Source of the DNA: Brachyspira murdochii
GTDB taxonomy: Bacteria; Spirochaetota; JAAYUW01
DNA: 64,000 nt
Assembly (NCBI GenBank): GCA_020722965.1
Contig: DYJT01000007.1
Location: 1 to 64,000, forward strand
Direction: 5' to 3'
Numbering within the stretch: position 1 is the stretch's first letter; each line of letters starts with the position of its first letter. The notes under the pieces are model-generated. The model was not told where the DNA came from. It did not search any database and saw only the letters and a program-made list of their open reading frames with translations. A program made the translations under genes and the position numbers. This document shows, in pieces, positions 1 to 64,000 of the stretch.

Positions 1-123
1 TTGTGGCATTTATTTAATTTATGTCAAGTATTTTTTATTAAAATTTTAGAATAAATTTTTAAAATTTATTCTCTTTTTTTTTCTTATAAAAATATAATGT
101 GATAGTATCAATATCAATTTAAA

Positions 124-160
124 ATTAAAAAAAAGACCCCATTTTTTCAATGAGGTCTTT
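124..160 (-). terminator. Rho-independent terminator after the FecR-barrel gene
   Basis: Read on the minus strand, AAAGACCTCATT pairs with AATGGGGTCTTT (12 base pairs with one T-G wobble) around a GAAAA loop and is followed by a run of eight T. It lies 22 bases past the stop codon of the gene ending at 183, so it should close that two-gene operon. The plus-strand copy is also followed by a short T run, so it may work weakly in both directions. Confidence 0.85.
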
Positions 161-182
161 ATCTTATATTAAGAAGGAATTT

Positions 183-2321
183 CTAGAAAAAGCTAACCTG
201 TGTTGTCACGCTATAAGATTGCTGTTGCTGATAAACGCCACCTTCATCAGGTATATAGAAAATCTGATAGGTAACAAAGATCTTAAAACCTTTAGTAACG
301 GTGTAACCTATAGTTGCAATAATTGAAAGATTCTCGAAAAATGGAATCTCCGGAACAAGAAAATCAGGTTTTGATATCTCTATGATGGCTTCAAATGGTG
401 GGAATAAATTATCAGCCAGAGTAACTCCAGCTGTGAGAAAGTCATTTGCCAAACTATTTGCTGTTTGAGCGTAAAAATAATGTGCCCATGAAAGAAAACC
501 AACTACTTTTTTATTGAATAAATCGAAATTAGCCTCTAAGAATAAACCAGATTTAGCATTGCCTATAAGTTCTGAAATCATTGAGAAATTGATAGGGGTA
601 GTGTTTTGGAAATAAAGAACATAATCTGCTCTATTTTTCTGATAATCTATACTAAAAACTTGAGGCAGATATTCTCCAGCTATAAATCTATATTCTGCCC
701 TATAGTTTATAAAAAGCACATTACCTCTTAAACCAGCAAACACACCGAATCCATTTGTAATATAAAATGGAGCTTCTATTTTTTGTTTATCATAAACATA
801 ATTAACCGAAGCATCGGCAAAAAGAATTATATTCATAAATGACTGGAGTCTTATAATAGGGAAAGTAAAACCGGTCGCTAATGACCCATAAACTGGTTCA
901 GTACTTGCCTGATCATATAACGGTTTTAAATCTGCAGTCATCTCAAAACCAAGAAAGAAAGGAACTCCTTTAATAAATTGAATATATGGCCTAAATCCTA
1001 CTACCTCTGGTTTTGTAATCTGATCTAAAGCTAGATTTATCCCGAATCCACCAAGCAATAGATTCATGTTTAATCCAAGTCTTCTTACTTGAGGAAAATC
1101 GTACATATTTGAATACATATAAAGATTCATCCCATTACCAAGTATAAAATCATCAAATTGACCAAATTTTAAGTAAAAATTATCATCAGGATAACCTATT
1201 CTAAAATATCTAAATATAGATAAAATTTTACCGATTGAATTTAATCCATCAGCAATTGTGCCCCAAACAAGATGATAGCTTTCATAGTTATACCAGCTTT
1301 GTGGATTAAACAGATCTGTACCATAGATTATTGGCATATAAATAGCGAATCCAATTTTTCCGAAATCAAATTCTGTATCTACTGTAAAAGTTGACCAAAC
1401 CTTACCATCAATGACTATTGAGCCAAAGTCTCCAATCATATTTAAATATTTCTCAATCCATTTTTCTAGCTCAGACTGCACTTTCTCTTCGGCTTGTTTG
1501 GCTTCTTCACCTTGTAGTTGTTCAGTTTGCGTTGTTTGCTCAGTAGTTTGAGATTGCTGGGTTTGTCCCTCTTGTTCAGTACCTTCCGCATAATTCTGTT
1601 CTTCATCCGGTAATTCGGTTTCTATAGTGTCCATTCCAGGTGCTTCACCATTATCTTTAAATTCTGTCAAAACTTCATCCGTTATCTCGGAAATGGCAGA
1701 CATAACCGCATTTGCAGCAACACTAATCATTTGCCCAGCGTTAACTAATGATGTTGGAATCTGATCTGGCAAACCTACGGCTACCTGTCCATTAAATACA
1801 AGTATATCCATTATTGGGTTATCCGAAGATTGTTTAACATTAACACCAAATTTTGTTCCTCTTACAGAAGCTACACCATTGTTTGTAATAATTTGAAAGG
1901 AAGAGTTTCCAGAAAGTTTAGTAATTACTGCCATTACCTTTCCAGAAAAAAGCTTAAAGGCTCCTTTTTTTGTACCTGTTTTAGGATCAAAATTCCATGT
2001 TTCAATCAAAAATTCGGATTCTGCACCTATTTTTAAAACCGATTTATCTTGCAATAATATTTCTATTATAGAATCTTTCCCTGTTTTAATCCTCGTTGGA
2101 GCTTTTACTTCCATGTTTATCATTGGCTTTACAAATTCTGGCGAGGCTGTTGCAGCAGTTTCCCCCATCGCTATCTGAACATTTCCCATAAAGATTTTAA
2201 CTGTCACAATACCAGGTGGGGGGTTGGCTGGTTGTGATGTTGCTTGACCAAAGATCGAAAAACTAAAAATAAAAATGAAAAGAAAAATAATTGTTGCTTT
2301 TAAGAAGTTAATTCTATTCAT
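183..2321 (-). CDS. FecR-domain protein with C-terminal outer-membrane beta-barrel
   Basis: The 712-residue product starts with a clear signal peptide (residues 1 to about 26, hydrophobic core IIFLFIFIFSF). Residues about 75-205 look like a FecR domain, with the typical LFSGKVMAVI and VRGTKFGVNV segments. A Glu/Gln/Thr-rich linker (about 225-285) follows. The remaining 420 residues are rich in alternating aromatic and polar segments and end in Phe-Phe, as expected for an outer-membrane barrel. FecR domains usually serve as anti-sigma regulators at the inner membrane, but spirochaetes have many exported FecR proteins, so a surface or periplasmic structural role is more likely. The barrel matches the upstream gene at 2340-3605. 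Start supported by AAAGGAGG six bases before ATG. The substrate or ligand is unknown. Confidence 0.75.
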   Translation of the reverse strand: MNRINFLKATIIFLFIFIFSFSIFGQATSQPANPPPGIVTVKIFMGNVQIAMGETAATASPEFVKPMINMEVKAPTRIKTGKDSIIEILLQDKSVLKIGAESEFLIETWNFDPKTGTKKGAFKLFSGKVMAVITKLSGNSSFQIITNNGVASVRGTKFGVNVKQSSDNPIMDILVFNGQVAVGLPDQIPTSLVNAGQMISVAANAVMSAISEITDEVLTEFKDNGEAPGMDTIETELPDEEQNYAEGTEQEGQTQQSQTTEQTTQTEQLQGEEAKQAEEKVQSELEKWIEKYLNMIGDFGSIVIDGKVWSTFTVDTEFDFGKIGFAIYMPIIYGTDLFNPQSWYNYESYHLVWGTIADGLNSIGKILSIFRYFRIGYPDDNFYLKFGQFDDFILGNGMNLYMYSNMYDFPQVRRLGLNMNLLLGGFGINLALDQITKPEVVGFRPYIQFIKGVPFFLGFEMTADLKPLYDQASTEPVYGSLATGFTFPIIRLQSFMNIILFADASVNYVYDKQKIEAPFYITNGFGVFAGLRGNVLFINYRAEYRFIAGEYLPQVFSIDYQKNRADYVLYFQNTTPINFSMISELIGNAKSGLFLEANFDLFNKKVVGFLSWAHYFYAQTANSLANDFLTAGVTLADNLFPPFEAIIEISKPDFLVPEIPFFENLSIIATIGYTVTKGFKIFVTYQIFYIPDEGGVYQQQQSYSVTTQVSFF

Positions 2322-2339
2322 AACTTCCTCCTTTATTAA

Positions 2340-3605
2340 TTAAAATGAAAGACCAGTTTGAAGTTGAGTGGATGCTATTGGGTTACCATTTTCATCCCAT
2401 GTTATCTGATAAACAAGTGATACTGAAGATGTATCCCCAACATTTAAAGTAATACTCAACATTATATATGAATTTAATAGCGCATTTCCAGACCAATTCA
2501 ACAAATCTGAAAAACTTTGTATTCCGGATCTTATAAACATTCCTGAAATTGATACAACCTTTAATACACTTTTATCTAAATTTAAACTTCCAATTAATGT
2601 TACTGGTTGACCAGAAAAATCTCCTCTCATTTCGAAATATAGTGAAAACAAATCTTGCCCTAATAATAAGGAAGCAAAAGCCTTCCAGCCTACGGTTGAT
2701 ACAATCGTGTCTAAATATGAATATTTATTATTTCTGACATCATAGTTTTCATAAAGTATATCAAAATATTGACCGGTAAATTTATCTCCAAACAGATCTA
2801 TCGCAAGTCCAATATAAAATAGCTTCAGTAAATAATTGTTAAGACCTATTTCAAGACCACTTCCTTTTCCACTTATGGAAGCCCAATCGGTATAAAAATA
2901 GATAAATGCTAAATCTTTTGTTAATAGGGGTAATTCTAAATCTAAACCAATTATTCCGACTGGTTGAGTCGAAGCCGCATTATCTGAAAGATTCATATCA
3001 TCTTCTTTTGTTTCCATTGGATCTGTATCTATAGCATAAGAAAAGCCAATCTTTAAACCGGATATTATAGGAATATCCAAAAAAATAAGTGGTCTTGAAT
3101 ACAATCTAAAAGCCATAATATCAGGGTCTAATAGATTATCTATAAAAGATTCAAAGCCAAGATATGGAAAATTAAAGATAGCACCATCAAGATCGAGTTC
3201 AAAGCCTAATTTTCTGATTTCAGGGAAATATAGCATATTTGTATAATCATACATTATTAAGCCATGGCCAAGTATTACATCTTTGAACATACCTATTTGA
3301 GCGTAAAGAGGTTCACCTTTTAACCCATATCTTATATATAAAATTTTATTCATCCAATCGGCAAAACTATCCCAATTGTCTGGTACAATATTAAAATTTT
3401 GGTCAAACATTATGAAAATATCCAACCCTATACCAAACTTACCAAATGCAAGATCGGGTTTAAGGCTTAAGGTTTGATATGTGTTATTATTGTAAACAAT
3501 TGTTCCAAGACCAAGATTAAAACCAAAATTAAATCCATTTTCGTCTGCTAAAACAAAGCTTGAAAAAGAAATAAGTATAATGAAAAAAATTATTATTCTT
3601 TTCAT
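2340..3605 (-). CDS. Outer-membrane beta-barrel protein, paralogue of the downstream barrel
   Basis: A longer frame opens at 3617, but its first codons contain the ribosome site GGAGG (ATGGAGGAAAAAATG), so the likely start is the ATG at 3605, giving 421 residues. The product begins MKRIIIFFIILISFSSFVLA, a standard signal peptide. The rest is beta-rich and ends in Phe. Residues around 105-140 (ILGHGLIMYDYTNM, then FPEIRKLGF) match the second half of the neighbouring FecR-barrel protein (ILGNGMNLYMYSNM, FPQVRRLGL), so the two genes are tandem paralogues and this one lacks the FecR domain. Only 18 bases separate them, so they are co-transcribed. It is probably an outer-membrane protein, but I do not recognise a characterised family. 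Confidence 0.7.
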   Translation of the reverse strand: MKRIIIFFIILISFSSFVLADENGFNFGFNLGLGTIVYNNNTYQTLSLKPDLAFGKFGIGLDIFIMFDQNFNIVPDNWDSFADWMNKILYIRYGLKGEPLYAQIGMFKDVILGHGLIMYDYTNMLYFPEIRKLGFELDLDGAIFNFPYLGFESFIDNLLDPDIMAFRLYSRPLIFLDIPIISGLKIGFSYAIDTDPMETKEDDMNLSDNAASTQPVGIIGLDLELPLLTKDLAFIYFYTDWASISGKGSGLEIGLNNYLLKLFYIGLAIDLFGDKFTGQYFDILYENYDVRNNKYSYLDTIVSTVGWKAFASLLLGQDLFSLYFEMRGDFSGQPVTLIGSLNLDKSVLKVVSISGMFIRSGIQSFSDLLNWSGNALLNSYIMLSITLNVGDTSSVSLVYQITWDENGNPIASTQLQTGLSF

Positions 3606-3780
3606 TTTTTCCTCCATTAAAAAAATAACAATTTCGCTATTTATCTTTAAAATAACACTAAACTTTGAAAAATCAAATTAATTGGAAATTTTTATTAATT
3701 TTATAAAGAATTTATTTTAAGAAGAAATTGAATAATCTTTTAAAAAAAATATCAGGGAAATAATTTTGTTTTTAATAATT

Positions 3781-4779
3781 TTATGATGAAATCGAATCTA
3801 TAAAATTTGGGATTAAATCGATTGGAAGTATATAGTCTACTATAAAGAGTTCTGTAGCAGCCTTTGGCATACCATAGACAACAGAAGTTCTTTCATCCTG
3901 AACCACTGAAATTGCTCCATTATCATGTAATTTTTTTAAACCATTAGCACCATCATTACCCATACCAGTTAATAGTATACCACAAGTATCTTTGGCAAAA
4001 GGAACAAATGATGCAAACATAACATCTATATTTGGGCAAACAATATAACCTGACCCATCTGATAATCTTATTCTACCTTCTAAAATATTTAAATTAAATC
4101 CTCCAGGAGACACATAAATTAGTCCTTTTTCAATCTTTTCGCCCTCAACAGCTTCTTTTACTATGTTTAAGCCAACATCATTTAATCTTTGTGCAAATGT
4201 TTTTGTATATTTTGCAGGCATATGTTGAGATATGAATATTGAGGTATTATTCAATTTCTTAATAGATTTTATAATTAATTCTATCGCTTTGGTACCCCCG
4301 GTTGAAGCCCCAATGGCTATAAACTTGAATTCTTTATCTATATTTTTACCTAAATATTTTATTTTTACATTATTATTGAAAATATATCTAATCTTTTTCA
4401 ATAAAGATGTTCTTAATAGATCAAAGCTTGCCTTGAAGCTTTGTTCAGTGGGTTTATCTATTATGTCTACAGCACCTTGATCAAGACACGCTAAAATCTT
4501 CTCACTTTCCTGTTTTGTATAAGAGGAAATAATGATAACTGGTATTTTTAAATTCTTTTTATTTAATCCATCCAGTATATCTTGTGCAGTTCCATTATCC
4601 ATATGATAATCTGATAGAATTATATCTGGTTTTATCTGATCTATCTTTTCTAGTAGTTCATTCCCGGATTTATATGTGCCTACGATGATAAACTCATCTT
4701 CTTTTTCAAATATATCAATAAAAACAGAGCGAAAAAAATCAAGGTCCTCTGCAATTGCTATTCTAATTTTTTTGTTCAA
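3781..4779 (-). CDS. cheB: CheB, chemotaxis protein-glutamate methylesterase (cluster 1)
   Basis: This 332-residue protein removes methyl groups from glutamates on chemoreceptors and deamidates glutamines. Residues 1-125 form a receiver domain with phospho-acceptor D57 (ILSDYHM). Residues about 150-330 form the esterase domain with the Ser-His-Asp triad visible as S159 in GASTGG, H186 in SQHMP and Asp in TGMGNDGANG. The start is probably TTG, preceded by AAGGG eight bases upstream; no ATG fits. It is the last gene of the long flagellar/chemotaxis run. A second CheB lies at 42345-43445. Confidence 0.95.
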   Translation of the reverse strand: MNKKIRIAIAEDLDFFRSVFIDIFEKEDEFIIVGTYKSGNELLEKIDQIKPDIILSDYHMDNGTAQDILDGLNKKNLKIPVIIISSYTKQESEKILACLDQGAVDIIDKPTEQSFKASFDLLRTSLLKKIRYIFNNNVKIKYLGKNIDKEFKFIAIGASTGGTKAIELIIKSIKKLNNTSIFISQHMPAKYTKTFAQRLNDVGLNIVKEAVEGEKIEKGLIYVSPGGFNLNILEGRIRLSDGSGYIVCPNIDVMFASFVPFAKDTCGILLTGMGNDGANGLKKLHDNGAISVVQDERTSVVYGMPKAATELFIVDYILPIDLIPNFIDSISS

Positions 4780-4906
4780 TTTAATTTCCCTTAATTAAAA
4801 CCCATAAGAATTTAATATAAAAATGTTAAGAATTTAATATATAAATCATTTGAATCAATTTTAGCAAAATCAATTAGTATATCTTTAAGAAACCTTTTTT
4901 AATCTA

Positions 4907-5269
4907 TTATTGAAGAGCCTTTTTAATTGCAGAGATAATCCTTTCTCTTTTAAATGGTTTAACAATAAAATCTTTAACACCTGATTTTATGGCCTCTATT
5001 ATCAACTGCTGTTGACCCAATGCTGAACAGATGATGATCTTAGCCGATGGATCAAGTTCAAATATCTTTTTCATAGCTTCAAGACCATTCATATATGGCA
5101 TTGTAATATCTAAAATTATGATATCGGGTCTGAGCTCTTTATATTTATTAACAGCTTCAATACCGTTTGAAGCCTCACCTATTATTTCAAAACCCTCTTG
5201 TTCTAGCATATCTTTTTGCATCATTCTCATAAAAGAAAGATCGTCGGCAAGGAGTATTTTGGTTTTCAT
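4907..5269 (-). CDS. cheY: CheY-type single-domain response regulator (cluster 1)
   Basis: The 120-residue product is a bare receiver domain: acidic pair D9-D10, phospho-acceptor D54 in ILDITMP, switch residue S82 and Lys 104 in IVKPF. Phosphorylated by CheA, it would bind the flagellar switch and change rotation. It sits directly after cheA (47-base gap) and 127 bases before cheB. A GGGGG ribosome site lies five to six bases before the ATG. Receiver domains of this type can also serve other pathways, but the position between cheA and cheB supports the chemotaxis role. Confidence 0.9.
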   Translation of the reverse strand: MKTKILLADDLSFMRMMQKDMLEQEGFEIIGEASNGIEAVNKYKELRPDIIILDITMPYMNGLEAMKKIFELDPSAKIIICSALGQQQLIIEAIKSGVKDFIVKPFKRERIISAIKKALQ

Positions 5270-5316
5270 AATTGCCCCCGCAAATCATTTATATTTAACA
5301 ACACATTTTAATAAAA

Positions 5317-7638
5317 TCAAGATAAATCTAAAATCGATAATTCTGTAATTTCTTTTTCATCATCACTCTTAAAATTTGATTTTGGCACATTGTCAATCAC
5401 CTCGGTCTTGCTTTCTTTTTGATCCAGGTTTTTTACTTTATCTTCTTTTGAATTCTTAATAGTTTCATTTTGCTTGTATGATGTAAGAATTTCATCATGA
5501 ACTTTTGCAAGACTTCTATCCTGCTCGATTTTGTCTAATAAATTGGAATTCTTACTTACAAAATCTCTAACAATTTCTGGTATATCTAGTATCAAAGCAA
5601 CAGAACCATCACCAAGTATAGCGACACCAGAAATACCTTTAATCCTTTTAAAAACTTCGTCTAGAGATTGTACGACAATATCCTGCTCTCCTATAAGATC
5701 ATCTATGAGTATACAGATTTTTCTTCTGTTATATCTGACAATGACTATATATACGAGGTCATCCTCTGTTTTAATGGTTTTTTCTTTGCCTACAAGCTCT
5801 GAAAGATATATTACAGAATAAACTTCGTTTCTATACTGCAAAATATCGTAGTTATCTAGTTTTTCTATTGATTGAATTGGGATCCTATCGGTCTGTTCTA
5901 TATTATATATTGGTATTGCATAGAAGGAGTCTTGAGCTTTAACCATTAATACTTCTAAGATAGTTAATGTAAGAGGTAGAATTATTTTTATTGAAGTCCC
6001 TATATCTCTTTCGGTAGTAACATCTATCCTTCCTCTTAGGCGAGAAATATGCTCTTTAACAACATCAAGTCCAACACCCCTTCCAGATAATGTTGTGATC
6101 TCATCCTTAGTTGTAAAACCAGGTTTAAATAAATAATCTATCAACTCACTTTGAGTAAGATTATCTACATTCAGGTCAGGATACAGTTTCTTTATTTTTT
6201 TTGCTATCTTATCATAATTAATCCCACCACCATCATCAGATACTTCTATAATTATGTGTGAGCCTTCTTGAAGTGCAGAAAGTGTAATTCTACCTTTTGG
6301 TTGTTTACCTTTTGCTATTCTTTCTTCTTTTGATTCGATCCCATGGTCTATAGAATTTCTTATAAGGTGTGTAATTGGATCCTGTATCTCTTCAATTACC
6401 TTTTTATCTATTTCTGTATTTCCACCATTAATGAAGAAATCCACTTCTTTATTTAATTTAGATGCTATATCTCTAACAACACGAGGAAATTTATTGAATA
6501 TAACATTAACTGGAATCATCCTTAGCTGCATTATTATAGATTGTAGTTCATCTGAAATTCTGAATAACTCTGCACTCGTTTCCTCTAACTTCTGACTTAT
6601 AAAAGTTAATGATTCACCGGTTCTGGTATATTCGAGTATTTTTTCAAATTTTGCCCTATTTGTAATAAGTTCACCCACAGATCTCCCAAGGCTATCCAGT
6701 TTTTCTATGTCTATTCTCAGAGTACTTGAACTAGATCTTTTTATCTGGCTAATTTCTTCACTTTCTATTTGATTTTCATTTTTTCTTTTTTCAATGTTAG
6801 ATACTGGTACAATTATCTTTTGAATTATTACCTGTGATATTTCATCTATCTGAAATGATGATAAAAATTCTTCGGAATTAATGTCAAGATTTGTTTTGAT
6901 AAGAAATTCTGCCTTGTTATAATGAGAATCCTCTTGATCTTCATCAATAGAAGGAGATGTCTTTATTATGTCAGAATTCTGTTTTAAGTTATTGTAAACA
7001 AGATATATTCTGGGATATTTCATTACACAACTTTCAATAGGGATAACATTGATATATAGATAATTCCCCTCTTCACCTTCTATAAGATGTGATTCAAATT
7101 CTGAAAGATTGAATATTTTTTTTACGGCATCTAACTTGATATCTTCGCTATATTTAATAGATAGATCTTCTGATAAATTTTTAGTATTTTCATTATTTTC
7201 TTCAATTTCTACCTTTTCTTCCTGGGCTTTTAAATTTTTATTAACCTGCGAAATATTGTTAACTATTAGTTTTAAATTATTAATTGTCTCTGTAATACTA
7301 ACATCATTTATTTCTTTTGATGTTTGTGCAATTGAATTTAAAGAATCATGAATAAAATCTATAGACTTTAAAATTTGAGTAATCACCTGCTTGGAAATTA
7401 TTTCTTTTGTTTTCCTGAAATGATCAAAGATATCCTCAAGAAGATGAGATACTTCCATTATTGTATTGAAACCAAGTAATCCAGCTTCACTCTTTAGTGA
7501 ATGCATATATCTAAAAAGCTCATTAATAGTAGATTCATTTTTTGGATCTTTTTCAAGTTGCAAGATTAACTGAATAGAATTCTCTACAAGTTCATAGGCT
7601 TCGTCTAAAAATGCTTTTTTATATCTGTCTTCAATCAT
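5317..7638 (-). CDS. cheA: CheA, chemotaxis histidine kinase (cluster 1)
   Basis: CheA autophosphorylates in response to receptor state and passes phosphate to CheY and CheB. The frame opens at a GTG at 7650, but TGAGGA lies just before the ATG at 7638, so that start is preferred (773 residues). Domains: HPt at 1-105 with phospho-His 46 (YMHSLKSEAG); a CheY-binding P2-like region at about 165-285; the dimerisation helices at about 305-375; the ATPase domain at 376-555 with the N box (HLIRNSIDHGIE), G1 (SDDGGG) and G2 (GRGVGLD) motifs; and a CheW-like domain at about 560-700. A charged tail of about 70 residues ends the protein. A second, different CheA is at 34463. Confidence 0.95.
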   Translation of the reverse strand: MIEDRYKKAFLDEAYELVENSIQLILQLEKDPKNESTINELFRYMHSLKSEAGLLGFNTIMEVSHLLEDIFDHFRKTKEIISKQVITQILKSIDFIHDSLNSIAQTSKEINDVSITETINNLKLIVNNISQVNKNLKAQEEKVEIEENNENTKNLSEDLSIKYSEDIKLDAVKKIFNLSEFESHLIEGEEGNYLYINVIPIESCVMKYPRIYLVYNNLKQNSDIIKTSPSIDEDQEDSHYNKAEFLIKTNLDINSEEFLSSFQIDEISQVIIQKIIVPVSNIEKRKNENQIESEEISQIKRSSSSTLRIDIEKLDSLGRSVGELITNRAKFEKILEYTRTGESLTFISQKLEETSAELFRISDELQSIIMQLRMIPVNVIFNKFPRVVRDIASKLNKEVDFFINGGNTEIDKKVIEEIQDPITHLIRNSIDHGIESKEERIAKGKQPKGRITLSALQEGSHIIIEVSDDGGGINYDKIAKKIKKLYPDLNVDNLTQSELIDYLFKPGFTTKDEITTLSGRGVGLDVVKEHISRLRGRIDVTTERDIGTSIKIILPLTLTILEVLMVKAQDSFYAIPIYNIEQTDRIPIQSIEKLDNYDILQYRNEVYSVIYLSELVGKEKTIKTEDDLVYIVIVRYNRRKICILIDDLIGEQDIVVQSLDEVFKRIKGISGVAILGDGSVALILDIPEIVRDFVSKNSNLLDKIEQDRSLAKVHDEILTSYKQNETIKNSKEDKVKNLDQKESKTEVIDNVPKSNFKSDDEKEITELSILDLS

Positions 7639-7664
7639 GATTATCCTCACAATAAAGGTTTCAA

Positions 7665-8177
7665 TTATATTCTAATAAAATTTCCATCGAAACTCTTAAC
7701 ATCTATTGCCCCATCATCAAGATTAAAAAGCAAAGTCCTACCAAAAACGCCAAATACATCCTCTGATACAATTGGTATACTTTTTTCTATTAATATTTTT
7801 CGGCTAATTAGAACATTTTCCTTACCTATATCTGGAATAATAGAATCCTGAGAAGAAAAATATATTTTTGCCCCACCTACCAGCTTTGCTACTATATCCG
7901 AAGTTTTATAACCTTTGGAAGTAAAGATTTGAATCATATTATTTATGGCATAATCGGCGTATTTGAAGCTATTGGATTTAAATCTTACGGCTTTTGGTAA
8001 CATTATGTGTGCAAGAGCTCCAAATTTATCTGATTTTGCGTATAATGCAATAGCGACACAAGAGCCAACTATGGTCTTTAGTATCTTCGGTGAGTAATTA
8101 AACTCCATCCCTCCTATTGGAATATAGACTATCTCCTTACTTGATAAAGTCTCAATCTTCTTAAAATTTTCTAGCAT
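7665..8177 (-). CDS. cheD: CheD, receptor glutamine deamidase (cluster 1)
   Basis: The 170-residue product matches CheD, which deamidates glutamines on chemoreceptors and in many bacteria binds CheC. The catalytic Cys is C40 in VGSCVAIALY and His is H57 in LAHIMLP, with the 17-residue spacing usual in the family. The gene starts two bases after the stop of the CheC-like gene and uses an AAAGG ribosome site inside that gene's 3' end, so the two are probably translationally coupled. A second CheD is encoded at 41820-42317. Confidence 0.93.
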   Translation of the reverse strand: MLENFKKIETLSSKEIVYIPIGGMEFNYSPKILKTIVGSCVAIALYAKSDKFGALAHIMLPKAVRFKSNSFKYADYAINNMIQIFTSKGYKTSDIVAKLVGGAKIYFSSQDSIIPDIGKENVLISRKILIEKSIPIVSEDVFGVFGRTLLFNLDDGAIDVKSFDGNFIRI

Positions 8178-8179
8178 TT

Positions 8180-8788
8180 CTATTTGCCTTTTGGTATAAA
8201 AAGAAAAAAACCATCAATTTTTTCGATAACAAATTTTGAAATAAATATCTCTAATCTATTTTGTAAATCTGTTTGATCCCATATCATCTCATTAATTACC
8301 GAATCTCTAAAAGAATATGATATTACCGGAACCGAAGTGAATATAGGTTTGTTAATAAGATTCGAAATTGCAGAAACAAATGACATCGAAAAAATCGAAG
8401 CTATTGATTCTATACATGAAGAAACATCAATATCGAGAGAACCGGGTTTATCCTCGATATCTAATGCATTTTTTTGAGTTAAAAGATTATATAGATTTAA
8501 TGCAGAATTTTTAGAAACTAAAAAGGCAATTTTACCCTGAATTTCATTTTCTATATTAAATATTACCGAGATTGCCCTATCTTCAACATCACCAATTAAC
8601 AAAGGGAGTTCTGACACTGATATCATTACCTTGGAAATATTGTCAAGAACTATTGGTTTATTGAACAATTCCTGTAATTTATCTGATATTTCTATAGAAG
8701 CAATTTTGACAAACTCTTCGATTAAGTCAGAAAAAACCCTTTTTTCATCTTGTTTTTTTTCTTTTTTAAAAAAACCGAATAATTTCAT
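8180..8788 (-). CDS. CheC-like protein lacking the phosphatase active-site residues
   Basis: The frame opens at 8824, but AAAGGG precedes the ATG at 8788 by seven bases, so the start MKLFGFFKK (202 residues) is preferred. The fold pattern fits the CheC/FliY/CheX family, with two helix segments that normally carry E-x-x-N for removing phosphate from CheY. Here the first reads EFVK instead of E-x-x-N and the second SIAS, so both catalytic Asn and one Glu appear lost. Placement directly before cheD agrees with a CheC-like role as a CheD partner, possibly regulatory without phosphatase activity. Family membership is by pattern and context, not by strong identity. Confidence 0.6.
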   Translation of the reverse strand: MKLFGFFKKEKKQDEKRVFSDLIEEFVKIASIEISDKLQELFNKPIVLDNISKVMISVSELPLLIGDVEDRAISVIFNIENEIQGKIAFLVSKNSALNLYNLLTQKNALDIEDKPGSLDIDVSSCIESIASIFSMSFVSAISNLINKPIFTSVPVISYSFRDSVINEMIWDQTDLQNRLEIFISKFVIEKIDGFFLFIPKGK

Positions 8789-8878
8789 ATATTTTCCCTT
8801 TGTAATTACGATTAAATTTATCATACAAAAAAGGTTTTTTTCAAATAATAAATTTAAAAATTATTTTATTCATTTTTT

Positions 8879-9691
8879 TTATTCTTTATAATATACAGAA
8901 CTATTCCCTATTTTTAAGTATTTGAATTTGTCCGAAATAACATAGAGTGTTTCGGCATGTCCGATGAAAAAAAAACCACCATTTTCTATACTATTATAAA
9001 ACCTTTCTACTATTTCTTTTTGTATTTCTCTATTGAAGTATATCATTACATTACGACAGAATATAATATCCAGCTTTGGTGGATATGAATCCTTTATTAA
9101 GTTATGTATTTTGAAATTAATTCTATACGATAAATTGCTCGAAATCCTGTAATGCTCATCATCCTCCTTTACAAAATACTTTTTCAATATAGGTTCTTGA
9201 ACATATTTCAACTTTCTTAGATTATATACTCCCTTTTTAGCATTTTCAATTACCTCGGAATTTATATCTGTAGCTAAAATCTCAACCTTATTGAGTATTC
9301 CAAGCTTATCGGCAACAATTGCTATGGAATAAGGTTCTTCCCCCGTAGAACATCCCGCAGACCAAATTTTTGCATATCCTTTTCTGTTAATTATAAGCGG
9401 AAGAACCATATTTTCGAGTGCTTCTAGCTGACTTTCAGATCTAAAAAAATATGTTTCATTTGTAGATATAACATTTAAAAAAAATTCATATTCTTCTTTA
9501 TGGCTAAGAAGGTAATCATAATAACCCTCATAGGAAAAAAGATTTAAAGCTTTCATCCGTTTTCTTAATCTATTGGATAGAAGGATCAATTTAGAATCCT
9601 TCATATATATTCCAGATAACTGAAATATTAGTTTTGAAAATTTAGAAAAAAGTTCGGGTGAAAGTGAATCTGAAAGATTTTCTAAAGTCAT
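8879..9691 (-). CDS. cheR: CheR, receptor glutamate methyltransferase (cluster 1)
   Basis: CheR uses S-adenosylmethionine to methylate receptor glutamates during adaptation. In the 270-residue product the N-terminal helical domain (1-75) is followed by the methyltransferase domain, with NETYFFR, the SAM-binding IWSAGCSTGEEPYSIA and the IFCRNVMIYF motif all clear. Its ATG overlaps the stop of cheW by four bases (ATGA), so translation is coupled. The 90 bases downstream before the CheC-like gene are AT-rich and show no obvious terminator. Confidence 0.95.
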   Translation of the reverse strand: MTLENLSDSLSPELFSKFSKLIFQLSGIYMKDSKLILLSNRLRKRMKALNLFSYEGYYDYLLSHKEEYEFFLNVISTNETYFFRSESQLEALENMVLPLIINRKGYAKIWSAGCSTGEEPYSIAIVADKLGILNKVEILATDINSEVIENAKKGVYNLRKLKYVQEPILKKYFVKEDDEHYRISSNLSYRINFKIHNLIKDSYPPKLDIIFCRNVMIYFNREIQKEIVERFYNSIENGGFFFIGHAETLYVISDKFKYLKIGNSSVYYKE

Positions 9692-10155
9692 CTTTTCTCA
9701 ACGATATCTTCATCTTTCTCTGTGAATATGAGCCTTTCAATATTTAAAATTATTATCAATTTCTCGTTTACTTTCCCTATACACATTATAAAGTCTGATT
9801 TAATTCCAGAGACTGTTGGGAGAGAAGGTTCGATTTGCCCTTTTGTCAAGGTTATAACTTCGGAGACGGTATCAACAATGAATCCAAATTTTCTGTTTGC
9901 AATTGCTACAATAAGAATCCTCGTTTTATTGGTGTTTTCAACATTTTCAGAGTGAAATCTTTTTCTCAAATCCAATACAGGTATGACTGCTCCTCTAAGA
10001 TTAATAACCCCTTCGACATAAGGTGGTGAATTGGGTATCTGCGTTGGAATCATATATTTTTCTATATAATCGACATAAGAGATAGGTATAGCATAGGTAA
10101 CTTTTCCAATAGTAAAAAGGATTATTTGAAGTTCGGTAATTGTTGATATATCCAT
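9688..10155 (-). CDS. cheW: CheW, chemotaxis coupling protein (cluster 1)
   Basis: The 155-residue product is a single CheW domain that links chemoreceptors to CheA. Recognisable segments are IPISYVDYIE, the conserved PYVEGVINLRG and IPVLDLRKRF. It follows the J-domain gene by three bases and overlaps cheR by four, so it belongs to the same transcript. CAGGAG lies six bases before the ATG. Another CheW is at 37147-37620. Confidence 0.94.
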   Translation of the reverse strand: MDISTITELQIILFTIGKVTYAIPISYVDYIEKYMIPTQIPNSPPYVEGVINLRGAVIPVLDLRKRFHSENVENTNKTRILIVAIANRKFGFIVDTVSEVITLTKGQIEPSLPTVSGIKSDFIMCIGKVNEKLIIILNIERLIFTEKDEDIVEKR

Positions 10156-10158
10156 AAA

Positions 10159-11004
10159 TTACTCCTGTTTTTTTTTCAACTCTTTTTTTAAATTGTTATA
10201 GATATTTTTAGCTTCAACAAGTACTTTTTTATCTGGATCATTCAAGAAATTATATATCCTTTGAAGGATAAGCGGCTTGTCTTTTTTGTAAAGTATTTTT
10301 ATAGTTTTTAGTCTAATTTCGGAATCTTCATCTTCTAAAAATTTGATGCAATATTCTTTTGCTTTTTCATTATAATTATCTTCTATTATTTCTAAAATAG
10401 CAAATTTTATCTCTTTTTTTTTGATGGCTGGAATTATATTTATATCTTCGAGTATCTTAGAACCGAAGTTTTTTTCCAGAAGCTTCAATATGAAAATAAA
10501 GGTTTCTGAATCTTCAACTTTCCTTAAAAATCTAAGTAATATAGTATAAGCAACACGTTTATCTTTTTCAATCAAGGCTTCTGCTGCACTTTTTTGAACA
10601 TTAATATCATTTGAGTAAAATAATCTTTGCATTAGTTCAGAAAACGATAGTTTTAATGTTATGTCATCAATTTTATATTCTTTCAATATCCTTTTGTTAA
10701 CTTGAGAAATTTTACTTTTAAATTGATTATCTAATTTTATTAAAATATCAGACATATTTTGCTTGAATAGTTGCACCTTATATTGATTTTCAAGGGCAAT
10801 ATCATACTCCAATCTTGTTTTAGAATTTGATAAAATAGAAAAAGCCTTTGTCACTTTCTTAAATTTTTCTACAGCAGAAGGATCCTTGTTTTTGTCTGGA
10901 TGAAATTGGAAAACAAGTTTTCTATAAGCCGCTTTAATCTCATCCATAGAAGAATCTGGTCTTACCCTTAAAATTGAATAATAATCATTCAAAAGTTCAT
11001 CCAT
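10159..11004 (-). CDS. J-domain co-chaperone with HEAT-like repeats
   Basis: Residues 5-70 form a J domain with the invariant HPD at 35-37 (FQFHPDKNKD), the signature that stimulates Hsp70 ATPase activity. There is no Gly/Phe region or zinc finger, so it is not a classical DnaJ. Residues about 115-280 are helical, with repeated segments resembling HEAT repeats (for example SAAEALIEKDKRVAYTIL and DSEIRLKTIKILYKKD), which would bind a protein client. It lies 21 bases after the dnaK-like gene and 3 before cheW, which suggests a dedicated chaperone pair for motility or chemotaxis proteins. The client is unknown. Confidence 0.8.
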   Translation of the reverse strand: MDELLNDYYSILRVRPDSSMDEIKAAYRKLVFQFHPDKNKDPSAVEKFKKVTKAFSILSNSKTRLEYDIALENQYKVQLFKQNMSDILIKLDNQFKSKISQVNKRILKEYKIDDITLKLSFSELMQRLFYSNDINVQKSAAEALIEKDKRVAYTILLRFLRKVEDSETFIFILKLLEKNFGSKILEDINIIPAIKKKEIKFAILEIIEDNYNEKAKEYCIKFLEDEDSEIRLKTIKILYKKDKPLILQRIYNFLNDPDKKVLVEAKNIYNNLKKELKKKQE

Positions 11005-11025
11005 AACTTCCTCCTTGAAGTAGGA

Positions 11026-12777
11026 TTATTTCAATAAACCCTTCATTATATATTTTTGTTCATTGTAATCTATTTCGTCATTATAAAATTGTAAAGCTTC
11101 ATAGTAATTCTTTAATTTTTCATAGTTAGCATCTGATATTGATTTGTCTATTTCAGAAATTAGTTCTTTAATCTCATTAGCCAGATCAATGGGATACTTT
11201 GATTTATCAATCTTTTCAATAACTATATTTTTTAAGGTTTTTAAATTGTTTTTTAACTTTAATTTTTCTTCAAATTCTATATCATCTTTCTCAAATGATC
11301 TGCTGCTTTTAATTATATTCTGTATATCCGATAGTTTTAATTCTTTGGTAGATGCATCAACTATAATCTGTTGAGATACATTCGTATCCACATCTTGAGC
11401 ACTAACTGTCAAAATACCATTTACATCGAGAGAAAATGTCACCTTTATTCTTGGTTCACCTGCCTTGGCCTTTCTAATATTATTTAAAATAAATGTACCA
11501 AGTTTAAAATTTTCATTACATATCTTTCTTTCACCCTGGTAAATATTGATTTCTACAACTTTCTGATTATCAACAATTGTTGTAAACATCTTCGAATTTT
11601 CACAGGGGATCTTTGTATTTCTATCAATTATAGGGATAAACAAACCTCCTGTAATTTCAACTCCTAAAGATAGTGGAGTAATATCGACCAGAATAACATC
11701 TTGAATGGATCCTTCCATTACCGCTCCCTGAATTGCTGCCCCAACAGCTACAACTTGATCTGGATCAATTTTTTTTACTATTTTATCCTTAAACATATTT
11801 TCTAATCTTAATTGTACAAGAGGAATTTTTGTAGAACCTCCAACAAGAATTACATTATCTATATCACTTAAATCCATGTTACAGTCTTTTATGGTTTTTT
11901 TAACCAGGTCTATAGTATAACTAACATATTTATCAATCATCATTTCAAATATTTCTCTTTTTAAGCGGTATTCGAGATGCAATGGACCTTTTTCATTTGC
12001 AGATATAAAAGGGATTACAACTTCAGTCTCATTTTCTGTAGATAAAGCGATTTTTGCCTTTTCTGCCGCATCGTATATCTTTGATGAAGCAAACTTATCT
12101 ACTTTTAAATCTTTCCCTGTTTTAAGTTTAAAATAATCAAAAATATCTTGTGCAATCAGATTATCAAATTCAACACCTCCAAGCATGTTATCACCACTGG
12201 TAGAAAGAACATTGAACATACCATCGGATATATCAACTATCGAGACATCAAATGTACCCCCACCAAAATCATATATCAAAACGACTTTATTCATCTTTTC
12301 TTTTTCAAATCCGTATGCTAGACAGGAAGCGGTTGGTTCGTTTATAATTCTTAAAACCTCAAGTCCTGCAAGCCTACCCGCTTCAAAAGTAGCCTTCCTC
12401 TGTATTTCATTAAAATATGCAGGAACTGTGATAACAGCCTTAGTAATTTTTTGTTTGAACATTTTTTCAGCATCTTCTTTTAATTTTTTCAGTATAAAAG
12501 AAGAAATTTCTATAGGAGTAAACTCTCTATTCTTTATAAAATATCTTTTTTCGCTTCCTATATATCTTTTTACCTCGGTAACAACATCATCGGGATATAA
12601 TAATTTTTGATTTTTTGCACTAGTTCCAACAATTATTGAGTCTACAGTATGGACAAAAACAGCTGAAGGAGTAATATATGATCCTTCATCATTTGGTACC
12701 ATTGAAATCTCATCAAATTCATAAACAGCACAACAAGAATTTGTAGTACCAAGATCAATTCCCAGAACAAGTTCCAT
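11026..12777 (-). CDS. dnaK: Hsp70/DnaK-family chaperone in the motility operon
   Basis: The 583-residue product has the Hsp70 ATPase domain (residues 1 to about 365: GIDLGTTNS, YDFGGGTFDVS, NVILVGGSTKIP) and the substrate-binding beta domain (about 380-490), then a shorter helical lid than in housekeeping DnaK (usually about 610-640 residues) and no acidic C-terminal tail. It is followed by a J-domain protein. From memory, Borrelia also carries a second dnaK beside its flhF/flhA genes, so this is likely that spirochaete paralogue and not the general heat-shock DnaK. Specialised folding of flagellar or chemotaxis clients is inference. No CIRCE-like or grpE neighbour was seen. Confidence 0.88.
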   Translation of the reverse strand: MELVLGIDLGTTNSCCAVYEFDEISMVPNDEGSYITPSAVFVHTVDSIIVGTSAKNQKLLYPDDVVTEVKRYIGSEKRYFIKNREFTPIEISSFILKKLKEDAEKMFKQKITKAVITVPAYFNEIQRKATFEAGRLAGLEVLRIINEPTASCLAYGFEKEKMNKVVLIYDFGGGTFDVSIVDISDGMFNVLSTSGDNMLGGVEFDNLIAQDIFDYFKLKTGKDLKVDKFASSKIYDAAEKAKIALSTENETEVVIPFISANEKGPLHLEYRLKREIFEMMIDKYVSYTIDLVKKTIKDCNMDLSDIDNVILVGGSTKIPLVQLRLENMFKDKIVKKIDPDQVVAVGAAIQGAVMEGSIQDVILVDITPLSLGVEITGGLFIPIIDRNTKIPCENSKMFTTIVDNQKVVEINIYQGERKICNENFKLGTFILNNIRKAKAGEPRIKVTFSLDVNGILTVSAQDVDTNVSQQIIVDASTKELKLSDIQNIIKSSRSFEKDDIEFEEKLKLKNNLKTLKNIVIEKIDKSKYPIDLANEIKELISEIDKSISDANYEKLKNYYEALQFYNDEIDYNEQKYIMKGLLK

Positions 12778-12798
12778 TTTGCATTCCTAATTTTTTAC

Positions 12799-13362
12799 TT
12801 ATTCTTTATCTTTATCAGTATTTATTCTTTTTTTCATTTCTATATAATTAATGGCAAATTGTACTTCACCTATGTTTTTATTTAGCTTTAAAGAAATCTG
12901 CTCAATTGAAAAGCCATTAGAAAACATTCCATAAGCTTGTTCTTGCCAATCGTTTAATTCATTTTTATTTTTTCTATTTTGCTTTTTGTTGATATCTTTA
13001 TTTTTTTTAATTATCTCGTTTTTTTTCTCTGAGTCTAATTCTATATCATATCCGCTATCGCTATTAAATGCATATATATTTTCGGTTGCTTCCTGTTTAT
13101 TTTGATTTTTTAGTTTTTTTTCTTCTAAACTTTTTTTAATCTTTTCCAATCTTTTTATCTTATTATCTATCTGTTTAATCTTCTCTTCTAAAAGCGAGAT
13201 ATTTCTATCTGCCTCCTGATTAAAATATGTTATAATTTCATTCATCTCAGATACTAAATCTGATTTAATATAGTCTTTCTTTATTTTGTTAATCTTTTCA
13301 TTTAGTATCAAAAATGTAACCAGGCAAATTAAAATAGTTAAAATAATTACTGTAATTGTCAT
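12799..13362 (-). CDS. Membrane-anchored coiled-coil protein, DUF2802-like
   Basis: One N-terminal membrane helix (residues 2-21) is followed by a long coiled coil (about 25-90), a Lys/Asn-rich linker and a C-terminal helix-turn-helix-like segment (about 140-175: YGMFSNGFSIEQISLKLNK). That layout resembles DUF2802 proteins found in flagellar operons, but the match is by pattern only. It begins three bases after the stop of the preceding small gene and shows only a weak ribosome site, so translation is probably coupled. Function unknown; position suggests a link to flagellar assembly or regulation. Confidence 0.6.
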   Translation of the reverse strand: MTITVIILTILICLVTFLILNEKINKIKKDYIKSDLVSEMNEIITYFNQEADRNISLLEEKIKQIDNKIKRLEKIKKSLEEKKLKNQNKQEATENIYAFNSDSGYDIELDSEKKNEIIKKNKDINKKQNRKNKNELNDWQEQAYGMFSNGFSIEQISLKLNKNIGEVQFAINYIEMKKRINTDKDKE

Positions 13363-13365
13363 ATT

Positions 13366-13668
13366 TTAAACTTTCTTTTCAAAAGTATGTTGATCATCAT
13401 CTTCTTGATAATATCTATTATGTTTTTTATTATTTTTACCTCTTTGAGAATTTTGTTTAAATTTTTCAATTTTTCTCAATTGATTTTCTTCCTCTCTTAT
13501 TTTTTCAATAGTTGAAAAACCCGATGTTTTTTGCATGGCATCTAACTTTTGTTTTTTTTCCTGCATCTGTTTTAAAATAGATTCGGAAATTTGGGATAAA
13601 GTTGATGATTTAGAGATATTTTCTAATCTTGCCAACATATTTTGTATGTCAATCGGTCTTATTGGCAC
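13366..13668 (-). CDS. Small hypothetical protein in the flagellar operon
   Basis: This 100-residue protein is highly charged, with a helical N-terminal half (IDIQNMLARLENI and following) and a basic, Asn/Gln-rich C-terminal part. It has no signal peptide or membrane helix. The start is probably GTG, with TGAGG seven bases upstream. It sits between the FapA-like gene (9-base gap) and the coiled-coil protein gene (3-base gap), so it is part of the operon. I do not recognise a family. Being flanked by tightly spaced genes and having a good ribosome site argues that it is real. Confidence 0.65.
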   Translation of the reverse strand: MPIRPIDIQNMLARLENISKSSTLSQISESILKQMQEKKQKLDAMQKTSGFSTIEKIREEENQLRKIEKFKQNSQRGKNNKKHNRYYQEDDDQHTFEKKV

Positions 13669-13677
13669 GAATAAACC

Positions 13678-15648
13678 TCACAATTTATTTCTAAGGGACA
13701 GAACTCTTTTATCAAATAGACGTCTATCGACATCGGGTGGTTCATAAGGACCGGCTTTTATCTCATTATTAATAAATTTAAGCGTGCATGAATTTTGCTC
13801 ATATGTTACTTCATAAGGTTCTTGCCCATATTTAAAATAGATTTTTACCCCGGCGTATATTCTATTTTTTACCGATACCTTTGGAGTTAAATTAAATGAA
13901 GCTATTTTTTTATTTATTTCATCGATATTTTCCAGCGCATTTTTTAAATTTTCTTCTTGTTGACCTAAAACTTCAATTTTATTTTTTAATAGTTCTTCTT
14001 TTTCATTACTCCAGTTTTTTCTTAATTTTCTTTGGGAATTTAAAGTAGAGATATCTTTTTTTAAATCTTCGATTGCATTTTCTATTTCCCTTTTTTGTTT
14101 AGTAACCTCCTCCAGTTCAATTCTTAATCCAGGTGGAAGTCCTACTTCAATTATTGTCTCAGAATATGAAACAGTCCCAAGGTTTCTTGTATTTATCTCA
14201 TTCGTAGCTCTTACAGTTCCTCCTCCTATTTGGGCTCTATGACCGAAACATACTACGGCATCGTTGGCATTTACCTCCGAATGATATATATGGTCATCAA
14301 CTATTACCGAGGATCCAGCATATACTTTGGAATTTTCTATAAATTTAGAAAAAACACTCCCTTCGGCAGAAATAAGAGCTTCGTAATATCCATTAACGCC
14401 TTGAGCTATATAAATATCATTATCAGACATTATTTCACATTTTCCGACGCTACCTCTAATTTCTATATTCCCTTTTGCCTTAACTGAAAAACCATCCAAT
14501 ACTGAACCATGAACCACAACAGATCCTACAAATGTTATATTTCCTGTCTTAATTCCCACATCACCATTTATATGTTTAACTGGTTCAACTCCAATCTTAC
14601 CTGCTTTTTTGACAACATGTCCATCTACTGTTGCCCTTAAAAATTTTCCATCTGCCGATAATTCGGTATTTGGACCGGCTAATATCTGCCTATCAACACC
14701 TTTTTTTGCAGGCATTAATTTACCTATAACTGTATAACCATCCTCCCCATTGGTTGCAGGTATTTTTTCACAAATCAGATCTCCTTTTAATACATTCTGG
14801 ATGTTTTTTACGATGTTTTTAAAATCAAATTTATCTTCTGCAATTGATTTGTATATTGTTTTTTCTGCATTTGGTTCAAAATACATTTTGATTTCGGCAT
14901 CTTTACCATGAATTGGTTGTTTTGCTCTTGCTACGATAATCTCTTTATATTCAATTTTCTCATCTGCCATTCTTGTGACTATATCTTCCAGAATTCCATA
15001 GTTTACACCCTGCGCTTGCAATTCAGAAATAATCTCTTCAGGTGTTAGATCAAATCCGCCTGGCTTAGCAGGGAACAAAGTTGCCACGGCTGTCATTTCA
15101 TTTATACCAATACTTACTTCAATTGTTGCGGAATGTTCCTCTATACCTTCATATGGAGCAACTACAACATATTGTGAGGTTGGATTGTTAATCTCCTTTT
15201 TTACCAGGTTAAGATCATATTTTTCAATATTTTTAGATTTAAAAGCATCTTGTGCATCTTTAAGTTTAATAGATTTACCATTTTTTTGAGGTGGAACTAC
15301 TTTAAATAAGATTCCGTTCCTGCTCTTTATAATAGCAAAATATCCATCCACTGGTTGAGCCAAAATTTCTTGCTCTTCATTTACCTGCTCTTCTACTTCA
15401 TGAATAGCCTCGATAACCTCTGAAATCGGTCTTTTATAAGCAAATATTTTATAATTTTTATTCCCTATACCACCTATTACACCTTTTGAACCATATTGAA
15501 CAATTTCATAATCTATCTCGTCTAAACTTGCTTTTAATCTTCTACAGGCTTCTGAAATCGCTTTTTCTAATGTAGGAGCCTCTACCTCAATCTTCTTAGA
15601 GTCTAAACCAAAATTAATCTTTCTCAGGGCGTTTTTTAATCTATCCAT
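13678..15648 (-). CDS. FapA-family (DUF342) protein with N-terminal Jag-N domain
   Basis: The 656-residue product begins with a Jag-N-like domain (about 1-60; IEVEAPTLEKAISEACRRL then YGSKGVIGG), then a mixed region, then a DUF342/FapA beta-helix core (about 270-500) with repeated short strands such as GNITFVGSVVVHGSV and GNIEIRGSVGKCEI. A coiled coil (about 505-580) and small C-terminal domain follow. FapA of Vibrio interacts with the phosphotransferase protein EIIA-Glc, and related proteins sit near flagellar genes in spirochaetes. Here it lies 25 bases after the sigma-28 gene. Its exact role is unknown. Start supported by AAGGA ahead of ATG. Confidence 0.8.
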   Translation of the reverse strand: MDRLKNALRKINFGLDSKKIEVEAPTLEKAISEACRRLKASLDEIDYEIVQYGSKGVIGGIGNKNYKIFAYKRPISEVIEAIHEVEEQVNEEQEILAQPVDGYFAIIKSRNGILFKVVPPQKNGKSIKLKDAQDAFKSKNIEKYDLNLVKKEINNPTSQYVVVAPYEGIEEHSATIEVSIGINEMTAVATLFPAKPGGFDLTPEEIISELQAQGVNYGILEDIVTRMADEKIEYKEIIVARAKQPIHGKDAEIKMYFEPNAEKTIYKSIAEDKFDFKNIVKNIQNVLKGDLICEKIPATNGEDGYTVIGKLMPAKKGVDRQILAGPNTELSADGKFLRATVDGHVVKKAGKIGVEPVKHINGDVGIKTGNITFVGSVVVHGSVLDGFSVKAKGNIEIRGSVGKCEIMSDNDIYIAQGVNGYYEALISAEGSVFSKFIENSKVYAGSSVIVDDHIYHSEVNANDAVVCFGHRAQIGGGTVRATNEINTRNLGTVSYSETIIEVGLPPGLRIELEEVTKQKREIENAIEDLKKDISTLNSQRKLRKNWSNEKEELLKNKIEVLGQQEENLKNALENIDEINKKIASFNLTPKVSVKNRIYAGVKIYFKYGQEPYEVTYEQNSCTLKFINNEIKAGPYEPPDVDRRLFDKRVLSLRNKL

Positions 15649-15673
15649 AATAATTCCTTGCTTTTTTATTTAA

Positions 15674-16477
15674 TCATTTCCCCTGGAAATCTCCTAAAAA
15701 TCTTGCTATTTTGGCTCTTAATCTCATTACTGCCTTAGTATGAAGTTGAGAAACACGGGATTCCGTAATTTCTAATACTTCACCAATTTCTTTAAGTGTT
15801 AATTCTTCATAATAATAAAGGATTAAAACCTTTTTCTCTTTATCTGGAAGGTCTTTTATTGCATTTGCTAATATCTTTGTAATTTCTTCTTTTTCCATGA
15901 CCGTATCAGGATTTTTATGAGTGGGAGCTTCTATGGTACTAATAACTTCTATATTTTCACCATCCTTCATATTCTGATAATAGACTTCTGAAAGACTAAC
16001 AATTGTTGTTGGATTAACTTCAACATATATATTCTGGAGTTCATCTAAGGAAATCCCCAGTTCATCGGCAATTTCATTATCTGTTGCAGGACTTCCCTTC
16101 ACCAACTCGATTTTAGCCATCGCTTCTTCTATTTTCTTGGTTTTTGTTCTTATAGTTCTTGGAATCCAATCCATATTACGTAGCTCATCATATATAGCAC
16201 CCTGAATTCTTGTCATAGCATAAGTATTAAATTTAATATTCTTTGTGGGATCATACTTCTCGATAGCATCGAGTAATCCTAATGAACCATATCCAATTAG
16301 ATCATCGAATTCTACTGAACCTTTAATTTTATAACCAATTTTCCCTGCTATATGTTTTACCAAAGGAGCATATTTTTTAACAAAATACTCCCTTATCTTT
16401 TCATTTTTATTTTTTTTATATTCAATCCATAACTCCTTTTCATCAATCTTATCAAAAGCATCCATCATCCCTCCCAT
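15674..16477 (-). CDS. fliA: Sigma-28 (FliA/WhiG) RNA polymerase sigma factor
   Basis: This 267-residue sigma factor directs transcription of late flagellar and often chemotaxis genes. Region 2 is visible at about residues 40-110 (DLIGYGSLGLLDAIEKYDP, KFNTYAMTRIQGAIYDELR, followed by DWIPR), region 3 at about 115-160 and region 4 at 205-255 (LTLKEIGEVLEITESRVSQL). Three ATG codons are possible at residues 1, 4 and 5; AAGGA before the first makes 16477 the best start, but GGGAGGG inside the first codons would also serve the ATG at codon 4 or 5. No FlgM-like anti-sigma gene was recognised nearby. Confidence 0.92.
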   Translation of the reverse strand: MGGMMDAFDKIDEKELWIEYKKNKNEKIREYFVKKYAPLVKHIAGKIGYKIKGSVEFDDLIGYGSLGLLDAIEKYDPTKNIKFNTYAMTRIQGAIYDELRNMDWIPRTIRTKTKKIEEAMAKIELVKGSPATDNEIADELGISLDELQNIYVEVNPTTIVSLSEVYYQNMKDGENIEVISTIEAPTHKNPDTVMEKEEITKILANAIKDLPDKEKKVLILYYYEELTLKEIGEVLEITESRVSQLHTKAVMRLRAKIARFLGDFQGK

Positions 16478-16492
16478 AACAAATTCCTTTAT

Positions 16493-17581
16493 CTACATAG
16501 TAAGCATTAGCAAAACAATTATTATGAAGATTACTATTCCGCCAATTACCAAAAGCAACAGGTTGGTTGTAATCTTATTTTTCTTTTTTGATGATCTTTT
16601 AAACTGATTTTGACTATCTTTCAAGCCTTCTAATCTTTTTCCGGAAATATCTGCTTCTATTTTTACATCTGTTGCACATATAACTTTTCCTAAAATTCCT
16701 GGACCAAATTCAACAATTATCTTTACAAGATTTTCATATAGAATTTCTTTACTTACTATCTTAGCATTTATACTGTTATTAGTCTGATCTTCGGTATTTA
16801 GTAATAATTTCGATAAATACTGGGCAATGTCTCTATCATCAGATATCCTTACTTTAAGGTAATCTCCCTCTTGTAATATCGATACATCCACTCCCTTAAT
16901 TGGGGAATAGATTGGTTCGCATTCGAGTTCGATAAAATTTATTTGTCCAGAAGATATATTTATATTTTTTTCTTTTTCTTCCTTATTTGATTCATTTTCA
17001 TCAATTTCTTGATCTATTTTTACTGCATCACTTATGATTCTACCCATTTCGAAGGGATCCATTAATGTATACTTAAATTTTATTACAATATTAACTTCAG
17101 TAGTTATTTCATTTAAAATATTTGTAAAAAAATTAATTATAGATTCAGAAAGTTGTTCTTGATCTATTGATCTGATTATTTGAAATAACTTTTCAAGATA
17201 CTTAATATTATTTAATTTTTCTTCTAATCCCTTAATTATAAAAATAAAATCAGATGTTGCTTCGGTAACCTCGATTAGTTGTTTTATCTCTTTAACTTCC
17301 TTTAATAGATCTATTGACATTAATTGCGAATTATCTGATACAGTTAAATACATTTTTTCAATTTTGTTTTGATGAAGATTTAATAATAAAATAATCAAAC
17401 CATATGCTTTTATTCCTAATAAACTAAATTTGACTATAAAACAACCTATATTTTTCTCAAATGAGGATATAATTTTTATCGCTCCTTCGATATCACCACC
17501 TGTAAAAATCAAAAGAGATTTAGCTAATTGTGGATCCACTCCTGTTTGCTCAATCAATTGCTGTAAAGATGATTTTGCCAT
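16493..17581 (-). CDS. Tail-anchored membrane protein with N-terminal UBA-like domain
   Basis: The 362-residue protein starts with a short helical segment resembling a UBA/TS-N fold (residues about 5-40: LIEQTGVDPQLAKSLLIFTGGDIEGAI), continues with a soluble region (45-330) and ends in a single C-terminal membrane helix (about 340-362) preceded by a Lys-rich stretch, so it is probably tail-anchored with the bulk in the cytoplasm. An acidic Asn/Glu linker lies near residues 195-210. It lies between sigma-28 and flhG/flhF, 15 bases before the sigma gene. No known function. AAGGAG precedes ATG. Confidence 0.65.
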   Translation of the reverse strand: MAKSSLQQLIEQTGVDPQLAKSLLIFTGGDIEGAIKIISSFEKNIGCFIVKFSLLGIKAYGLIILLLNLHQNKIEKMYLTVSDNSQLMSIDLLKEVKEIKQLIEVTEATSDFIFIIKGLEEKLNNIKYLEKLFQIIRSIDQEQLSESIINFFTNILNEITTEVNIVIKFKYTLMDPFEMGRIISDAVKIDQEIDENESNKEEKEKNINISSGQINFIELECEPIYSPIKGVDVSILQEGDYLKVRISDDRDIAQYLSKLLLNTEDQTNNSINAKIVSKEILYENLVKIIVEFGPGILGKVICATDVKIEADISGKRLEGLKDSQNQFKRSSKKKNKITTNLLLLVIGGIVIFIIIVLLMLTM

Positions 17582-17614
17582 AATCTCCTTCCCAAAAATT
17601 ATAGAAAAAATACT

Positions 17615-18388
17615 CTATTCATTTTTTAACATCTCTTTAATTACTTTAGCTATTTTTTCGGGTTTATTTTCAATTTTAGATCCTTTCGTAAAATAGATGT
17701 ACTTATCATCGATTCCCTTAACTTCCCCTACAACAGTTGACATCTTAGAAGTAGCAGTAATTTTTGCGGCATCATCAGCCGATATTGACCCAGAATTTAA
17801 ATCAGAATCCCCTTCTATTATCTCAGCATTATTAGATAGATCAATCTCAACCGATTCCTTATCTTTTTGGTAATTCATTTCATCTATAACATCTTTTTTA
17901 TACAAATCATAGCTTTTTTTATTACTTGTGTCTGTACCTTTTTCTTTATCTACATCCATATTCTTATCTATTCTAGAATCGATTTTCTCGGTTAAATTTT
18001 CATTGTCTTTTAATTTCGTAAAAAGCTCTTCATATGATATTTTATCTTCTTCGGATACAAATTCTTTATTATCCCTATTCTCAGTAATTTCGTTTTCATC
18101 GTAGTTAGGATGAAAGCTTTCGGTCTTAATCGATCTTTCCCTAAAATTTTCATTATAATTTTCTTTATTTATATCAATTTTCTCATTTTGAGTATTATTT
18201 GAAGATTGTTCAGAAAATTTATCTAATAAAAAAACCAGAAGATACCCAAGACCGCCTAATATTATAGCTGAAAAAATAGATCTTACGAGAACCCCAACTA
18301 TTGAAGAACCAGAAATAACCGAAATTAAAAAAGAGATAACAAAACCTAAAATTGCAAAAAATAGAGGTAAGATCAATTTATTTTCCAA
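17615..18388 (-). CDS. Two-helix membrane protein with acidic linker, unknown
   Basis: The 257-residue product has two N-terminal membrane helices (about 5-24 and 30-55), a long acidic and Asn/Lys-rich disordered region (about 60-200) and a small folded C-terminal segment (about 205-257; TVVGEVKGIDDKYIYFTKGSK). The start is probably TTG, with AGGAGA about nine bases upstream. It lies 33 bases before the tail-anchored protein gene and 87 after flhG. No family recognised. The two membrane proteins between flhG and sigma-28 may act together, but that rests on position alone. Confidence 0.6.
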   Translation of the reverse strand: MENKLILPLFFAILGFVISFLISVISGSSIVGVLVRSIFSAIILGGLGYLLVFLLDKFSEQSSNNTQNEKIDINKENYNENFRERSIKTESFHPNYDENEITENRDNKEFVSEEDKISYEELFTKLKDNENLTEKIDSRIDKNMDVDKEKGTDTSNKKSYDLYKKDVIDEMNYQKDKESVEIDLSNNAEIIEGDSDLNSGSISADDAAKITATSKMSTVVGEVKGIDDKYIYFTKGSKIENKPEKIAKVIKEMLKNE

Positions 18389-18475
18389 CTTATCGGTTCT
18401 CCTAATTAAATCATTTCTTTGAACTTATTATATTTTAATAAAACAACTTAGTCAATTTATACTATAAAAAATAAT

Positions 18476-19324
18476 TTATGAATATTTTAAATATTTCTTT
18501 AAGAAATTACTTACTCCTTTTCCCTCCACTACATTAATATGTTCTAATTGCGATAAAATATGATCTATACAAATACTAGCTTTAGACTTTGGATTTAAAA
18601 TATAAAAAGGTTTCTGTACTCTTACAGCCTTTTCTACAATCTCATCGTTCATAACATATCCAAGATTTTCAACTTTTATCGACAGGAATTGAAAAGAAAT
18701 ATTTATTATTCTGTCTGCGACTCTTTTACCTTCAGATATCGAGTCACATTTATTAATTACTAATTTGATTGGTATATCTTTATCTAATGAATAAATAGAT
18801 TTTATAATGCCATAAGCATCAGTAATCGATGTAGTTTCCGGAGTCGTTATTATTATGGTTTCGTCAGCAGCAATTATAAAAGATAAAACATTATTTGAAA
18901 CTCCTGCCCCCGTGTCTATTATTATAATATCTGCAAATTCAAGTTCTGTAAGAGAGTCGATAAAAATTTCTCTTTGATCATCAGATAGATTAGCCAATTG
19001 TGAAAAACCAGATGCCCCGGCTATTATTTTTATTCCAAAAGGGGTCTCAAGTACAATTTCCTTCAATGTTTTTTTATTTTTTATTATATGATAAAGATTG
19101 TATTTAGGTATAACTCCAAGAATGACATTGACATTTGCAAGTCCAAGATCTGCATCCATTACTATAACTTTTTTGCCAATTTTAGCATAAGCAATAGCAA
19201 GATTTACGGCAAAATTGGTTTTTCCTACACCACCTTTACCAGAAGAAATTGTTATAATTTTTGTCTTCTGCTTTTTAATATTATTCTCTACAATTTGTTT
19301 TAGCTGCTGTTCTTGATTAATCAT
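18476..19324 (-). CDS. flhG: FlhG (YlxH/MinD-like ATPase), flagellar number control
   Basis: FlhG is a MinD-type ATPase that restrains FlhF and sets flagellar number or placement. The 282-residue product carries the deviant Walker A (SSGKGGVGKTNFAVNLA, residues about 26-42), switch I (MDADLGLANVNV) and Walker B region (IIIDTGAG). Like other FlhG proteins it has a short N-terminal extension with Gln and Lys residues, thought to interact with FlhF. It lies 23 bases after flhF. GGAGAG precedes ATG. Confidence 0.93.
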   Translation of the reverse strand: MINQEQQLKQIVENNIKKQKTKIITISSGKGGVGKTNFAVNLAIAYAKIGKKVIVMDADLGLANVNVILGVIPKYNLYHIIKNKKTLKEIVLETPFGIKIIAGASGFSQLANLSDDQREIFIDSLTELEFADIIIIDTGAGVSNNVLSFIIAADETIIITTPETTSITDAYGIIKSIYSLDKDIPIKLVINKCDSISEGKRVADRIINISFQFLSIKVENLGYVMNDEIVEKAVRVQKPFYILNPKSKASICIDHILSQLEHINVVEGKGVSNFLKKYLKYS

Positions 19325-19347
19325 TAGTCTCTCCTAATGCCTTAATA

Positions 19348-20556
19348 TTAAAAACCTTCTGAACTAAAAGCCAGTTTTAAAATAAAATTTGAATCTGGTT
19401 CTATTAAGTTTTTCGTCATTTCTTGACCATTTGTAATATATGAAATAGGAATATTATATTTTGTTATTGCACTTATAACCTGTCCAAAGCTCGAGGTTTC
19501 ATCTATCTTTGTAATTATCAGATAATTATAATTTAAAAATTTAAATCTTTCGAAAATATCAATTAAGTCACAATACTTAGTCGTTGCTGAAATGGTCAAA
19601 AATGTTTTAATATTTCTTTTCTTCACATCAAGAATATCCTTAATAGAACCAAGCATCTTACTATCCTTTTGAGATGTCCCGGGACTATCTACAAAGATTA
19701 TATCGTCTTTTTCAGTAATCATAGAAATATAATCATCTCTTTTCATTATCGGATAAAAAGGAACCTGAAGTATCTCTGCAGCTATCTGAAGATGGGCATA
19801 ACCCCCTATTTTAGCTTGATCTGCACTCAATAATTTTACTTTGTAATTCTGATTAACTTTTGCATTTGTAGCGAGTTTAACAATCGTTGTTGTTTTACCT
19901 ACCCCCGTTGGACCTACAAGAACAGCGATATCATCTTTGCTAATTTTTTTATTATCTATTTTTATTCTTGAAGCTATATATTCTGTGACTTTAAGCCTAA
20001 TTTGATCTATAGAGTTTGATTCTTCAAATGTTAGATTTTTGGATAAATATTCATATAGTTCTTGTTGGAATTCTTTAGAATAATCGAGTGTAGCGAGAGA
20101 ATTAATATATTTTTCTAGTACAGATTCGGTTTTTAAATTTGGAGAAGAGATATCATTTAATTTTTTTTCTATAGATTCAAGTTTTTGAAAAATAGAATTA
20201 TCATTATTTTTCTCTGAACTTTTTTGATCTTCATTTTGATTATTATCTTGCTCACTTTCATAATTATCGGCAAATGCATAGTCTTCCGGCTCGTTTTCAG
20301 CTTTCGAGGGACTAATATAAGACTGACCTTTATTATATAATGATTTTCTATTATTTGCAGCTTTTAATAGCTCTTTTTTCTGTTTTAAAAGATAATCTTC
20401 ATCTCTTATCCCGGCAACCATAACATATCGTATCTTTTTTAAAAATCCCTTTTTCTTCTGATCTACCTTAATAACATAGGCATCTTCGCCATATTCCCGA
20501 ATTAACTTTTCCTTTAAGTCTTTTACACTGTCCCCTTCCAATGTTATGTATTGCAT
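19348..20556 (-). CDS. flhF: FlhF, SRP-type GTPase for flagellar placement
   Basis: FlhF is a GTPase related to Ffh/FtsY that recruits the first flagellar components to their site. In the 402-residue product the basic N-terminal B domain (1-60) and an acidic linker (75-120) precede the NG domain, with G1 VGPTGVGKTTTIVKL (about 214-228), SADQ, VDSPG and ITKIDETSSFG. Its ATG overlaps the flhA stop by one base (TAATG), with GGAGG seven to eight bases upstream, so translation is coupled. Confidence 0.94.
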   Translation of the reverse strand: MQYITLEGDSVKDLKEKLIREYGEDAYVIKVDQKKKGFLKKIRYVMVAGIRDEDYLLKQKKELLKAANNRKSLYNKGQSYISPSKAENEPEDYAFADNYESEQDNNQNEDQKSSEKNNDNSIFQKLESIEKKLNDISSPNLKTESVLEKYINSLATLDYSKEFQQELYEYLSKNLTFEESNSIDQIRLKVTEYIASRIKIDNKKISKDDIAVLVGPTGVGKTTTIVKLATNAKVNQNYKVKLLSADQAKIGGYAHLQIAAEILQVPFYPIMKRDDYISMITEKDDIIFVDSPGTSQKDSKMLGSIKDILDVKKRNIKTFLTISATTKYCDLIDIFERFKFLNYNYLIITKIDETSSFGQVISAITKYNIPISYITNGQEMTKNLIEPDSNFILKLAFSSEGF

Positions 20557-22646
20557 TATTTCTCCTCCTGTTCTTCACTAATAGAAATCTGTCCGACATA
20601 CTCAAGTGCAATTGAAGGAGAAATCTCTGATGTAGATAGTATTACAGCTTTCGGACATACCGTAGCGGTTATTGACCTTATCTGCTTTCGTATCCTCGGA
20701 CTTGTCAATATAATAAAATAATCCAATTTTTTTGAAATCGATTCCTGTTCATATTTCAATATGGTGTTTATAAAAGAGGGTAGAAATTTTGGTGGAAAAG
20801 TATAAATTCCAAGTCTTTCGGATTTTTCAAATTCATTTGCAAGATAATTTTCTAGTTTTGAATTAAAAGCATATACCCTTAATCTACCTTTTTCATCTGC
20901 ATGGGTTCTACAAATCTGGTTTTTAAGTCTTTGTCTAACAAATTCTGTAACTAAATCTGGATCCAGATTTTTATTCTGTCCTAATTTATCGGCAACAGTT
21001 TCAAGTATTGTTTCAATATTTCTTATAGAGATTTTTTCAGATAAAAGATTTTGAAAGACTTTTTGTAAAAAACCTATATTAGCTACAGATTCAACTTCGC
21101 TAACAAGTGTTTTGTATTCATCTCTGATAGAGTCAATTATCTTTTTAACTTCTTCTCTTCCAAGCAGACTATCTACATTTGCGATTATAGTTTCAGTCAA
21201 ATGAGTTGCAATAACAGTAGCGCAATTTATAACGGTATAACCAAAAGATTCTGCTATATCTTTTTTATTAAAGTCTATCCAGACAGCTTCTAGATTGTAT
21301 GTTGGTTCTTTTGTTGTAATACCATCTATTTTTTCTGAAACTGCCCCAGGATTAATTGCCAAAAGCTTATCTGCAAATAATTTCCATGAATTTGCTTTGA
21401 CTCCATGTATCTTAATAGCATATTCATTTGCATCAAGTTTTAAAGAATCTCTAACAACTATAGGTGGAACAATCATACCGTAATCATATGCTATCTGTTT
21501 TCTAACATTAGCAATTCTTTCGAATAGATCTCCCCCCACAGACTTATCGACAAGAGGAATTAGCGAATAACCTATTTCTAAGGCAATCGGCTCAATAGGG
21601 ACCAATTTATCGATGATCAAAGGTTTCTCCTCTTCCTTCTTCTCTTCCTTTTTAATTCCTTCTTCTTTCTTAGTGGTCTGCATCGTATATGCTAAATACC
21701 CGAAGAAAAATCCAAGGGGAAGAAAAACATAAAATGGGAAACCAGGAACAAATCCAAAAATTAATAATGAACCGCTAAGTACCCATAAAGGTTTAATAGA
21801 TCTAGTTGATTCCCTTTTAAATTCTGAACCTAGCGAATCTGCCGCTTCAGAACGAGATACTATTATACCTGCAGAAATACCATTTAAAAGAGATGGGATC
21901 TGAGAAACCAAACCATCACCTACCGTAAAAATAAGAAAAGTCTGCATTGCATCTTGAATGCTTAGACCAAATTTCAAGCTTCCAAGCAATATACCTCCTA
22001 CTATGTTAACTATGGTAATAAATATACCTACTATTACATCACCTGAGACAAATTTCGAGGCACCATCCATTGAACCATAAAAATCTGCTTCTTTTTGTAA
22101 TGCCTGCCTTCTTCTTAGTGCTTCTTGATCATTAATAATCCCTGCTGCTAAATCAGAATCAATCATCATCTGTTTCCCTGGCAATGAATCCAATGCGAAT
22201 CTAGCTGCTACTTCTGACATTCTGGTTGTTCCTCTAGCTATAACAATATATTGAACAGCAATTATTATTATAAATATTATCAAACCAACTATGAAATTCC
22301 CCCCAACCACAAAAGAACCAAAAGCAGTAATAAGTTTACCCTTAAATGCAGGTCCTTGAGATAGTATTAATCTTGTAGAGGAAATATTTAACCCTAATCG
22401 CATCAGGGTCATAATCAACAAAAGACTTGGGAAAATGGATATCTCCAATGGATTTGTAGAAAAAATAACCAAAAACAGTACAAATAAAGAAAACCCCAAG
22501 GATAATGACATAAAGAAATCTAGAAAAAATGTTGGTAATGGAATTATAAACATTAGGATTATTGTCATTATAACTATGGCGATTAATATATCTGGTGAAT
22601 TTAATATTTTTGAAAAATCGATTTTTGGTCTCGTTGCATCTGCCAT
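20556..22646 (-). CDS. flhA: FlhA, flagellar type III export gate protein
   Basis: FlhA forms the nonameric export gate ring. The 696-residue product has about eight membrane helices in the first 330 residues, the conserved cytoplasmic loop of the FHIPEP family between helices 4 and 5 (MSEVAARFALDSLPGKQMMID, with GSMDGASKFV), a charged Glu/Lys linker and a C-terminal cytoplasmic domain of about 340 residues that docks chaperone-substrate complexes. It begins immediately after the flhB stop codon. Full family length. Confidence 0.97.
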   Translation of the reverse strand: MADATRPKIDFSKILNSPDILIAIVIMTIILMFIIPLPTFFLDFFMSLSLGFSLFVLFLVIFSTNPLEISIFPSLLLIMTLMRLGLNISSTRLILSQGPAFKGKLITAFGSFVVGGNFIVGLIIFIIIIAVQYIVIARGTTRMSEVAARFALDSLPGKQMMIDSDLAAGIINDQEALRRRQALQKEADFYGSMDGASKFVSGDVIVGIFITIVNIVGGILLGSLKFGLSIQDAMQTFLIFTVGDGLVSQIPSLLNGISAGIIVSRSEAADSLGSEFKRESTRSIKPLWVLSGSLLIFGFVPGFPFYVFLPLGFFFGYLAYTMQTTKKEEGIKKEEKKEEEKPLIIDKLVPIEPIALEIGYSLIPLVDKSVGGDLFERIANVRKQIAYDYGMIVPPIVVRDSLKLDANEYAIKIHGVKANSWKLFADKLLAINPGAVSEKIDGITTKEPTYNLEAVWIDFNKKDIAESFGYTVINCATVIATHLTETIIANVDSLLGREEVKKIIDSIRDEYKTLVSEVESVANIGFLQKVFQNLLSEKISIRNIETILETVADKLGQNKNLDPDLVTEFVRQRLKNQICRTHADEKGRLRVYAFNSKLENYLANEFEKSERLGIYTFPPKFLPSFINTILKYEQESISKKLDYFIILTSPRIRKQIRSITATVCPKAVILSTSEISPSIALEYVGQISISEEQEEK

Positions 22647-23825
22647 TTAAAGACCTCCAAAATTAAAGGTTCTTTTCTTTCTTCTAGAATATTCTTTATA
22701 AATATATTTATAGATATTTGCAACAACATAAAGCATATCTTCTGGAATATATTCACCCACAGATACTCTGCTATAAAGTTCTCTTGCTAAAGGTTTATTT
22801 TCAATGATTATAATATCATTTTCAAAAGCTATTTTTTTTATAGTAGCTGCGAGTAAATCTTCTCCTTTTGCAACAACCATTGGAGCAGGATCTGCACCCA
22901 TTTCATATTTCAGTGCAACTGCAAAGTGAGTTGGGTTTGTTATTACTACATCTGCTGTTTTTACATTTTGTAAACTTTTCCTTTGAGCTATTTCTCTTCT
23001 TTTTTTATTTAATGCCTGTCTTATCTCTGGCCTTCCTTCTTGCTCATAAATTTCATCAAGTAATTCCTGTTTACTCATCTTTAACGAATCTATATATCTT
23101 TTTCTTTGAATAACATAATCTATAACTGCGACAACAACTAGGATTATTAAAATTTTTATCAAGATTGATTTGAAAAGATTTATACCTAATTCTATTGTTT
23201 TCTGGTAAGAATCAGTTACCGATTCAAAAAGATTTCCCAGCGATGAATTAATCGCAAATATAACTATGGCCAAAAGTCCTAAAACAAGAAATAAACTTTT
23301 TAGTAGATTAACAAACCCTTCCAAACTAAAAATTCTTTTAAAATATGCAGAAAAGTTAGGTGCTATTCTAGAGAGATTCGGGGTCAATAAGGAAGGAAGG
23401 ATTAAAAACCCAACCTGTAAGACATTTGCAATTATGGCTCCAATAACTGGAGGGATAAAAATAATAGCTAAAACTGGCAATAACTGATTGAGTGAATATT
23501 TTATAAGATAATCTAAGTTTTCTACTGTAAAAGGAAGATCAACCTGAAAAAAGAAATATAATAAATTTACAATTCGCTGCCATATAAAAGGAAAGAACAC
23601 GAAAATTGATGCTAAAGTTGCAGCTAATGATGAAAATGCAACAATCTCCTGGGATTTTAGTACCTGACCTTTCTCTCTTGCTCTTTTCTTTTTGGTCTCT
23701 GTTGGTAACTCTGTTCTACCTTCATCTTCAGCGGCGAATCTCTGCAAATCAAGTTTAGGTATATTTTGCAATCTTGAGTAATCAATCGAAGTAAAATTCA
23801 AAAATCTTAAATCACTTGAAATCAA
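22647..23825 (-). CDS. flhB: FlhB, flagellar export switch protein
   Basis: FlhB switches export specificity after self-cleavage. The 392-residue product has the N-terminal signature LQRFAAEDEGRTELPTE, four membrane helices (about 60-240) and the autocleavage motif NPTH at 297-300 in the cytoplasmic domain. The start is most likely TTG at 23825, with AAAGGA six bases upstream; no ATG or other good start lies before the signature. It lies 18 bases after fliR. Confidence 0.95.
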   Translation of the reverse strand: MISSDLRFLNFTSIDYSRLQNIPKLDLQRFAAEDEGRTELPTETKKKRAREKGQVLKSQEIVAFSSLAATLASIFVFFPFIWQRIVNLLYFFFQVDLPFTVENLDYLIKYSLNQLLPVLAIIFIPPVIGAIIANVLQVGFLILPSLLTPNLSRIAPNFSAYFKRIFSLEGFVNLLKSLFLVLGLLAIVIFAINSSLGNLFESVTDSYQKTIELGINLFKSILIKILIILVVVAVIDYVIQRKRYIDSLKMSKQELLDEIYEQEGRPEIRQALNKKRREIAQRKSLQNVKTADVVITNPTHFAVALKYEMGADPAPMVVAKGEDLLAATIKKIAFENDIIIIENKPLARELYSRVSVGEYIPEDMLYVVANIYKYIYKEYSRRKKRTFNFGGL

Positions 23826-23843
23826 ACTTTAATCCTTTAATTT

Positions 23844-24626
23844 TTACCCTAATAATTTTAACCATGAAACAATTCTTACAAATATGTTTTGAAACAGGTT
23901 ATTTGCAAATGTGGTAAAAAAGGGGATGAACAATAATATTAAAATAAAACCAACAATAACCTGTATGTTTATGCCTATCATAAAGATATTTACCTGTGGC
24001 GCAAACTTAGATATTATACCAAGAGTTATATTTAATATTAACAAAGTGACAACAATGGGAATAGCCAATTGTAAAGATATTAAAAAAAGATCGCGAAATA
24101 GTATTATTACATTAGGCATAATAGAATTAATTTTACTTGTAAAGTCGACATATCTTACAAGTTCAAATGATTTTCTTAATACCAATATTTCATATTCAAT
24201 CCCATTTATAGAAATGAAAATTAACAAAGCAAAAACCTGAAATACCTGAGATATAACAGGAACTTCAATCTCAGACAATGGATCTAAAACTTCCGAAATT
24301 CCTAGACCCATTTGATAAGAAAAAAATTCACCTGCTACTTGAAATGTTGTGAAGATGATAGAAATAAATAGACCTATTGAAAAACCTATAAATAATTCAT
24401 TTACCAATAGTAAAATATATGACCAGGTATCAATAGGTATTTTAATATTTAATGATTCTGATGCAAAAGGGAATATAATGATAGCCAGTAAAAACATTAA
24501 TGCTATAACCACCTGGGGCGGTATTATTGAAGATGAAAAAACAGGTGATGTAATAGTTATTCCGACCAAACGAATAAGCACAAGAAGAAATATGGGAAAA
24601 ATATCTCTTAAATAAAACGGAATCAT
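23844..24626 (-). CDS. fliR: FliR, flagellar export protein
   Basis: The 260-residue integral membrane protein (about six helices) fits FliR, which together with FliP and FliQ forms the helical export gate core. Conserved segments include FSIGLFISIIF, the QMGLGISEVLDP region and the C-terminal helices. The gene lies 14 bases after fliQ and 18 before flhB, the usual order. AAGGG precedes ATG. Confidence 0.94.
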   Translation of the reverse strand: MIPFYLRDIFPIFLLVLIRLVGITITSPVFSSSIIPPQVVIALMFLLAIIIFPFASESLNIKIPIDTWSYILLLVNELFIGFSIGLFISIIFTTFQVAGEFFSYQMGLGISEVLDPLSEIEVPVISQVFQVFALLIFISINGIEYEILVLRKSFELVRYVDFTSKINSIMPNVIILFRDLFLISLQLAIPIVVTLLILNITLGIISKFAPQVNIFMIGINIQVIVGFILILLFIPFFTTFANNLFQNIFVRIVSWLKLLG

Positions 24627-24640
24627 CTAACATTCCCTTT

Positions 24641-24910
24641 TTATTTTATTGCACTTGATATAAGTTCCATAAGATAATTAATATAATTTATCAGCCTTGT
24701 TAACATCCATGGTCCTAATATTATAAGAACGGCAAATATAGAGATCACCTTTGGAACAAATGTTAATGTTTGTTCTTGAATCTGGGTAGTTGCCTGAAAT
24801 ATGGATACTATCAGTCCCACAACAAGAGGGACAATAAGAATTGGTAGACCAATTATGACTAATTCGTAGATCGATCTTCTTAAAATATCCATTACTAAAC
24901 CTAATGTCAT
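24641..24910 (-). CDS. fliQ: FliQ, flagellar export protein
   Basis: The 89-residue product has two membrane helices and the family features GLPILIVPLVVGLIVSIFQA, TQIQEQTL and FVPK, at the usual length for FliQ. It sits between fliP and fliR. GAGG precedes ATG by about seven bases. The protein packs as four copies around the FliP pentamer in the export gate. Confidence 0.95.
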   Translation of the reverse strand: MTLGLVMDILRRSIYELVIIGLPILIVPLVVGLIVSIFQATTQIQEQTLTFVPKVISIFAVLIILGPWMLTRLINYINYLMELISSAIK

Positions 24911-24961
24911 GAATAATTCCTCAAATTTTTTATATTTTTTTCTATAAATGCTTTTAAATTT

Positions 24962-25723
24962 TTATTTTGGAAAAGATTTAATTAAAGATCCAATCAACAA
25001 ATTCCACCCATCGGCAAGCACAAAGACAATGATTTTAAATGGTAAAGAGATCATGATAGGAGGCAGCATAATCATCCCCATAGCCATTAATGTGGCAGAA
25101 ACAAGCATATCTATCAGTAGAAAAGGGATCATTATAAGTATTCCTATATTAAACGCTGTCTTAAGTTCAGAGAGCATAAATGCCGGAATCAATACATATG
25201 TTGGTATATCCTTATAAGATTCCACCTTTGGTATATTTGAAACTCTTAAAAAAAGTGCAATATCTACTGGTCTTGTTACCTTGAACATAAATGCTCTTAG
25301 TGGTTCAACACCTTTATAGTAAAGACCATTTAAATCTATTTTACCCTGCAAATAGGGTTGTAAGGCATCTTGATTTATCTGCACAAAAACAGGCATCATC
25401 ACAAATATCGTCATAAAAAGAGCGAGTCCTGCCATCACCTGAGCCGGAGGCATCTGCTGTGTACCTAAACCTCTTTTTAAGAAGTCAAAAACTATTATAA
25501 ATCGCACATAACTTGTTAGGGAAATTACTAAAGATGGACCCAAAGATAATAAAGAAATAAGTAAAAGTATTTCTAATGCTGAAGAAACAGAAGAAGGATT
25601 TTTAGCGTTTTGGATTGAAATATTAACATTAGGTATAGGGATTGTATTTTGTTGTGAAAAGGCATTTATCGGGAAAGCAGACAATAAAAATAAAATTAAG
25701 ATTAAAATAAAAGATTTTTTCAT
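24962..25723 (-). CDS. fliP: FliP, flagellar export gate protein
   Basis: FliP forms the pentameric core of the flagellar export gate. An in-frame opening runs up to 25828, but the start is better placed at the ATG at 25723, which gives a cleavable signal peptide (MKKSFILILILFLLSAFPINA) and a 253-residue protein of normal length. Conserved features include LLLISLLSLGPSL, TSYVRFIIVFDFLKRGLGTQ and QVMAGLALF. The ATG is directly preceded by nine G residues, which must act as the ribosome site and are unusual in this AT-rich sequence. This is the first flagellar gene of the long operon. Confidence 0.94.
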   Translation of the reverse strand: MKKSFILILILFLLSAFPINAFSQQNTIPIPNVNISIQNAKNPSSVSSALEILLLISLLSLGPSLVISLTSYVRFIIVFDFLKRGLGTQQMPPAQVMAGLALFMTIFVMMPVFVQINQDALQPYLQGKIDLNGLYYKGVEPLRAFMFKVTRPVDIALFLRVSNIPKVESYKDIPTYVLIPAFMLSELKTAFNIGILIMIPFLLIDMLVSATLMAMGMIMLPPIMISLPFKIIVFVLADGWNLLIGSLIKSFPK

Positions 25724-25733
25724 CCCCCCCCCT
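25724..25733 (-). promoter_or_regulatory. Nine-G tract serving as ribosome site of fliP
   Basis: On the minus strand the sequence reads AGGGGGGGGG then ATG. It is the longest G run I noticed in the window. With no gap between the G run and the ATG, only its 5' part can pair with the ribosome, so tract length would set the effective spacing. Slipped-strand changes here could tune or switch fliP translation. Confidence 0.6.
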
Positions 25734-25787
25734 AAAATTAAAACCCAGTAAAAATCAAACAGATAAATAGAATAAATACTTTTATAA

Positions 25788-25816
25788 TTTATTGTAACTA
25801 TTTTGCATTTTGTCAA
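25788..25816 (-). promoter_or_regulatory. Candidate sigma-70 promoter of the fliP flagellar operon
   Basis: On the minus strand a perfect -35 box TTGACA (25811-25816) is followed after 17 bases by AATAAA (25788-25793, four of six matches to TATAAT). A start about seven bases further would leave a leader of roughly 55-60 bases before fliP. The -10 is imperfect, and transcription could also read through from pfk, so this is a candidate. Confidence 0.45.
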
Positions 25817-25868
25817 GAGTTTTAACAAAATATTTTATACTTTTTATTCATAAATATTAGTTTTTTTA

Positions 25869-27176
25869 TCAATTTTTCAAAGATGGCTGTCCTGTAGACA
25901 AAATAACTGATTGCCATAGCGAGCTTTTTGGATCTATCTTTTTTCTACCAAATTTAACGATATCCATTGGTAAATGGATGAAAGTATCGTTCCATTTTCC
26001 AATAACAACCTTTGTTTTACCTGCCATAGCAGCATGCACTGCATGCTCCGCTAAAAAACCACAATATACAGCATCTTCTGCATTAGCTGCAACTGAACGT
26101 ATCATATATGAAGGATCGATATATTTTATATTTACTTCTACCGATTTTTCGGCAAAATATTTTTTAATCCTATTTTTAAGATAACTTCCAATATCTTCTA
26201 AAATCCTATTACCGGATTGGTCGAATTTCTCTTCTTTTTTATCAAAAAACCTCTGCCCTGCTCCTTCTGCAACAACAATTAAAGCATGATTAGCCTTTTT
26301 AAGTCTATTTTCTAGTTCATTTAAAAGCCCATAAGGTCCATCAATATCAAAATCTATTTCTGGAACAAGTACATAATTTGCATCTTTTTGTGCAAGAGCA
26401 GCTTGAGCAGCTATAAATCCGGATTCTCTTCCCATAAGTTTTACTATTCCAACTCCATTTGGTGCACCTTTAGCCTCATTATGTGCACATCTTATGGCTT
26501 CCTGTGCGGCTGAAACAGCGGTTTGAAAACCGAAAGATTTGCTAATAAATGGGATATCATTATCTATAGTTTTAGGAATATTTACTATAGAAATTGGTAA
26601 ATTTCTTTTCTCAATCTCATTTGCTATCTCAATTGCTCCCCTGATAGTTCCATCTCCACCTATAGTAAAAAGAATATCTATACCATAATGAACAAGTGAG
26701 TCGACTATTTTGCTGCTTTCGACATTTCCTCTTGATGAACCAAGATATGAACCACCGAGGTTATGGATATCTGCAACTTCACTAACATCTAAAAATATTG
26801 GATTTATTTTATTTGAAATATCTATTCCTCTGTAACCATATCTAAAACCTATTATCTTCTTTACCCCATATTGATACAAAAGTTGTAAAACAACCGATCT
26901 GATTACATTATTAAGTCCAGGGCATAATCCTCCACAGGTCACTATTCCTGCTGTTGTCTTTTCTGGATCGAAAAACAGATTCTCTCTTGGTCCTGCCCTC
27001 TCGAAAACAATAAGTGATTTTTCATCATTATTAGAAATAGCTGTCTTAACCTCTTCATATCCTATATCATAAAGTATTTTTTCATTATCTTTTATAAAAT
27101 TGATATTTTGTATTGGTGAAAAATATATTGGTTTACCAAGATTTTTAATAGTAAAATCAAAATCGATTTTTTCCAT
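25869..27176 (-). CDS. pfk: 6-phosphofructokinase, probably ATP-type of the PPi-PFK-like clade
   Basis: This 435-residue enzyme phosphorylates fructose 6-phosphate in glycolysis. The fold motifs are clear: GGLCPGLNNVIR (about 82-93), IGGDGTIRGA (172-181), PKTIDNDIPF (201-210) and LMGRESGFIAA. Gly 176 in GGDGT is the residue type of ATP-dependent enzymes (PPi enzymes have Asp there), while Lys 202 in PKTIDND is typical of the PPi-type and plant/spirochaete-like clade; the combination points to ATP use in that clade. It lies 39 bases after the yitT-like gene and 145 before fliP. GGAG precedes ATG. Confidence 0.88.
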   Translation of the reverse strand: MEKIDFDFTIKNLGKPIYFSPIQNINFIKDNEKILYDIGYEEVKTAISNNDEKSLIVFERAGPRENLFFDPEKTTAGIVTCGGLCPGLNNVIRSVVLQLLYQYGVKKIIGFRYGYRGIDISNKINPIFLDVSEVADIHNLGGSYLGSSRGNVESSKIVDSLVHYGIDILFTIGGDGTIRGAIEIANEIEKRNLPISIVNIPKTIDNDIPFISKSFGFQTAVSAAQEAIRCAHNEAKGAPNGVGIVKLMGRESGFIAAQAALAQKDANYVLVPEIDFDIDGPYGLLNELENRLKKANHALIVVAEGAGQRFFDKKEEKFDQSGNRILEDIGSYLKNRIKKYFAEKSVEVNIKYIDPSYMIRSVAANAEDAVYCGFLAEHAVHAAMAGKTKVVIGKWNDTFIHLPMDIVKFGRKKIDPKSSLWQSVILSTGQPSLKN

Positions 27177-27215
27177 AAAATCTCCAAAAATATATAATTA
27201 ATGATATTTAGTGAA

Positions 27216-28133
27216 TCAATATTCCTTAAAACCATATCCTAAAGCTTCATTTACATCATTTACTATGACAAAAGCCTTTGGATCATATTTAACAATTGTC
27301 TGTTTTAATCTGGTTAATTCTCTAAGATTAATTACAACATATAATATGTCTAAATTTTTCTCGGAATAACCACCTTCACCCTTAAAGATAGTACATCCTC
27401 TATCTAAATTTTTTAGTATAAATTGCCTTATTACATCGGGGTGTTCTGTTATAATAAATACTCCTTTTGTACCGGGTAATCCTTCAAGTATATAATCTGT
27501 AACTTTAGAAGAGATAAATAAACTTATATAACCCCATAAAATTATATTTGCATTTTTGAAAACCAAACCTATAGAAAAAATAATTATTGAATCTAATATC
27601 AAGAATGCTGTTCCTATAGAGATTCCAAAATATTTCTTCATCAATATAGCAGGGATATCGGTTCCTCCTGTAGAGCCATTGAATCTAAAAACAATTCCCA
27701 TCCCTATCCCTAAAAGAGAAGCACCAGCAAGTGTTCCTAATAGAATCTGATCTGTAAAAGAATAGGCATTGCTATTGATCTGATATAAATACACTGAAAT
27801 AGCGTTTATATTTAAGAGGTATTTGTAAGAAAATAGATCTGTAAAGAAAGAAACAAGAAATATCGCAATTATGGTTTTTAATCCAAACATTTTGCCTAAT
27901 AAAATAACTCCAATTAAAAATAGAGGTATATTGAAAATCAACATAGATACACCAGCTGAAATATTGAACTTATAATACAGTATCTGTGAAAGACCTCCAA
28001 CACCACCTGGTGCGACTTTAAATGGTATTAAAAATAAAGAATAAGCAAAACCACATATAGCACTTCCTATTGCTATCCCCAGAATATCTTTAATAGCCTT
28101 AAAAATATCCTCATAAACATTATATAGTTTCAT
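27216..28133 (-). CDS. YitT-family membrane protein (DUF161 plus DUF2179)
   Basis: The 305-residue product has five or six membrane helices (about 15-215) with segments typical of the YitT family (GGVGGLSQILYY, FNGSTGGTDIPA) and a soluble C-terminal DUF2179 domain (about 220-300; CTIFKGEGGYSEK, LYVVINLREL). Function of the family is unresolved; transport has been proposed. It lies just upstream of phosphofructokinase and is probably co-transcribed with it. AGAGGG precedes ATG. Confidence 0.85.
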   Translation of the reverse strand: MKLYNVYEDIFKAIKDILGIAIGSAICGFAYSLFLIPFKVAPGGVGGLSQILYYKFNISAGVSMLIFNIPLFLIGVILLGKMFGLKTIIAIFLVSFFTDLFSYKYLLNINAISVYLYQINSNAYSFTDQILLGTLAGASLLGIGMGIVFRFNGSTGGTDIPAILMKKYFGISIGTAFLILDSIIIFSIGLVFKNANIILWGYISLFISSKVTDYILEGLPGTKGVFIITEHPDVIRQFILKNLDRGCTIFKGEGGYSEKNLDILYVVINLRELTRLKQTIVKYDPKAFVIVNDVNEALGYGFKEY

Positions 28134-28428
28134 CGAACCCTCTAGAAATTAATTTTGTTAATACTTCAAATAATTTTCAAATGAATATACTCTTTTAAAA
28201 AAATTAAAAGAGATAAAATAATTTAAACATAAAACATCAAGATAAATATGAAATAAGACAAAAATAAGATAAAATAAGATAAAAACAAGATAAAAGATAA
28301 GAAAAAATAAGAAAAAATTTAAAATATATTTTTAGTAAATAAATTTGATTGATTATTTAATTATTTAATTTATTCTCATTATATAAATATTTTATAATGA
28401 TATTTTAAATTTTTCTCGTGGAGGCTTT
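28134..28428. other. Divergent intergenic region with A-rich low-complexity sequence
   Basis: This 295-base gap between the divergent yitT-like and acyl-CoA synthetase genes contains no open gene. Positions about 28240-28320 are almost pure purine on the plus strand, with imperfect repeats of AATAAGATAAA. A possible weak plus-strand -10 (TATAAT, 28393-28398) lies 31 bases before the acyl-CoA synthetase ATG, without a convincing -35. No RNA gene or riboswitch fold was recognised. Confidence 0.5.
28240..28320. repeat. A-rich imperfect short repeats (AATAAGATAAA-like)
   Basis: Several imperfect copies of AATAAGATAAA, ACAAGATAAA and AGATAAGAAAA follow each other with almost no pyrimidine except T at fixed places. 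Copies differ in length, so this is not a clean tandem repeat. It may arise from replication slippage; no function is indicated. Confidence 0.5.
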
Positions 28429-30213
28429 ATGATATGGCAAAACTATGGTTACCCTTTATATAATATTGAAAAGGTAAAAGATTTCAGAGAGATGCTCGAC
28501 AAAACATGTGAAAGATTTGGTGAAGACCTATCTTTTTTTGAAAAAAACGATAAAGATCAATACGAGGGAATTAGCTTCAATAAGTTTCGCGAAGATGTAA
28601 AGTACTTCGGCGAATACCTTTTATCTTTAAAAATAAATCAAAGAGATAAAATTGCCCTAGTTGGTAAAAACTGTAGAGCATGGGCAATTTCATATTACTC
28701 TATCACTACATCCAATTTTATAGTTATCCCTATAGATAAAGAATTAAAAGAAAATGAAATTGAGGCTATTGTAGATATTTCAAAACCATCAATTATAATT
28801 TGTGAGAATAGTTTCATAGGAATATTTGATAATTTATTCAATAAATATAATTTCATCAAAGGAGTAATAACCTTTTCGGAATTGGATGATAAAAATATAA
28901 AAAGTGTTATTTCGACTTTTCCAAAATCGATCGAAAAGGGTAAAGAGCTCATTAAATCTGGGTCTAATAGATATGACAATATTAAAATAGATCCGAAAGA
29001 ATGCACATCTATCTTATTTACATCTGGTACTACAGGTAAGCCAAAAGGAGTTATGTTGTCTCAATTTAACATTGTTCAAAATATTATTGGGATGAGAAAA
29101 TTGATCTGGATAGATGAAACAAAATATTTTCTATCGGTTCTTCCTTTACATCATGCATATGAATGCACATGTGGCTTTCTGGTTCAGGTTCATGCTGGTT
29201 CGAAGATTGTTTATGCTCAAAGTTTGAAAAAGATAGCAGATAACATAAAAGAGGGGAAAATCACAAATATAAATGTTGTTCCACTTCTTCTTGAAGCTCT
29301 TGCTAAAAGGTTGAAAGAAAAACTGTTCAAATCAATCGGTACAAAAATATATTATTTTTTAGGAACTTCAATTTCCTCACTTTTAGAGATAATTGTTGGG
29401 AAAAACAATGGAAGGAAGATAAGAAGAGTTTTCTTTTATCCTGTACATGAGGCATTTGGTGGAAAACTGGATTTATTTATATCCGGTGGTGCCGCTGTAA
29501 AACCTGAAATTTCTAAATTTTTACGCAGTTTAGGTTTTAGGGTTCTTCAAGGATATGGAATATCTGAATGCTCGCCTTTTTTAGCAGCAAATCGTGACTT
29601 TTGCTTCAAAGACGATGCTGCAGGGCTACCACTTCCCGAGCATGATTTTGAGATTTTTGATAAAGATGAAGATGGAATTGGTGAAATCGCAGTTAAAGGC
29701 GATTCGGTTATGCTTGGCTATTACGATGATCCCCAGGCAACAACAAATGCTTTCCACCAGGATTTTTTCTTAACAGGAGACTATGGATTTATTGATAATC
29801 AAGGTTTTATTCATATTAGAGGTAGAAAGAAAAATGTCATCGTCACTAAAAATGGCAAGAATATTTATCCTGAGGATATTGAAGTATTATATGAAAATAG
29901 CAGCATTATCTCTGAAATTGTCGTAGACGAAACTATTGAAGAAAAAACTAAGAACGAATCAATTATTGCATATATATATCCTAACTATGAAAATCTTGAA
30001 AAATTATTAAATAAGCCTAAAGAACAGATAAATGAAAATGAGTTGATCCCTTTAATTAAAGAGGAAATTAAACAACAAAATTTAAAAATTGCCAATTTTA
30101 AAAGAATACATTATTTTTCCATCTATCAAAATGAATTTGAAAAAACCACAACAAAGAAGATAAAAAGGCATAACATTGATAAATCAAAGGGGAAAATACC
30201 GGTTTACAGCTAG
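28429..30213 (+). CDS. fadD: Long-chain acyl-CoA synthetase (AMP-forming)
   Basis: The 594-residue enzyme activates fatty acids to acyl-CoA through an acyl-adenylate. Visible motifs are the ATP/AMP site SILFTSGTTGKPKGVMLS (about 194-211), the YGISEC motif, DYGFID and the C-terminal GRKKNVIVTKNGKNIYPEDIE with catalytic Lys. Length and layout fit long-chain enzymes rather than acetyl-CoA synthetase. GTGGAGG lies four to five bases before ATG. It is transcribed alone and faces the secernin gene. In this setting it may feed scavenged fatty acids into phospholipids; the chain-length preference is not visible. Confidence 0.9.
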   Translation: MIWQNYGYPLYNIEKVKDFREMLDKTCERFGEDLSFFEKNDKDQYEGISFNKFREDVKYFGEYLLSLKINQRDKIALVGKNCRAWAISYYSITTSNFIVIPIDKELKENEIEAIVDISKPSIIICENSFIGIFDNLFNKYNFIKGVITFSELDDKNIKSVISTFPKSIEKGKELIKSGSNRYDNIKIDPKECTSILFTSGTTGKPKGVMLSQFNIVQNIIGMRKLIWIDETKYFLSVLPLHHAYECTCGFLVQVHAGSKIVYAQSLKKIADNIKEGKITNINVVPLLLEALAKRLKEKLFKSIGTKIYYFLGTSISSLLEIIVGKNNGRKIRRVFFYPVHEAFGGKLDLFISGGAAVKPEISKFLRSLGFRVLQGYGISECSPFLAANRDFCFKDDAAGLPLPEHDFEIFDKDEDGIGEIAVKGDSVMLGYYDDPQATTNAFHQDFFLTGDYGFIDNQGFIHIRGRKKNVIVTKNGKNIYPEDIEVLYENSSIISEIVVDETIEEKTKNESIIAYIYPNYENLEKLLNKPKEQINENELIPLIKEEIKQQNLKIANFKRIHYFSIYQNEFEKTTTKKIKRHNIDKSKGKIPVYS

Positions 30214-30233
30214 AGTTTTTTCATAAATTATTC

Positions 30234-30257
30234 TAACCAGAAGAAAAATGGTTTTTT
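30234..30257 (+). terminator. Weak possible terminator after the acyl-CoA synthetase
   Basis: AACCA pairs with TGGTT around a nine-base A-rich loop, followed by a run of T. The five-base stem is short, so termination may be inefficient. It lies in the 71-base gap between two convergent genes. Confidence 0.35.
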
Positions 30258-30284
30258 ATATGAATAAATTATTTCGTATTTATG

Positions 30285-31451
30285 CTATATCCAAAAATCC
30301 TGAATTATGCTCTTTTTCTCCTCTATTTTTTTAACAGAGTTTACTTTTTCAATTAAAACTTTCTGGATTGCATCTATATTTTGTCTATATGAAGTTATAT
30401 TTTTTTTATCTTGTAATGCTTTATAAATATTTTCTTTTTGCTTTTCCCAGTATTTGATTGCGTCTTTTTCATCCTTTTCGGTAAATAGGCTATAGCTTTC
30501 ATCTAACCAAATAGGCTTATAGACAGACATGCAGGGAAGAGGTGAACCAGTAGCCCATATTTGAATGGTGTTTTCTTTCAACTCGACTATCATGCTACCT
30601 ACTGTCTCACTCGAGATTACACTTCCATGATGCATGCAGATATTTTTCATCGATCCATTAAAAAAGTTTAATGTTTTTAATTTATGATGCTGCCTTAAAA
30701 GGTCCATGAAATCTTCAACCTTAAGATTTCCTTTCTTTTTTTCCATAAAGGATAAGGTTTTCCCCCTTCGAAAATCGCCTTGAGCAATCGATGAAATCAA
30801 AAAATTTTCAAATTTAGTTTTAAAGTTGAATCTTTCCTCTTTTTTTAACTTTAGTAAATCTGAATCATGCGTAAATGAACTATAATGATAATCATCGGTA
30901 ATGCTTATAGAATTTGAAATACTGGCTATATCCTCTACTTTTTTTGCAACCCACTTTTTTCCTGCTGTCTCCAAAATATAGGCAGAGGTAAAATCTGCTA
31001 TCAAAAAACTATTATGATAATGCAAATTTTTTTTGTATCCACAATTTCCACCCTGTCCATACTTTTCTATCATTTTAATGCATACTTTTACCGCATCGAT
31101 CGCTGTTTTACTTCTTTCAAGGGCAATCCGTAAAATATCCATTCCAAGCAAAGCTTTTTCACCCTGTTTTTCCTTTGTAAAAACAGCCTCATTACCGATA
31201 ACCAACCCATATTCATTTACTCCCATCTCTGCACCCCAGATCCAGGATGGCTTAAATAAAATGCACTCGTAGGTGTTTTCAGCTTGATCTATCTCTATAT
31301 ATGTACATTTTACTTTTGAACCTGCGGGATAACTTTTTCGTGGAATTTTAATAATAACATGAGGTTCATCTGGTTCTCTATCGCTATTTTTACCAAAAAT
31401 AATTGAACCATTTTTTGTAGAATTTCTCAAGGCAACCACTGTATCGCACAT
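30285..31451 (-). CDS. Secernin-like C69-family peptidase (Ntn hydrolase)
   Basis: The 388-residue product begins MCDTVVALRNSTKNGSIIFG, followed by KNSDREPDEPH, matching the secernin/C69 dipeptidase group. The nucleophile would be Cys 2, exposed once the initiator Met is removed, with no propeptide needed. The segment WIWGAEMGVNEYGLVIGNEA is also typical of the family. Members cleave dipeptides or short peptides or have unknown substrates. It has no signal peptide and so is cytoplasmic. It lies 40 bases after the pmbA stop on the same strand as the TldD/PmbA genes, which suggests joint transcription and a shared role in peptide breakdown. GAGG precedes ATG. Confidence 0.85.
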   Translation of the reverse strand: MCDTVVALRNSTKNGSIIFGKNSDREPDEPHVIIKIPRKSYPAGSKVKCTYIEIDQAENTYECILFKPSWIWGAEMGVNEYGLVIGNEAVFTKEKQGEKALLGMDILRIALERSKTAIDAVKVCIKMIEKYGQGGNCGYKKNLHYHNSFLIADFTSAYILETAGKKWVAKKVEDIASISNSISITDDYHYSSFTHDSDLLKLKKEERFNFKTKFENFLISSIAQGDFRRGKTLSFMEKKKGNLKVEDFMDLLRQHHKLKTLNFFNGSMKNICMHHGSVISSETVGSMIVELKENTIQIWATGSPLPCMSVYKPIWLDESYSLFTEKDEKDAIKYWEKQKENIYKALQDKKNITSYRQNIDAIQKVLIEKVNSVKKIEEKKSIIQDFWI

Positions 31452-31491
31452 AGTCTACCTCATAAAGTTAAATTTTTATTTTATTAAATTT

Positions 31492-32793
31492 TTACTTTAA
31501 AACAACATTTATGTTGTCAAATAAGATAGCTGGAAAACATCCCATTATAGAAAAATGTTTTTTATTCTCAATGGCAATAATAGAATTTAAACAATCATAA
31601 ATATTTGCACTTGCCATTGCATCCTTAACATGTCCTATAATCTGCCCATTTTCAACATATAAACCAGGTGAAAGCCCTATAGAAAAATCACCATTTTGAA
31701 TATTACCAGAATGAGCTCCTAAAACAGAGGACACAATAATACCTTTATCTATAAGAGAAATAAGTTCATAGATACTTTTATCCCCTTTTTCTACTATAAA
31801 TCTTGGGACAAAATCCGAAGGTGCCTGATTAAAATCCTGGCTATAGCCATGTCCTGTTGGCTTTGTATTATATTTTTTTGCCGTTTTCCTGTCGAAATAA
31901 AAATTTTTCAATATTCCATTTTCGATAAAATAGATTTTTTCGGTTTTTGTGCCTTCATCATCAAAGCTTCGAGCCATCGGAAACATAGTGGAATTTGGGT
32001 CATCATAAATTGAAAAAGATTGGGATGCTATTTTTTGTCCTATTTTACCCTCTAATGGTGTTTTTTTATATAACAGACTACTACCAGATAATGCAGATGA
32101 TAGTCTAAATATAAATGTATAAAAAGCTTCAGGCAAAAACAGAACCTTCATTTGACCACTTTTTGGCTTGACCTGTTTTTCAGAGTTATTATAAAGATTA
32201 ACCATAAAGTCTAAAGATTCCTTATCAGCAGAAAAAAGATCATAAGATGCTAAAATTCTACTTAAATTAGAATATGAACCCGGATATATAAGAGAAAAAT
32301 AAAAACCAAATGATGAAATTTTTTGTTTGTAATCTATATTATTACTGTTAACAAGATTTATCTCAGTTGTTTCGGCAAAACCTTCTAAATTTATCTGGGC
32401 TTTTGTATTTTCTTTTAAATATTTTAAGGTCTCATTTAAATTATTTAAAATATCTATAGACGTAATTTTCTCTAACCCTTCCTTATATGTTTTAATTTGT
32501 TCGATATTTTCTTTTTCAGGAAATCCAAATGTCCCATCAACCTTACCTATTAATGAATTTTTAGCTGATTGAATAAGACTTTTTATATCTATTTCCCCTG
32601 TTGAATAGGCAAAACCAAAATAATTATCTTTAATGATAGATAAGACTACTTTATCTACTATGCTACTTTCGACTTTCTTGAATTTTGAATCTTCAAAAGA
32701 TATAGAAGTAGCTTTTGTATTTATTTTTCTTATACTGACCTGATCAAATTCTTTTTTTGCCTTTTCAAGAAGCTGCTCTATTTTATTTTCCAT
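31492..32793 (-). CDS. pmbA: PmbA/TldE, regulatory partner of the TldD protease
   Basis: The 433-residue product belongs to the TldD/PmbA (peptidase U62) family. It lacks the HExxxH zinc motif present in its neighbour, as expected for TldE/PmbA. Family segments include the N-terminal domain of about 200 residues and the C-terminal SGNIQNGDFSIGLSPGLYVENG region. With TldD it forms a heterodimeric metalloprotease that degrades unfolded peptides or matures small peptides. The genes are 16 bases apart. GGAGG precedes ATG. Confidence 0.92.
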   Translation of the reverse strand: MENKIEQLLEKAKKEFDQVSIRKINTKATSISFEDSKFKKVESSIVDKVVLSIIKDNYFGFAYSTGEIDIKSLIQSAKNSLIGKVDGTFGFPEKENIEQIKTYKEGLEKITSIDILNNLNETLKYLKENTKAQINLEGFAETTEINLVNSNNIDYKQKISSFGFYFSLIYPGSYSNLSRILASYDLFSADKESLDFMVNLYNNSEKQVKPKSGQMKVLFLPEAFYTFIFRLSSALSGSSLLYKKTPLEGKIGQKIASQSFSIYDDPNSTMFPMARSFDDEGTKTEKIYFIENGILKNFYFDRKTAKKYNTKPTGHGYSQDFNQAPSDFVPRFIVEKGDKSIYELISLIDKGIIVSSVLGAHSGNIQNGDFSIGLSPGLYVENGQIIGHVKDAMASANIYDCLNSIIAIENKKHFSIMGCFPAILFDNINVVLK

Positions 32794-32809
32794 TTTTTCC
32801 TCCTAAATT

Positions 32810-34174
32810 TTATATTCCACCTACAACAAGATTATTTATCATTATATGAGGTGCTCCATGACAGGATCTTATATTGTACTGCCCTTTACCACATCCACCA
32901 GTTTTCGATAAAACAAGATCATCTGCTATTCCATTAATATTCTTTAATGTATCATATAGATTCCCGGAAATATTTATATCCCTAACCATTCTATCTATCT
33001 TACCATTTTTAATTATATAACCATATTGAGCGCCAAAGGTAAAATTTTCACCGGCAGTCTGACCACCTTTAGCATCACATAGATATAATCCATCTTTTGT
33101 TTTCATTAAAAGAGATTCTAACTTATCCTGAGCATTTTGTATGAAAATAGTTCCCATTCTTATAATTGGAGCATATCTATAGTCCTCAGCAACACAATGC
33201 CCATTTATCGGCTCATTAAACTCGTTTGCAGTTGATCTTGAATGCAACCTACCTTTTAATACCCCATTTTCCATGAGAATTACCTTACCTGCAGCAACAC
33301 CTTCATCATCATATTTATAAAATCCGAGTGTCCCTTCTATCGTGGGATCATCGATTATTGTCAATATATCGCTACCCAGCTTTTTGCCTAACTGCATCTT
33401 TTCTCTCATAACGGGAGAATCTTCAATCAGATCTGCCTCTGAAAAATGTCCAAATGCCTCATGTGTAAAAACACCAGCAAGACTTTGGTTGAGAACAACA
33501 TTATAAACACCACCTTTTACAGGTTCGGCATCGAGTAAATCACATACTATCTTTTTCCTCTGTTCAATATAATCTTCTTGATTTAATAGATTATGATAAC
33601 CATCGCTTCCTCCAAATGTCACCCTTACATTTTGCAAGACATTATCTTTTTTTGCAGTTATCAAACCAGAGATGCCAACTGTAACAAGAATTTCATTTAT
33701 CTGTGTCCCTTCGGAACTAACAAAATATCTATCTCTTTTTAATTCAAATAATCTCATCATCGTCGAGACTATCTTTTCTTCTTTCAAAATTAAATCATTA
33801 TATCCTTTCAATAAATTTAATTTTTCTTCGAAACTAATTTTTTGGGGATCTATATTTAATTTTGGAAAAAATCTATCCTTTATCGGCTCTACTTTTGCAA
33901 GTCTAACTTTTTTATCCGAGTTTTTAGATAGAATTTTTGCATTTACAATACAATTTTTAATGGCATTTTCGGCATCATTTAAATTCGTAAATGCGACAGA
34001 GGCGAAACCACCATCTATTAAAATTCTAACTACAAAACCACTAGAAGTATTAGAACCAATTCTATTCAAATCCCTATTTAAATATTCAATTTCGGTATCA
34101 CTTCTTCTTTCAAACCTTATATCTGCATAATCTGCATCGATTTTTGAAAGTAGCTTTTTTAAATTATCAATCAT
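32810..34174 (-). CDS. tldD: TldD, zinc metalloprotease subunit
   Basis: The 454-residue product has the zinc motif HEAFGH (about residues 237-242, followed by FSEADLIED), the hallmark of TldD. The C-terminal region contains GGQTAGENFTFGAQYGYII, which contributes another metal or structural site in this family. TldD pairs with PmbA/TldE, encoded directly downstream. In other bacteria the pair processes microcin B17 or degrades unfolded peptides; no precursor peptide gene was seen here, so a general proteolytic role is more likely. AGGAGG precedes ATG. Confidence 0.93.
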   Translation of the reverse strand: MIDNLKKLLSKIDADYADIRFERRSDTEIEYLNRDLNRIGSNTSSGFVVRILIDGGFASVAFTNLNDAENAIKNCIVNAKILSKNSDKKVRLAKVEPIKDRFFPKLNIDPQKISFEEKLNLLKGYNDLILKEEKIVSTMMRLFELKRDRYFVSSEGTQINEILVTVGISGLITAKKDNVLQNVRVTFGGSDGYHNLLNQEDYIEQRKKIVCDLLDAEPVKGGVYNVVLNQSLAGVFTHEAFGHFSEADLIEDSPVMREKMQLGKKLGSDILTIIDDPTIEGTLGFYKYDDEGVAAGKVILMENGVLKGRLHSRSTANEFNEPINGHCVAEDYRYAPIIRMGTIFIQNAQDKLESLLMKTKDGLYLCDAKGGQTAGENFTFGAQYGYIIKNGKIDRMVRDINISGNLYDTLKNINGIADDLVLSKTGGCGKGQYNIRSCHGAPHIMINNLVVGGI

Positions 34175-34302
34175 GTTGCCTCCTATTAAAGGTTGTTTTA
34201 TAATAAAATAAATTTATATCTTGTAAATAAAAATTTAAAAAAAGTATTTTTATGTGAATTTTTGTACAAGAGGTTTAAAATTAAAAATTATAAAAATTAT
34301 TA

Positions 34303-34331
34303 TTGACAAAAATTTTTTTAAAATTTATAAT
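34303..34331 (+). promoter_or_regulatory. Perfect sigma-70 promoter of the second chemotaxis operon
   Basis: TTGACA (34303-34308) is followed after exactly 17 bases by TATAAT (34326-34331), both perfect consensus. It points toward the cheA at 34463. A start near 34338 would give a leader of about 125 bases in which no riboswitch fold was recognised. In AT-rich DNA -10-like boxes are frequent, but a perfect pair at ideal spacing in a divergent gap is convincing. Confidence 0.7.
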
Positions 34332-34462
34332 TTAGATGATTAATTAAAGTTACCAAACCAATAGGTACATTACTTGAATTGTTTCGTATTATTTATTTAA
34401 ATAAAAATTATCTATTGACCTCAAGATTTAACTTTTAAAAAATATTTTTTTGGAGTTTGGTA

Positions 34463-36739
34463 ATGAGTGAAATTGAACTTTCTAATAATTTTTTATCAGA
34501 ATTTCTTGATAACCTACAGCAAATATATTCTAATATCCAATCATATGAACCAGGCGATCTTGTAAAACAATTAGAAATTAAAAACTCCTTAGAATCATTG
34601 ACAAATAATATTGAAAATACCAATATTTTAAAAGAAATCTCTTTTATATCATCCATTAAAGATCTTTTACAAAAAGTTATAGTTAAGAAAAATATCGAAC
34701 CAGAACTTCTATTTTTAAATAAATTTTTTTCAGCATTAACAAACATAATTAAAAGACAGGTTGACTACAAAGATTTTATAAACTCATTTAATGAATTTGA
34801 AGATTATCAAATAGATAAAATCTTCTCTAAAGAAGCTTTTTTAAATTTATTGGACAAATTCAACTTTATAGTAGAAGACGAGCCAAACAATATAAAAAAT
34901 AATATCGAAAAATATGATAAGATTAAGATTAAGCTGGATGAACTTATTGATGATCCAACATTATTAACGCAATTTGTAAACGAATCGATGGAGCTTTTAG
35001 ATAATGCCCAATTTAGTTTAGTTGATTTAGAATATGATCCTACAAATAAATCATCGATTGATAATATTTTTAGAGCTTTTCACACGATTAAAGGGTCTTC
35101 TGCTTTTCTTGGTTTAAAACCAATCGAAATGGTTAGTCACTCCATGGAAGATCTCTTTTCTCTTATAAGAGATGGCAAAATTAAAGTTTCAAAAGAGCTA
35201 ATAGATTTTATATTTATCGGCATTAATTTACTTCACACTTTCATAGATGCTATTAAATTCAGTGAATATAATAGCAATGCTTTGAAGCAGGATCTATTAA
35301 AAATAAAAATTGACGATTATCTATTTTACATAAAAAAAATTAAGGAAGAATTTCAAGTTAAAAAAATTGGTGAAATTCTTGAAGAGTTAGGATTAATAGA
35401 TAAAAAAAAGATTAATTATTTATTAAAAATTCAGAGTGCGGAAAACAAAAAACTTGGTGAAATACTTGTAGAAAAAAACGTTGTATCAGAACAACAAGTC
35501 TCTCAAGCCCTTAACTTACAACAAAAACAAAAAGAAAAGGCTAAAAAGTTATCGTTTGTAAAGGTTTCAAATGAAAAGCTTAACATATTAATCGATACAG
35601 TAGGCGAGCTAGTAATTAATCAATCCATTTTAAAACAGGAAATATTATCTATCAAAGGTATATCTGACATCCTTGAGAGATCTCTTTCACAACTTGAAAT
35701 AATAACAACAGGAATAAAAAATCTTGTTTTATCTATGGGTATGATCCCTGTTTCAGAGATATTTAATAGATTAAGAGTAGTTGCAAGAAATACAGCAAGT
35801 TCGCTTGGCAAATCAATAAATCTGGAAATTGAAGGAGAAGATACTGAACTTGATAGAAATATCGTTGAAATGCTTTATGATCCTCTTTTACATCTTGTTA
35901 GAAACTCAATTGATCATGGAATAGAGAATTTTGAAACCAGGAAAAAACTTGGTAAACCTGGTGTAGGTAAAATTTTTATCAGTGCATCAAATAAAGGTAG
36001 TAACATAGAAATTGTTGTTTCTGATGATGGACAAGGTTTAAACAAGCAAAAAATTATAGAAAAAGTTATAGAAAAAGGACTTTTAGAAAAAGATAAAATT
36101 CAAAACCTCACTGAAAAGGAAATATATTCTTTCATCTTTTTGCCAGGTTTTTCTACTTCTGAAACAATATCAAATATATCTGGAAGAGGTGTAGGACTCG
36201 ATGTTGTAAAAAAGAATATAGAACAGATACATGGTAGAATAGATGTCCAATCCGAATTTAATAATTTTACGAAATTTATAATAAGAATACCACTGACACT
36301 AGCCATTATAGAGGGTTTTGTAACCAAGGTTAGATCAAATTTCTATGTCTTCCCTTTCAGCCAGATTGAGGAAATTCTTGTTTTGGATAATAATAATAAT
36401 AAATTTTCAAAAAATGGCGAACAGGAGATATTCTATCATAGAGGAACCCATATTCCTGTGTTATATACCGATAAAATCTTTTATGATAAAAACTATGCTG
36501 ATCTTTTTGAAAAAAATGATAAAAGATCTTTTGCATTGATTATTTCCCTTGATCAATCTCGATATTGTATAGTTGTCGATGAAGTTTATGGTAAGCAGGA
36601 AATTGTTATTAAAAACCTTGGTGAACTTTTATCGGATTTCAATTTCTTTTCTGGTGGCACTATATTTGGAGATGGTACTATTGGTTTTGTAGTAGATACT
36701 CAAGCTTTGATTGAAAACTATGAAATCAACATAAAATAA
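34463..36739 (+). CDS. cheA: CheA, chemotaxis histidine kinase (cluster 2)
   Basis: The frame opens at a TTG at 34457, but TGGAG lies about seven bases before the ATG at 34463, so a 758-residue product is preferred. Domains: an N-terminal extension of about 150 residues with no recognised fold; HPt at about 160-270 with phospho-His 207 (FHTIKGSSAFLGL); a helical segment at about 290-360 (GEILEELGLIDKKKINYLL, then GEILVEKNVVSEQQVSQAL) like the N-terminal domain of type II secretion ATPases; dimerisation helices; ATPase domain with HLVRNSIDHGIE, SDDGQG and GRGVGLD; and a CheW-like domain to the end. It lacks an evident CheY-binding P2 domain. It differs strongly from the CheA at 5317-7638. Confidence 0.93.
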   Translation: MSEIELSNNFLSEFLDNLQQIYSNIQSYEPGDLVKQLEIKNSLESLTNNIENTNILKEISFISSIKDLLQKVIVKKNIEPELLFLNKFFSALTNIIKRQVDYKDFINSFNEFEDYQIDKIFSKEAFLNLLDKFNFIVEDEPNNIKNNIEKYDKIKIKLDELIDDPTLLTQFVNESMELLDNAQFSLVDLEYDPTNKSSIDNIFRAFHTIKGSSAFLGLKPIEMVSHSMEDLFSLIRDGKIKVSKELIDFIFIGINLLHTFIDAIKFSEYNSNALKQDLLKIKIDDYLFYIKKIKEEFQVKKIGEILEELGLIDKKKINYLLKIQSAENKKLGEILVEKNVVSEQQVSQALNLQQKQKEKAKKLSFVKVSNEKLNILIDTVGELVINQSILKQEILSIKGISDILERSLSQLEIITTGIKNLVLSMGMIPVSEIFNRLRVVARNTASSLGKSINLEIEGEDTELDRNIVEMLYDPLLHLVRNSIDHGIENFETRKKLGKPGVGKIFISASNKGSNIEIVVSDDGQGLNKQKIIEKVIEKGLLEKDKIQNLTEKEIYSFIFLPGFSTSETISNISGRGVGLDVVKKNIEQIHGRIDVQSEFNNFTKFIIRIPLTLAIIEGFVTKVRSNFYVFPFSQIEEILVLDNNNNKFSKNGEQEIFYHRGTHIPVLYTDKIFYDKNYADLFEKNDKRSFALIISLDQSRYCIVVDEVYGKQEIVIKNLGELLSDFNFFSGGTIFGDGTIGFVVDTQALIENYEINIK

Positions 36740-36764
36740 CCAAGTTTCACATAGGAGTTATAAG

Positions 36765-37136
36765 ATGGCGTCAAAAATTCTAATAGTGGATGATTCAGAA
36801 GTTATTCAATCCGTTGTTTCAAAAACACTTATATTAAATGGTTACAATAATATTTTAAAAGCTTCAAATGGAGTAGAAGCTCTTGAAATAATAAAAAAGG
36901 AGAAAAACAGCATAGCTCTTTATATTTTTGATGTTAATATGCCCGAGATGGATGGTCTTACATTGGTTGAAAAAACAAGAGAAATCGATTTAAAGACACC
37001 AATTATTATGCTTACTACAGAAACAGACAAAAAGAAGATGATTACAGCCAAAAATAATGGGGCCACTGGTTGGATAGTTAAGCCTTTTGAAGCAGAAAAG
37101 TTTATTCAGATTGTAAAAATGTATTTAGAAAAATAA
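36765..37136 (+). CDS. cheY: CheY-type response regulator (cluster 2)
   Basis: The 123-residue receiver domain has the acidic pair in VDDSE, phospho-acceptor Asp in IFDVNMPEMDG, switch Thr in MLTTE and Lys in IVKPFEAEKF. It lies 25 bases after cheA and 10 before cheW. TAGGAG is placed six to seven bases before ATG. It is the likely phosphate acceptor of the cluster 2 kinase; whether it acts on the flagellar switch or as a phosphate sink cannot be read from the sequence. Confidence 0.9.
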   Translation: MASKILIVDDSEVIQSVVSKTLILNGYNNILKASNGVEALEIIKKEKNSIALYIFDVNMPEMDGLTLVEKTREIDLKTPIIMLTTETDKKKMITAKNNGATGWIVKPFEAEKFIQIVKMYLEK

Positions 37137-37146
37137 GGAGGTTTTA

Positions 37147-37620
37147 ATGGAGCAAAGAGTAAAATATCTTATCTTTGCCATAGCCGAAGAATATTATGCA
37201 ATTCCAATTTCAAAGGTTCAGGAAGTGATACAATTTTTACCGATTACATCTTTACATAATACAAATGAATATTTAAAAGGAGTTATCAATCTAAGAGGGA
37301 AGATTATCCCGATAATAGATATGAGGTTAAAATTTGGGCTTGAGCAAATACCTTACAATGAAAGAACTATTTTTATTATCACAGAGATAGTCGGAATTTC
37401 ACAATCAAATTCTGTTGGTCTAGCAGTAGATAGAGTCATGGAAGTTATAGAAATCGAGGATAGCCAGCTTTCAAAAACACCTGATATTGGTTTTAAATCC
37501 AAAAATAAATATCTTCAAGGAATTTTTCAAAAAGAAGATAAGATGATTATGGTATTAAATATTGACAATATTTTAGCTGCATCGGAAGTTATAGAAATTA
37601 ACGAACAGATTAAAAGTTAA
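37147..37620 (+). CDS. cheW: CheW, chemotaxis coupling protein (cluster 2)
   Basis: The 157-residue product is one CheW domain (YAIPISKVQEVIQ, EYLKGVINLRGKIIPIIDM). It would join the cluster 2 kinase to the MCP encoded next. AAGGAGG lies about six bases before ATG. It is only moderately similar to the cluster 1 CheW, in keeping with two separate arrays or a specialised adaptor. Confidence 0.94.
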   Translation: MEQRVKYLIFAIAEEYYAIPISKVQEVIQFLPITSLHNTNEYLKGVINLRGKIIPIIDMRLKFGLEQIPYNERTIFIITEIVGISQSNSVGLAVDRVMEVIEIEDSQLSKTPDIGFKSKNKYLQGIFQKEDKMIMVLNIDNILAASEVIEINEQIKS

Positions 37621-37644
37621 AGAATTAAAACGGAGGAACAGTTT

Positions 37645-39297
37645 ATGAGTAAAGGTTTTCAAAGTTTTTCTGTAAGCAAAAAATTAATTTTCAGTTTTTT
37701 AGCTATCATATTTATAACTATTATAATTGGAGTTTTAGCATTTTATGGTTTAACAAGCTTAAGTAACAATTTAAAAGAACTAAAAGATTCATCTATTCCG
37801 TCAATAGTTTATATGTCAGATGTAATGGAAAGCCTTTTAGCTATTAAATATGAAGTAAGAGCATTGCTTTCAGATAATATCGCTTATGAGTATAAAATAC
37901 AATCTAAACATTTAGTTGAATCAAGAACAAAATATAATGAAGCGATAAAAGAATATGATATAATTCCAAGAACCGATGAGGAAGACAGGTTATATAAAGA
38001 TGCTATTCAACAACTTCAAATAGCAAAAAAGGTAACAGATGAAATATTTTCACTTGCAGAAAAAATGGCTAAAAGTCAAAATATTACAGAAGAAGATAAA
38101 GCTAAACTTGAAAAATTAATATTACAAACTTATAGAAATGATATAGATGAAGCAATAAATAAATTTGATATTCTTTACCATTACATTGTGGATTACTATG
38201 GAGTTAAGATTCCAGAGATTGCAATTAAAAACTCTCAAACAATTAATTTTATAATGATAGTTGCAATTATTTTTTCGATTATAATAGGTATAATTCTTGC
38301 AATTACTATATCTTCATCTATTTCCAAGCCACTTATTAAAAACTCAGATGTTTTGAATTCTTCATCAATTCAACTCGAAGGCGCGGCAACTCAGGTTTCT
38401 TCTTCAAGCCAGGAACTTAGCAGTGGAGCAAGTGAATTGGCAAGTTCTGTAGAAGAAGTTACGAGTAGTGTCGAAGAACTTCAATCAATTATCGAATCTA
38501 ACTCTAAAAATGTCAATGAGACAGAACTTATAATGCATCAGACAGCTGATAATAACAAAGAGGCTATAGAAATTTCAAATGATCTTTTGAAAGCAATGGA
38601 TGATATCACTAACAATTCGAAAAAGATTAGCAAAATAAATAAAGTGATAGATGACATTGCATTTCAAACCAATATTTTGGCTTTAAATGCAGCTGTAGAA
38701 GCTGCTAGAGCAGGTGATGCAGGTCGAGGTTTTGCAGTTGTGGCAGAACAGGTAAAATCTCTTGCCCAAAAAAGTGCGGATGCTGCAAAAGAAACAAATG
38801 ATCTTATTGATATAGTTATTGAAAGTGTTGAAAAAGGGAATAATCAGGTTTCTATAACAATTGAAAATATAAATAAAAGCAAAGAATTGATAGAAAAATC
38901 TGCAATCATGCTTGAAGAGGTATCAAAGGCATTCAAAGAACAAGCAAAAGGGGCAAATCAGATAACAAAGGCAATGTCCCAGATTAACTCTGTTGTTCAA
39001 CAGACTGCTTCTTCCTCAGAAGGAACAGCTTCTTCTTCGGAAGAGATGCTCTCTCAGGTTGAAGAGATGAAAAGAGTGGTTGAATCTTTAAACGCTATAG
39101 CTATTGGCGAAAAAAAAGCAAAAATGAAACAGGAACAAACCAATTATTCAAGAAAAATATCTTCAGAAAACATAAAAACTAAAAAGAGCTCAGTAAAAAC
39201 TTCAGATAATCATGTAAATATAAGTAATCCTATAAAAGAGATCGATGTTGTCAAACCAGAAGATAAAATTCCGCTTGAGGATTTCAAAGATTTTTAA
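37645..39297 (+). CDS. Methyl-accepting chemotaxis protein with helical sensor, HAMP short or absent
   Basis: The 550-residue receptor has membrane helices at about 12-33 and 195-217 flanking a 160-residue helical periplasmic sensor of the four-helix-bundle type. After the second helix only about 25 residues ([13 protein letters not shown] and following) precede the long signalling helices, so a full HAMP domain seems absent. The signalling tip is canonical: [19 protein letters not shown] then [15 protein letters not shown]. The C-terminal tail is basic then acidic, without a clear CheR-binding pentapeptide. It follows cheW by 24 bases. The ligand is unknown. Confidence 0.9.
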
Positions 39298-39316
39298 TTT
39301 TTCTTAAGGAGTTTAT

Positions 39317-40900
39317 TTGGCAAAAAAGCTTGAGATTATCTATAAAAAAAATGTATCAAAACGTTTTAAGGATTTTAGAGGATATTTAAAATCATCAAGA
39401 TTATTTACTTTGGCTTTTGTAATTTTTGTCTTATTATATATTTTCTTTATTAATTTTTATCTTTTGTTTAATTCGAAAATAAGACTAAATAATATTCCGC
39501 TTATTTCAATAATTTTTTTGATCTTATTCTTACTTTTTACTATTTGTTTTGTTTATTTATCTTATTTTTATTCAAAAAAAATAAATAAGATTTTTAAAAA
39601 TAACGATAAAAAGCTTGTTTCACTAGTAAATTCTATTGATTTATTAATTTACGAACTTAAACCATATTTAGGTAATCTTTGTGATTCTATGATACCAAAT
39701 GAAGTTAAAAAGGCAATATCTATTCATATATATTTTTTAAACTTTTTAATAACCAACAAAGATGATTATAACACTATTATTGATTTTATCACTTATTTTT
39801 ATGATATTTTATTTTTAATTATAGATCAATTATTTAAAGAAAAAAACGATGAAATCAATAATATTAAATCTTTTCTTACCAAATTCACACCTTCTTTTTT
39901 TTCAGATATAATCTTAAAATTGTTTCCCGATTGGCATAATATCATTGAAAACAACATAAACAAAGAAATATCAAGTCTTTCATTAGGAATAGAATCTCTT
40001 CAAAATTTGCAAACTCAGTTTAATAAAGAGATAAATGATATAGAAAAAAAATTGAATGGTCTTGATGTTGTTATTAAAAAAATAGCTACAGATAATACAG
40101 ATAATTTTAAAATTTTTTTTGAATCCTTTAATAAGATAATTAAAAAAATATATAATGACTATGAATTAGTACAATCAAATTTCAATCAGATTAATAAAGC
40201 TATAGAGACAATCAACGAGCTTTCAAAAGATATATCTGTTATTGCTTTTAACATTGAAATAGAAGCAAGTAAAGTCAAAGATTCAAAAGTTTTCACCGTT
40301 TTAGCAAGAGAAGTCAGGAATTTCTCTAATCAACTTTCTGAATACTATTTATCTATAAATAATAGAATATCTGACATGAATAAATTCTTATCGACAAACA
40401 ATTATAATGAACAATATATTAAAAAAAATTTATTTAGCTTTCTTGATAAAATTGAACTTTTGATTTCAGAATATGATAAAATGTTTTTAGAAATTAGACA
40501 ATTGAACAATCAATTAATCTATCAAAATAAAGAAAATCAAAAGTTGTTTTTAATGGATATAAATGAAAATTTAAAAAATATACAAAAATTAGCAATCTAC
40601 CTTGAAGAACTCGAACATAGAAATAAATTTGCAAATTCCTTATTTGAAAAAATGAATAGCTCTATTTCCGATCTTTTCCAAAATTTACAAATTTCGAATA
40701 TTGATAATAATGAAAGAAAAGAGTTTTATAAAAAATATTTAAATGATATAAGCAATTTAATTACAACAAAAGATGAAATAAACTTTTTAAAAAAAGCATA
40801 TAAAGAATTACTTAATGAAGAATATTTAAAAAAGGATATTGAACTTGAAAATAAATATAAAAGTAAAGATGGAAAAGATGAAGGAATAATTATTTTTTAA
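39317..40900 (+). CDS. Divergent MCP-like membrane protein without a sensor domain
   Basis: The 527-residue product starts at TTG, with AAGGAG five bases upstream. Two membrane helices (about 29-51 and 59-83) are joined by only seven or eight residues, so there is no periplasmic sensor. The rest is a long helical cytoplasmic region. Residues 303-338 (SKDISVIAFNIEIEASKV then VFTVLAREVRNFS) align with the receptor tip but lack the QTN and glycine residues that normally contact CheA and CheW. It lies in the cheA-cheB operon between a normal MCP and cheR. It could be an altered receptor, an array scaffold or a decayed MCP; the open frame argues against decay. Confidence 0.7.
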   Translation: MAKKLEIIYKKNVSKRFKDFRGYLKSSRLFTLAFVIFVLLYIFFINFYLLFNSKIRLNNIPLISIIFLILFLLFTICFVYLSYFYSKKINKIFKNNDKKLVSLVNSIDLLIYELKPYLGNLCDSMIPNEVKKAISIHIYFLNFLITNKDDYNTIIDFITYFYDILFLIIDQLFKEKNDEINNIKSFLTKFTPSFFSDIILKLFPDWHNIIENNINKEISSLSLGIESLQNLQTQFNKEINDIEKKLNGLDVVIKKIATDNTDNFKIFFESFNKIIKKIYNDYELVQSNFNQINKAIETINELSKDISVIAFNIEIEASKVKDSKVFTVLAREVRNFSNQLSEYYLSINNRISDMNKFLSTNNYNEQYIKKNLFSFLDKIELLISEYDKMFLEIRQLNNQLIYQNKENQKLFLMDINENLKNIQKLAIYLEELEHRNKFANSLFEKMNSSISDLFQNLQISNIDNNERKEFYKKYLNDISNLITTKDEINFLKKAYKELLNEEYLKKDIELENKYKSKDGKDEGIIIF

Positions 40901-40903
40901 ATT

Positions 40904-41728
40904 ATGAGCCAACAGAATATTTCAGATGATTTATTTTTAAAATTTAAAGATTTGCTATATAGAAAAGCAGGATTAAAACTCGGTCAACATAAGAAATATT
41001 TGTTAGAATACAGACTCTCGAAATATATTGGAGAACAGACAGGTTATTACAATTATGAACAATTTTATAAAGCACTATTAAAAGATAATGATGTTTTAAA
41101 TATCTTTTTAGAAGAGATGACTACAAATTATACTTATTTTTTCAGAGAATATATTCATTTTAAATTTTTATATTACTATCTTTTAAACAAAGGTTATGAA
41201 CAACCTTATATCAATATCTGGAGCTGTGGCTGCGCTAGTGGAGAAGAACCATATAGCATTGCTATGGTTCTGCGAGATATTCAAAATTTAGAATTATGCA
41301 ATAAAACTAAAATATTAGCTACAGATATTTCCGAAAAGGTTCTTTACAAGGCTATATCTGGAATTTACAATAAAAGATCTATAGAAGAAAATTCTGAAAT
41401 TAATCTAATAAAAAACTATTCAAAATATTTAAAGTATAATAAAACAGACGATGCTTATCTAGTTAAAGACGAGATTAAAAAGTTTATAACATTCAGAATA
41501 TTAAATCTCGTCGATGATTACCCTTTCAAAAAGAAGTTTGATATTGTTTTTCTTCGAAATGTTCTTATTTATTTTGATAATAATGTTAAAGAAAAAATAT
41601 TAAATAAGATTTATGAATTTATTAAACCTCAGGGATACCTTATTATTAGTTTATCAGAAAGTTTAGTTGGAATAAAACATAAATTTATTCAGAAAAAGTA
41701 TTCTATCTATCAAAAAATTATTGACTAA
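40904..41728 (+). CDS. cheR: CheR, receptor glutamate methyltransferase (cluster 2)
   Basis: The 274-residue product carries the CheR motifs: YTYFFREYIHF, the SAM-binding IWSCGCASGEEPYSIAM, DIVFLRNVLIYF and the C-terminal SLSESL. It starts three bases after the previous stop with only a weak ribosome site, so it is probably read by coupled translation. It methylates receptors, likely the MCP encoded upstream. Cluster 1 has its own CheR at 8879-9691. Confidence 0.94.
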   Translation: MSQQNISDDLFLKFKDLLYRKAGLKLGQHKKYLLEYRLSKYIGEQTGYYNYEQFYKALLKDNDVLNIFLEEMTTNYTYFFREYIHFKFLYYYLLNKGYEQPYINIWSCGCASGEEPYSIAMVLRDIQNLELCNKTKILATDISEKVLYKAISGIYNKRSIEENSEINLIKNYSKYLKYNKTDDAYLVKDEIKKFITFRILNLVDDYPFKKKFDIVFLRNVLIYFDNNVKEKILNKIYEFIKPQGYLIISLSESLVGIKHKFIQKKYSIYQKIID

Positions 41729-41819
41729 TGTATCTCTTTTCGTTATTAATTGTTATAAAAATATTTTAAATATAAATTTTTTACAAAGGTTTTAATAAAT
41801 TTAAATTTAAGAAAAATTT

Positions 41820-42317
41820 ATGGAATCAAAAGAATTAGATTCATATTTTATTAATCCAGGAGAATTGATTATTTCTCAAACTCCACTTATAATTAAAACA
41901 GTTTTAGGATCATGTGTTGCTGTTTGTATTCATGATAAAAGGAATACAGTTGGTGCTATGTGTCATTATCTTTTACCTTTATGCCCAGAAAAAAGTCTTG
42001 CCTCGACAAAATATGGAGATATAGCAATTTCTTTGATGATTACAAAAATGGTTAAAAGATATTATTGTAAAGTAAACGATTTACAAGGTTATATAATAGG
42101 TGGAGCCTTTGTTATATTTGATGAGAAACAGATTTTTTTCGTGGGTGAAAGGAATGTAGAGATAGCAAAAAAAATGTTAGAAAAATACAAAATCCCAATC
42201 ATATTTTCCGATATTTTAGGTGAAAAGGGAAGAAAAGTTATTTTTAATACCAGTAGTGGAGAAATTAAAGTTTCAAAATTGGATCACATAACCCTTGATA
42301 ATCTTTATGAAAAGTAA
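41820..42317 (+). CDS. cheD: CheD, receptor glutamine deamidase (cluster 2)
   Basis: The 165-residue product shows Cys 32 in VLGSCVAVCIH and His 49 in MCHYLLP, the CheD catalytic pair at the standard 17-residue spacing. It follows cheR after 91 AT-rich bases and precedes cheB by 27. The ribosome site is weak. Unlike cluster 1, no cheC-like gene is adjacent. Confidence 0.92.
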   Translation: MESKELDSYFINPGELIISQTPLIIKTVLGSCVAVCIHDKRNTVGAMCHYLLPLCPEKSLASTKYGDIAISLMITKMVKRYYCKVNDLQGYIIGGAFVIFDEKQIFFVGERNVEIAKKMLEKYKIPIIFSDILGEKGRKVIFNTSSGEIKVSKLDHITLDNLYEK

Positions 42318-42344
42318 TATTTGATTAATTATTAGTGGTGAAAA

Positions 42345-43445
42345 ATGGATAATAAAAAAATTAAAGTTCTTGTAATAGATGATTCTGCGATAGTTAGAGA
42401 TGTCTTAGGAACTTTCATCTCTTCACAGGATGATATGGAACTTGTAGCAACTGCCCCAGATCCTTATGTTGGAAGAGATAGGATTGTTCAGCTTAAACCT
42501 GATATAGTAACATTAGACATCGAAATGCCCAGAATGGATGGACTAACATTCCTTGAAAAATTAATGAAATACTGGCCAATTCCTGTTATAATTGTTAGTT
42601 CTATCACACAAAAAGACAATTTAGCAGCAATAAAAGCTCTTGAACTAGGTGCTTTTGATGTAATAAATAAGCCTTCGGAATCAATTTCAGTAAAAGAAAT
42701 TAAAGAAGATATTATTATTAAAATTCGTAATGCATATTCACAAAAAGACCAATTCCTTGAAAAGTTGAAAAACATTTCTAAAAATATTAGCATCCAAAAA
42801 GATAAAAATGTGTCCTTTAATAAGGAAAAATCTGAGAAATTTTCAGGATATTTAAATCAGGTAAAAACTACCGAAAGGATTGTTGCTATTGGTGCATCAA
42901 CTGGTGGAACAGTTGCTCTTGAATATATCTTCCAGAGACTACCAAGGTTAATACCACCTACTTTAGTCGTTCAGCATATGCCACCTACATTTACCTATCA
43001 GTTTGCAAAAAGATTAAATGAGTTATGTAAACCTAATGTAAAAGAGGCGGAAGATGGGGAAATTTTACAGAAAGGAACTATTTATATAGCTCCTGGTGGT
43101 TATCATATGGAATTGACAAGAAGTGGTGAGATAATAAAGATTTCCATTACAGAAGGCGAAAGAGTTCAATATCAAAAACCTTCAGTAGATGTTCTTTTTA
43201 AAAGTGTTGCAGCAAAAGCTGGAAAAAACACTCTTGCCATTTTACTGACAGGGATGGGTAAAGATGGGGCAAGTGGTCTACTGGAAATTAAAAATAAGGG
43301 TGGTTATACTATTGCTCAGGATGAAGCAAGCTCAATAGTTTGGGGAATGCCAAAAGCAGCAATTGAATTAAATGCTGCTGAAGAGATTTTACCCCTTAGT
43401 AAGATTCACCAAAAAATAATAGATTTTACTCCAGAGGATATTTAA
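42345..43445 (+). CDS. cheB: CheB, chemotaxis protein-glutamate methylesterase (cluster 2)
   Basis: The 366-residue product has a receiver domain (1-125, VIDDSA, phospho-acceptor D58 in TLDIEMPRMDG), a linker and an esterase domain (about 175-366) with S185 in GASTGG, H211 in VVQHMPP and Asp in TGMGKDGASG. It is closer to textbook CheB than the cluster 1 copy, which has AED in place of the usual DDS. It ends two bases from the convergent atpD stop, with no terminator between. Confidence 0.95.
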   Translation: MDNKKIKVLVIDDSAIVRDVLGTFISSQDDMELVATAPDPYVGRDRIVQLKPDIVTLDIEMPRMDGLTFLEKLMKYWPIPVIIVSSITQKDNLAAIKALELGAFDVINKPSESISVKEIKEDIIIKIRNAYSQKDQFLEKLKNISKNISIQKDKNVSFNKEKSEKFSGYLNQVKTTERIVAIGASTGGTVALEYIFQRLPRLIPPTLVVQHMPPTFTYQFAKRLNELCKPNVKEAEDGEILQKGTIYIAPGGYHMELTRSGEIIKISITEGERVQYQKPSVDVLFKSVAAKAGKNTLAILLTGMGKDGASGLLEIKNKGGYTIAQDEASSIVWGMPKAAIELNAAEEILPLSKIHQKIIDFTPEDI

Positions 43446-43447
43446 AA

Positions 43448-44074
43448 TTACCCTCTTTCCTTCCTGACAATATCTTTAATCTTCATTATCCTTACAAGAT
43501 TTGATCTTTCCATCTCATTTATCTTCATCGTAACAAACCTTATCGCAGATTCGAGTTCGGGAATTAAAACATACTCTAAGGCATTTACCCTTCTTCTTGT
43601 AACCTCTATTTCCTGCGCTAAAAGCTTTACTTCATTTTCTATCTGGCTAAGGTTAATAAGATCGGCTGCCAAATCGGCAAAAGTTTCAACTGCAATATCT
43701 AAATCTGCTGCTGTTGTAATCTTGGAATAGCTTTCTTCATTGTCTTCTATATTGACCTTGAATACTGGAATCTTAACAGACATTACATTCTTTAATTTTT
43801 CAGTTAATTTAACCTTTTTTACGGGTAAAAAAAGGGCATTTTCGAGTTCACTATCATTCATTACAGTTCTTGTCAATATAATTGCAGCATATGCTTTCTT
43901 TAATTTTTTTTCAACATCCTTTCTAAGTGTCTTGTAAGAATCAATTATAGTGAAAAATTCTCTGACAAGTTGATCCTGCTTATCTTTTAGTAACTTATGC
44001 CCCTTATAAGCGAGTTTAACTCTCTTTTTAAGTTGCATAAGCTCCATTCTTGTTGCAGCAACTTTTATTTCCAT
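43448..44074 (-). CDS. atpD: V-type ATPase subunit D (central stalk)
   Basis: The 208-residue helical product is subunit D, which forms the rotating shaft inside the A3B3 head. The N-terminal segment ATRMELMQLKKRVKLAYKGH and the C-terminal RRVNALEYVLIPEL are family signatures. It is the last gene of the operon, separated from atpB by 128 AT-rich bases. AAGGGA precedes ATG. It faces the cluster 2 cheB with a two-base gap. Confidence 0.95.
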   Translation of the reverse strand: MEIKVAATRMELMQLKKRVKLAYKGHKLLKDKQDQLVREFFTIIDSYKTLRKDVEKKLKKAYAAIILTRTVMNDSELENALFLPVKKVKLTEKLKNVMSVKIPVFKVNIEDNEESYSKITTAADLDIAVETFADLAADLINLSQIENEVKLLAQEIEVTRRRVNALEYVLIPELESAIRFVTMKINEMERSNLVRIMKIKDIVRKERG

Positions 44075-44202
44075 CTTGTTCCCTTAATTTTATTCGCTTA
44101 CCACCAAATTATAATTTTCCTACAAAAAATTATTTTATCATTATTATTTTATCAAAATTATTTTATTACAATTTTTTTTCATTTTTTTTACATTTTTTTT
44201 AA
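44075..44202. other. AT-rich spacer between atpB and atpD with short direct repeats
   Basis: This 128-base gap is the widest inside the ATPase operon. On the plus strand it holds three imperfect copies of ATTATTTTAT(C/T)A at about 44128-44170, then long T runs. No open frame, hairpin terminator or RNA gene was seen. On the minus strand the T runs become A runs, so it should not terminate the operon. Confidence 0.4.
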
Positions 44203-45585
44203 CTAGGCTTTCAGATATTTTTCAAGATAAGCATCTCTAATTCTTTTTAATTCTGTTTTTGGTATCATTTTAAATAATTCCCACGAAAGATTTAAAGTTT
44301 CAATTATTGATCTATTCTCATACTCTCCCTGCTTTATGTAACGTGCCTCAAACTCTTCTGCAAATTTATAATAGATCTTATCAATTTCCGATAAAGCTGC
44401 CTGACCAAGTATCGCTTCCAGTTCTCTTGCTTCAAGACCAGAGGCATAACACGCGAACAATTGATTAAAAACATCTGCATGATCCTCTCTTGTTTTACCC
44501 TTACCTATACCTTTATCTTTCAATCTTGAAAGACTTTGAAGTACATCGACAGGTGGATAAATTCCTTTTCTATGCAATGATCTTGAAAAGACTATCTGGC
44601 CTTCTGTAATGTAACCTGTTAAGTCTGGTATAGGATGAGTCTTATCGTCTTCTGGCATGGTAAGTATGGGAATCTGTGTAATAGAACCTTCTTTTCCCTT
44701 TATTCTTCCGGCTCTTTCATAGATAGTTGAAAGGTCTGTATAAAGATAACCAGGATAACCTCTTCTACCAGGAACTTCCTGCCTTGCAGCGGAAATTTCT
44801 CTTAATGCTTCACAATAGTTTGTCATGTCTGTTAGAATGACAAGGACATGCATGCCTTTATCAAAAGCCAGATACTCGGCTGTTGTTAATGCCAATCTTG
44901 GAGTAGCTATTCTTTCAATAGCCGGGTCATTTGCAAGATTTATAAAAAGAACGGTCCTTTCGATTGCACCAGTTTTTTGGAAGTCTTCTATAAAGAATTG
45001 TGCCTCTTCGAATGTTATACCCATAGCGGCGAAGACAACGGCAAATTTGGTAATTGGTTGATCTTCTTTCTCAAGAACCTTTGCCTGTCTGGCTATTTGA
45101 GCCGCAAGTCTATTATGAGGAAGTCCAGAGCCAGAGAATATAGGAAGTTTTTGCCCTCTTACCAATGTATTTAAGCCATCTATAGTAGAAATTCCTGTCT
45201 GAATAAATTCATTTGGATAATCTCTTGCATATGGATTTATCGGAGAACCATTTATATCTTTTGTAACTTCTGGTAAAATTCTCTCTTTTCCATCGATAGG
45301 TCTTCCCTGACCATCGAAAACACGACCCAACATATCCTCAGATAGAGCTATCTCTACACCTTTACCCAAAAACCTGACCTTAGATTGCTCAATATTTATC
45401 CCTCTTGCTCCCTCAAAAAGTTGAACCAAAGCCATATCTTTATTTACTTCAAGAACTTTTCCATTTCGAACTTCTTTTGTTTGAAGTTCTATTTCAACAA
45501 GTTCCTCATATTTTACATTTTCTACATTCTTAACAAGCATCAATGGACCAACTATCTCTGCGATTGTTTTATATTCTTTAATCAT
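44203..45585 (-). CDS. atpB: V-type ATPase subunit B (regulatory head subunit)
   Basis: The 460-residue product matches V-type subunit B, the non-catalytic partner of A in the head. It lacks a true P-loop and instead has [19 protein letters not shown]. Other conserved segments are [18 protein letters not shown] and [20 protein letters not shown]. It starts 24 bases after atpA. AAGGAG precedes ATG. Full family length. Confidence 0.97.
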
Positions 45586-45609
45586 GAGAAACTCCTTAGT
45601 AACTATGTA

Positions 45610-47376
45610 TTATATGGTATATTTATCTTTCAGATTCTGCATCTGCTGGATTATTTCATCTTTTATATTTATTATCTTATCTATTTCTTTTTCATCTACA
45701 TATTTCATTCTGGCTATCTTTTCTTTTACTTCAAGTGAAATGATATCTTTTACAGGTATATCTAAATGAGCTAAATTCATAGCCTGATCATGGAAAAATA
45801 GAATGACAGAAAGCATCTGGTATGATTTATAAGAACTGGTATAGGTATCAACTTCATGAAATGCATTCTGATGAAGATAGTCTTCTCTTATAGATTTTGC
45901 ACTATCCATATACACCCTATTCTCGGCTGAAAGGGCGTCCAATCCTACAAGTCTAACTATCTCTTCAAGTTCTGATTCTTTTTGTAATATTGTCATAGCC
46001 TTTATTTTCAAGTCAGGCCAATCATTCCCAACATTTTGCATAAGCCACTGTTTAATGTTATTGTCATAAAGTGTATATGATGTAAGCCAATCTATCGCAG
46101 GAAAATGTCTTTTATATGCAAGATTTGCAGAAAGTGACCAGAAAACCTTTACAACCCTTAGAGTAGCTTGAACAACAGGATCAGACAGGTCTCCTCCTGG
46201 AGGTGATACTGCACCAATAACTGTTAAAGAACCTTCGTTACTTCGTAAACCTGAGGTTAGAACTTTACCTGCTCTTTCATAAAATTCCGAAATTCTAGTT
46301 CCAAGGTAAGCTGGGTAACCCTCTTCACCCGGCATTTCCTCGAGTCTTCCAGACATTTCTCTCATAGCTTCTGCCCATCTTGAGGTTGAATCCGCCATCA
46401 AAGCGACAGAATATCCCATATCTCTAAAATATTCTGCAAGAGTAATACCGGTATAAACTGATGCTTCTCTTGCTGCAACAGGCATGTTAGATGTATTTGC
46501 TATTAATATCGTTCTTTTCATAAGGGGTTCACCAGATTTCGGATCTTTTAACTCGGGAAACTCTAAAAGAACATCTGTCATCTCATTCCCTCTTTCGCCA
46601 CATCCAACATATACTATTACCTCTGCATCAGCCCATTTTGCAAGTTGATGCTGAACAACTGTTTTCCCTGAACCAAAAGGACCAGGAACACATGCTGTGC
46701 CACCTTTTGCTACAGGGAAAAATGTATCAATTACTCTTTGACCTGTTAACATCGGTTGGTCTGGATTCTTTTTTACCTTGAATGGTCTTGGTTTTCTAAC
46801 CGGCCATGTTTGAAGCATTTGAATTTTGATTGTTTCACCATTTTTTGTCTTTACGAGTGCAACAGCTTCTAAGACATTGAATTCTCCCTCATCGATGGAT
46901 TCAATAGTACCTTCAACGCCATGGGGTATCATTATGTAATGCTTTATCAAAATAGTTTCCTGCACATAACCTATAATGTCTCCACCGATTACAGAATCGC
47001 CTTTTTTTGCAGTTGGAATAAAATGCCATTTTATTTCCTTATCTATTGCAGGAACACTGATCCCTCTTGTTAAGAGATCTCCAGCTTTACTTGCTATAAG
47101 ATCAAGAGGCCTTTGGATTCCATCATATATCTTAGAAATAAGTCCAGGACCTAACTCTACAGATAAAGGCATTCCAAGAGAATAAACAGGATCGCCAACT
47201 CCTATTCCAGATGTTTCTTCATATACCTGAATTGAAGCCTTATCCCCTCTCATCTCTATAACTTCACCTATAAGTTCAAGCTTTGAAACCTTAACAACAT
47301 CGAATAAGTTGGCTGTTTCCATTCCTTCGGCTATGATTAATGGGCCTGCGACTTTGACTATTTTACCACTTTTCAT
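45610..47376 (-). CDS. atpA: V-type ATPase catalytic subunit A
   Basis: The 588-residue product is the catalytic head subunit, with the P-loop [11 protein letters not shown], the arginine-finger and nucleotide-binding region [21 protein letters not shown] and the A-type insert near residues 120-190. It couples ATP hydrolysis or synthesis to ion flow. It lies 15 bases after atpF. GGAGG precedes ATG. Full length. Confidence 0.98.
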
Positions 47377-47391
47377 TTAGTCCTCCACGAA

Positions 47392-47724
47392 TCAAAAAAA
47401 TGAACCACCTAACGCTTTTTCTACAAGTTTTTTCATAGAATTAAATGCAATATCCTTATCTTCCGATGTTGTTGGAATGACTGTAAGAATAGGATACTGC
47501 TTATTTCTTAAAAAATCATCTAACTCTTTTTCACAAATTAAATAATAATTTTCCGTTAAATACACGATTTTATAATTTTTTCTTAAAATAGCTATTATCA
47601 TTTGCTTAATCTGATTTTCATCTGCTTTAGTAATTTCGTATGTGTCAAAACCTATGGTTTTAAATCCCAAAATAGAGTCTTTATCACCAACTACGGCAAT
47701 CTGATTTTCTTTTAATTCACTCAT
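47392..47724 (-). CDS. atpF: V-type ATPase subunit F
   Basis: The 110-residue product has the start IAVVGDKDSILGFKTIGFD typical of subunit F, which binds the shaft subunit D. It begins one base upstream of the atpC stop (the genes abut), so translation is coupled. Length is normal. The Borrelia and Treponema ATPase operons that I recall lack a recognisable F at this place. Confidence 0.92.
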   Translation of the reverse strand: MSELKENQIAVVGDKDSILGFKTIGFDTYEITKADENQIKQMIIAILRKNYKIVYLTENYYLICEKELDDFLRNKQYPILTVIPTTSEDKDIAFNSMKKLVEKALGGSFF

Positions 47725-48819
47725 TTAAAAACCTCGATTTTCTCTTACATAACTTTTTCTGATAAGCTTTTCGATTAAATCTTTAGGTAAATTATTTTTC
47801 TTACCTATATAAATAATTTTAATATTTTTTAACTCAATCTCTTTTGCCCATTTGTAAGATAAAAGATTTTCAAAATTAAAAAAAGCAGACTTCATATTTT
47901 CTTGAAGCAATAAGGTAAGTTGATCATCGATCCATTTTTCGAGTAAAGATAGATTTTTATCCTTTAGCGTAAAATTGATAATATCCATAATTTCAGTGGA
48001 AAAAGGATTTTCAACAAACAACTGCCCTGTTTTCTCAAACTTATTTTCCATTAAATAAGAAGATACCTGCTTTGAAATAATTTTAGATTCGATATAAAAT
48101 GGTTGAAAATCATAAAACTCTTTCTTTTCAAAGAATAATCTTAAAATATTTTTTAAATTTATTAAACCAGAAAAAAGATCATAAAAAATTAATAATAGTT
48201 CAGAATTACTTCTTTTTACAATTTTATTTATCTGCTCAAAGTAAAATTTATCTATAAGTATATCCAGTTTTAAAGCAGTTAAATTATCTATACCTAATTT
48301 TATAAGCTTCTGTGCAAGATCGTTTAAAATTGTATCTTCGATATATTTTTCAAAAAAATTATTTGAATTAAGAAAATCTTTATAGAATAAGAGTATTTGG
48401 TTCTTATTATGAAGAGAATATTGAGTTAGTGGAAGATTCGCTAAATCTTCTGTCGATATTGATTTTTCATTATTTTCAAAAAAAAGAACTTTTTTACCTA
48501 TAATTTTTAAGTTAATGCACTCATTCTGTAGATAAAATAAGGGACTTAAATAGTTTAAATTAGAAATGCTTATCAGTTCTTCTAATAATTTATATAGATG
48601 CCATAATTCCCATTCGTAGATTTTTTCAAAAGATAGATTCTCCTTTTCATCGTGTAGATGGTAACCTTTTTCTACCAGGATTGAAAAAAACTTCGAAAAA
48701 TCAACCTCATTCATCTCTGCGAAGTCACCATCTGAAAGAAGTTGTTTTTCTTTTGATTTAATAACAGAACTGAGATAAGCAAAATCTGAACTATCTTTTA
48801 ATTTTATATTAGATAACAT
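47725..48819 (-). CDS. atpC: V-type ATPase subunit C
   Basis: The 364-residue helical protein fits subunit C (also called d), which links the central stalk to the membrane ring. Sequence identity to known C subunits is low as usual, but the C-terminal KWAKEIELKNIKIIYIGKKNNLPKD is typical, and position between E and F supports the call. Its start overlaps the end of atpE by 11 bases. The ribosome site is weak, consistent with coupled translation. Confidence 0.85.
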   Translation of the reverse strand: MLSNIKLKDSSDFAYLSSVIKSKEKQLLSDGDFAEMNEVDFSKFFSILVEKGYHLHDEKENLSFEKIYEWELWHLYKLLEELISISNLNYLSPLFYLQNECINLKIIGKKVLFFENNEKSISTEDLANLPLTQYSLHNKNQILLFYKDFLNSNNFFEKYIEDTILNDLAQKLIKLGIDNLTALKLDILIDKFYFEQINKIVKRSNSELLLIFYDLFSGLINLKNILRLFFEKKEFYDFQPFYIESKIISKQVSSYLMENKFEKTGQLFVENPFSTEIMDIINFTLKDKNLSLLEKWIDDQLTLLLQENMKSAFFNFENLLSYKWAKEIELKNIKIIYIGKKNNLPKDLIEKLIRKSYVRENRGF

Positions 48820-49396
48820 GTAATATTTTCCCTATATGATTTTCTAGTTTTTCTTTTTTCCTTTTCATTATTGATTCAAAAGTTAGATTTGTCTCTATCT
48901 TCTTGACCTCATTTAATAGTATTATTCCTTTCTCAATTTTATCTGAACTTTTAATATCTTTAAAAGAATAGCCTTTTTCTTTGATTTTTTTAAATAAGAG
49001 ATCTTTTATCCTTGGATATTCTTTTTCTGAAATAAAGATTACCTCTTCTTTTTTCTCTGAATATCTTTCTAATAGATCAAGAATGATAGATATGTATTTA
49101 TCATCATCAATCTTCAAGATTTCTTGATATGCTTTTTCAAAGACATCATTAATTATCTGCCTTTTCTTTTTAAGTATCTGATTCTTTTGTTCTAGTTTTG
49201 CGTTCAATAATCTTGAATGATGATTTTCTTCTATTTCTCTTTCAATCTCTTTAGATTTTTCATTAAAAATTAGTTCAATTTCCTTATCTATTTCTTTTTT
49301 TTTCTCTAAAATCTTCTGATCCCATTCTTTTTCAATCTGATCTTTCTTTATTTCATAATCCGAGACCAATTTGGAAATAATTTCGGAAAATCCCAT
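48809..49396 (-). CDS. atpE: V-type ATPase subunit E (peripheral stalk)
   Basis: The 195-residue product has a long charged N-terminal helix (about 15-90) and a small C-terminal domain, the layout of subunit E. With the coiled-coil G/H subunit it forms the peripheral stalks. It lies 52 bases after the K subunit gene and overlaps atpC. AGAGGG precedes ATG by about five bases. Confidence 0.87.
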   Translation of the reverse strand: MGFSEIISKLVSDYEIKKDQIEKEWDQKILEKKKEIDKEIELIFNEKSKEIEREIEENHHSRLLNAKLEQKNQILKKKRQIINDVFEKAYQEILKIDDDKYISIILDLLERYSEKKEEVIFISEKEYPRIKDLLFKKIKEKGYSFKDIKSSDKIEKGIILLNEVKKIETNLTFESIMKRKKEKLENHIGKILHVI

Positions 49397-49448
49397 ATTC
49401 CCTCTTTTTAACTTTAAAGATTAGTCGTTATAACTTTCTGAATATATA

Positions 49449-49919
49449 TTATAATTTAATAAAAAGTACGAAAAATATTGATAATAAAAGACCCAGAATT
49501 GCATAGAATTCTACCAAACCACCCATTGTCAAAGCTTTACCAGTCTCTGTTGGTTGTTTAGAAACAAGATTGATTCCACTTGCACATACCTTACCTTGAT
49601 AAATGGCAGAAAAAAGACCGGCAAAGGCTATTGGTGATGCTGCAAAGATAAACTGAACACCACGAGAAACAGAAATTAATTCATTTGCATTACCGGTTAT
49701 AATGCCTAATCGTAGGAAAATTAAGAATCCTATGATAAAACCATAAATACCTTGAGTACCAGGAAGAGCTACAAGAGGTAAAAATTTACCAAATTTGGTC
49801 GGATCTTCTGAAAGTGATCCTGCAGCTGCTCTACCTGCTATCATAATACCAATAGCCGAACCAATACCTGAAAGAATAACGGCTAATGCCGCTCCAGCGA
49901 TTGCCACTGTGAATCCCAT
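49449..49919 (-). CDS. atpK: V-type ATPase membrane rotor subunit K (four-helix proteolipid)
   Basis: The 156-residue product is a duplicated two-hairpin rotor subunit with four membrane helices. Only the second hairpin carries the ion-binding acid, E137 in GGLVEFYAILG; the first has Q56 in LPGTQG. The residues that bind sodium in the Enterococcus hirae ring (Leu, Thr, Gln, Gln, Glu) all have counterparts: L52, T55, Q56, Q108 and E137. This suggests a sodium-driven or sodium-pumping enzyme. AGGAGG precedes ATG. Confidence 0.95.
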   Translation of the reverse strand: MGFTVAIAGAALAVILSGIGSAIGIMIAGRAAAGSLSEDPTKFGKFLPLVALPGTQGIYGFIIGFLIFLRLGIITGNANELISVSRGVQFIFAASPIAFAGLFSAIYQGKVCASGINLVSKQPTETGKALTMGGLVEFYAILGLLLSIFFVLFIKL

Positions 49920-49986
49920 TAAGTCCTCCTAAATAAATTTATATCTATATTAAAAATTTAAATTGTCATCAAATTTTAAAAATTCT

Positions 49987-52005
49987 CTATTGTTTTACAA
50001 TTACAGAAAATTTATGAATTCTTTTAAATGGAGACCATCTACGACCGCCGCCTTCATAAAAATTTTTGAAGAATTCTACAAATTGTAAACGCATTGAATG
50101 AACAAATGAACCCAGTAATCCAAGTAGAAAATTAATCCCATGAAGTGCTAGTAAAGGGATCAAAGATAAAATCCAGGAAATAGGGTTAAACTTTGAACCT
50201 CTGACTATTTGAGCTGTAATATTAGCTACCATTGCAATAACGCTTGTGGATAAACCAAGAGCTAAAAGTCTTGAAAAGGAAAGGATGTCTCCCATAATAC
50301 CAGCGACATTGTATACGGCAAAAAACTTACCAATCCCTTTTTCAAAAAACGTTTTCTCGTTGTTAGCGCTAAAAACAAGCAGTGAAACAAGAGATAAACC
50401 ACTAGCGATAGCGAAAATCTTGCTAATAATTGGAGGCAAAACAAATCCAAACATGGTACTTACTAAAAATGAACCTGCTATAGTTATTATTAAGTATGCT
50501 AACGTTTGTGTTAACGCTTTATAATATTCTTTAGCCTTCAACTGTGTTATAAAAGCGACAACAAAAGAACTGGCCATCTGAAAGATACCAAGCTGAAGAG
50601 ATAGAACAAGAAGTTTCATAGGATTTGAAAGAGGATCAAACCAGATAAATTTTTCTATGAAATCTGTCAATTTTGGTGCGCTTTGTTTAAGTAAATCTAG
50701 TCTTGTCCCAAAATAAGTACCGGTTAGTACACCAAAGATAATGGTAAAAATGCTACTTTGCATGAAAACCTTAATAAGTTTTTGATCCTTAAATTTCTTG
50801 AGTAGAAATAAACTACCGATAAATAATAAAACACCATATCCTACATCTCCCAGACAAATACCAAAGAGAATAGGATATATAGGAGCGATTAAAGGAGTAG
50901 GATCTATTTCATTATATTTTGGTATTGAATATAATTCTGTTAATGACTCATAAGGCTGAATAATCTTCTTGTTATTAAATTCTACTGGTGGGTCGTCATT
51001 TTCATCGGGATTTGAAATGTTATAATCGACAAACTTAAATGGTTCAATTAAATTTTTAAATTGTTCAGTATTTTTTTCAAAAATCCACCCGACGATAAAT
51101 TTGGTAGATTCTGTTTTTAAAAATTTCTGTTCTACTTTTTCTTTTGCAAATTTGGCGAAAATTTCATCATAGATTGCCTTGATGGCTTTACCATGAACTT
51201 CTATTATTTCAAATAAGGTAAGATATATCTGATCTATTAACTTATTATCTTCGTCAACTTTATTCTGATAGTTTAAAATATTTTCAGAAATTGTTCCGCT
51301 TTGTTCGGCTATTGAATATTCCTCACCACCGAATTTTTTTATAAGTTGATAAATCTGCTGGTAAATATCTTTTAAGGCAACCAGGATAAAGAAAAAATTG
51401 CCTTCATATTCGAAGACATAATAAAATTGATATAATCTTGGTAAATCAAGAGTTTCAAGCTCTTCTAAGAATTGCTGGTATTTTATTTTAGAAAGATTAA
51501 AAAGTTTTATATTACAATTCTCTGAATCTTGTAAAAATTCGAGCGGTATTGTAATATTTGATACAGGTAATAATACATTAATCCTTGAACTGTTTTTTTC
51601 TATCTCGTTTGTTAAATTTTTCTCTTTATCTAGTAGATCATTTATCTCATTAAGTAATTTTTCATAGTCAAAATTTTCAATTAATCTTTTAAACTCATTT
51701 TGCGAAAAGGTCTCTATCTTGGAAATAAAATTGTCTAAAAATTCCTCTTTTTTTCTATCAGATAATCTAACCGAAATAACCTTGACTCTTTCAAAAAGTC
51801 TTTCGATTATTGAAATATAATTTTTAAATTTTTCTTCTTCTACAAGTAAAACTTCGTTTTTCTGGATATTTAATTCTTTCTCAAGATTATCCATTATTTT
51901 TTCGTCTATATGGATGATACCAGATTCTTGGAGTTTTAATATCAGTTGATCATAAACCGAATCATGTACAATAAGATTGACTTTTTTAACTTTATTAACC
52001 GGCAT
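49987..52005 (-). CDS. atpI: V-type ATPase subunit I (stator membrane subunit a)
   Basis: The 672-residue product has a cytoplasmic N-terminal half with coiled-coil segments (about 1-340) and a C-terminal half with seven or eight membrane helices (about 365-660). Conserved elements include PIYPILFGICLGDVGYGV and FSRLLALGLSTSVIAM, followed by the region with the stator arginines facing the rotor. It follows the G/H-like gene by 21 bases. AAGGA precedes ATG. Confidence 0.95.
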   Translation of the reverse strand: MPVNKVKKVNLIVHDSVYDQLILKLQESGIIHIDEKIMDNLEKELNIQKNEVLLVEEEKFKNYISIIERLFERVKVISVRLSDRKKEEFLDNFISKIETFSQNEFKRLIENFDYEKLLNEINDLLDKEKNLTNEIEKNSSRINVLLPVSNITIPLEFLQDSENCNIKLFNLSKIKYQQFLEELETLDLPRLYQFYYVFEYEGNFFFILVALKDIYQQIYQLIKKFGGEEYSIAEQSGTISENILNYQNKVDEDNKLIDQIYLTLFEIIEVHGKAIKAIYDEIFAKFAKEKVEQKFLKTESTKFIVGWIFEKNTEQFKNLIEPFKFVDYNISNPDENDDPPVEFNNKKIIQPYESLTELYSIPKYNEIDPTPLIAPIYPILFGICLGDVGYGVLLFIGSLFLLKKFKDQKLIKVFMQSSIFTIIFGVLTGTYFGTRLDLLKQSAPKLTDFIEKFIWFDPLSNPMKLLVLSLQLGIFQMASSFVVAFITQLKAKEYYKALTQTLAYLIITIAGSFLVSTMFGFVLPPIISKIFAIASGLSLVSLLVFSANNEKTFFEKGIGKFFAVYNVAGIMGDILSFSRLLALGLSTSVIAMVANITAQIVRGSKFNPISWILSLIPLLALHGINFLLGLLGSFVHSMRLQFVEFFKNFYEGGGRRWSPFKRIHKFSVIVKQ

Positions 52006-52026
52006 ATCTATCCTTTAAAAAAGGTT

Positions 52027-52341
52027 TTAGTCTTTAAAAAATTCATCTTTTATGTATTCGATTGCTTTTTGTATATACTGCCTATCGATTTCATCAAAGT
52101 TTTTAAGAAGATTTTTGGTTTCATTTGTAATATTAGAAATTTGAGAATCTATATATTCTTTTATGTTTTTTTCTTCATCTATTTTAAATTGATTTAATCT
52201 GACTTTTAATTCTTCTTCTTTTTGATTCCGATAATTATTTAAAAGGTTGAATTCATTCCTTTTTTTTTCGATTATCTTCTGAAGTTCCTCTTTTAATTCT
52301 TTTTCCTTTTGATGTATTTGAACTATCTGTTGAAAATCCAT
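52027..52341 (-). CDS. V-type ATPase peripheral stalk subunit G/H-like
   Basis: The 104-residue product is almost wholly a charged coiled coil, the form expected of the small stalk subunit (called G, H or F in different species) that pairs with E. Sequence alone gives little more, but first position in the operon matches Thermus and Enterococcus. AAGGAG precedes ATG. Confidence 0.75.
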   Translation of the reverse strand: MDFQQIVQIHQKEKELKEELQKIIEKKRNEFNLLNNYRNQKEEELKVRLNQFKIDEEKNIKEYIDSQISNITNETKNLLKNFDEIDRQYIQKAIEYIKDEFFKD

Positions 52342-52409
52342 CTAAGAACTCCTTATAAAAATAAATTGTTATAGATATTAAAAATATTAAATAGTTTTTG
52401 TTTTAATAA

Positions 52410-52437
52410 ATATTATTTTAATTATTTAATTTGTCAA
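52410..52437 (-). promoter_or_regulatory. Candidate sigma-70 promoter of the V-type ATPase operon
   Basis: On the minus strand TTGACA (52432-52437) is followed after 16 bases by TAATAT (52410-52415, four of six matches). It lies about 70 bases before the first ATPase gene, after the stop codon of the lone response regulator upstream. The -35 is perfect; the -10 is moderate in an AT-rich background. Confidence 0.4.
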
Positions 52438-52473
52438 ATTAAGCTTAAGCGATTAAAATCTACCAAATAAAAT

Positions 52474-52854
52474 TTACCAATTGTTAGATATCATTTGAAT
52501 TCTTTGAACTAGATCTTCATATGAGACTGGTTTTAATATAAAATCAGAAATTTCTTTTTTTAATGGATTATTTTCCAGCTGCTCTCTTTCCTTAACATTT
52601 CCTGTAAAAATTATAACTGGTAAATCTTCCTTTTTTTTAATTTTTCTTATCTCTTTCAATGTATCCCATCCTGAAATCTCAGGCATCATAAGATCAAGCA
52701 GTACAAGACCGACAGAATCATCATTTTTAACTTTTTCTATAGCATCATAACCACTTAAGCAGGTAATTACATTATAATTATTCATCTCAAGTACCATTTT
52801 TACAAAATCCAATATAACAAGAACATCATCAACGACCAATATCTTTTTTGCCAC
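52474..52854 (-). CDS. Single-domain response regulator (CheY-like)
   Basis: The product is a bare receiver domain of 126 residues: VVDDV, phospho-acceptor Asp in LVLLDLMMPEISGWD, Thr in IFTGN and Lys in ILKPVSYED. The start is GTG at 52854 or TTG one codon earlier, with AAGGA upstream; the GTG has the better spacing. No kinase gene is adjacent; it stands between the ATPase operon and nrdJ, so its partner is unknown. The segment IRKIKKKEDLPVIIFTG resembles receivers of motility or regulatory phosphorelays more than CheY itself. Confidence 0.85.
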   Translation of the reverse strand: MAKKILVVDDVLVILDFVKMVLEMNNYNVITCLSGYDAIEKVKNDDSVGLVLLDLMMPEISGWDTLKEIRKIKKKEDLPVIIFTGNVKEREQLENNPLKKEISDFILKPVSYEDLVQRIQMISNNW

Positions 52855-52962
52855 CAATTATCCTTTATAATTGTATATAATCTGATATTTTATTACTTTT
52901 TCCATTTAAAAAATAACAGATAATTTTTTTTTTGCAAAATTTGTTAAAGCAAGATTAAATTT

Positions 52963-52984
52963 TTACCATTGAATTACCATTGAA
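52963..52984. repeat. Two tandem copies of TTACCATTGAA
   Basis: Two perfect 11-base copies lie head to tail in the divergent gap between the lone response regulator and nrdJ, about 75 bases before the nrdJ start. They overlap the -35 of the candidate nrdJ promoter. A regulator site is possible but a chance duplication is equally likely. Confidence 0.45.
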
Positions 52985-53007
52985 TTAAAATTAAATTAAA
53001 TTATATT
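52980..53007 (+). promoter_or_regulatory. Candidate promoter of nrdJ
   Basis: TTGAAT (52980-52985) and TATATT (53002-53007) are 16 bases apart, about 50 bases before the nrdJ ATG. Matches are four and five of six. The region is extremely AT-rich, so the call is tentative. No NrdR box pair or cobalamin riboswitch was recognised. Confidence 0.35.
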
Positions 53008-53059
53008 AACTTAAATTATATAAATTAAGATACATGCATAGAGTATGCTGGAGGTATGA

Positions 53060-55363
53060 ATGATAAATTTTAGTGATAATGCAAAATTAATCCTTCAAAA
53101 AAGATATCTTTTAAAAAATGAGAATGGAGAGCCAATTGAATCTATTGAGGGTTTGTTCACAAGAGTCGCAAAGGCTATAGCCTTATCTGAAAAAATATAT
53201 AATTCAAAGGCAAATATCGAAAAATTTCAATCAGATTATTTTGATCTTATGACTTCGCTTGATTTCATCCCAAATTCACCTACTTTAATGAATGCGGGTA
53301 CCGATATTGGTCAACTTTCTGCATGTTTCGTTCTTCCAGTTGGAGATTCAATTGAAGATATATTCGATTCCGTAAAACATGCCGCAATTATACACAAAAC
53401 CGGAGGTGGCACTGGCTTTTCTTTCTCAAGATTAAGACCAAGAAATGATATTGTTAAATCAACTGCAGGTGTATCATCTGGTCCCGTGTCTTTTATGGAA
53501 GTTTTTGATTCTGCAACGAATGCGATAAAGCAGGGTGGTAAAAGAAGAGGCGCTAATATGGGAATACTTAGTGTTCACCATCCTGATATAAAAGAATTTA
53601 TAACCTACAAAAATGATCTGACAAAACTCACGAATTTCAATATCTCTGTAGCTCTTACCGATGAATTTCTTGCTGCTGTTGAAAATGATAAACCTTACAA
53701 TCTTATAAACCCAAGAGATAACAAGGTTGTCGGCCAACTTTCTGCATTAGAAATTTTTAATTTGATTGTTGAAAGCGCATGGAAAACAGGTGAACCAGGT
53801 ATTATTTTTATAGATCAGATGAATAGGAAAAACCCGACGCCTCAAATTGGGCAGATTGAGTCAACAAATCCATGTGGAGAACAACCACTTCTTCCATACG
53901 AATCCTGTAATCTTGGTTCACTAAATTTGAATAATATTTTGACAGAAAAAGATGGGAATTTCGAGATTAATTGGGAAAAACTTGAAAAAATAACGGCTTT
54001 GGCGGTAAGATTTCTTGATAATGTCATAGATATAAATAATTATCCATTAAAACAGATAGAAGAGATGACGAAAGGTAATAGAAAGATTGGTCTTGGAATA
54101 ATGGGATGGGCCGATATGTTATTTAAACTTGGAATTCCATATAATAGCGAAGAAGCGGTAAATCTTGCCGAGAAAATCATGAAGAATATATATCAGTATT
54201 CTATCGAATCTTCAAAGATATTGGCAGAAGAAAGAGGTGTTTTTCCAAATTGGGAAAAATCTATCTATAAATCTCAAAATTTACGGCTTAGAAATTCAAC
54301 TTTAACCACAATTGCACCAACAGGAACTATTTCCCTTATAGCAGATGCATCAAGTGGAATCGAGCCAGTTTTTGCTCTTGCCTATTCAAGAAAAGCGATG
54401 GATTCCAACATTTTAAACTATTTCCACCCCTATTTCGAAAAAGTATTATCTCAAATACCTGGAATCGATCAAAAGATCTTCGATGAGATTCTGGAAAAAG
54501 GAAGTTTGCAGGATATTAAAATTATTCCAGAGCGAATAAAATCAATTTTCGTCACAGCACATAATATTGAACCAATATGGCATATTAAGATTCAGGCAGC
54601 ATTTCAGAAATATACAGATAATGCGGTATCGAAAACAATCAATTTTCCGAGCACTGCAACAAAAGAGGATGTGTCAAAGTCTTATCTATTAGCTTACAAA
54701 CTTGGCTGTAAAGGAATTACCATATATAGAGATAAGAGCCGTGAAGGCGTTTTACAGTTAGGTATTTCTGATAAAAATAATGAAGAATTGGATTTAGAAA
54801 AAAAGATTGAAGAAAAGATCAAAAAACCGAGAAAAAGACCACTTAAAACTTCTGGGAAAACTATTCGAATAGAAACTGGATGCGGTCATCTTTATGTTAC
54901 GATAAACGAAGACGAGCTTGGTCTTGTTGAGCTCTTTGCGACAATGGGAAAAGCGGGAGGGTGTGCATCTTCGCAGATAGAGGCAATTAGTAGGCTTATA
55001 TCTTTATCTTTAAGATCTCAGATTGATCCTTACTCGATAATTAAACAATTAAAGGGGATTAGATGCCCAAATCCAACTATTTTCCCATCCGAATATGGGA
55101 AGACATTGTCATGTGCTGATGGAATTGCTAAAGCGATAGAAATATATTTGAATGAAAAAAATTCTCTTTTTGAATCAGAAAATATAACAAACTCTTCTAA
55201 TATTTCCGAAAATAAGATTAAAGAGAACAAACAAAAAGAAAAAGAGGATGATTTAATAAGGAGAAAAGAGGTAGCAGGAATCTGCCCTGAATGTGGAGGT
55301 GTTCTTGTTCAGGAAGAAGGATGCATTACCTGTCATGATTGTGGTTACTCAAAATGCGGATAA
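53060..55363 (+). CDS. nrdJ: Adenosylcobalamin-dependent (class II) ribonucleotide reductase
   Basis: This 767-residue enzyme makes deoxyribonucleotides using B12, with no oxygen need. Core motifs are [41 protein letters not shown] and [12 protein letters not shown]. There is no N-terminal ATP-cone, so activity regulation through that site is absent. Residues about 605-700 form the TSCPD domain and the last 25 a zinc-ribbon ([16 protein letters not shown]) that also supplies redox cysteines. GGAGG lies five bases before ATG; another ATG five bases earlier leads to a stop after five codons. No other reductase genes are in the window. Confidence 0.96.
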
Positions 55364-55376
55364 ATCTATTGAAATA

Positions 55377-55404
55377 TTGATAAATTTAAATTTTAGTTGA
55401 TAAT
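55377..55404 (+). promoter_or_regulatory. Candidate promoter of the large MCP gene
   Basis: TTGATA (55377-55382) and GATAAT (55399-55404) are 16 bases apart, each with five of six consensus matches, 33 bases before the ATG at 55437. A TATAAT at 55412-55417 offers an alternative -10 but has no good -35. Confidence 0.4.
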
Positions 55405-55436
55405 AAAATTATATAATAAAGAAGGGTTCATCTATT

Positions 55437-57914
55437 ATGAATATTAAATTAAGAATTTTTCTATTCTTTATGTTTTTTTCTATCATATTTTTCATAATTC
55501 TTAATATTTCAATTTCTAAACAACTTAAAAATGAACTTTTTAATAAAACGACAGAAAATTTAATTACTTCAAATAATTTCTTAATTAAGTATATTAAATC
55601 AAATACTAAAAATATTAGAGATAATTTAAGTAATTCGATTTCCCTTATTTATCCAGCTATTAAAGAGTTTACTATTAATTTAAAAGAAGATGCTTATCCT
55701 TTTATCATTCAATATCTTCAATATAATTTCGAGACTAAAAACCCTGATAAAACAATATATCTGTACAATGGAGATTTTTCAAAACTACTATATACAAATG
55801 CGGATAAACTTGGCACTTTCAAAGAGTTACCTACAGTTACAGGTGAAAAAAGTTTATATAATTACGCCGGAAATGCGTCTTCCTATGAGGGGATAATATA
55901 TATTGATGAGCATTATTATAATTTTAGAACACAGGCTTTCAAAATCGATGATTTCAGCAAAGAAGTTTATTATCAGATCTTAATTATATACAGTAAACAA
56001 TCATTCGAAAGATTTATAGAAGAATCCTTTGATTTTAGAGATTTCCCTGCAGACCTTCATTCTATAGCCATCATAGATGTTTCTGATTTTACTATAGGAG
56101 GAATATCCGATAAAAAAACTCCTTTTTTTTATATCGGAAGTGATGTAAATAATATTGACTTTATACCTGCTCTTTCTATTTCTGGTAAATCGAATATCTA
56201 CGATAAAAATAGTGGTGAACGCTTTCTTTCCTTTACTTCTACCATTGAAATATATTATTTTAAGATAATTTCTTTACTCCCTTATAACAAAATAGATAAG
56301 AAGGTCTCTCAGATAACAAAACGGCTTTTTATAGTCTCACTAATTATGATATTGATTTTGCTCTTACTCATAAACATATTTATAAGATTAATTATATTTA
56401 ATCCATTAAATTATTTCAATAAGGTATATAAAAGCATAAATTCTGGAAATTTATCAATAGATATTGAACTAAAAAATGATGAGTTAGATCCTCTGAGAAA
56501 ATCTATTAAGACTCTTTTGAAACAGTTTTTATCGATTTTTGAAGAAACATCAAATCTTTCTGATGTTTTTTCAACCACTTTAGATTCGACAAATAAGATG
56601 TTCAATGATGAAAGTAATAAGCTTATGCAATATCAAAACAAATTTAAAGTTCTTACAGATAACTTTGGTGATATTCTTGAAAAATTTCAAAATATTCAGG
56701 ATATCGCAAAAACTTCATTGAATTATTCGAAAGATTCTATGTCAAAGGCTAGTGAAAATGTTAAAGTTGTCTCTGATTTAATAACAAACATGAACAAGAT
56801 AAAAGATCTATATAATAAAATATTACAATTTTCAAATGAAATACGAACTTTAGCAAACCAGACAAATCTTCTTTCTTTAAATGCATCAATAGAATCATCT
56901 AAAGCTGGCGAATTTGGTAAAGGGTTTTCTGTGGTTGCCTCTGAAATTAGAAAACTCGCTACAAGAACGAAGGATTTCGTCGATAGCATTTCCAGCATGA
57001 CCCAGGAAATAGGAACAATCATATTAGAGACTTCTGAATCTACCACTGGAGTTGAATCCTTATTAAAACAAATTGTTGGAAATCTTTCAGGACTTAATGG
57101 ATTAATCGATCAGATCAAAAATATGATAGATATAACAAGTTCATCTGCCTTTACTTTTAAATCAGAAATACTTCAAAATTCCGAAAATCTATCCGAGCTT
57201 GTTTCATCAACTCAATCTATATCAGAATATATAAATGATCTTAAAAAAGATTTTTCTAATATTGTCGAAATGTTCTCATTTTTTAACTTCAACCCTATCT
57301 CTACTGAAACACAGGAATATTATGAGCATAAACTTGTTTCAGTCGCACAAGAGATTGAAGAAGATATATTTGATAATTTTAACAATATCGAAAAAAAGGA
57401 TATTATCACTATCAATTACTATGATATTCAATCCTTAACCATAAATGGCATAGACATCACAAACGATAATGAATTTGTCCAGGAATTAAAGAAAAAATAT
57501 GATTCTGATTTTTCAATTTTACAGCTTTCAAGTTCTGGAGAACTTGTAAGAGTCAATACTACGGTCGTTGATGTAAACGGTCAGAGCATTATTGGTTCTA
57601 CATTATATGAAAAATCTATTTTCTATTCGGCTATAATCGATGAAGGTAAAGATTATATTGGATTTCAAAGGGCTTTTGATAAAACATTCTTCACCATTTT
57701 CAGACCATATTTTTCCGAAGAAAACGAATTTCTTTTTTGTATTTCATTTGGTTATCAGGTAGAAGAAATTATAAAAGAAGATAAAGATAACAATTCTGAA
57801 AATAATGTTGAAAACAAACTTTTGACCGCAGATGATAATGAAAGTTTAAGCTCACAGGAAGATGAACAAGATATAAACGAAATAAAAGAGATAAAAGAAA
57901 TTAGTGAAAATTAA
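55437..57914 (+). CDS. Large methyl-accepting protein with a C-terminal Cache-like domain
   Basis: The 825-residue receptor has membrane helices at about 5-25 and 297-320 around a 270-residue periplasmic sensor of probable Cache type, then a HAMP-like region (about 318-365) and a signalling domain with tip residues 468-508 ([36 protein letters not shown]). Unusually, residues about 655-780 form a further globular domain ([20 protein letters not shown], then [11 protein letters not shown]) like the Cache_3-Cache_2 sensors normally found outside the cell, and an acidic tail follows. It is transcribed alone and overlaps convergent galE by 14 bases. The ribosome site is weak. Confidence 0.85.
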
Positions 57915-58896
57915 ACTTCTGTAATTTTTGGTGCCAGCTATAGGCAGTTTTTATTATATCCTCAAGTTTAAATTTAGGGTTCCAACCCAGTGTTTTTTTT
58001 ATTTTTTCTGATGAAGCTATCAAAACGGGTGGATCCCCTTCTCTTCTTTCCCCTATCTTATAATTAACTTTTTTGCCGGTTATCTTTTCGACAGTATCTA
58101 TGATTTGCTTTACAGAATAACCTTTTTCAGAACCAAGATTGAATACTGTTGAAATACCTCCATTATTTAAATATTCCATCGCTAAAATGTGAGCATCCAG
58201 AAGATCTATAACATGCACATAATCCCTTATACATGTGCCATCTTCGGTAGGATAATCTGAACCATAGATTATAAAAAATTCATCTTTCCCGATTACGACA
58301 TTCAAAACTCTTGGAATAATATGAGTTTCAGGATTATGAGCTTCACCTGTTTCTAAAGTAGGGATTGCACCACTTGCATTAAAATACCTTAAGCAAACAC
58401 TTTTCAGTAAACCCTGTGAAGCTAGATCTGCTAATATATTTTCAACCATATGTTTTGATCTACCATATGGATTTATAGGATCGCACATGCTACTTTCAGA
58501 GATAGGTATATTTTGAGGGATTCCATATACAGCAGCTGTTGAAGAGAATATGAAATTATTTACCTTCCCATCTATACATGATTTTAATAGATTAATTGTC
58601 TTGTATGTATTGTTTTCGTAATATTTAAATGGTGATTTTACAGACTCACCAACCTCTATAAAAGCTGAAAAATGAAATACAGTTTTTATATTATATTTTT
58701 TAATTAGACTTAAAACCGAATCATAATCACCAATATCATATTTGAATAACCTGAATCCTTCGATAAATTCTTCTTTCCCTTTAGAAAGATTATCAACAAT
58801 AATTGGATCTATCCCCTTTTTTCTTAAATAATGACAAAAGGTGCTTCCGATATATCCAGCGCCACCACATACCAATATACCCTGCTTTTCAGACAT
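57901..58896 (-). CDS. galE: UDP-glucose 4-epimerase GalE
   Basis: The enzyme interconverts UDP-glucose and UDP-galactose, feeding polysaccharide or glycolipid synthesis. The frame opens at 58911, but GGGAG sits five bases before the ATG at 58896, giving 331 residues. The NAD site GGAGYIGST, the SSTAAVYG strand and the catalytic Y-x-x-x-K in [11 protein letters not shown] are all present, as is the C-terminal [11 protein letters not shown]. Its last 14 bases overlap the end of the convergent MCP gene. Confidence 0.95.
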
Positions 58897-58987
58897 ATTT
58901 ACTCCCAACATAAACTTAAAATATTATTAACCGATGAAAAAATAGTTGAAACCTTGAAAATCACAAAGCCAAAATAAATTAAAAAAA

Positions 58988-61900
58988 CTATTGATTCATT
59001 TTTATTAGATAAAACTCAACTCTTCTATTTCTTCTTCTTCCATCGTCATTCTCATTACTATCTATAGGATTTTGCGATCCCATCCCTTTATATTCTAACC
59101 TTGATTTTGGTATATCATTTTTGACCAGATAATCATATACAGCTTTTGCTCTTTTCTCTGATAATTTTAAATTATATTCAGGATCTCCGGTTGAATCAGT
59201 AAAACCAACAATCAATATTTTGTAATCAGGAAATTTCAATAGTTTTTTTATCAAAAGATCCAATATTTTATAATTTGATTTCTTTAATTTTGCCGAATTA
59301 AAGTCAAACTCAATAGAGTTTATGATTATTTTATAACCAAGATCTGTCTTCATTACAAGAATATCAACGGTAAAATTTTTATTTACAGTAATTTCATTTC
59401 CGGCAAAATCTTTTGCTGTTATTGATAATTCATAGTCGACCGCAGAATCGACAATTGACCCGGCTTCATCTCCAGAACCATCCCATTTAATCTGATTTGT
59501 GATAGTATTGCCTATTGGTTTACTGAACTGAAAAACCTTAAATGGCTTTAAGCTTTTTTTACCACCTTCAAATAACCTATAAATCCTTATTGTGTAAGAA
59601 TCTATTTCGGAAAAATCATTTATGGCATATGTAATAAATAAATTATCCTTTTCTCCATCATTATCTGGGGAAAATAGTTCTGGTTTGATAACCAAATCAA
59701 TTTTTGGTGGGGTTCTGTCTACCGAAACATTTATCTCAGAACTTTCTTTTATACCAGACTGATAATCACAGACTAAAGATATATTATATGTTCCATCATC
59801 TAATTTGTTGCCTGTAAAAAGGTAGGAATTTGAATCTAACTCTATTTTAACAGTTTCGACTATCTGATTTTCACTGTTTTTGATGTAAATGGTTTTCCCG
59901 ATAATCCTGTCCAATGTTTTAGTATCATCGCTGATAATTTTGATTTGGGATTGATCCATAAAGCTGTCATTATTTGGTGATATAGTCTTAAGTTCTGATT
60001 CAAGCTTTATTTTTGGTGTATTTGTAATTAAGTAAATTGAAATACTATTTTCACTCTTATTACCAGCAAGATCGAAACAGGTCAAAACCATTTTATATTC
60101 ACCTTCATTAAAAGATTTCTCCTCGCTTTTACCAGACCACTTAATTTCTCCTACTTGTTCTAATAAATTTTGTTCAAGTATCTTTTTGTTATTATTATCT
60201 ATTATTGAATATAAGGTGTTTGAAATTTTTTCAGAAATTTCATAATTTACTATTACATCATTTGCAAATGGATTTCTTGTAGTAAAATAAGGATTTTCCG
60301 TTGACAATTTTATCCCGGGTGCAGTCAGATCAACAAACAAAACCCTTTTTACAGAAGTTGGCGCATTACCATTATTATAGAAGACCTTAATATAATAAAA
60401 AATCTTTCCTTCAGGTAAAGGCTCTAAAAATTGAATATTTGGTATAAATTTTTGAAAACTCTTTGTTAAAATTATCTTCTTTTCAGAATCTTCAATCAAA
60501 AGATCCATTTGAATTACATTTTCACTATTTTCAGCAAAACAGGTAAAATTAATAATATCATTTCTTTTATCATTATTTGGCGAATAATATGCTATATCTG
60601 AGTTAATGGAGACTTCTTCTGCTTTTCTAACAAGAGTAATAGCTTTAGATTGTACATCTGAAATATTTCCGGCTAAATCCTCTACCTTAAATTCGACAAA
60701 GTAAGAGCCTTGATTTAAATTATTTCCATTAGAATCATTACCGTCCCAGATAAATTGACCATTTTGAATTGATTCGACAGGAAAGGTAATCTTTTGGCCA
60801 TCAGAGCTTACTATTTGTATTTCTACTATCTTGCTATTTTTTTCAATCTCAAATTCGAATTTAATAGTATCCTGAACACCATCTTCATTTGGTGAAAAGG
60901 CAATATATTCTTCTTTTATTGACGCCTGGGGATTTACAGAATCTTTGTATATTTTTATCTCATTAGATTTTGGTTTATTACCACTTATATAGCTTGCAGT
61001 TGCAAAAACTCTGTATTCTCCATCATCAGCCAAATTATTATCATTTTTAATACCATTCCAGTTAAAATTTGTCGCAATATTCTCATTAAAAGTCTTAGAA
61101 TATATTATATTTCCATTGCTATCGGTAATATTGTATGTAAGAGATTGAATTCCTTCTTTGGAGGATATTTCAATTGAAAAATCCACCTGATTTTGTTTAG
61201 AACTCTTATTACTTGAAAAATAAGCAGTTTGGTTTAACAATTTCAGGTTTAATATTTCATAACCGATAACAAGTCTAATCTTTTCCGATTTTTTCTCTAA
61301 AGAGTTGCCGGCATCATCCCAATATTTTAATAAAATAGAATAATTCCCTTCATCTGCTATTTTACCACTATTTGTTTTACCATCCCAATTAAAAAATAAT
61401 TGATTATCATTGATGTTTTTACTGTCAAAATCATAAGTATTGATAATATTATCCTTGGAATCAATAATCTTCAATTCGCATTGACCATTTTCCTCGAAGT
61501 TTTCAAACAAAGATTGTATTTCCAGTTTATCAAGATTCCCATCTTCATTTGGGGAAAATACTAAATCCTTTAATTTTATGTTAAAAGGATCTATTTTTGT
61601 ATCTATCGTAATGTACTTTGGTTCTGATTCTGTTGTATTATATCTTTCGTCCCAGACTGTCGCGATAACTTTATATATGCCATCAGGGGCAATCTGTCCT
61701 TCTAAGTTAGTCCCATCCCATATTATAATTTCTGGGATTTCAACCGCTTTTTTATTTTCAAAAAGACGAGAAAAAATCTTCTGTAATGTAAGATAACTAA
61801 CTTTTCTTACATCCTGACCAATAAATTCTTTAACCTTTTGTTTATCTTGATTAAATATTTCAACCTTCCAACCGGCGATAATACCATTATCTTTGAAATT

Positions 61901-62920
61901 GGTCTTTATATTTATTTCATCTTTTTGTCCATCATAATTTGGAGAAAAAGCATTTCTTGGAGAACTACTCTGGATAGTAATTTCAGCTTTCGGTGCCTGT
62001 GTGTCAACTTTACCAAATGCAAAGGATGTTGTAATAGAATGCTGAATGCCTGTTGATGTAGGTATAAAAGTATAGGAACCGTAAATTGTATTATTTTTAA
62101 CTGGTATTTTAAAAGATATTCCAAGGAAAAACCATGCAGATTCCATCAAGGAAGTCTGTTGAGTACCAAGATTAAATGCAGCTACAATGTCTACATAATC
62201 CAGAATATTAAATATTAAGCCTGTTTTTAGCCCGAACCCTAGTGGGTAAAAGTATAAATATAAGTCAGAATAGGCTTTACTATAAATTATATTCGATATA
62301 TTTAAAAAAGTAAAACTTACTCCAGCTCCAATACCAATTGGTGGTACAGAAACATCTGGCGCACCTGCTAAATCAATTTTTATGGGTAAACCTAAGTTTT
62401 TAATGACAAAAGCATATGAAAACCTTGAAAAAGAAAAACCTATTGGAATATCCCCACCATTAACAACTGTAATACCAAAATCTAAGCCAAAACCAAAACT
62501 TGAAAAATTATTTGTAAAGATATTCAAACCAAAACCAGCATAAAAAGATTCATTAATCATCTTGGAAAAAGAGGTCTTTATTATCGCATAATTTATCGAA
62601 GAATAGTTTCCTATATATGAGCCAAAAATAGAAAGATTACCTATATCGGTTATAAAATTGAAATAGCTAGAAAGATAGAGAAAATTTGTAAATCCACCGA
62701 ATAAAAACGCTCCCTCATCCTGAAATAAAGGTGCCGACAAAGATGGATTTATTAAGAAACTTCCTGTCGAAAATGGTAGACTTAGACCGCCAAAACCAGT
62801 TATAAATAATGAGGTAGCTCCACCTTCTATAAAAACACCATTTGTAAAATCTGCCGAATTAAAAATTATAAAAAATAAAGTTAAAATTATAAGACAGGAT
62901 ATAATCTTAGATCTTTTCAT
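58988..62920 (-). CDS. Giant OmpA-family protein with PorV-like barrel and FlgD-type repeats
   Basis: The 1310-residue product starts with a signal peptide (1 to about 23). Residues about 28-303 look like a PorV/UPF0164-type outer-membrane barrel (GFGLDFGI, IGIGAGVSFTF, GLKTGLIFN). From about 310 to 1180 there are roughly seven repeats of FlgD/Ig-like domains, each marked by a SPN-x-DG-x-x-D motif (SPNYDGQKD, SPNEDGNLD, SPNEDGVQD, SPNNDKRND, SPNNDSFMD, SPDNDGEKD). The last 120 residues are an OmpA peptidoglycan-binding domain (FDFNSAKLKKSNYKIL, GFTDSTGDPEYN, NRRVEFYL). It probably ties the outer membrane to the cell wall. AGAGG precedes ATG. The barrel assignment is by pattern. Confidence 0.82.
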   Translation of the reverse strand: MKRSKIISCLIILTLFFIIFNSADFTNGVFIEGGATSLFITGFGGLSLPFSTGSFLINPSLSAPLFQDEGAFLFGGFTNFLYLSSYFNFITDIGNLSIFGSYIGNYSSINYAIIKTSFSKMINESFYAGFGLNIFTNNFSSFGFGLDFGITVVNGGDIPIGFSFSRFSYAFVIKNLGLPIKIDLAGAPDVSVPPIGIGAGVSFTFLNISNIIYSKAYSDLYLYFYPLGFGLKTGLIFNILDYVDIVAAFNLGTQQTSLMESAWFFLGISFKIPVKNNTIYGSYTFIPTSTGIQHSITTSFAFGKVDTQAPKAEITIQSSSPRNAFSPNYDGQKDEINIKTNFKDNGIIAGWKVEIFNQDKQKVKEFIGQDVRKVSYLTLQKIFSRLFENKKAVEIPEIIIWDGTNLEGQIAPDGIYKVIATVWDERYNTTESEPKYITIDTKIDPFNIKLKDLVFSPNEDGNLDKLEIQSLFENFEENGQCELKIIDSKDNIINTYDFDSKNINDNQLFFNWDGKTNSGKIADEGNYSILLKYWDDAGNSLEKKSEKIRLVIGYEILNLKLLNQTAYFSSNKSSKQNQVDFSIEISSKEGIQSLTYNITDSNGNIIYSKTFNENIATNFNWNGIKNDNNLADDGEYRVFATASYISGNKPKSNEIKIYKDSVNPQASIKEEYIAFSPNEDGVQDTIKFEFEIEKNSKIVEIQIVSSDGQKITFPVESIQNGQFIWDGNDSNGNNLNQGSYFVEFKVEDLAGNISDVQSKAITLVRKAEEVSINSDIAYYSPNNDKRNDIINFTCFAENSENVIQMDLLIEDSEKKIILTKSFQKFIPNIQFLEPLPEGKIFYYIKVFYNNGNAPTSVKRVLFVDLTAPGIKLSTENPYFTTRNPFANDVIVNYEISEKISNTLYSIIDNNNKKILEQNLLEQVGEIKWSGKSEEKSFNEGEYKMVLTCFDLAGNKSENSISIYLITNTPKIKLESELKTISPNNDSFMDQSQIKIISDDTKTLDRIIGKTIYIKNSENQIVETVKIELDSNSYLFTGNKLDDGTYNISLVCDYQSGIKESSEINVSVDRTPPKIDLVIKPELFSPDNDGEKDNLFITYAINDFSEIDSYTIRIYRLFEGGKKSLKPFKVFQFSKPIGNTITNQIKWDGSGDEAGSIVDSAVDYELSITAKDFAGNEITVNKNFTVDILVMKTDLGYKIIINSIEFDFNSAKLKKSNYKILDLLIKKLLKFPDYKILIVGFTDSTGDPEYNLKLSEKRAKAVYDYLVKNDIPKSRLEYKGMGSQNPIDSNENDDGRRRNRRVEFYLIKMNQ

Positions 62921-63083
62921 AATAAACCTCTTTACATCTTATTATATTATTGTGTAAGAGTTTTAATCTATTAAAAACAGTAGACCAGACTATTTAAATA
63001 ATCTATTTAAAATTATAGTTCACATATTTTAATATTTAACATTCTATTAAAATTATAATTTTTAACTTCATGATATGTTTATG

Positions 63084-64000
63084 TTATGCAAATATAATTT
63101 TATTGACAAAATATTGTTGTAAATCTTCAACTTTAACCCTTACCTGTTGCATTGAATCTCTTTCTCTAACAGTTACGGTATCATCCTGTTCGATTGTCTG
63201 AAAATCTACTGTAATACAATAAGGGGTACCAATTTCATCCTGTCTTCTGTAAAGTTTACCTATAGAACCGGTATCATCATATTGTACTGCAAAATTTTTT
63301 GATAAGATATTAAATATCTGCCTTGCCTTTTGTACGATTCTTTCTTCATTTTTTTTAAGAGGTAAGATAGCTACCTTAATAGGAGCAATATTTTCAGGAA
63401 ACCTTAAAACTACTCTTTTTTCATCTTTAACTATCTCTTCATTGTAACAATCTAATAAAATTGCTAAAAGTAATCTTTCGATTCCGCAACTTGGTTCAAT
63501 TACATATGGGGTTATATGAGTGTTACTGTATGGATCAAAATATTTTAATTCAACCTTTGAAAATTCAGAATGCCTTTTAAGATCAAAATCCGTTCTGCTG
63601 GCTATACCCATTAATTCTCCCCATCCCCATGGGAAATTATACTCAATATCGCAGGTTCTATTTGAATAGTGTGATAGTTCTTCTTTACTGTGTTCTCTAA
63701 CCCTCAAATTATCTTTCGATATCCCCAAGCCGGTGATAAAATCGATGAATTCGTTTATCCACCTATCAAAATGAGTGTTTTCTGTCCCTGGAAAAACAAA
63801 ATATTCTATTTCCATCTGCTCAAATTCTCTAGTTCTAAATATAAAATTACCAGGAGTAATCTCGTTCCTGAATGACTTGCCTATCTGAGCAATTCCAAAA
63901 GGAAGTTTTGGCCTACAGGAATTAACTATATTATTGAAATTTACAAATATACCCTGAGCTGTTTCTGGTCTTAAATAGATTTCGTTTGTCTTATCCTCGA
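63084..64000 (-). CDS. glyQS: Glycyl-tRNA synthetase, 5' end beyond the window
   Basis: The reading frame continues without a stop from 63084 to the right edge, so the gene is partial and lacks its N-terminal part. The segment encoded at 63816-64000 reads LRPETAQGIFVNFNNI then GIAQIGKSFRNEITPGNFIF, the motif 2 region of the alpha-2 type class II enzyme; downstream come EIEYFVFPGTE, IEPSCGIERLLLAIL (motif 3) and the anticodon-binding domain with DDTGSIGKLYRRQDEIGTPYCI. The Met at 63815 is internal and not a start. Confidence 0.95.
   Translation of the reverse strand, partial: EDKTNEIYLRPETAQGIFVNFNNIVNSCRPKLPFGIAQIGKSFRNEITPGNFIFRTREFEQMEIEYFVFPGTENTHFDRWINEFIDFITGLGISKDNLRVREHSKEELSHYSNRTCDIEYNFPWGWGELMGIASRTDFDLKRHSEFSKVELKYFDPYSNTHITPYVIEPSCGIERLLLAILLDCYNEEIVKDEKRVVLRFPENIAPIKVAILPLKKNEERIVQKARQIFNILSKNFAVQYDDTGSIGKLYRRQDEIGTPYCITVDFQTIEQDDTVTVRERDSMQQVRVKVEDLQQYFVNKIIFA

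Follow-up and report, generated by a model that had tools for sequence, protein, structure and literature searches.

The nine-G tract before the fliP start codon of Brachyspira murdochii as a probable G-rich Shine-Dalgarno site, of a kind also found at flagellar genes and ftsZ of other spirochaetes

Introduction

Nine consecutive G residues directly precede the start codon of the flagellar gene fliP in Brachyspira murdochii, which raises the question of what such a tract does at this position. An earlier note, made from the sequence alone, had suggested a possible phase-variable switch for the whole flagellar operon. We examined the tract in the window, by which we mean the whole analysed stretch of 64,000 nucleotides (positions 1 to 64,000 of contig DYJT01000007.1, assembly GCA_020722965.1), and compared it with related genomes. 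The reading that we favour, with a probability of roughly 80%, is that the tract is the Shine-Dalgarno (SD) site of fliP, a G-rich leader of a spirochaete type in which the interrupting A has turned into G.

Position and rarity of the tract

The tract and the genes that follow it are listed below.

25724-25732, minus strand: tract of nine G directly at the fliP ATG; together with A25733 it makes up the putative G-rich SD block
24962-25723, minus strand: fliP, 253 aa, ATG start, TIGR01103 above cut-off
24641-24910, minus strand: fliQ, TIGR01402 above cut-off
15674-24626, minus strand: fliR, flhB, flhA, flhF, an flhG-like MinD gene, two unnamed genes and the whiG/fliA sigma factor gene

Immediately 5' of fliP, the minus strand at 25733..25721 reads A GGGGGGGGG ATG, that is A(G9)ATG, which confirmed the adjoining position described earlier. 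AG9ATG occurred a single time in the assembly (41 contigs, 2.07 Mb). A search against plasmids returned no match. The reported rarity of long G runs held as well: the 2.07 Mb genome contained 17 runs of at least seven G, of which that at fliP was the longest and the sole 9-mer, followed by one 8-mer, and only one other of the 17 immediately preceded a plausible start codon. Composition alone would yield about 0.09 runs of at least nine G per genome, and at least two overlapping 8-mers arose in 4 of 100 shuffles of the window. The fliP tract is a real outlier at a meaningful location.

The FliP protein scored 263 bits against an equivalog cut-off of 217 (NCBIfam TIGR01103), and fliP was 82-84% identical to its orthologues in two sister species. 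The gene order fliPQR-flhBA-flhF-flhG...whiG was found, with fliP as the first gene of the flagellar run, as had been stated; the gene 5' of it on the same strand encodes 6-phosphofructokinase. The proposed effect on the whole operon was not upheld, since the tract would act on the translation of fliP, and fliQ, whose start is 51 nt 3' of the fliP stop codon, has its own, weaker ribosome site. Three minus-strand genes in or just after the run (13678-15648, 16493-17581 and 17615-18388) did not match any NCBIfam family at the applied cut-off, and the latter two had no Pfam match either. Genes for a DnaK-like chaperone and a DnaJ-domain protein (10159-12777, minus strand) separate the fliP-whiG run from the chemotaxis genes cheW, cheR, cheD, cheA and cheB.

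The same site in related species

The sister species G001 carries GGGAGGGGGG-ATG at fliP (GGGAG6ATG, a block of 10 nt) and the sister species G002 carries GGGAGGGGGGG-ATG (GGGAG7ATG, 11 nt), while G003, which belongs to another family of the same order, has GGGGAGGGGG-ATG (GGGGAG5ATG). What was kept across these four genomes, the window genome included, was a G-rich block of approximately 10-11 nt touching the ATG and not an uninterrupted tract; the A that breaks the run was missing only in the window species. The position of a G-rich block before fliP was conserved in G001, G002 and G003 and in roughly half of 30 relatives, with one genome compared per species.

Ribosome binding and the spacing model

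Classical SD sites have the sequence AAGGAGG at a spacing of 5-9 nt. The block at fliP (A plus nine G) resembles them in being purine-rich, in lying just 5' of the start codon, where it abuts the ATG, and in its capacity to pair with CCUCC at an energy within the strong range of the genome: the duplex energy with the assumed usual anti-SD was -11.4 kcal/mol, rank 25 of the 348 genes in sampled stretches. It differs from the usual SD site in being all G in its tract, in touching the ATG and in having Gs beyond the pairing core, and we filed it as an extreme SD variant. Against the SD reading, the strongest SD sites of the genome were ordinary AAGGAGGT types, and the spacing of the tract is short for a classical site. 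Runs of five to six G were present in the ribosome-site region of 14 of the 348 sampled genes. Background statistics for the window genome were taken from sampled stretches (348 or 365 genes), with start codons chosen by an SD-favouring rule that was the same for all genes. A 16S gene was not found in the window MAG or in three relatives (G000-G003), and the rRNA tail was therefore assumed.

Most likely, the tract recruits ribosomes to fliP. The CCUCC tail of the ribosome would pair with its 5' part (AGGGGG), including one G-U wobble, and approximately 4 nt of Gs would remain between the paired part and the ATG. The nine Gs would then represent GGGAGGGGGG after an A-to-G substitution, tolerated as a G-U wobble. 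Pairing with the 16S rRNA, use by the ribosome and the A-to-G origin of the tract are what we infer from this comparison.

When spacing was modelled with parameters from E. coli, predicted initiation relative to G9 (1) was 0.14 for G8, 2.05 for G10 and 4.07 for G11, and the sister leaders reached 1.5 and 3.0. Predicted initiation at fliQ and fliR was 0.39 and 0.26 times that of fliP, respectively, and the G-rich site would thus give fliP a stronger predicted start than these downstream genes. That a change in tract length would alter ribosome-site spacing, as claimed earlier, was reproduced by the model as a graded effect, from 0.14-fold (G8) to 4-fold (G11), and occasional slippage of the tract may tune fliP translation gradually rather than switch it. 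We also considered a homopolymeric SD site that buffers its own spacing. This idea was rejected: pairing energy was constant from G7 to G10, but the spacing model was steep, because the tract abuts the ATG.

A G-rich leader shared by flagellar genes and ftsZ

Relatives were scored for at least seven G within the 8 nt immediately 5' of the start codon. Such leaders preceded fliP at 17 of the 30 best-scoring loci (L005 was re-read by hand), fliF at 17 of 30 and ftsZ at 13 of 30, vs. 0 of the 30 best-scoring recA loci; the genome sets behind the 30 loci per gene overlap and are not identical. Fisher tests against recA gave p = 6e-7 for fliP, 6e-7 for fliF and 5e-5 for ftsZ, with lineages that are not independent. 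The background in the window genome was 2 of 365 sampled genes (approximately 0.5%), namely fliP and the gene of an RpoD-like sigma factor. Pure-G leaders (G7-G9) were present before fliF of G002 and before ftsZ of G039 and G024, and further ones preceded fliP in L069, L101, L104 and L109, all four of them distant MAGs. Their occurrence at fliF, ftsZ and fliP in unrelated lineages argues for pure G as a tolerated variant rather than a fliP-specific device.

Whole genomes (G000-G003) were also searched for GGGRGGGG no more than 5 nt away from a start codon, and the sites linked to genes were few. In the window genome the pattern was found at fliP, fliE, fliF, ftsZ and one small unnamed gene, the leaders with extra Gs at fliE, fliF and ftsZ being located at L209:1501-1508, L209:1988-1995 and L227:1501-1508. 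The clear cases in G001 were ftsZ, fliP, whiG, fliE and fliF. Assuming 50 flagellar genes in 1900, flagellar enrichment had a p of about 2e-6 in G001 and 2e-4 in the window genome. The sigma factor gene at the end of the flagellar run has a related leader in both species.

16469-16475, minus strand: GGGAGGG leader of whiG/fliA, with the likely start ATG at 16465

This leader is a weaker version of the fliP element within the same gene run, and the whiG leader of G001 is GGGAGGGG. In G006, the leader was located 5' of flhA, fliF, ftsZ and the gene preceding fliP, and also at dnaE-like and purE-like genes (assigned by eye), at the gene of a 2-oxoacid oxidoreductase subunit and at a SpiroCoCo gene. 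Flagellar genes and ftsZ are enriched for the G-rich leader, which some other genes have as well. Genes of SpiroCoCo-family coiled-coil proteins with GGGAGGGG leaders were seen in two distant spirochaetes (L363 in G006 and L203 in G037).

Two groups of GGGAGGGG matches were set aside. Several matches in G000-G003 without an ORF were sites such as GGGAGGGGATTTGAACCCCT, which resembles a reversed tRNA 3' end, and in G037 a dispersed palindromic repeat, CCCCTCTTGGGAGGGGTTGGGGGTGGG, accounted for many matches and inflated the counts (L237, L240, L245-L261). A literature search on a GGGAGGGG-type motif in spirochaetes returned nothing relevant, a weak result given that most subscription papers were not covered.

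The fliP poly-G tract exemplifies a leader that genes for flagella and for division have in common across a phylum with intracellular flagella. This shared leader is a more interesting lead than the tract itself, and its extra Gs are what rRNA pairing leaves unexplained: the usual anti-SD leaves the Gs 3' of GGAGG unpaired, and pairing alone thus does not account for their conservation. An atypical 16S tail, a binding protein or RNA, or strong initiation alone may be the reason why fliE, fliF, fliP and ftsZ keep GGGAGGGG. A 16S 3' end of CCUCCUUU would favour ordinary pairing, and a C-richer tail would itself account for GGGAGGGG.

Alternative explanations

A tentative and rather doubtful extension of the SD reading is that GGGAGGGG and its pure-G form constitute a dedicated translational element of Spirochaetota, one that is read by something beyond the 16S tail, marks the early flagellar genes fliE, fliF, fliP, flhA, fliO, fliG and whiG as well as ftsZ, couples flagellar assembly to division and, in uninterrupted versions such as G9, allows length-dependent tuning. 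If the extra Gs do matter beyond ribosome pairing, they would represent an undescribed layer of flagellar control.

Phase variation of a graded kind is unlikely. In such a rheostat, slipped-strand mispairing would shift the spacing between SD site and ATG, and the amount of FliP and flagellation would differ between cells. It would fit the longest G run of the genome and the steep response of the spacing model (0.14x at G8, 2x at G10, 4x at G11), although that model rests on E. coli parameters. Precedents from other bacteria are also in its favour. Poly-G tracts of 7-11 vary within Treponema pallidum strains, where length variation was measured and alters transcription (PMC7864442), and in Helicobacter pylori, according to the description of Josenhans et al. 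(2000) in PMC11394524, a C8 tract within the fliP coding sequence (nt 261) switches motility by frameshift, with reversion observed. However, the uninterrupted tract expected of a contingency locus was not kept in the two sister species (GGGAG6 and GGGAG7), and the A in their tracts is expected to damp slippage. The same type of leader precedes ftsZ, which is normally required for division and an unlikely on/off gene, and the genome as a whole has few long G runs and lacks an array of contingency loci. G-rich leaders, pure or interrupted, before fliF and ftsZ are more easily reconciled with a ribosome-binding site than with a contingency locus. The switch proposed in the earlier note was hence not supported.

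The geometry of the known tracts applies at fliP in no case. Compared with H. pylori, as described in that paper, the likeness is that the same gene, fliP, contains or adjoins a homopolymer of 8-9; the difference, which had been pointed out before and stood, is that the G tract precedes the fliP start codon and has no effect on frame, whereas the C tract is within the coding frame. The T. pallidum tracts 5' of tprE/G/J/L and tp0126 are likewise spirochaete poly-G tracts of about nine upstream of a gene, but they are promoter-located, upstream of the transcript start (PMC7864442), whereas the fliP tract is at the putative ribosome site. In the Mycobacterium tuberculosis espR leader, one added G far from the start was proposed to change folding (PMC11898584). 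This is again a homopolymer in an untranslated leader that is thought to act on translation; unlike there, the tract at fliP is itself the putative ribosome site, and folding of the fliP leader showed no excess structure (z = 0.60). A cautionary point is that not every spirochaete poly-G tract is a phase switch: some would be ribosome sites made pure by a tolerated A-to-G change. Elsewhere, G002 has a G12 run that is not directly followed by an ORF (L232 near 1497; G002:C182:11510-11521), which is a better candidate for length variation than the G9 at fliP.

Also unlikely is a translational regulon, in which a protein or a C-rich small RNA would bind GGGAGGGG and co-control early flagellar genes and ftsZ, coupling the building of periplasmic flagella to division. 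The clear GGGRGGGG-start genes in G001 and the window genome, mostly flagellar genes plus ftsZ, and the conservation of extra Gs beyond rRNA pairing would agree with such a system. Its specificity is weakened by G006, where the element is also found at the dnaE-like, purE-like, 2-oxoacid oxidoreductase and SpiroCoCo genes. Neither a regulator nor a C-rich RNA was identified, no Rfam family matched across 25000-27000, and strong translation could suffice as the reason for the leader.

An error of sequencing or assembly, by which the true length would differ from nine, is very unlikely. The draft genome is in 41 contigs and homopolymers are error-prone, but the G-rich blocks of the sister species are about as long overall (10 and 11 nt) and are in the same place.

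The upstream frame and a promoter-like block

The remaining explanation involves the region 5' of the tract.

25734-25828, minus strand: in-frame extension opened by a TTG 5' of the tract, considered untranslated, with stops in G001 and G002
25777-25837, minus strand: conserved block that resembles a promoter and contains TTGACA (25816-25811)

The feature originally singled out extends from the last G of the tract (25724) to this TTG (25828). An opening of 35 codons had been described through the tract, with the proposal that translation from upstream would let a length change shift the frame. The first part stood: the TTG at 25828 opens an ORF of 288 aa that runs through the tract, with 35 extra codons. 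The opening is not conserved, as stop codons interrupt it 16 codons (G001) and 10 codons (G002) 5' of the ATG. The frameshift route fell with it, since the TTG is situated 12 nt 5' of the conserved TTGACA (25816-25811), through which the extension would pass. That the Gs encode Gly-Gly-Gly from an upstream start, the frame being open for 35 codons from the TTG, is thus implausible given the stops in both sisters, the TTG lying 5' of the conserved TTGACA, and a product whose signal-peptide-like N-terminus begins at the ATG (25723). The stops, the TTGACA inside the extension and this N-terminus together place the tract in an untranslated leader.

The TTGACA block is located approximately 80 nt 5' of the tract, a distance that argues against the tract lying in the promoter. 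A generic sigma-70 promoter scan did not flag the block, and its assignment (25777..25837) as a putative promoter, with no distinct -10 element, comes from conservation. Over approximately 60 nt it was nearly identical in the sister G001, where the leader from the block to the G tract had diverged. A TTGACA stretch was also located 5' of fliP in G003 (L005 near 2430, minus strand) and in G001 (L003), and its presence at this gene in all three genomes, the window genome included, suggests a conserved promoter for the fliP run.
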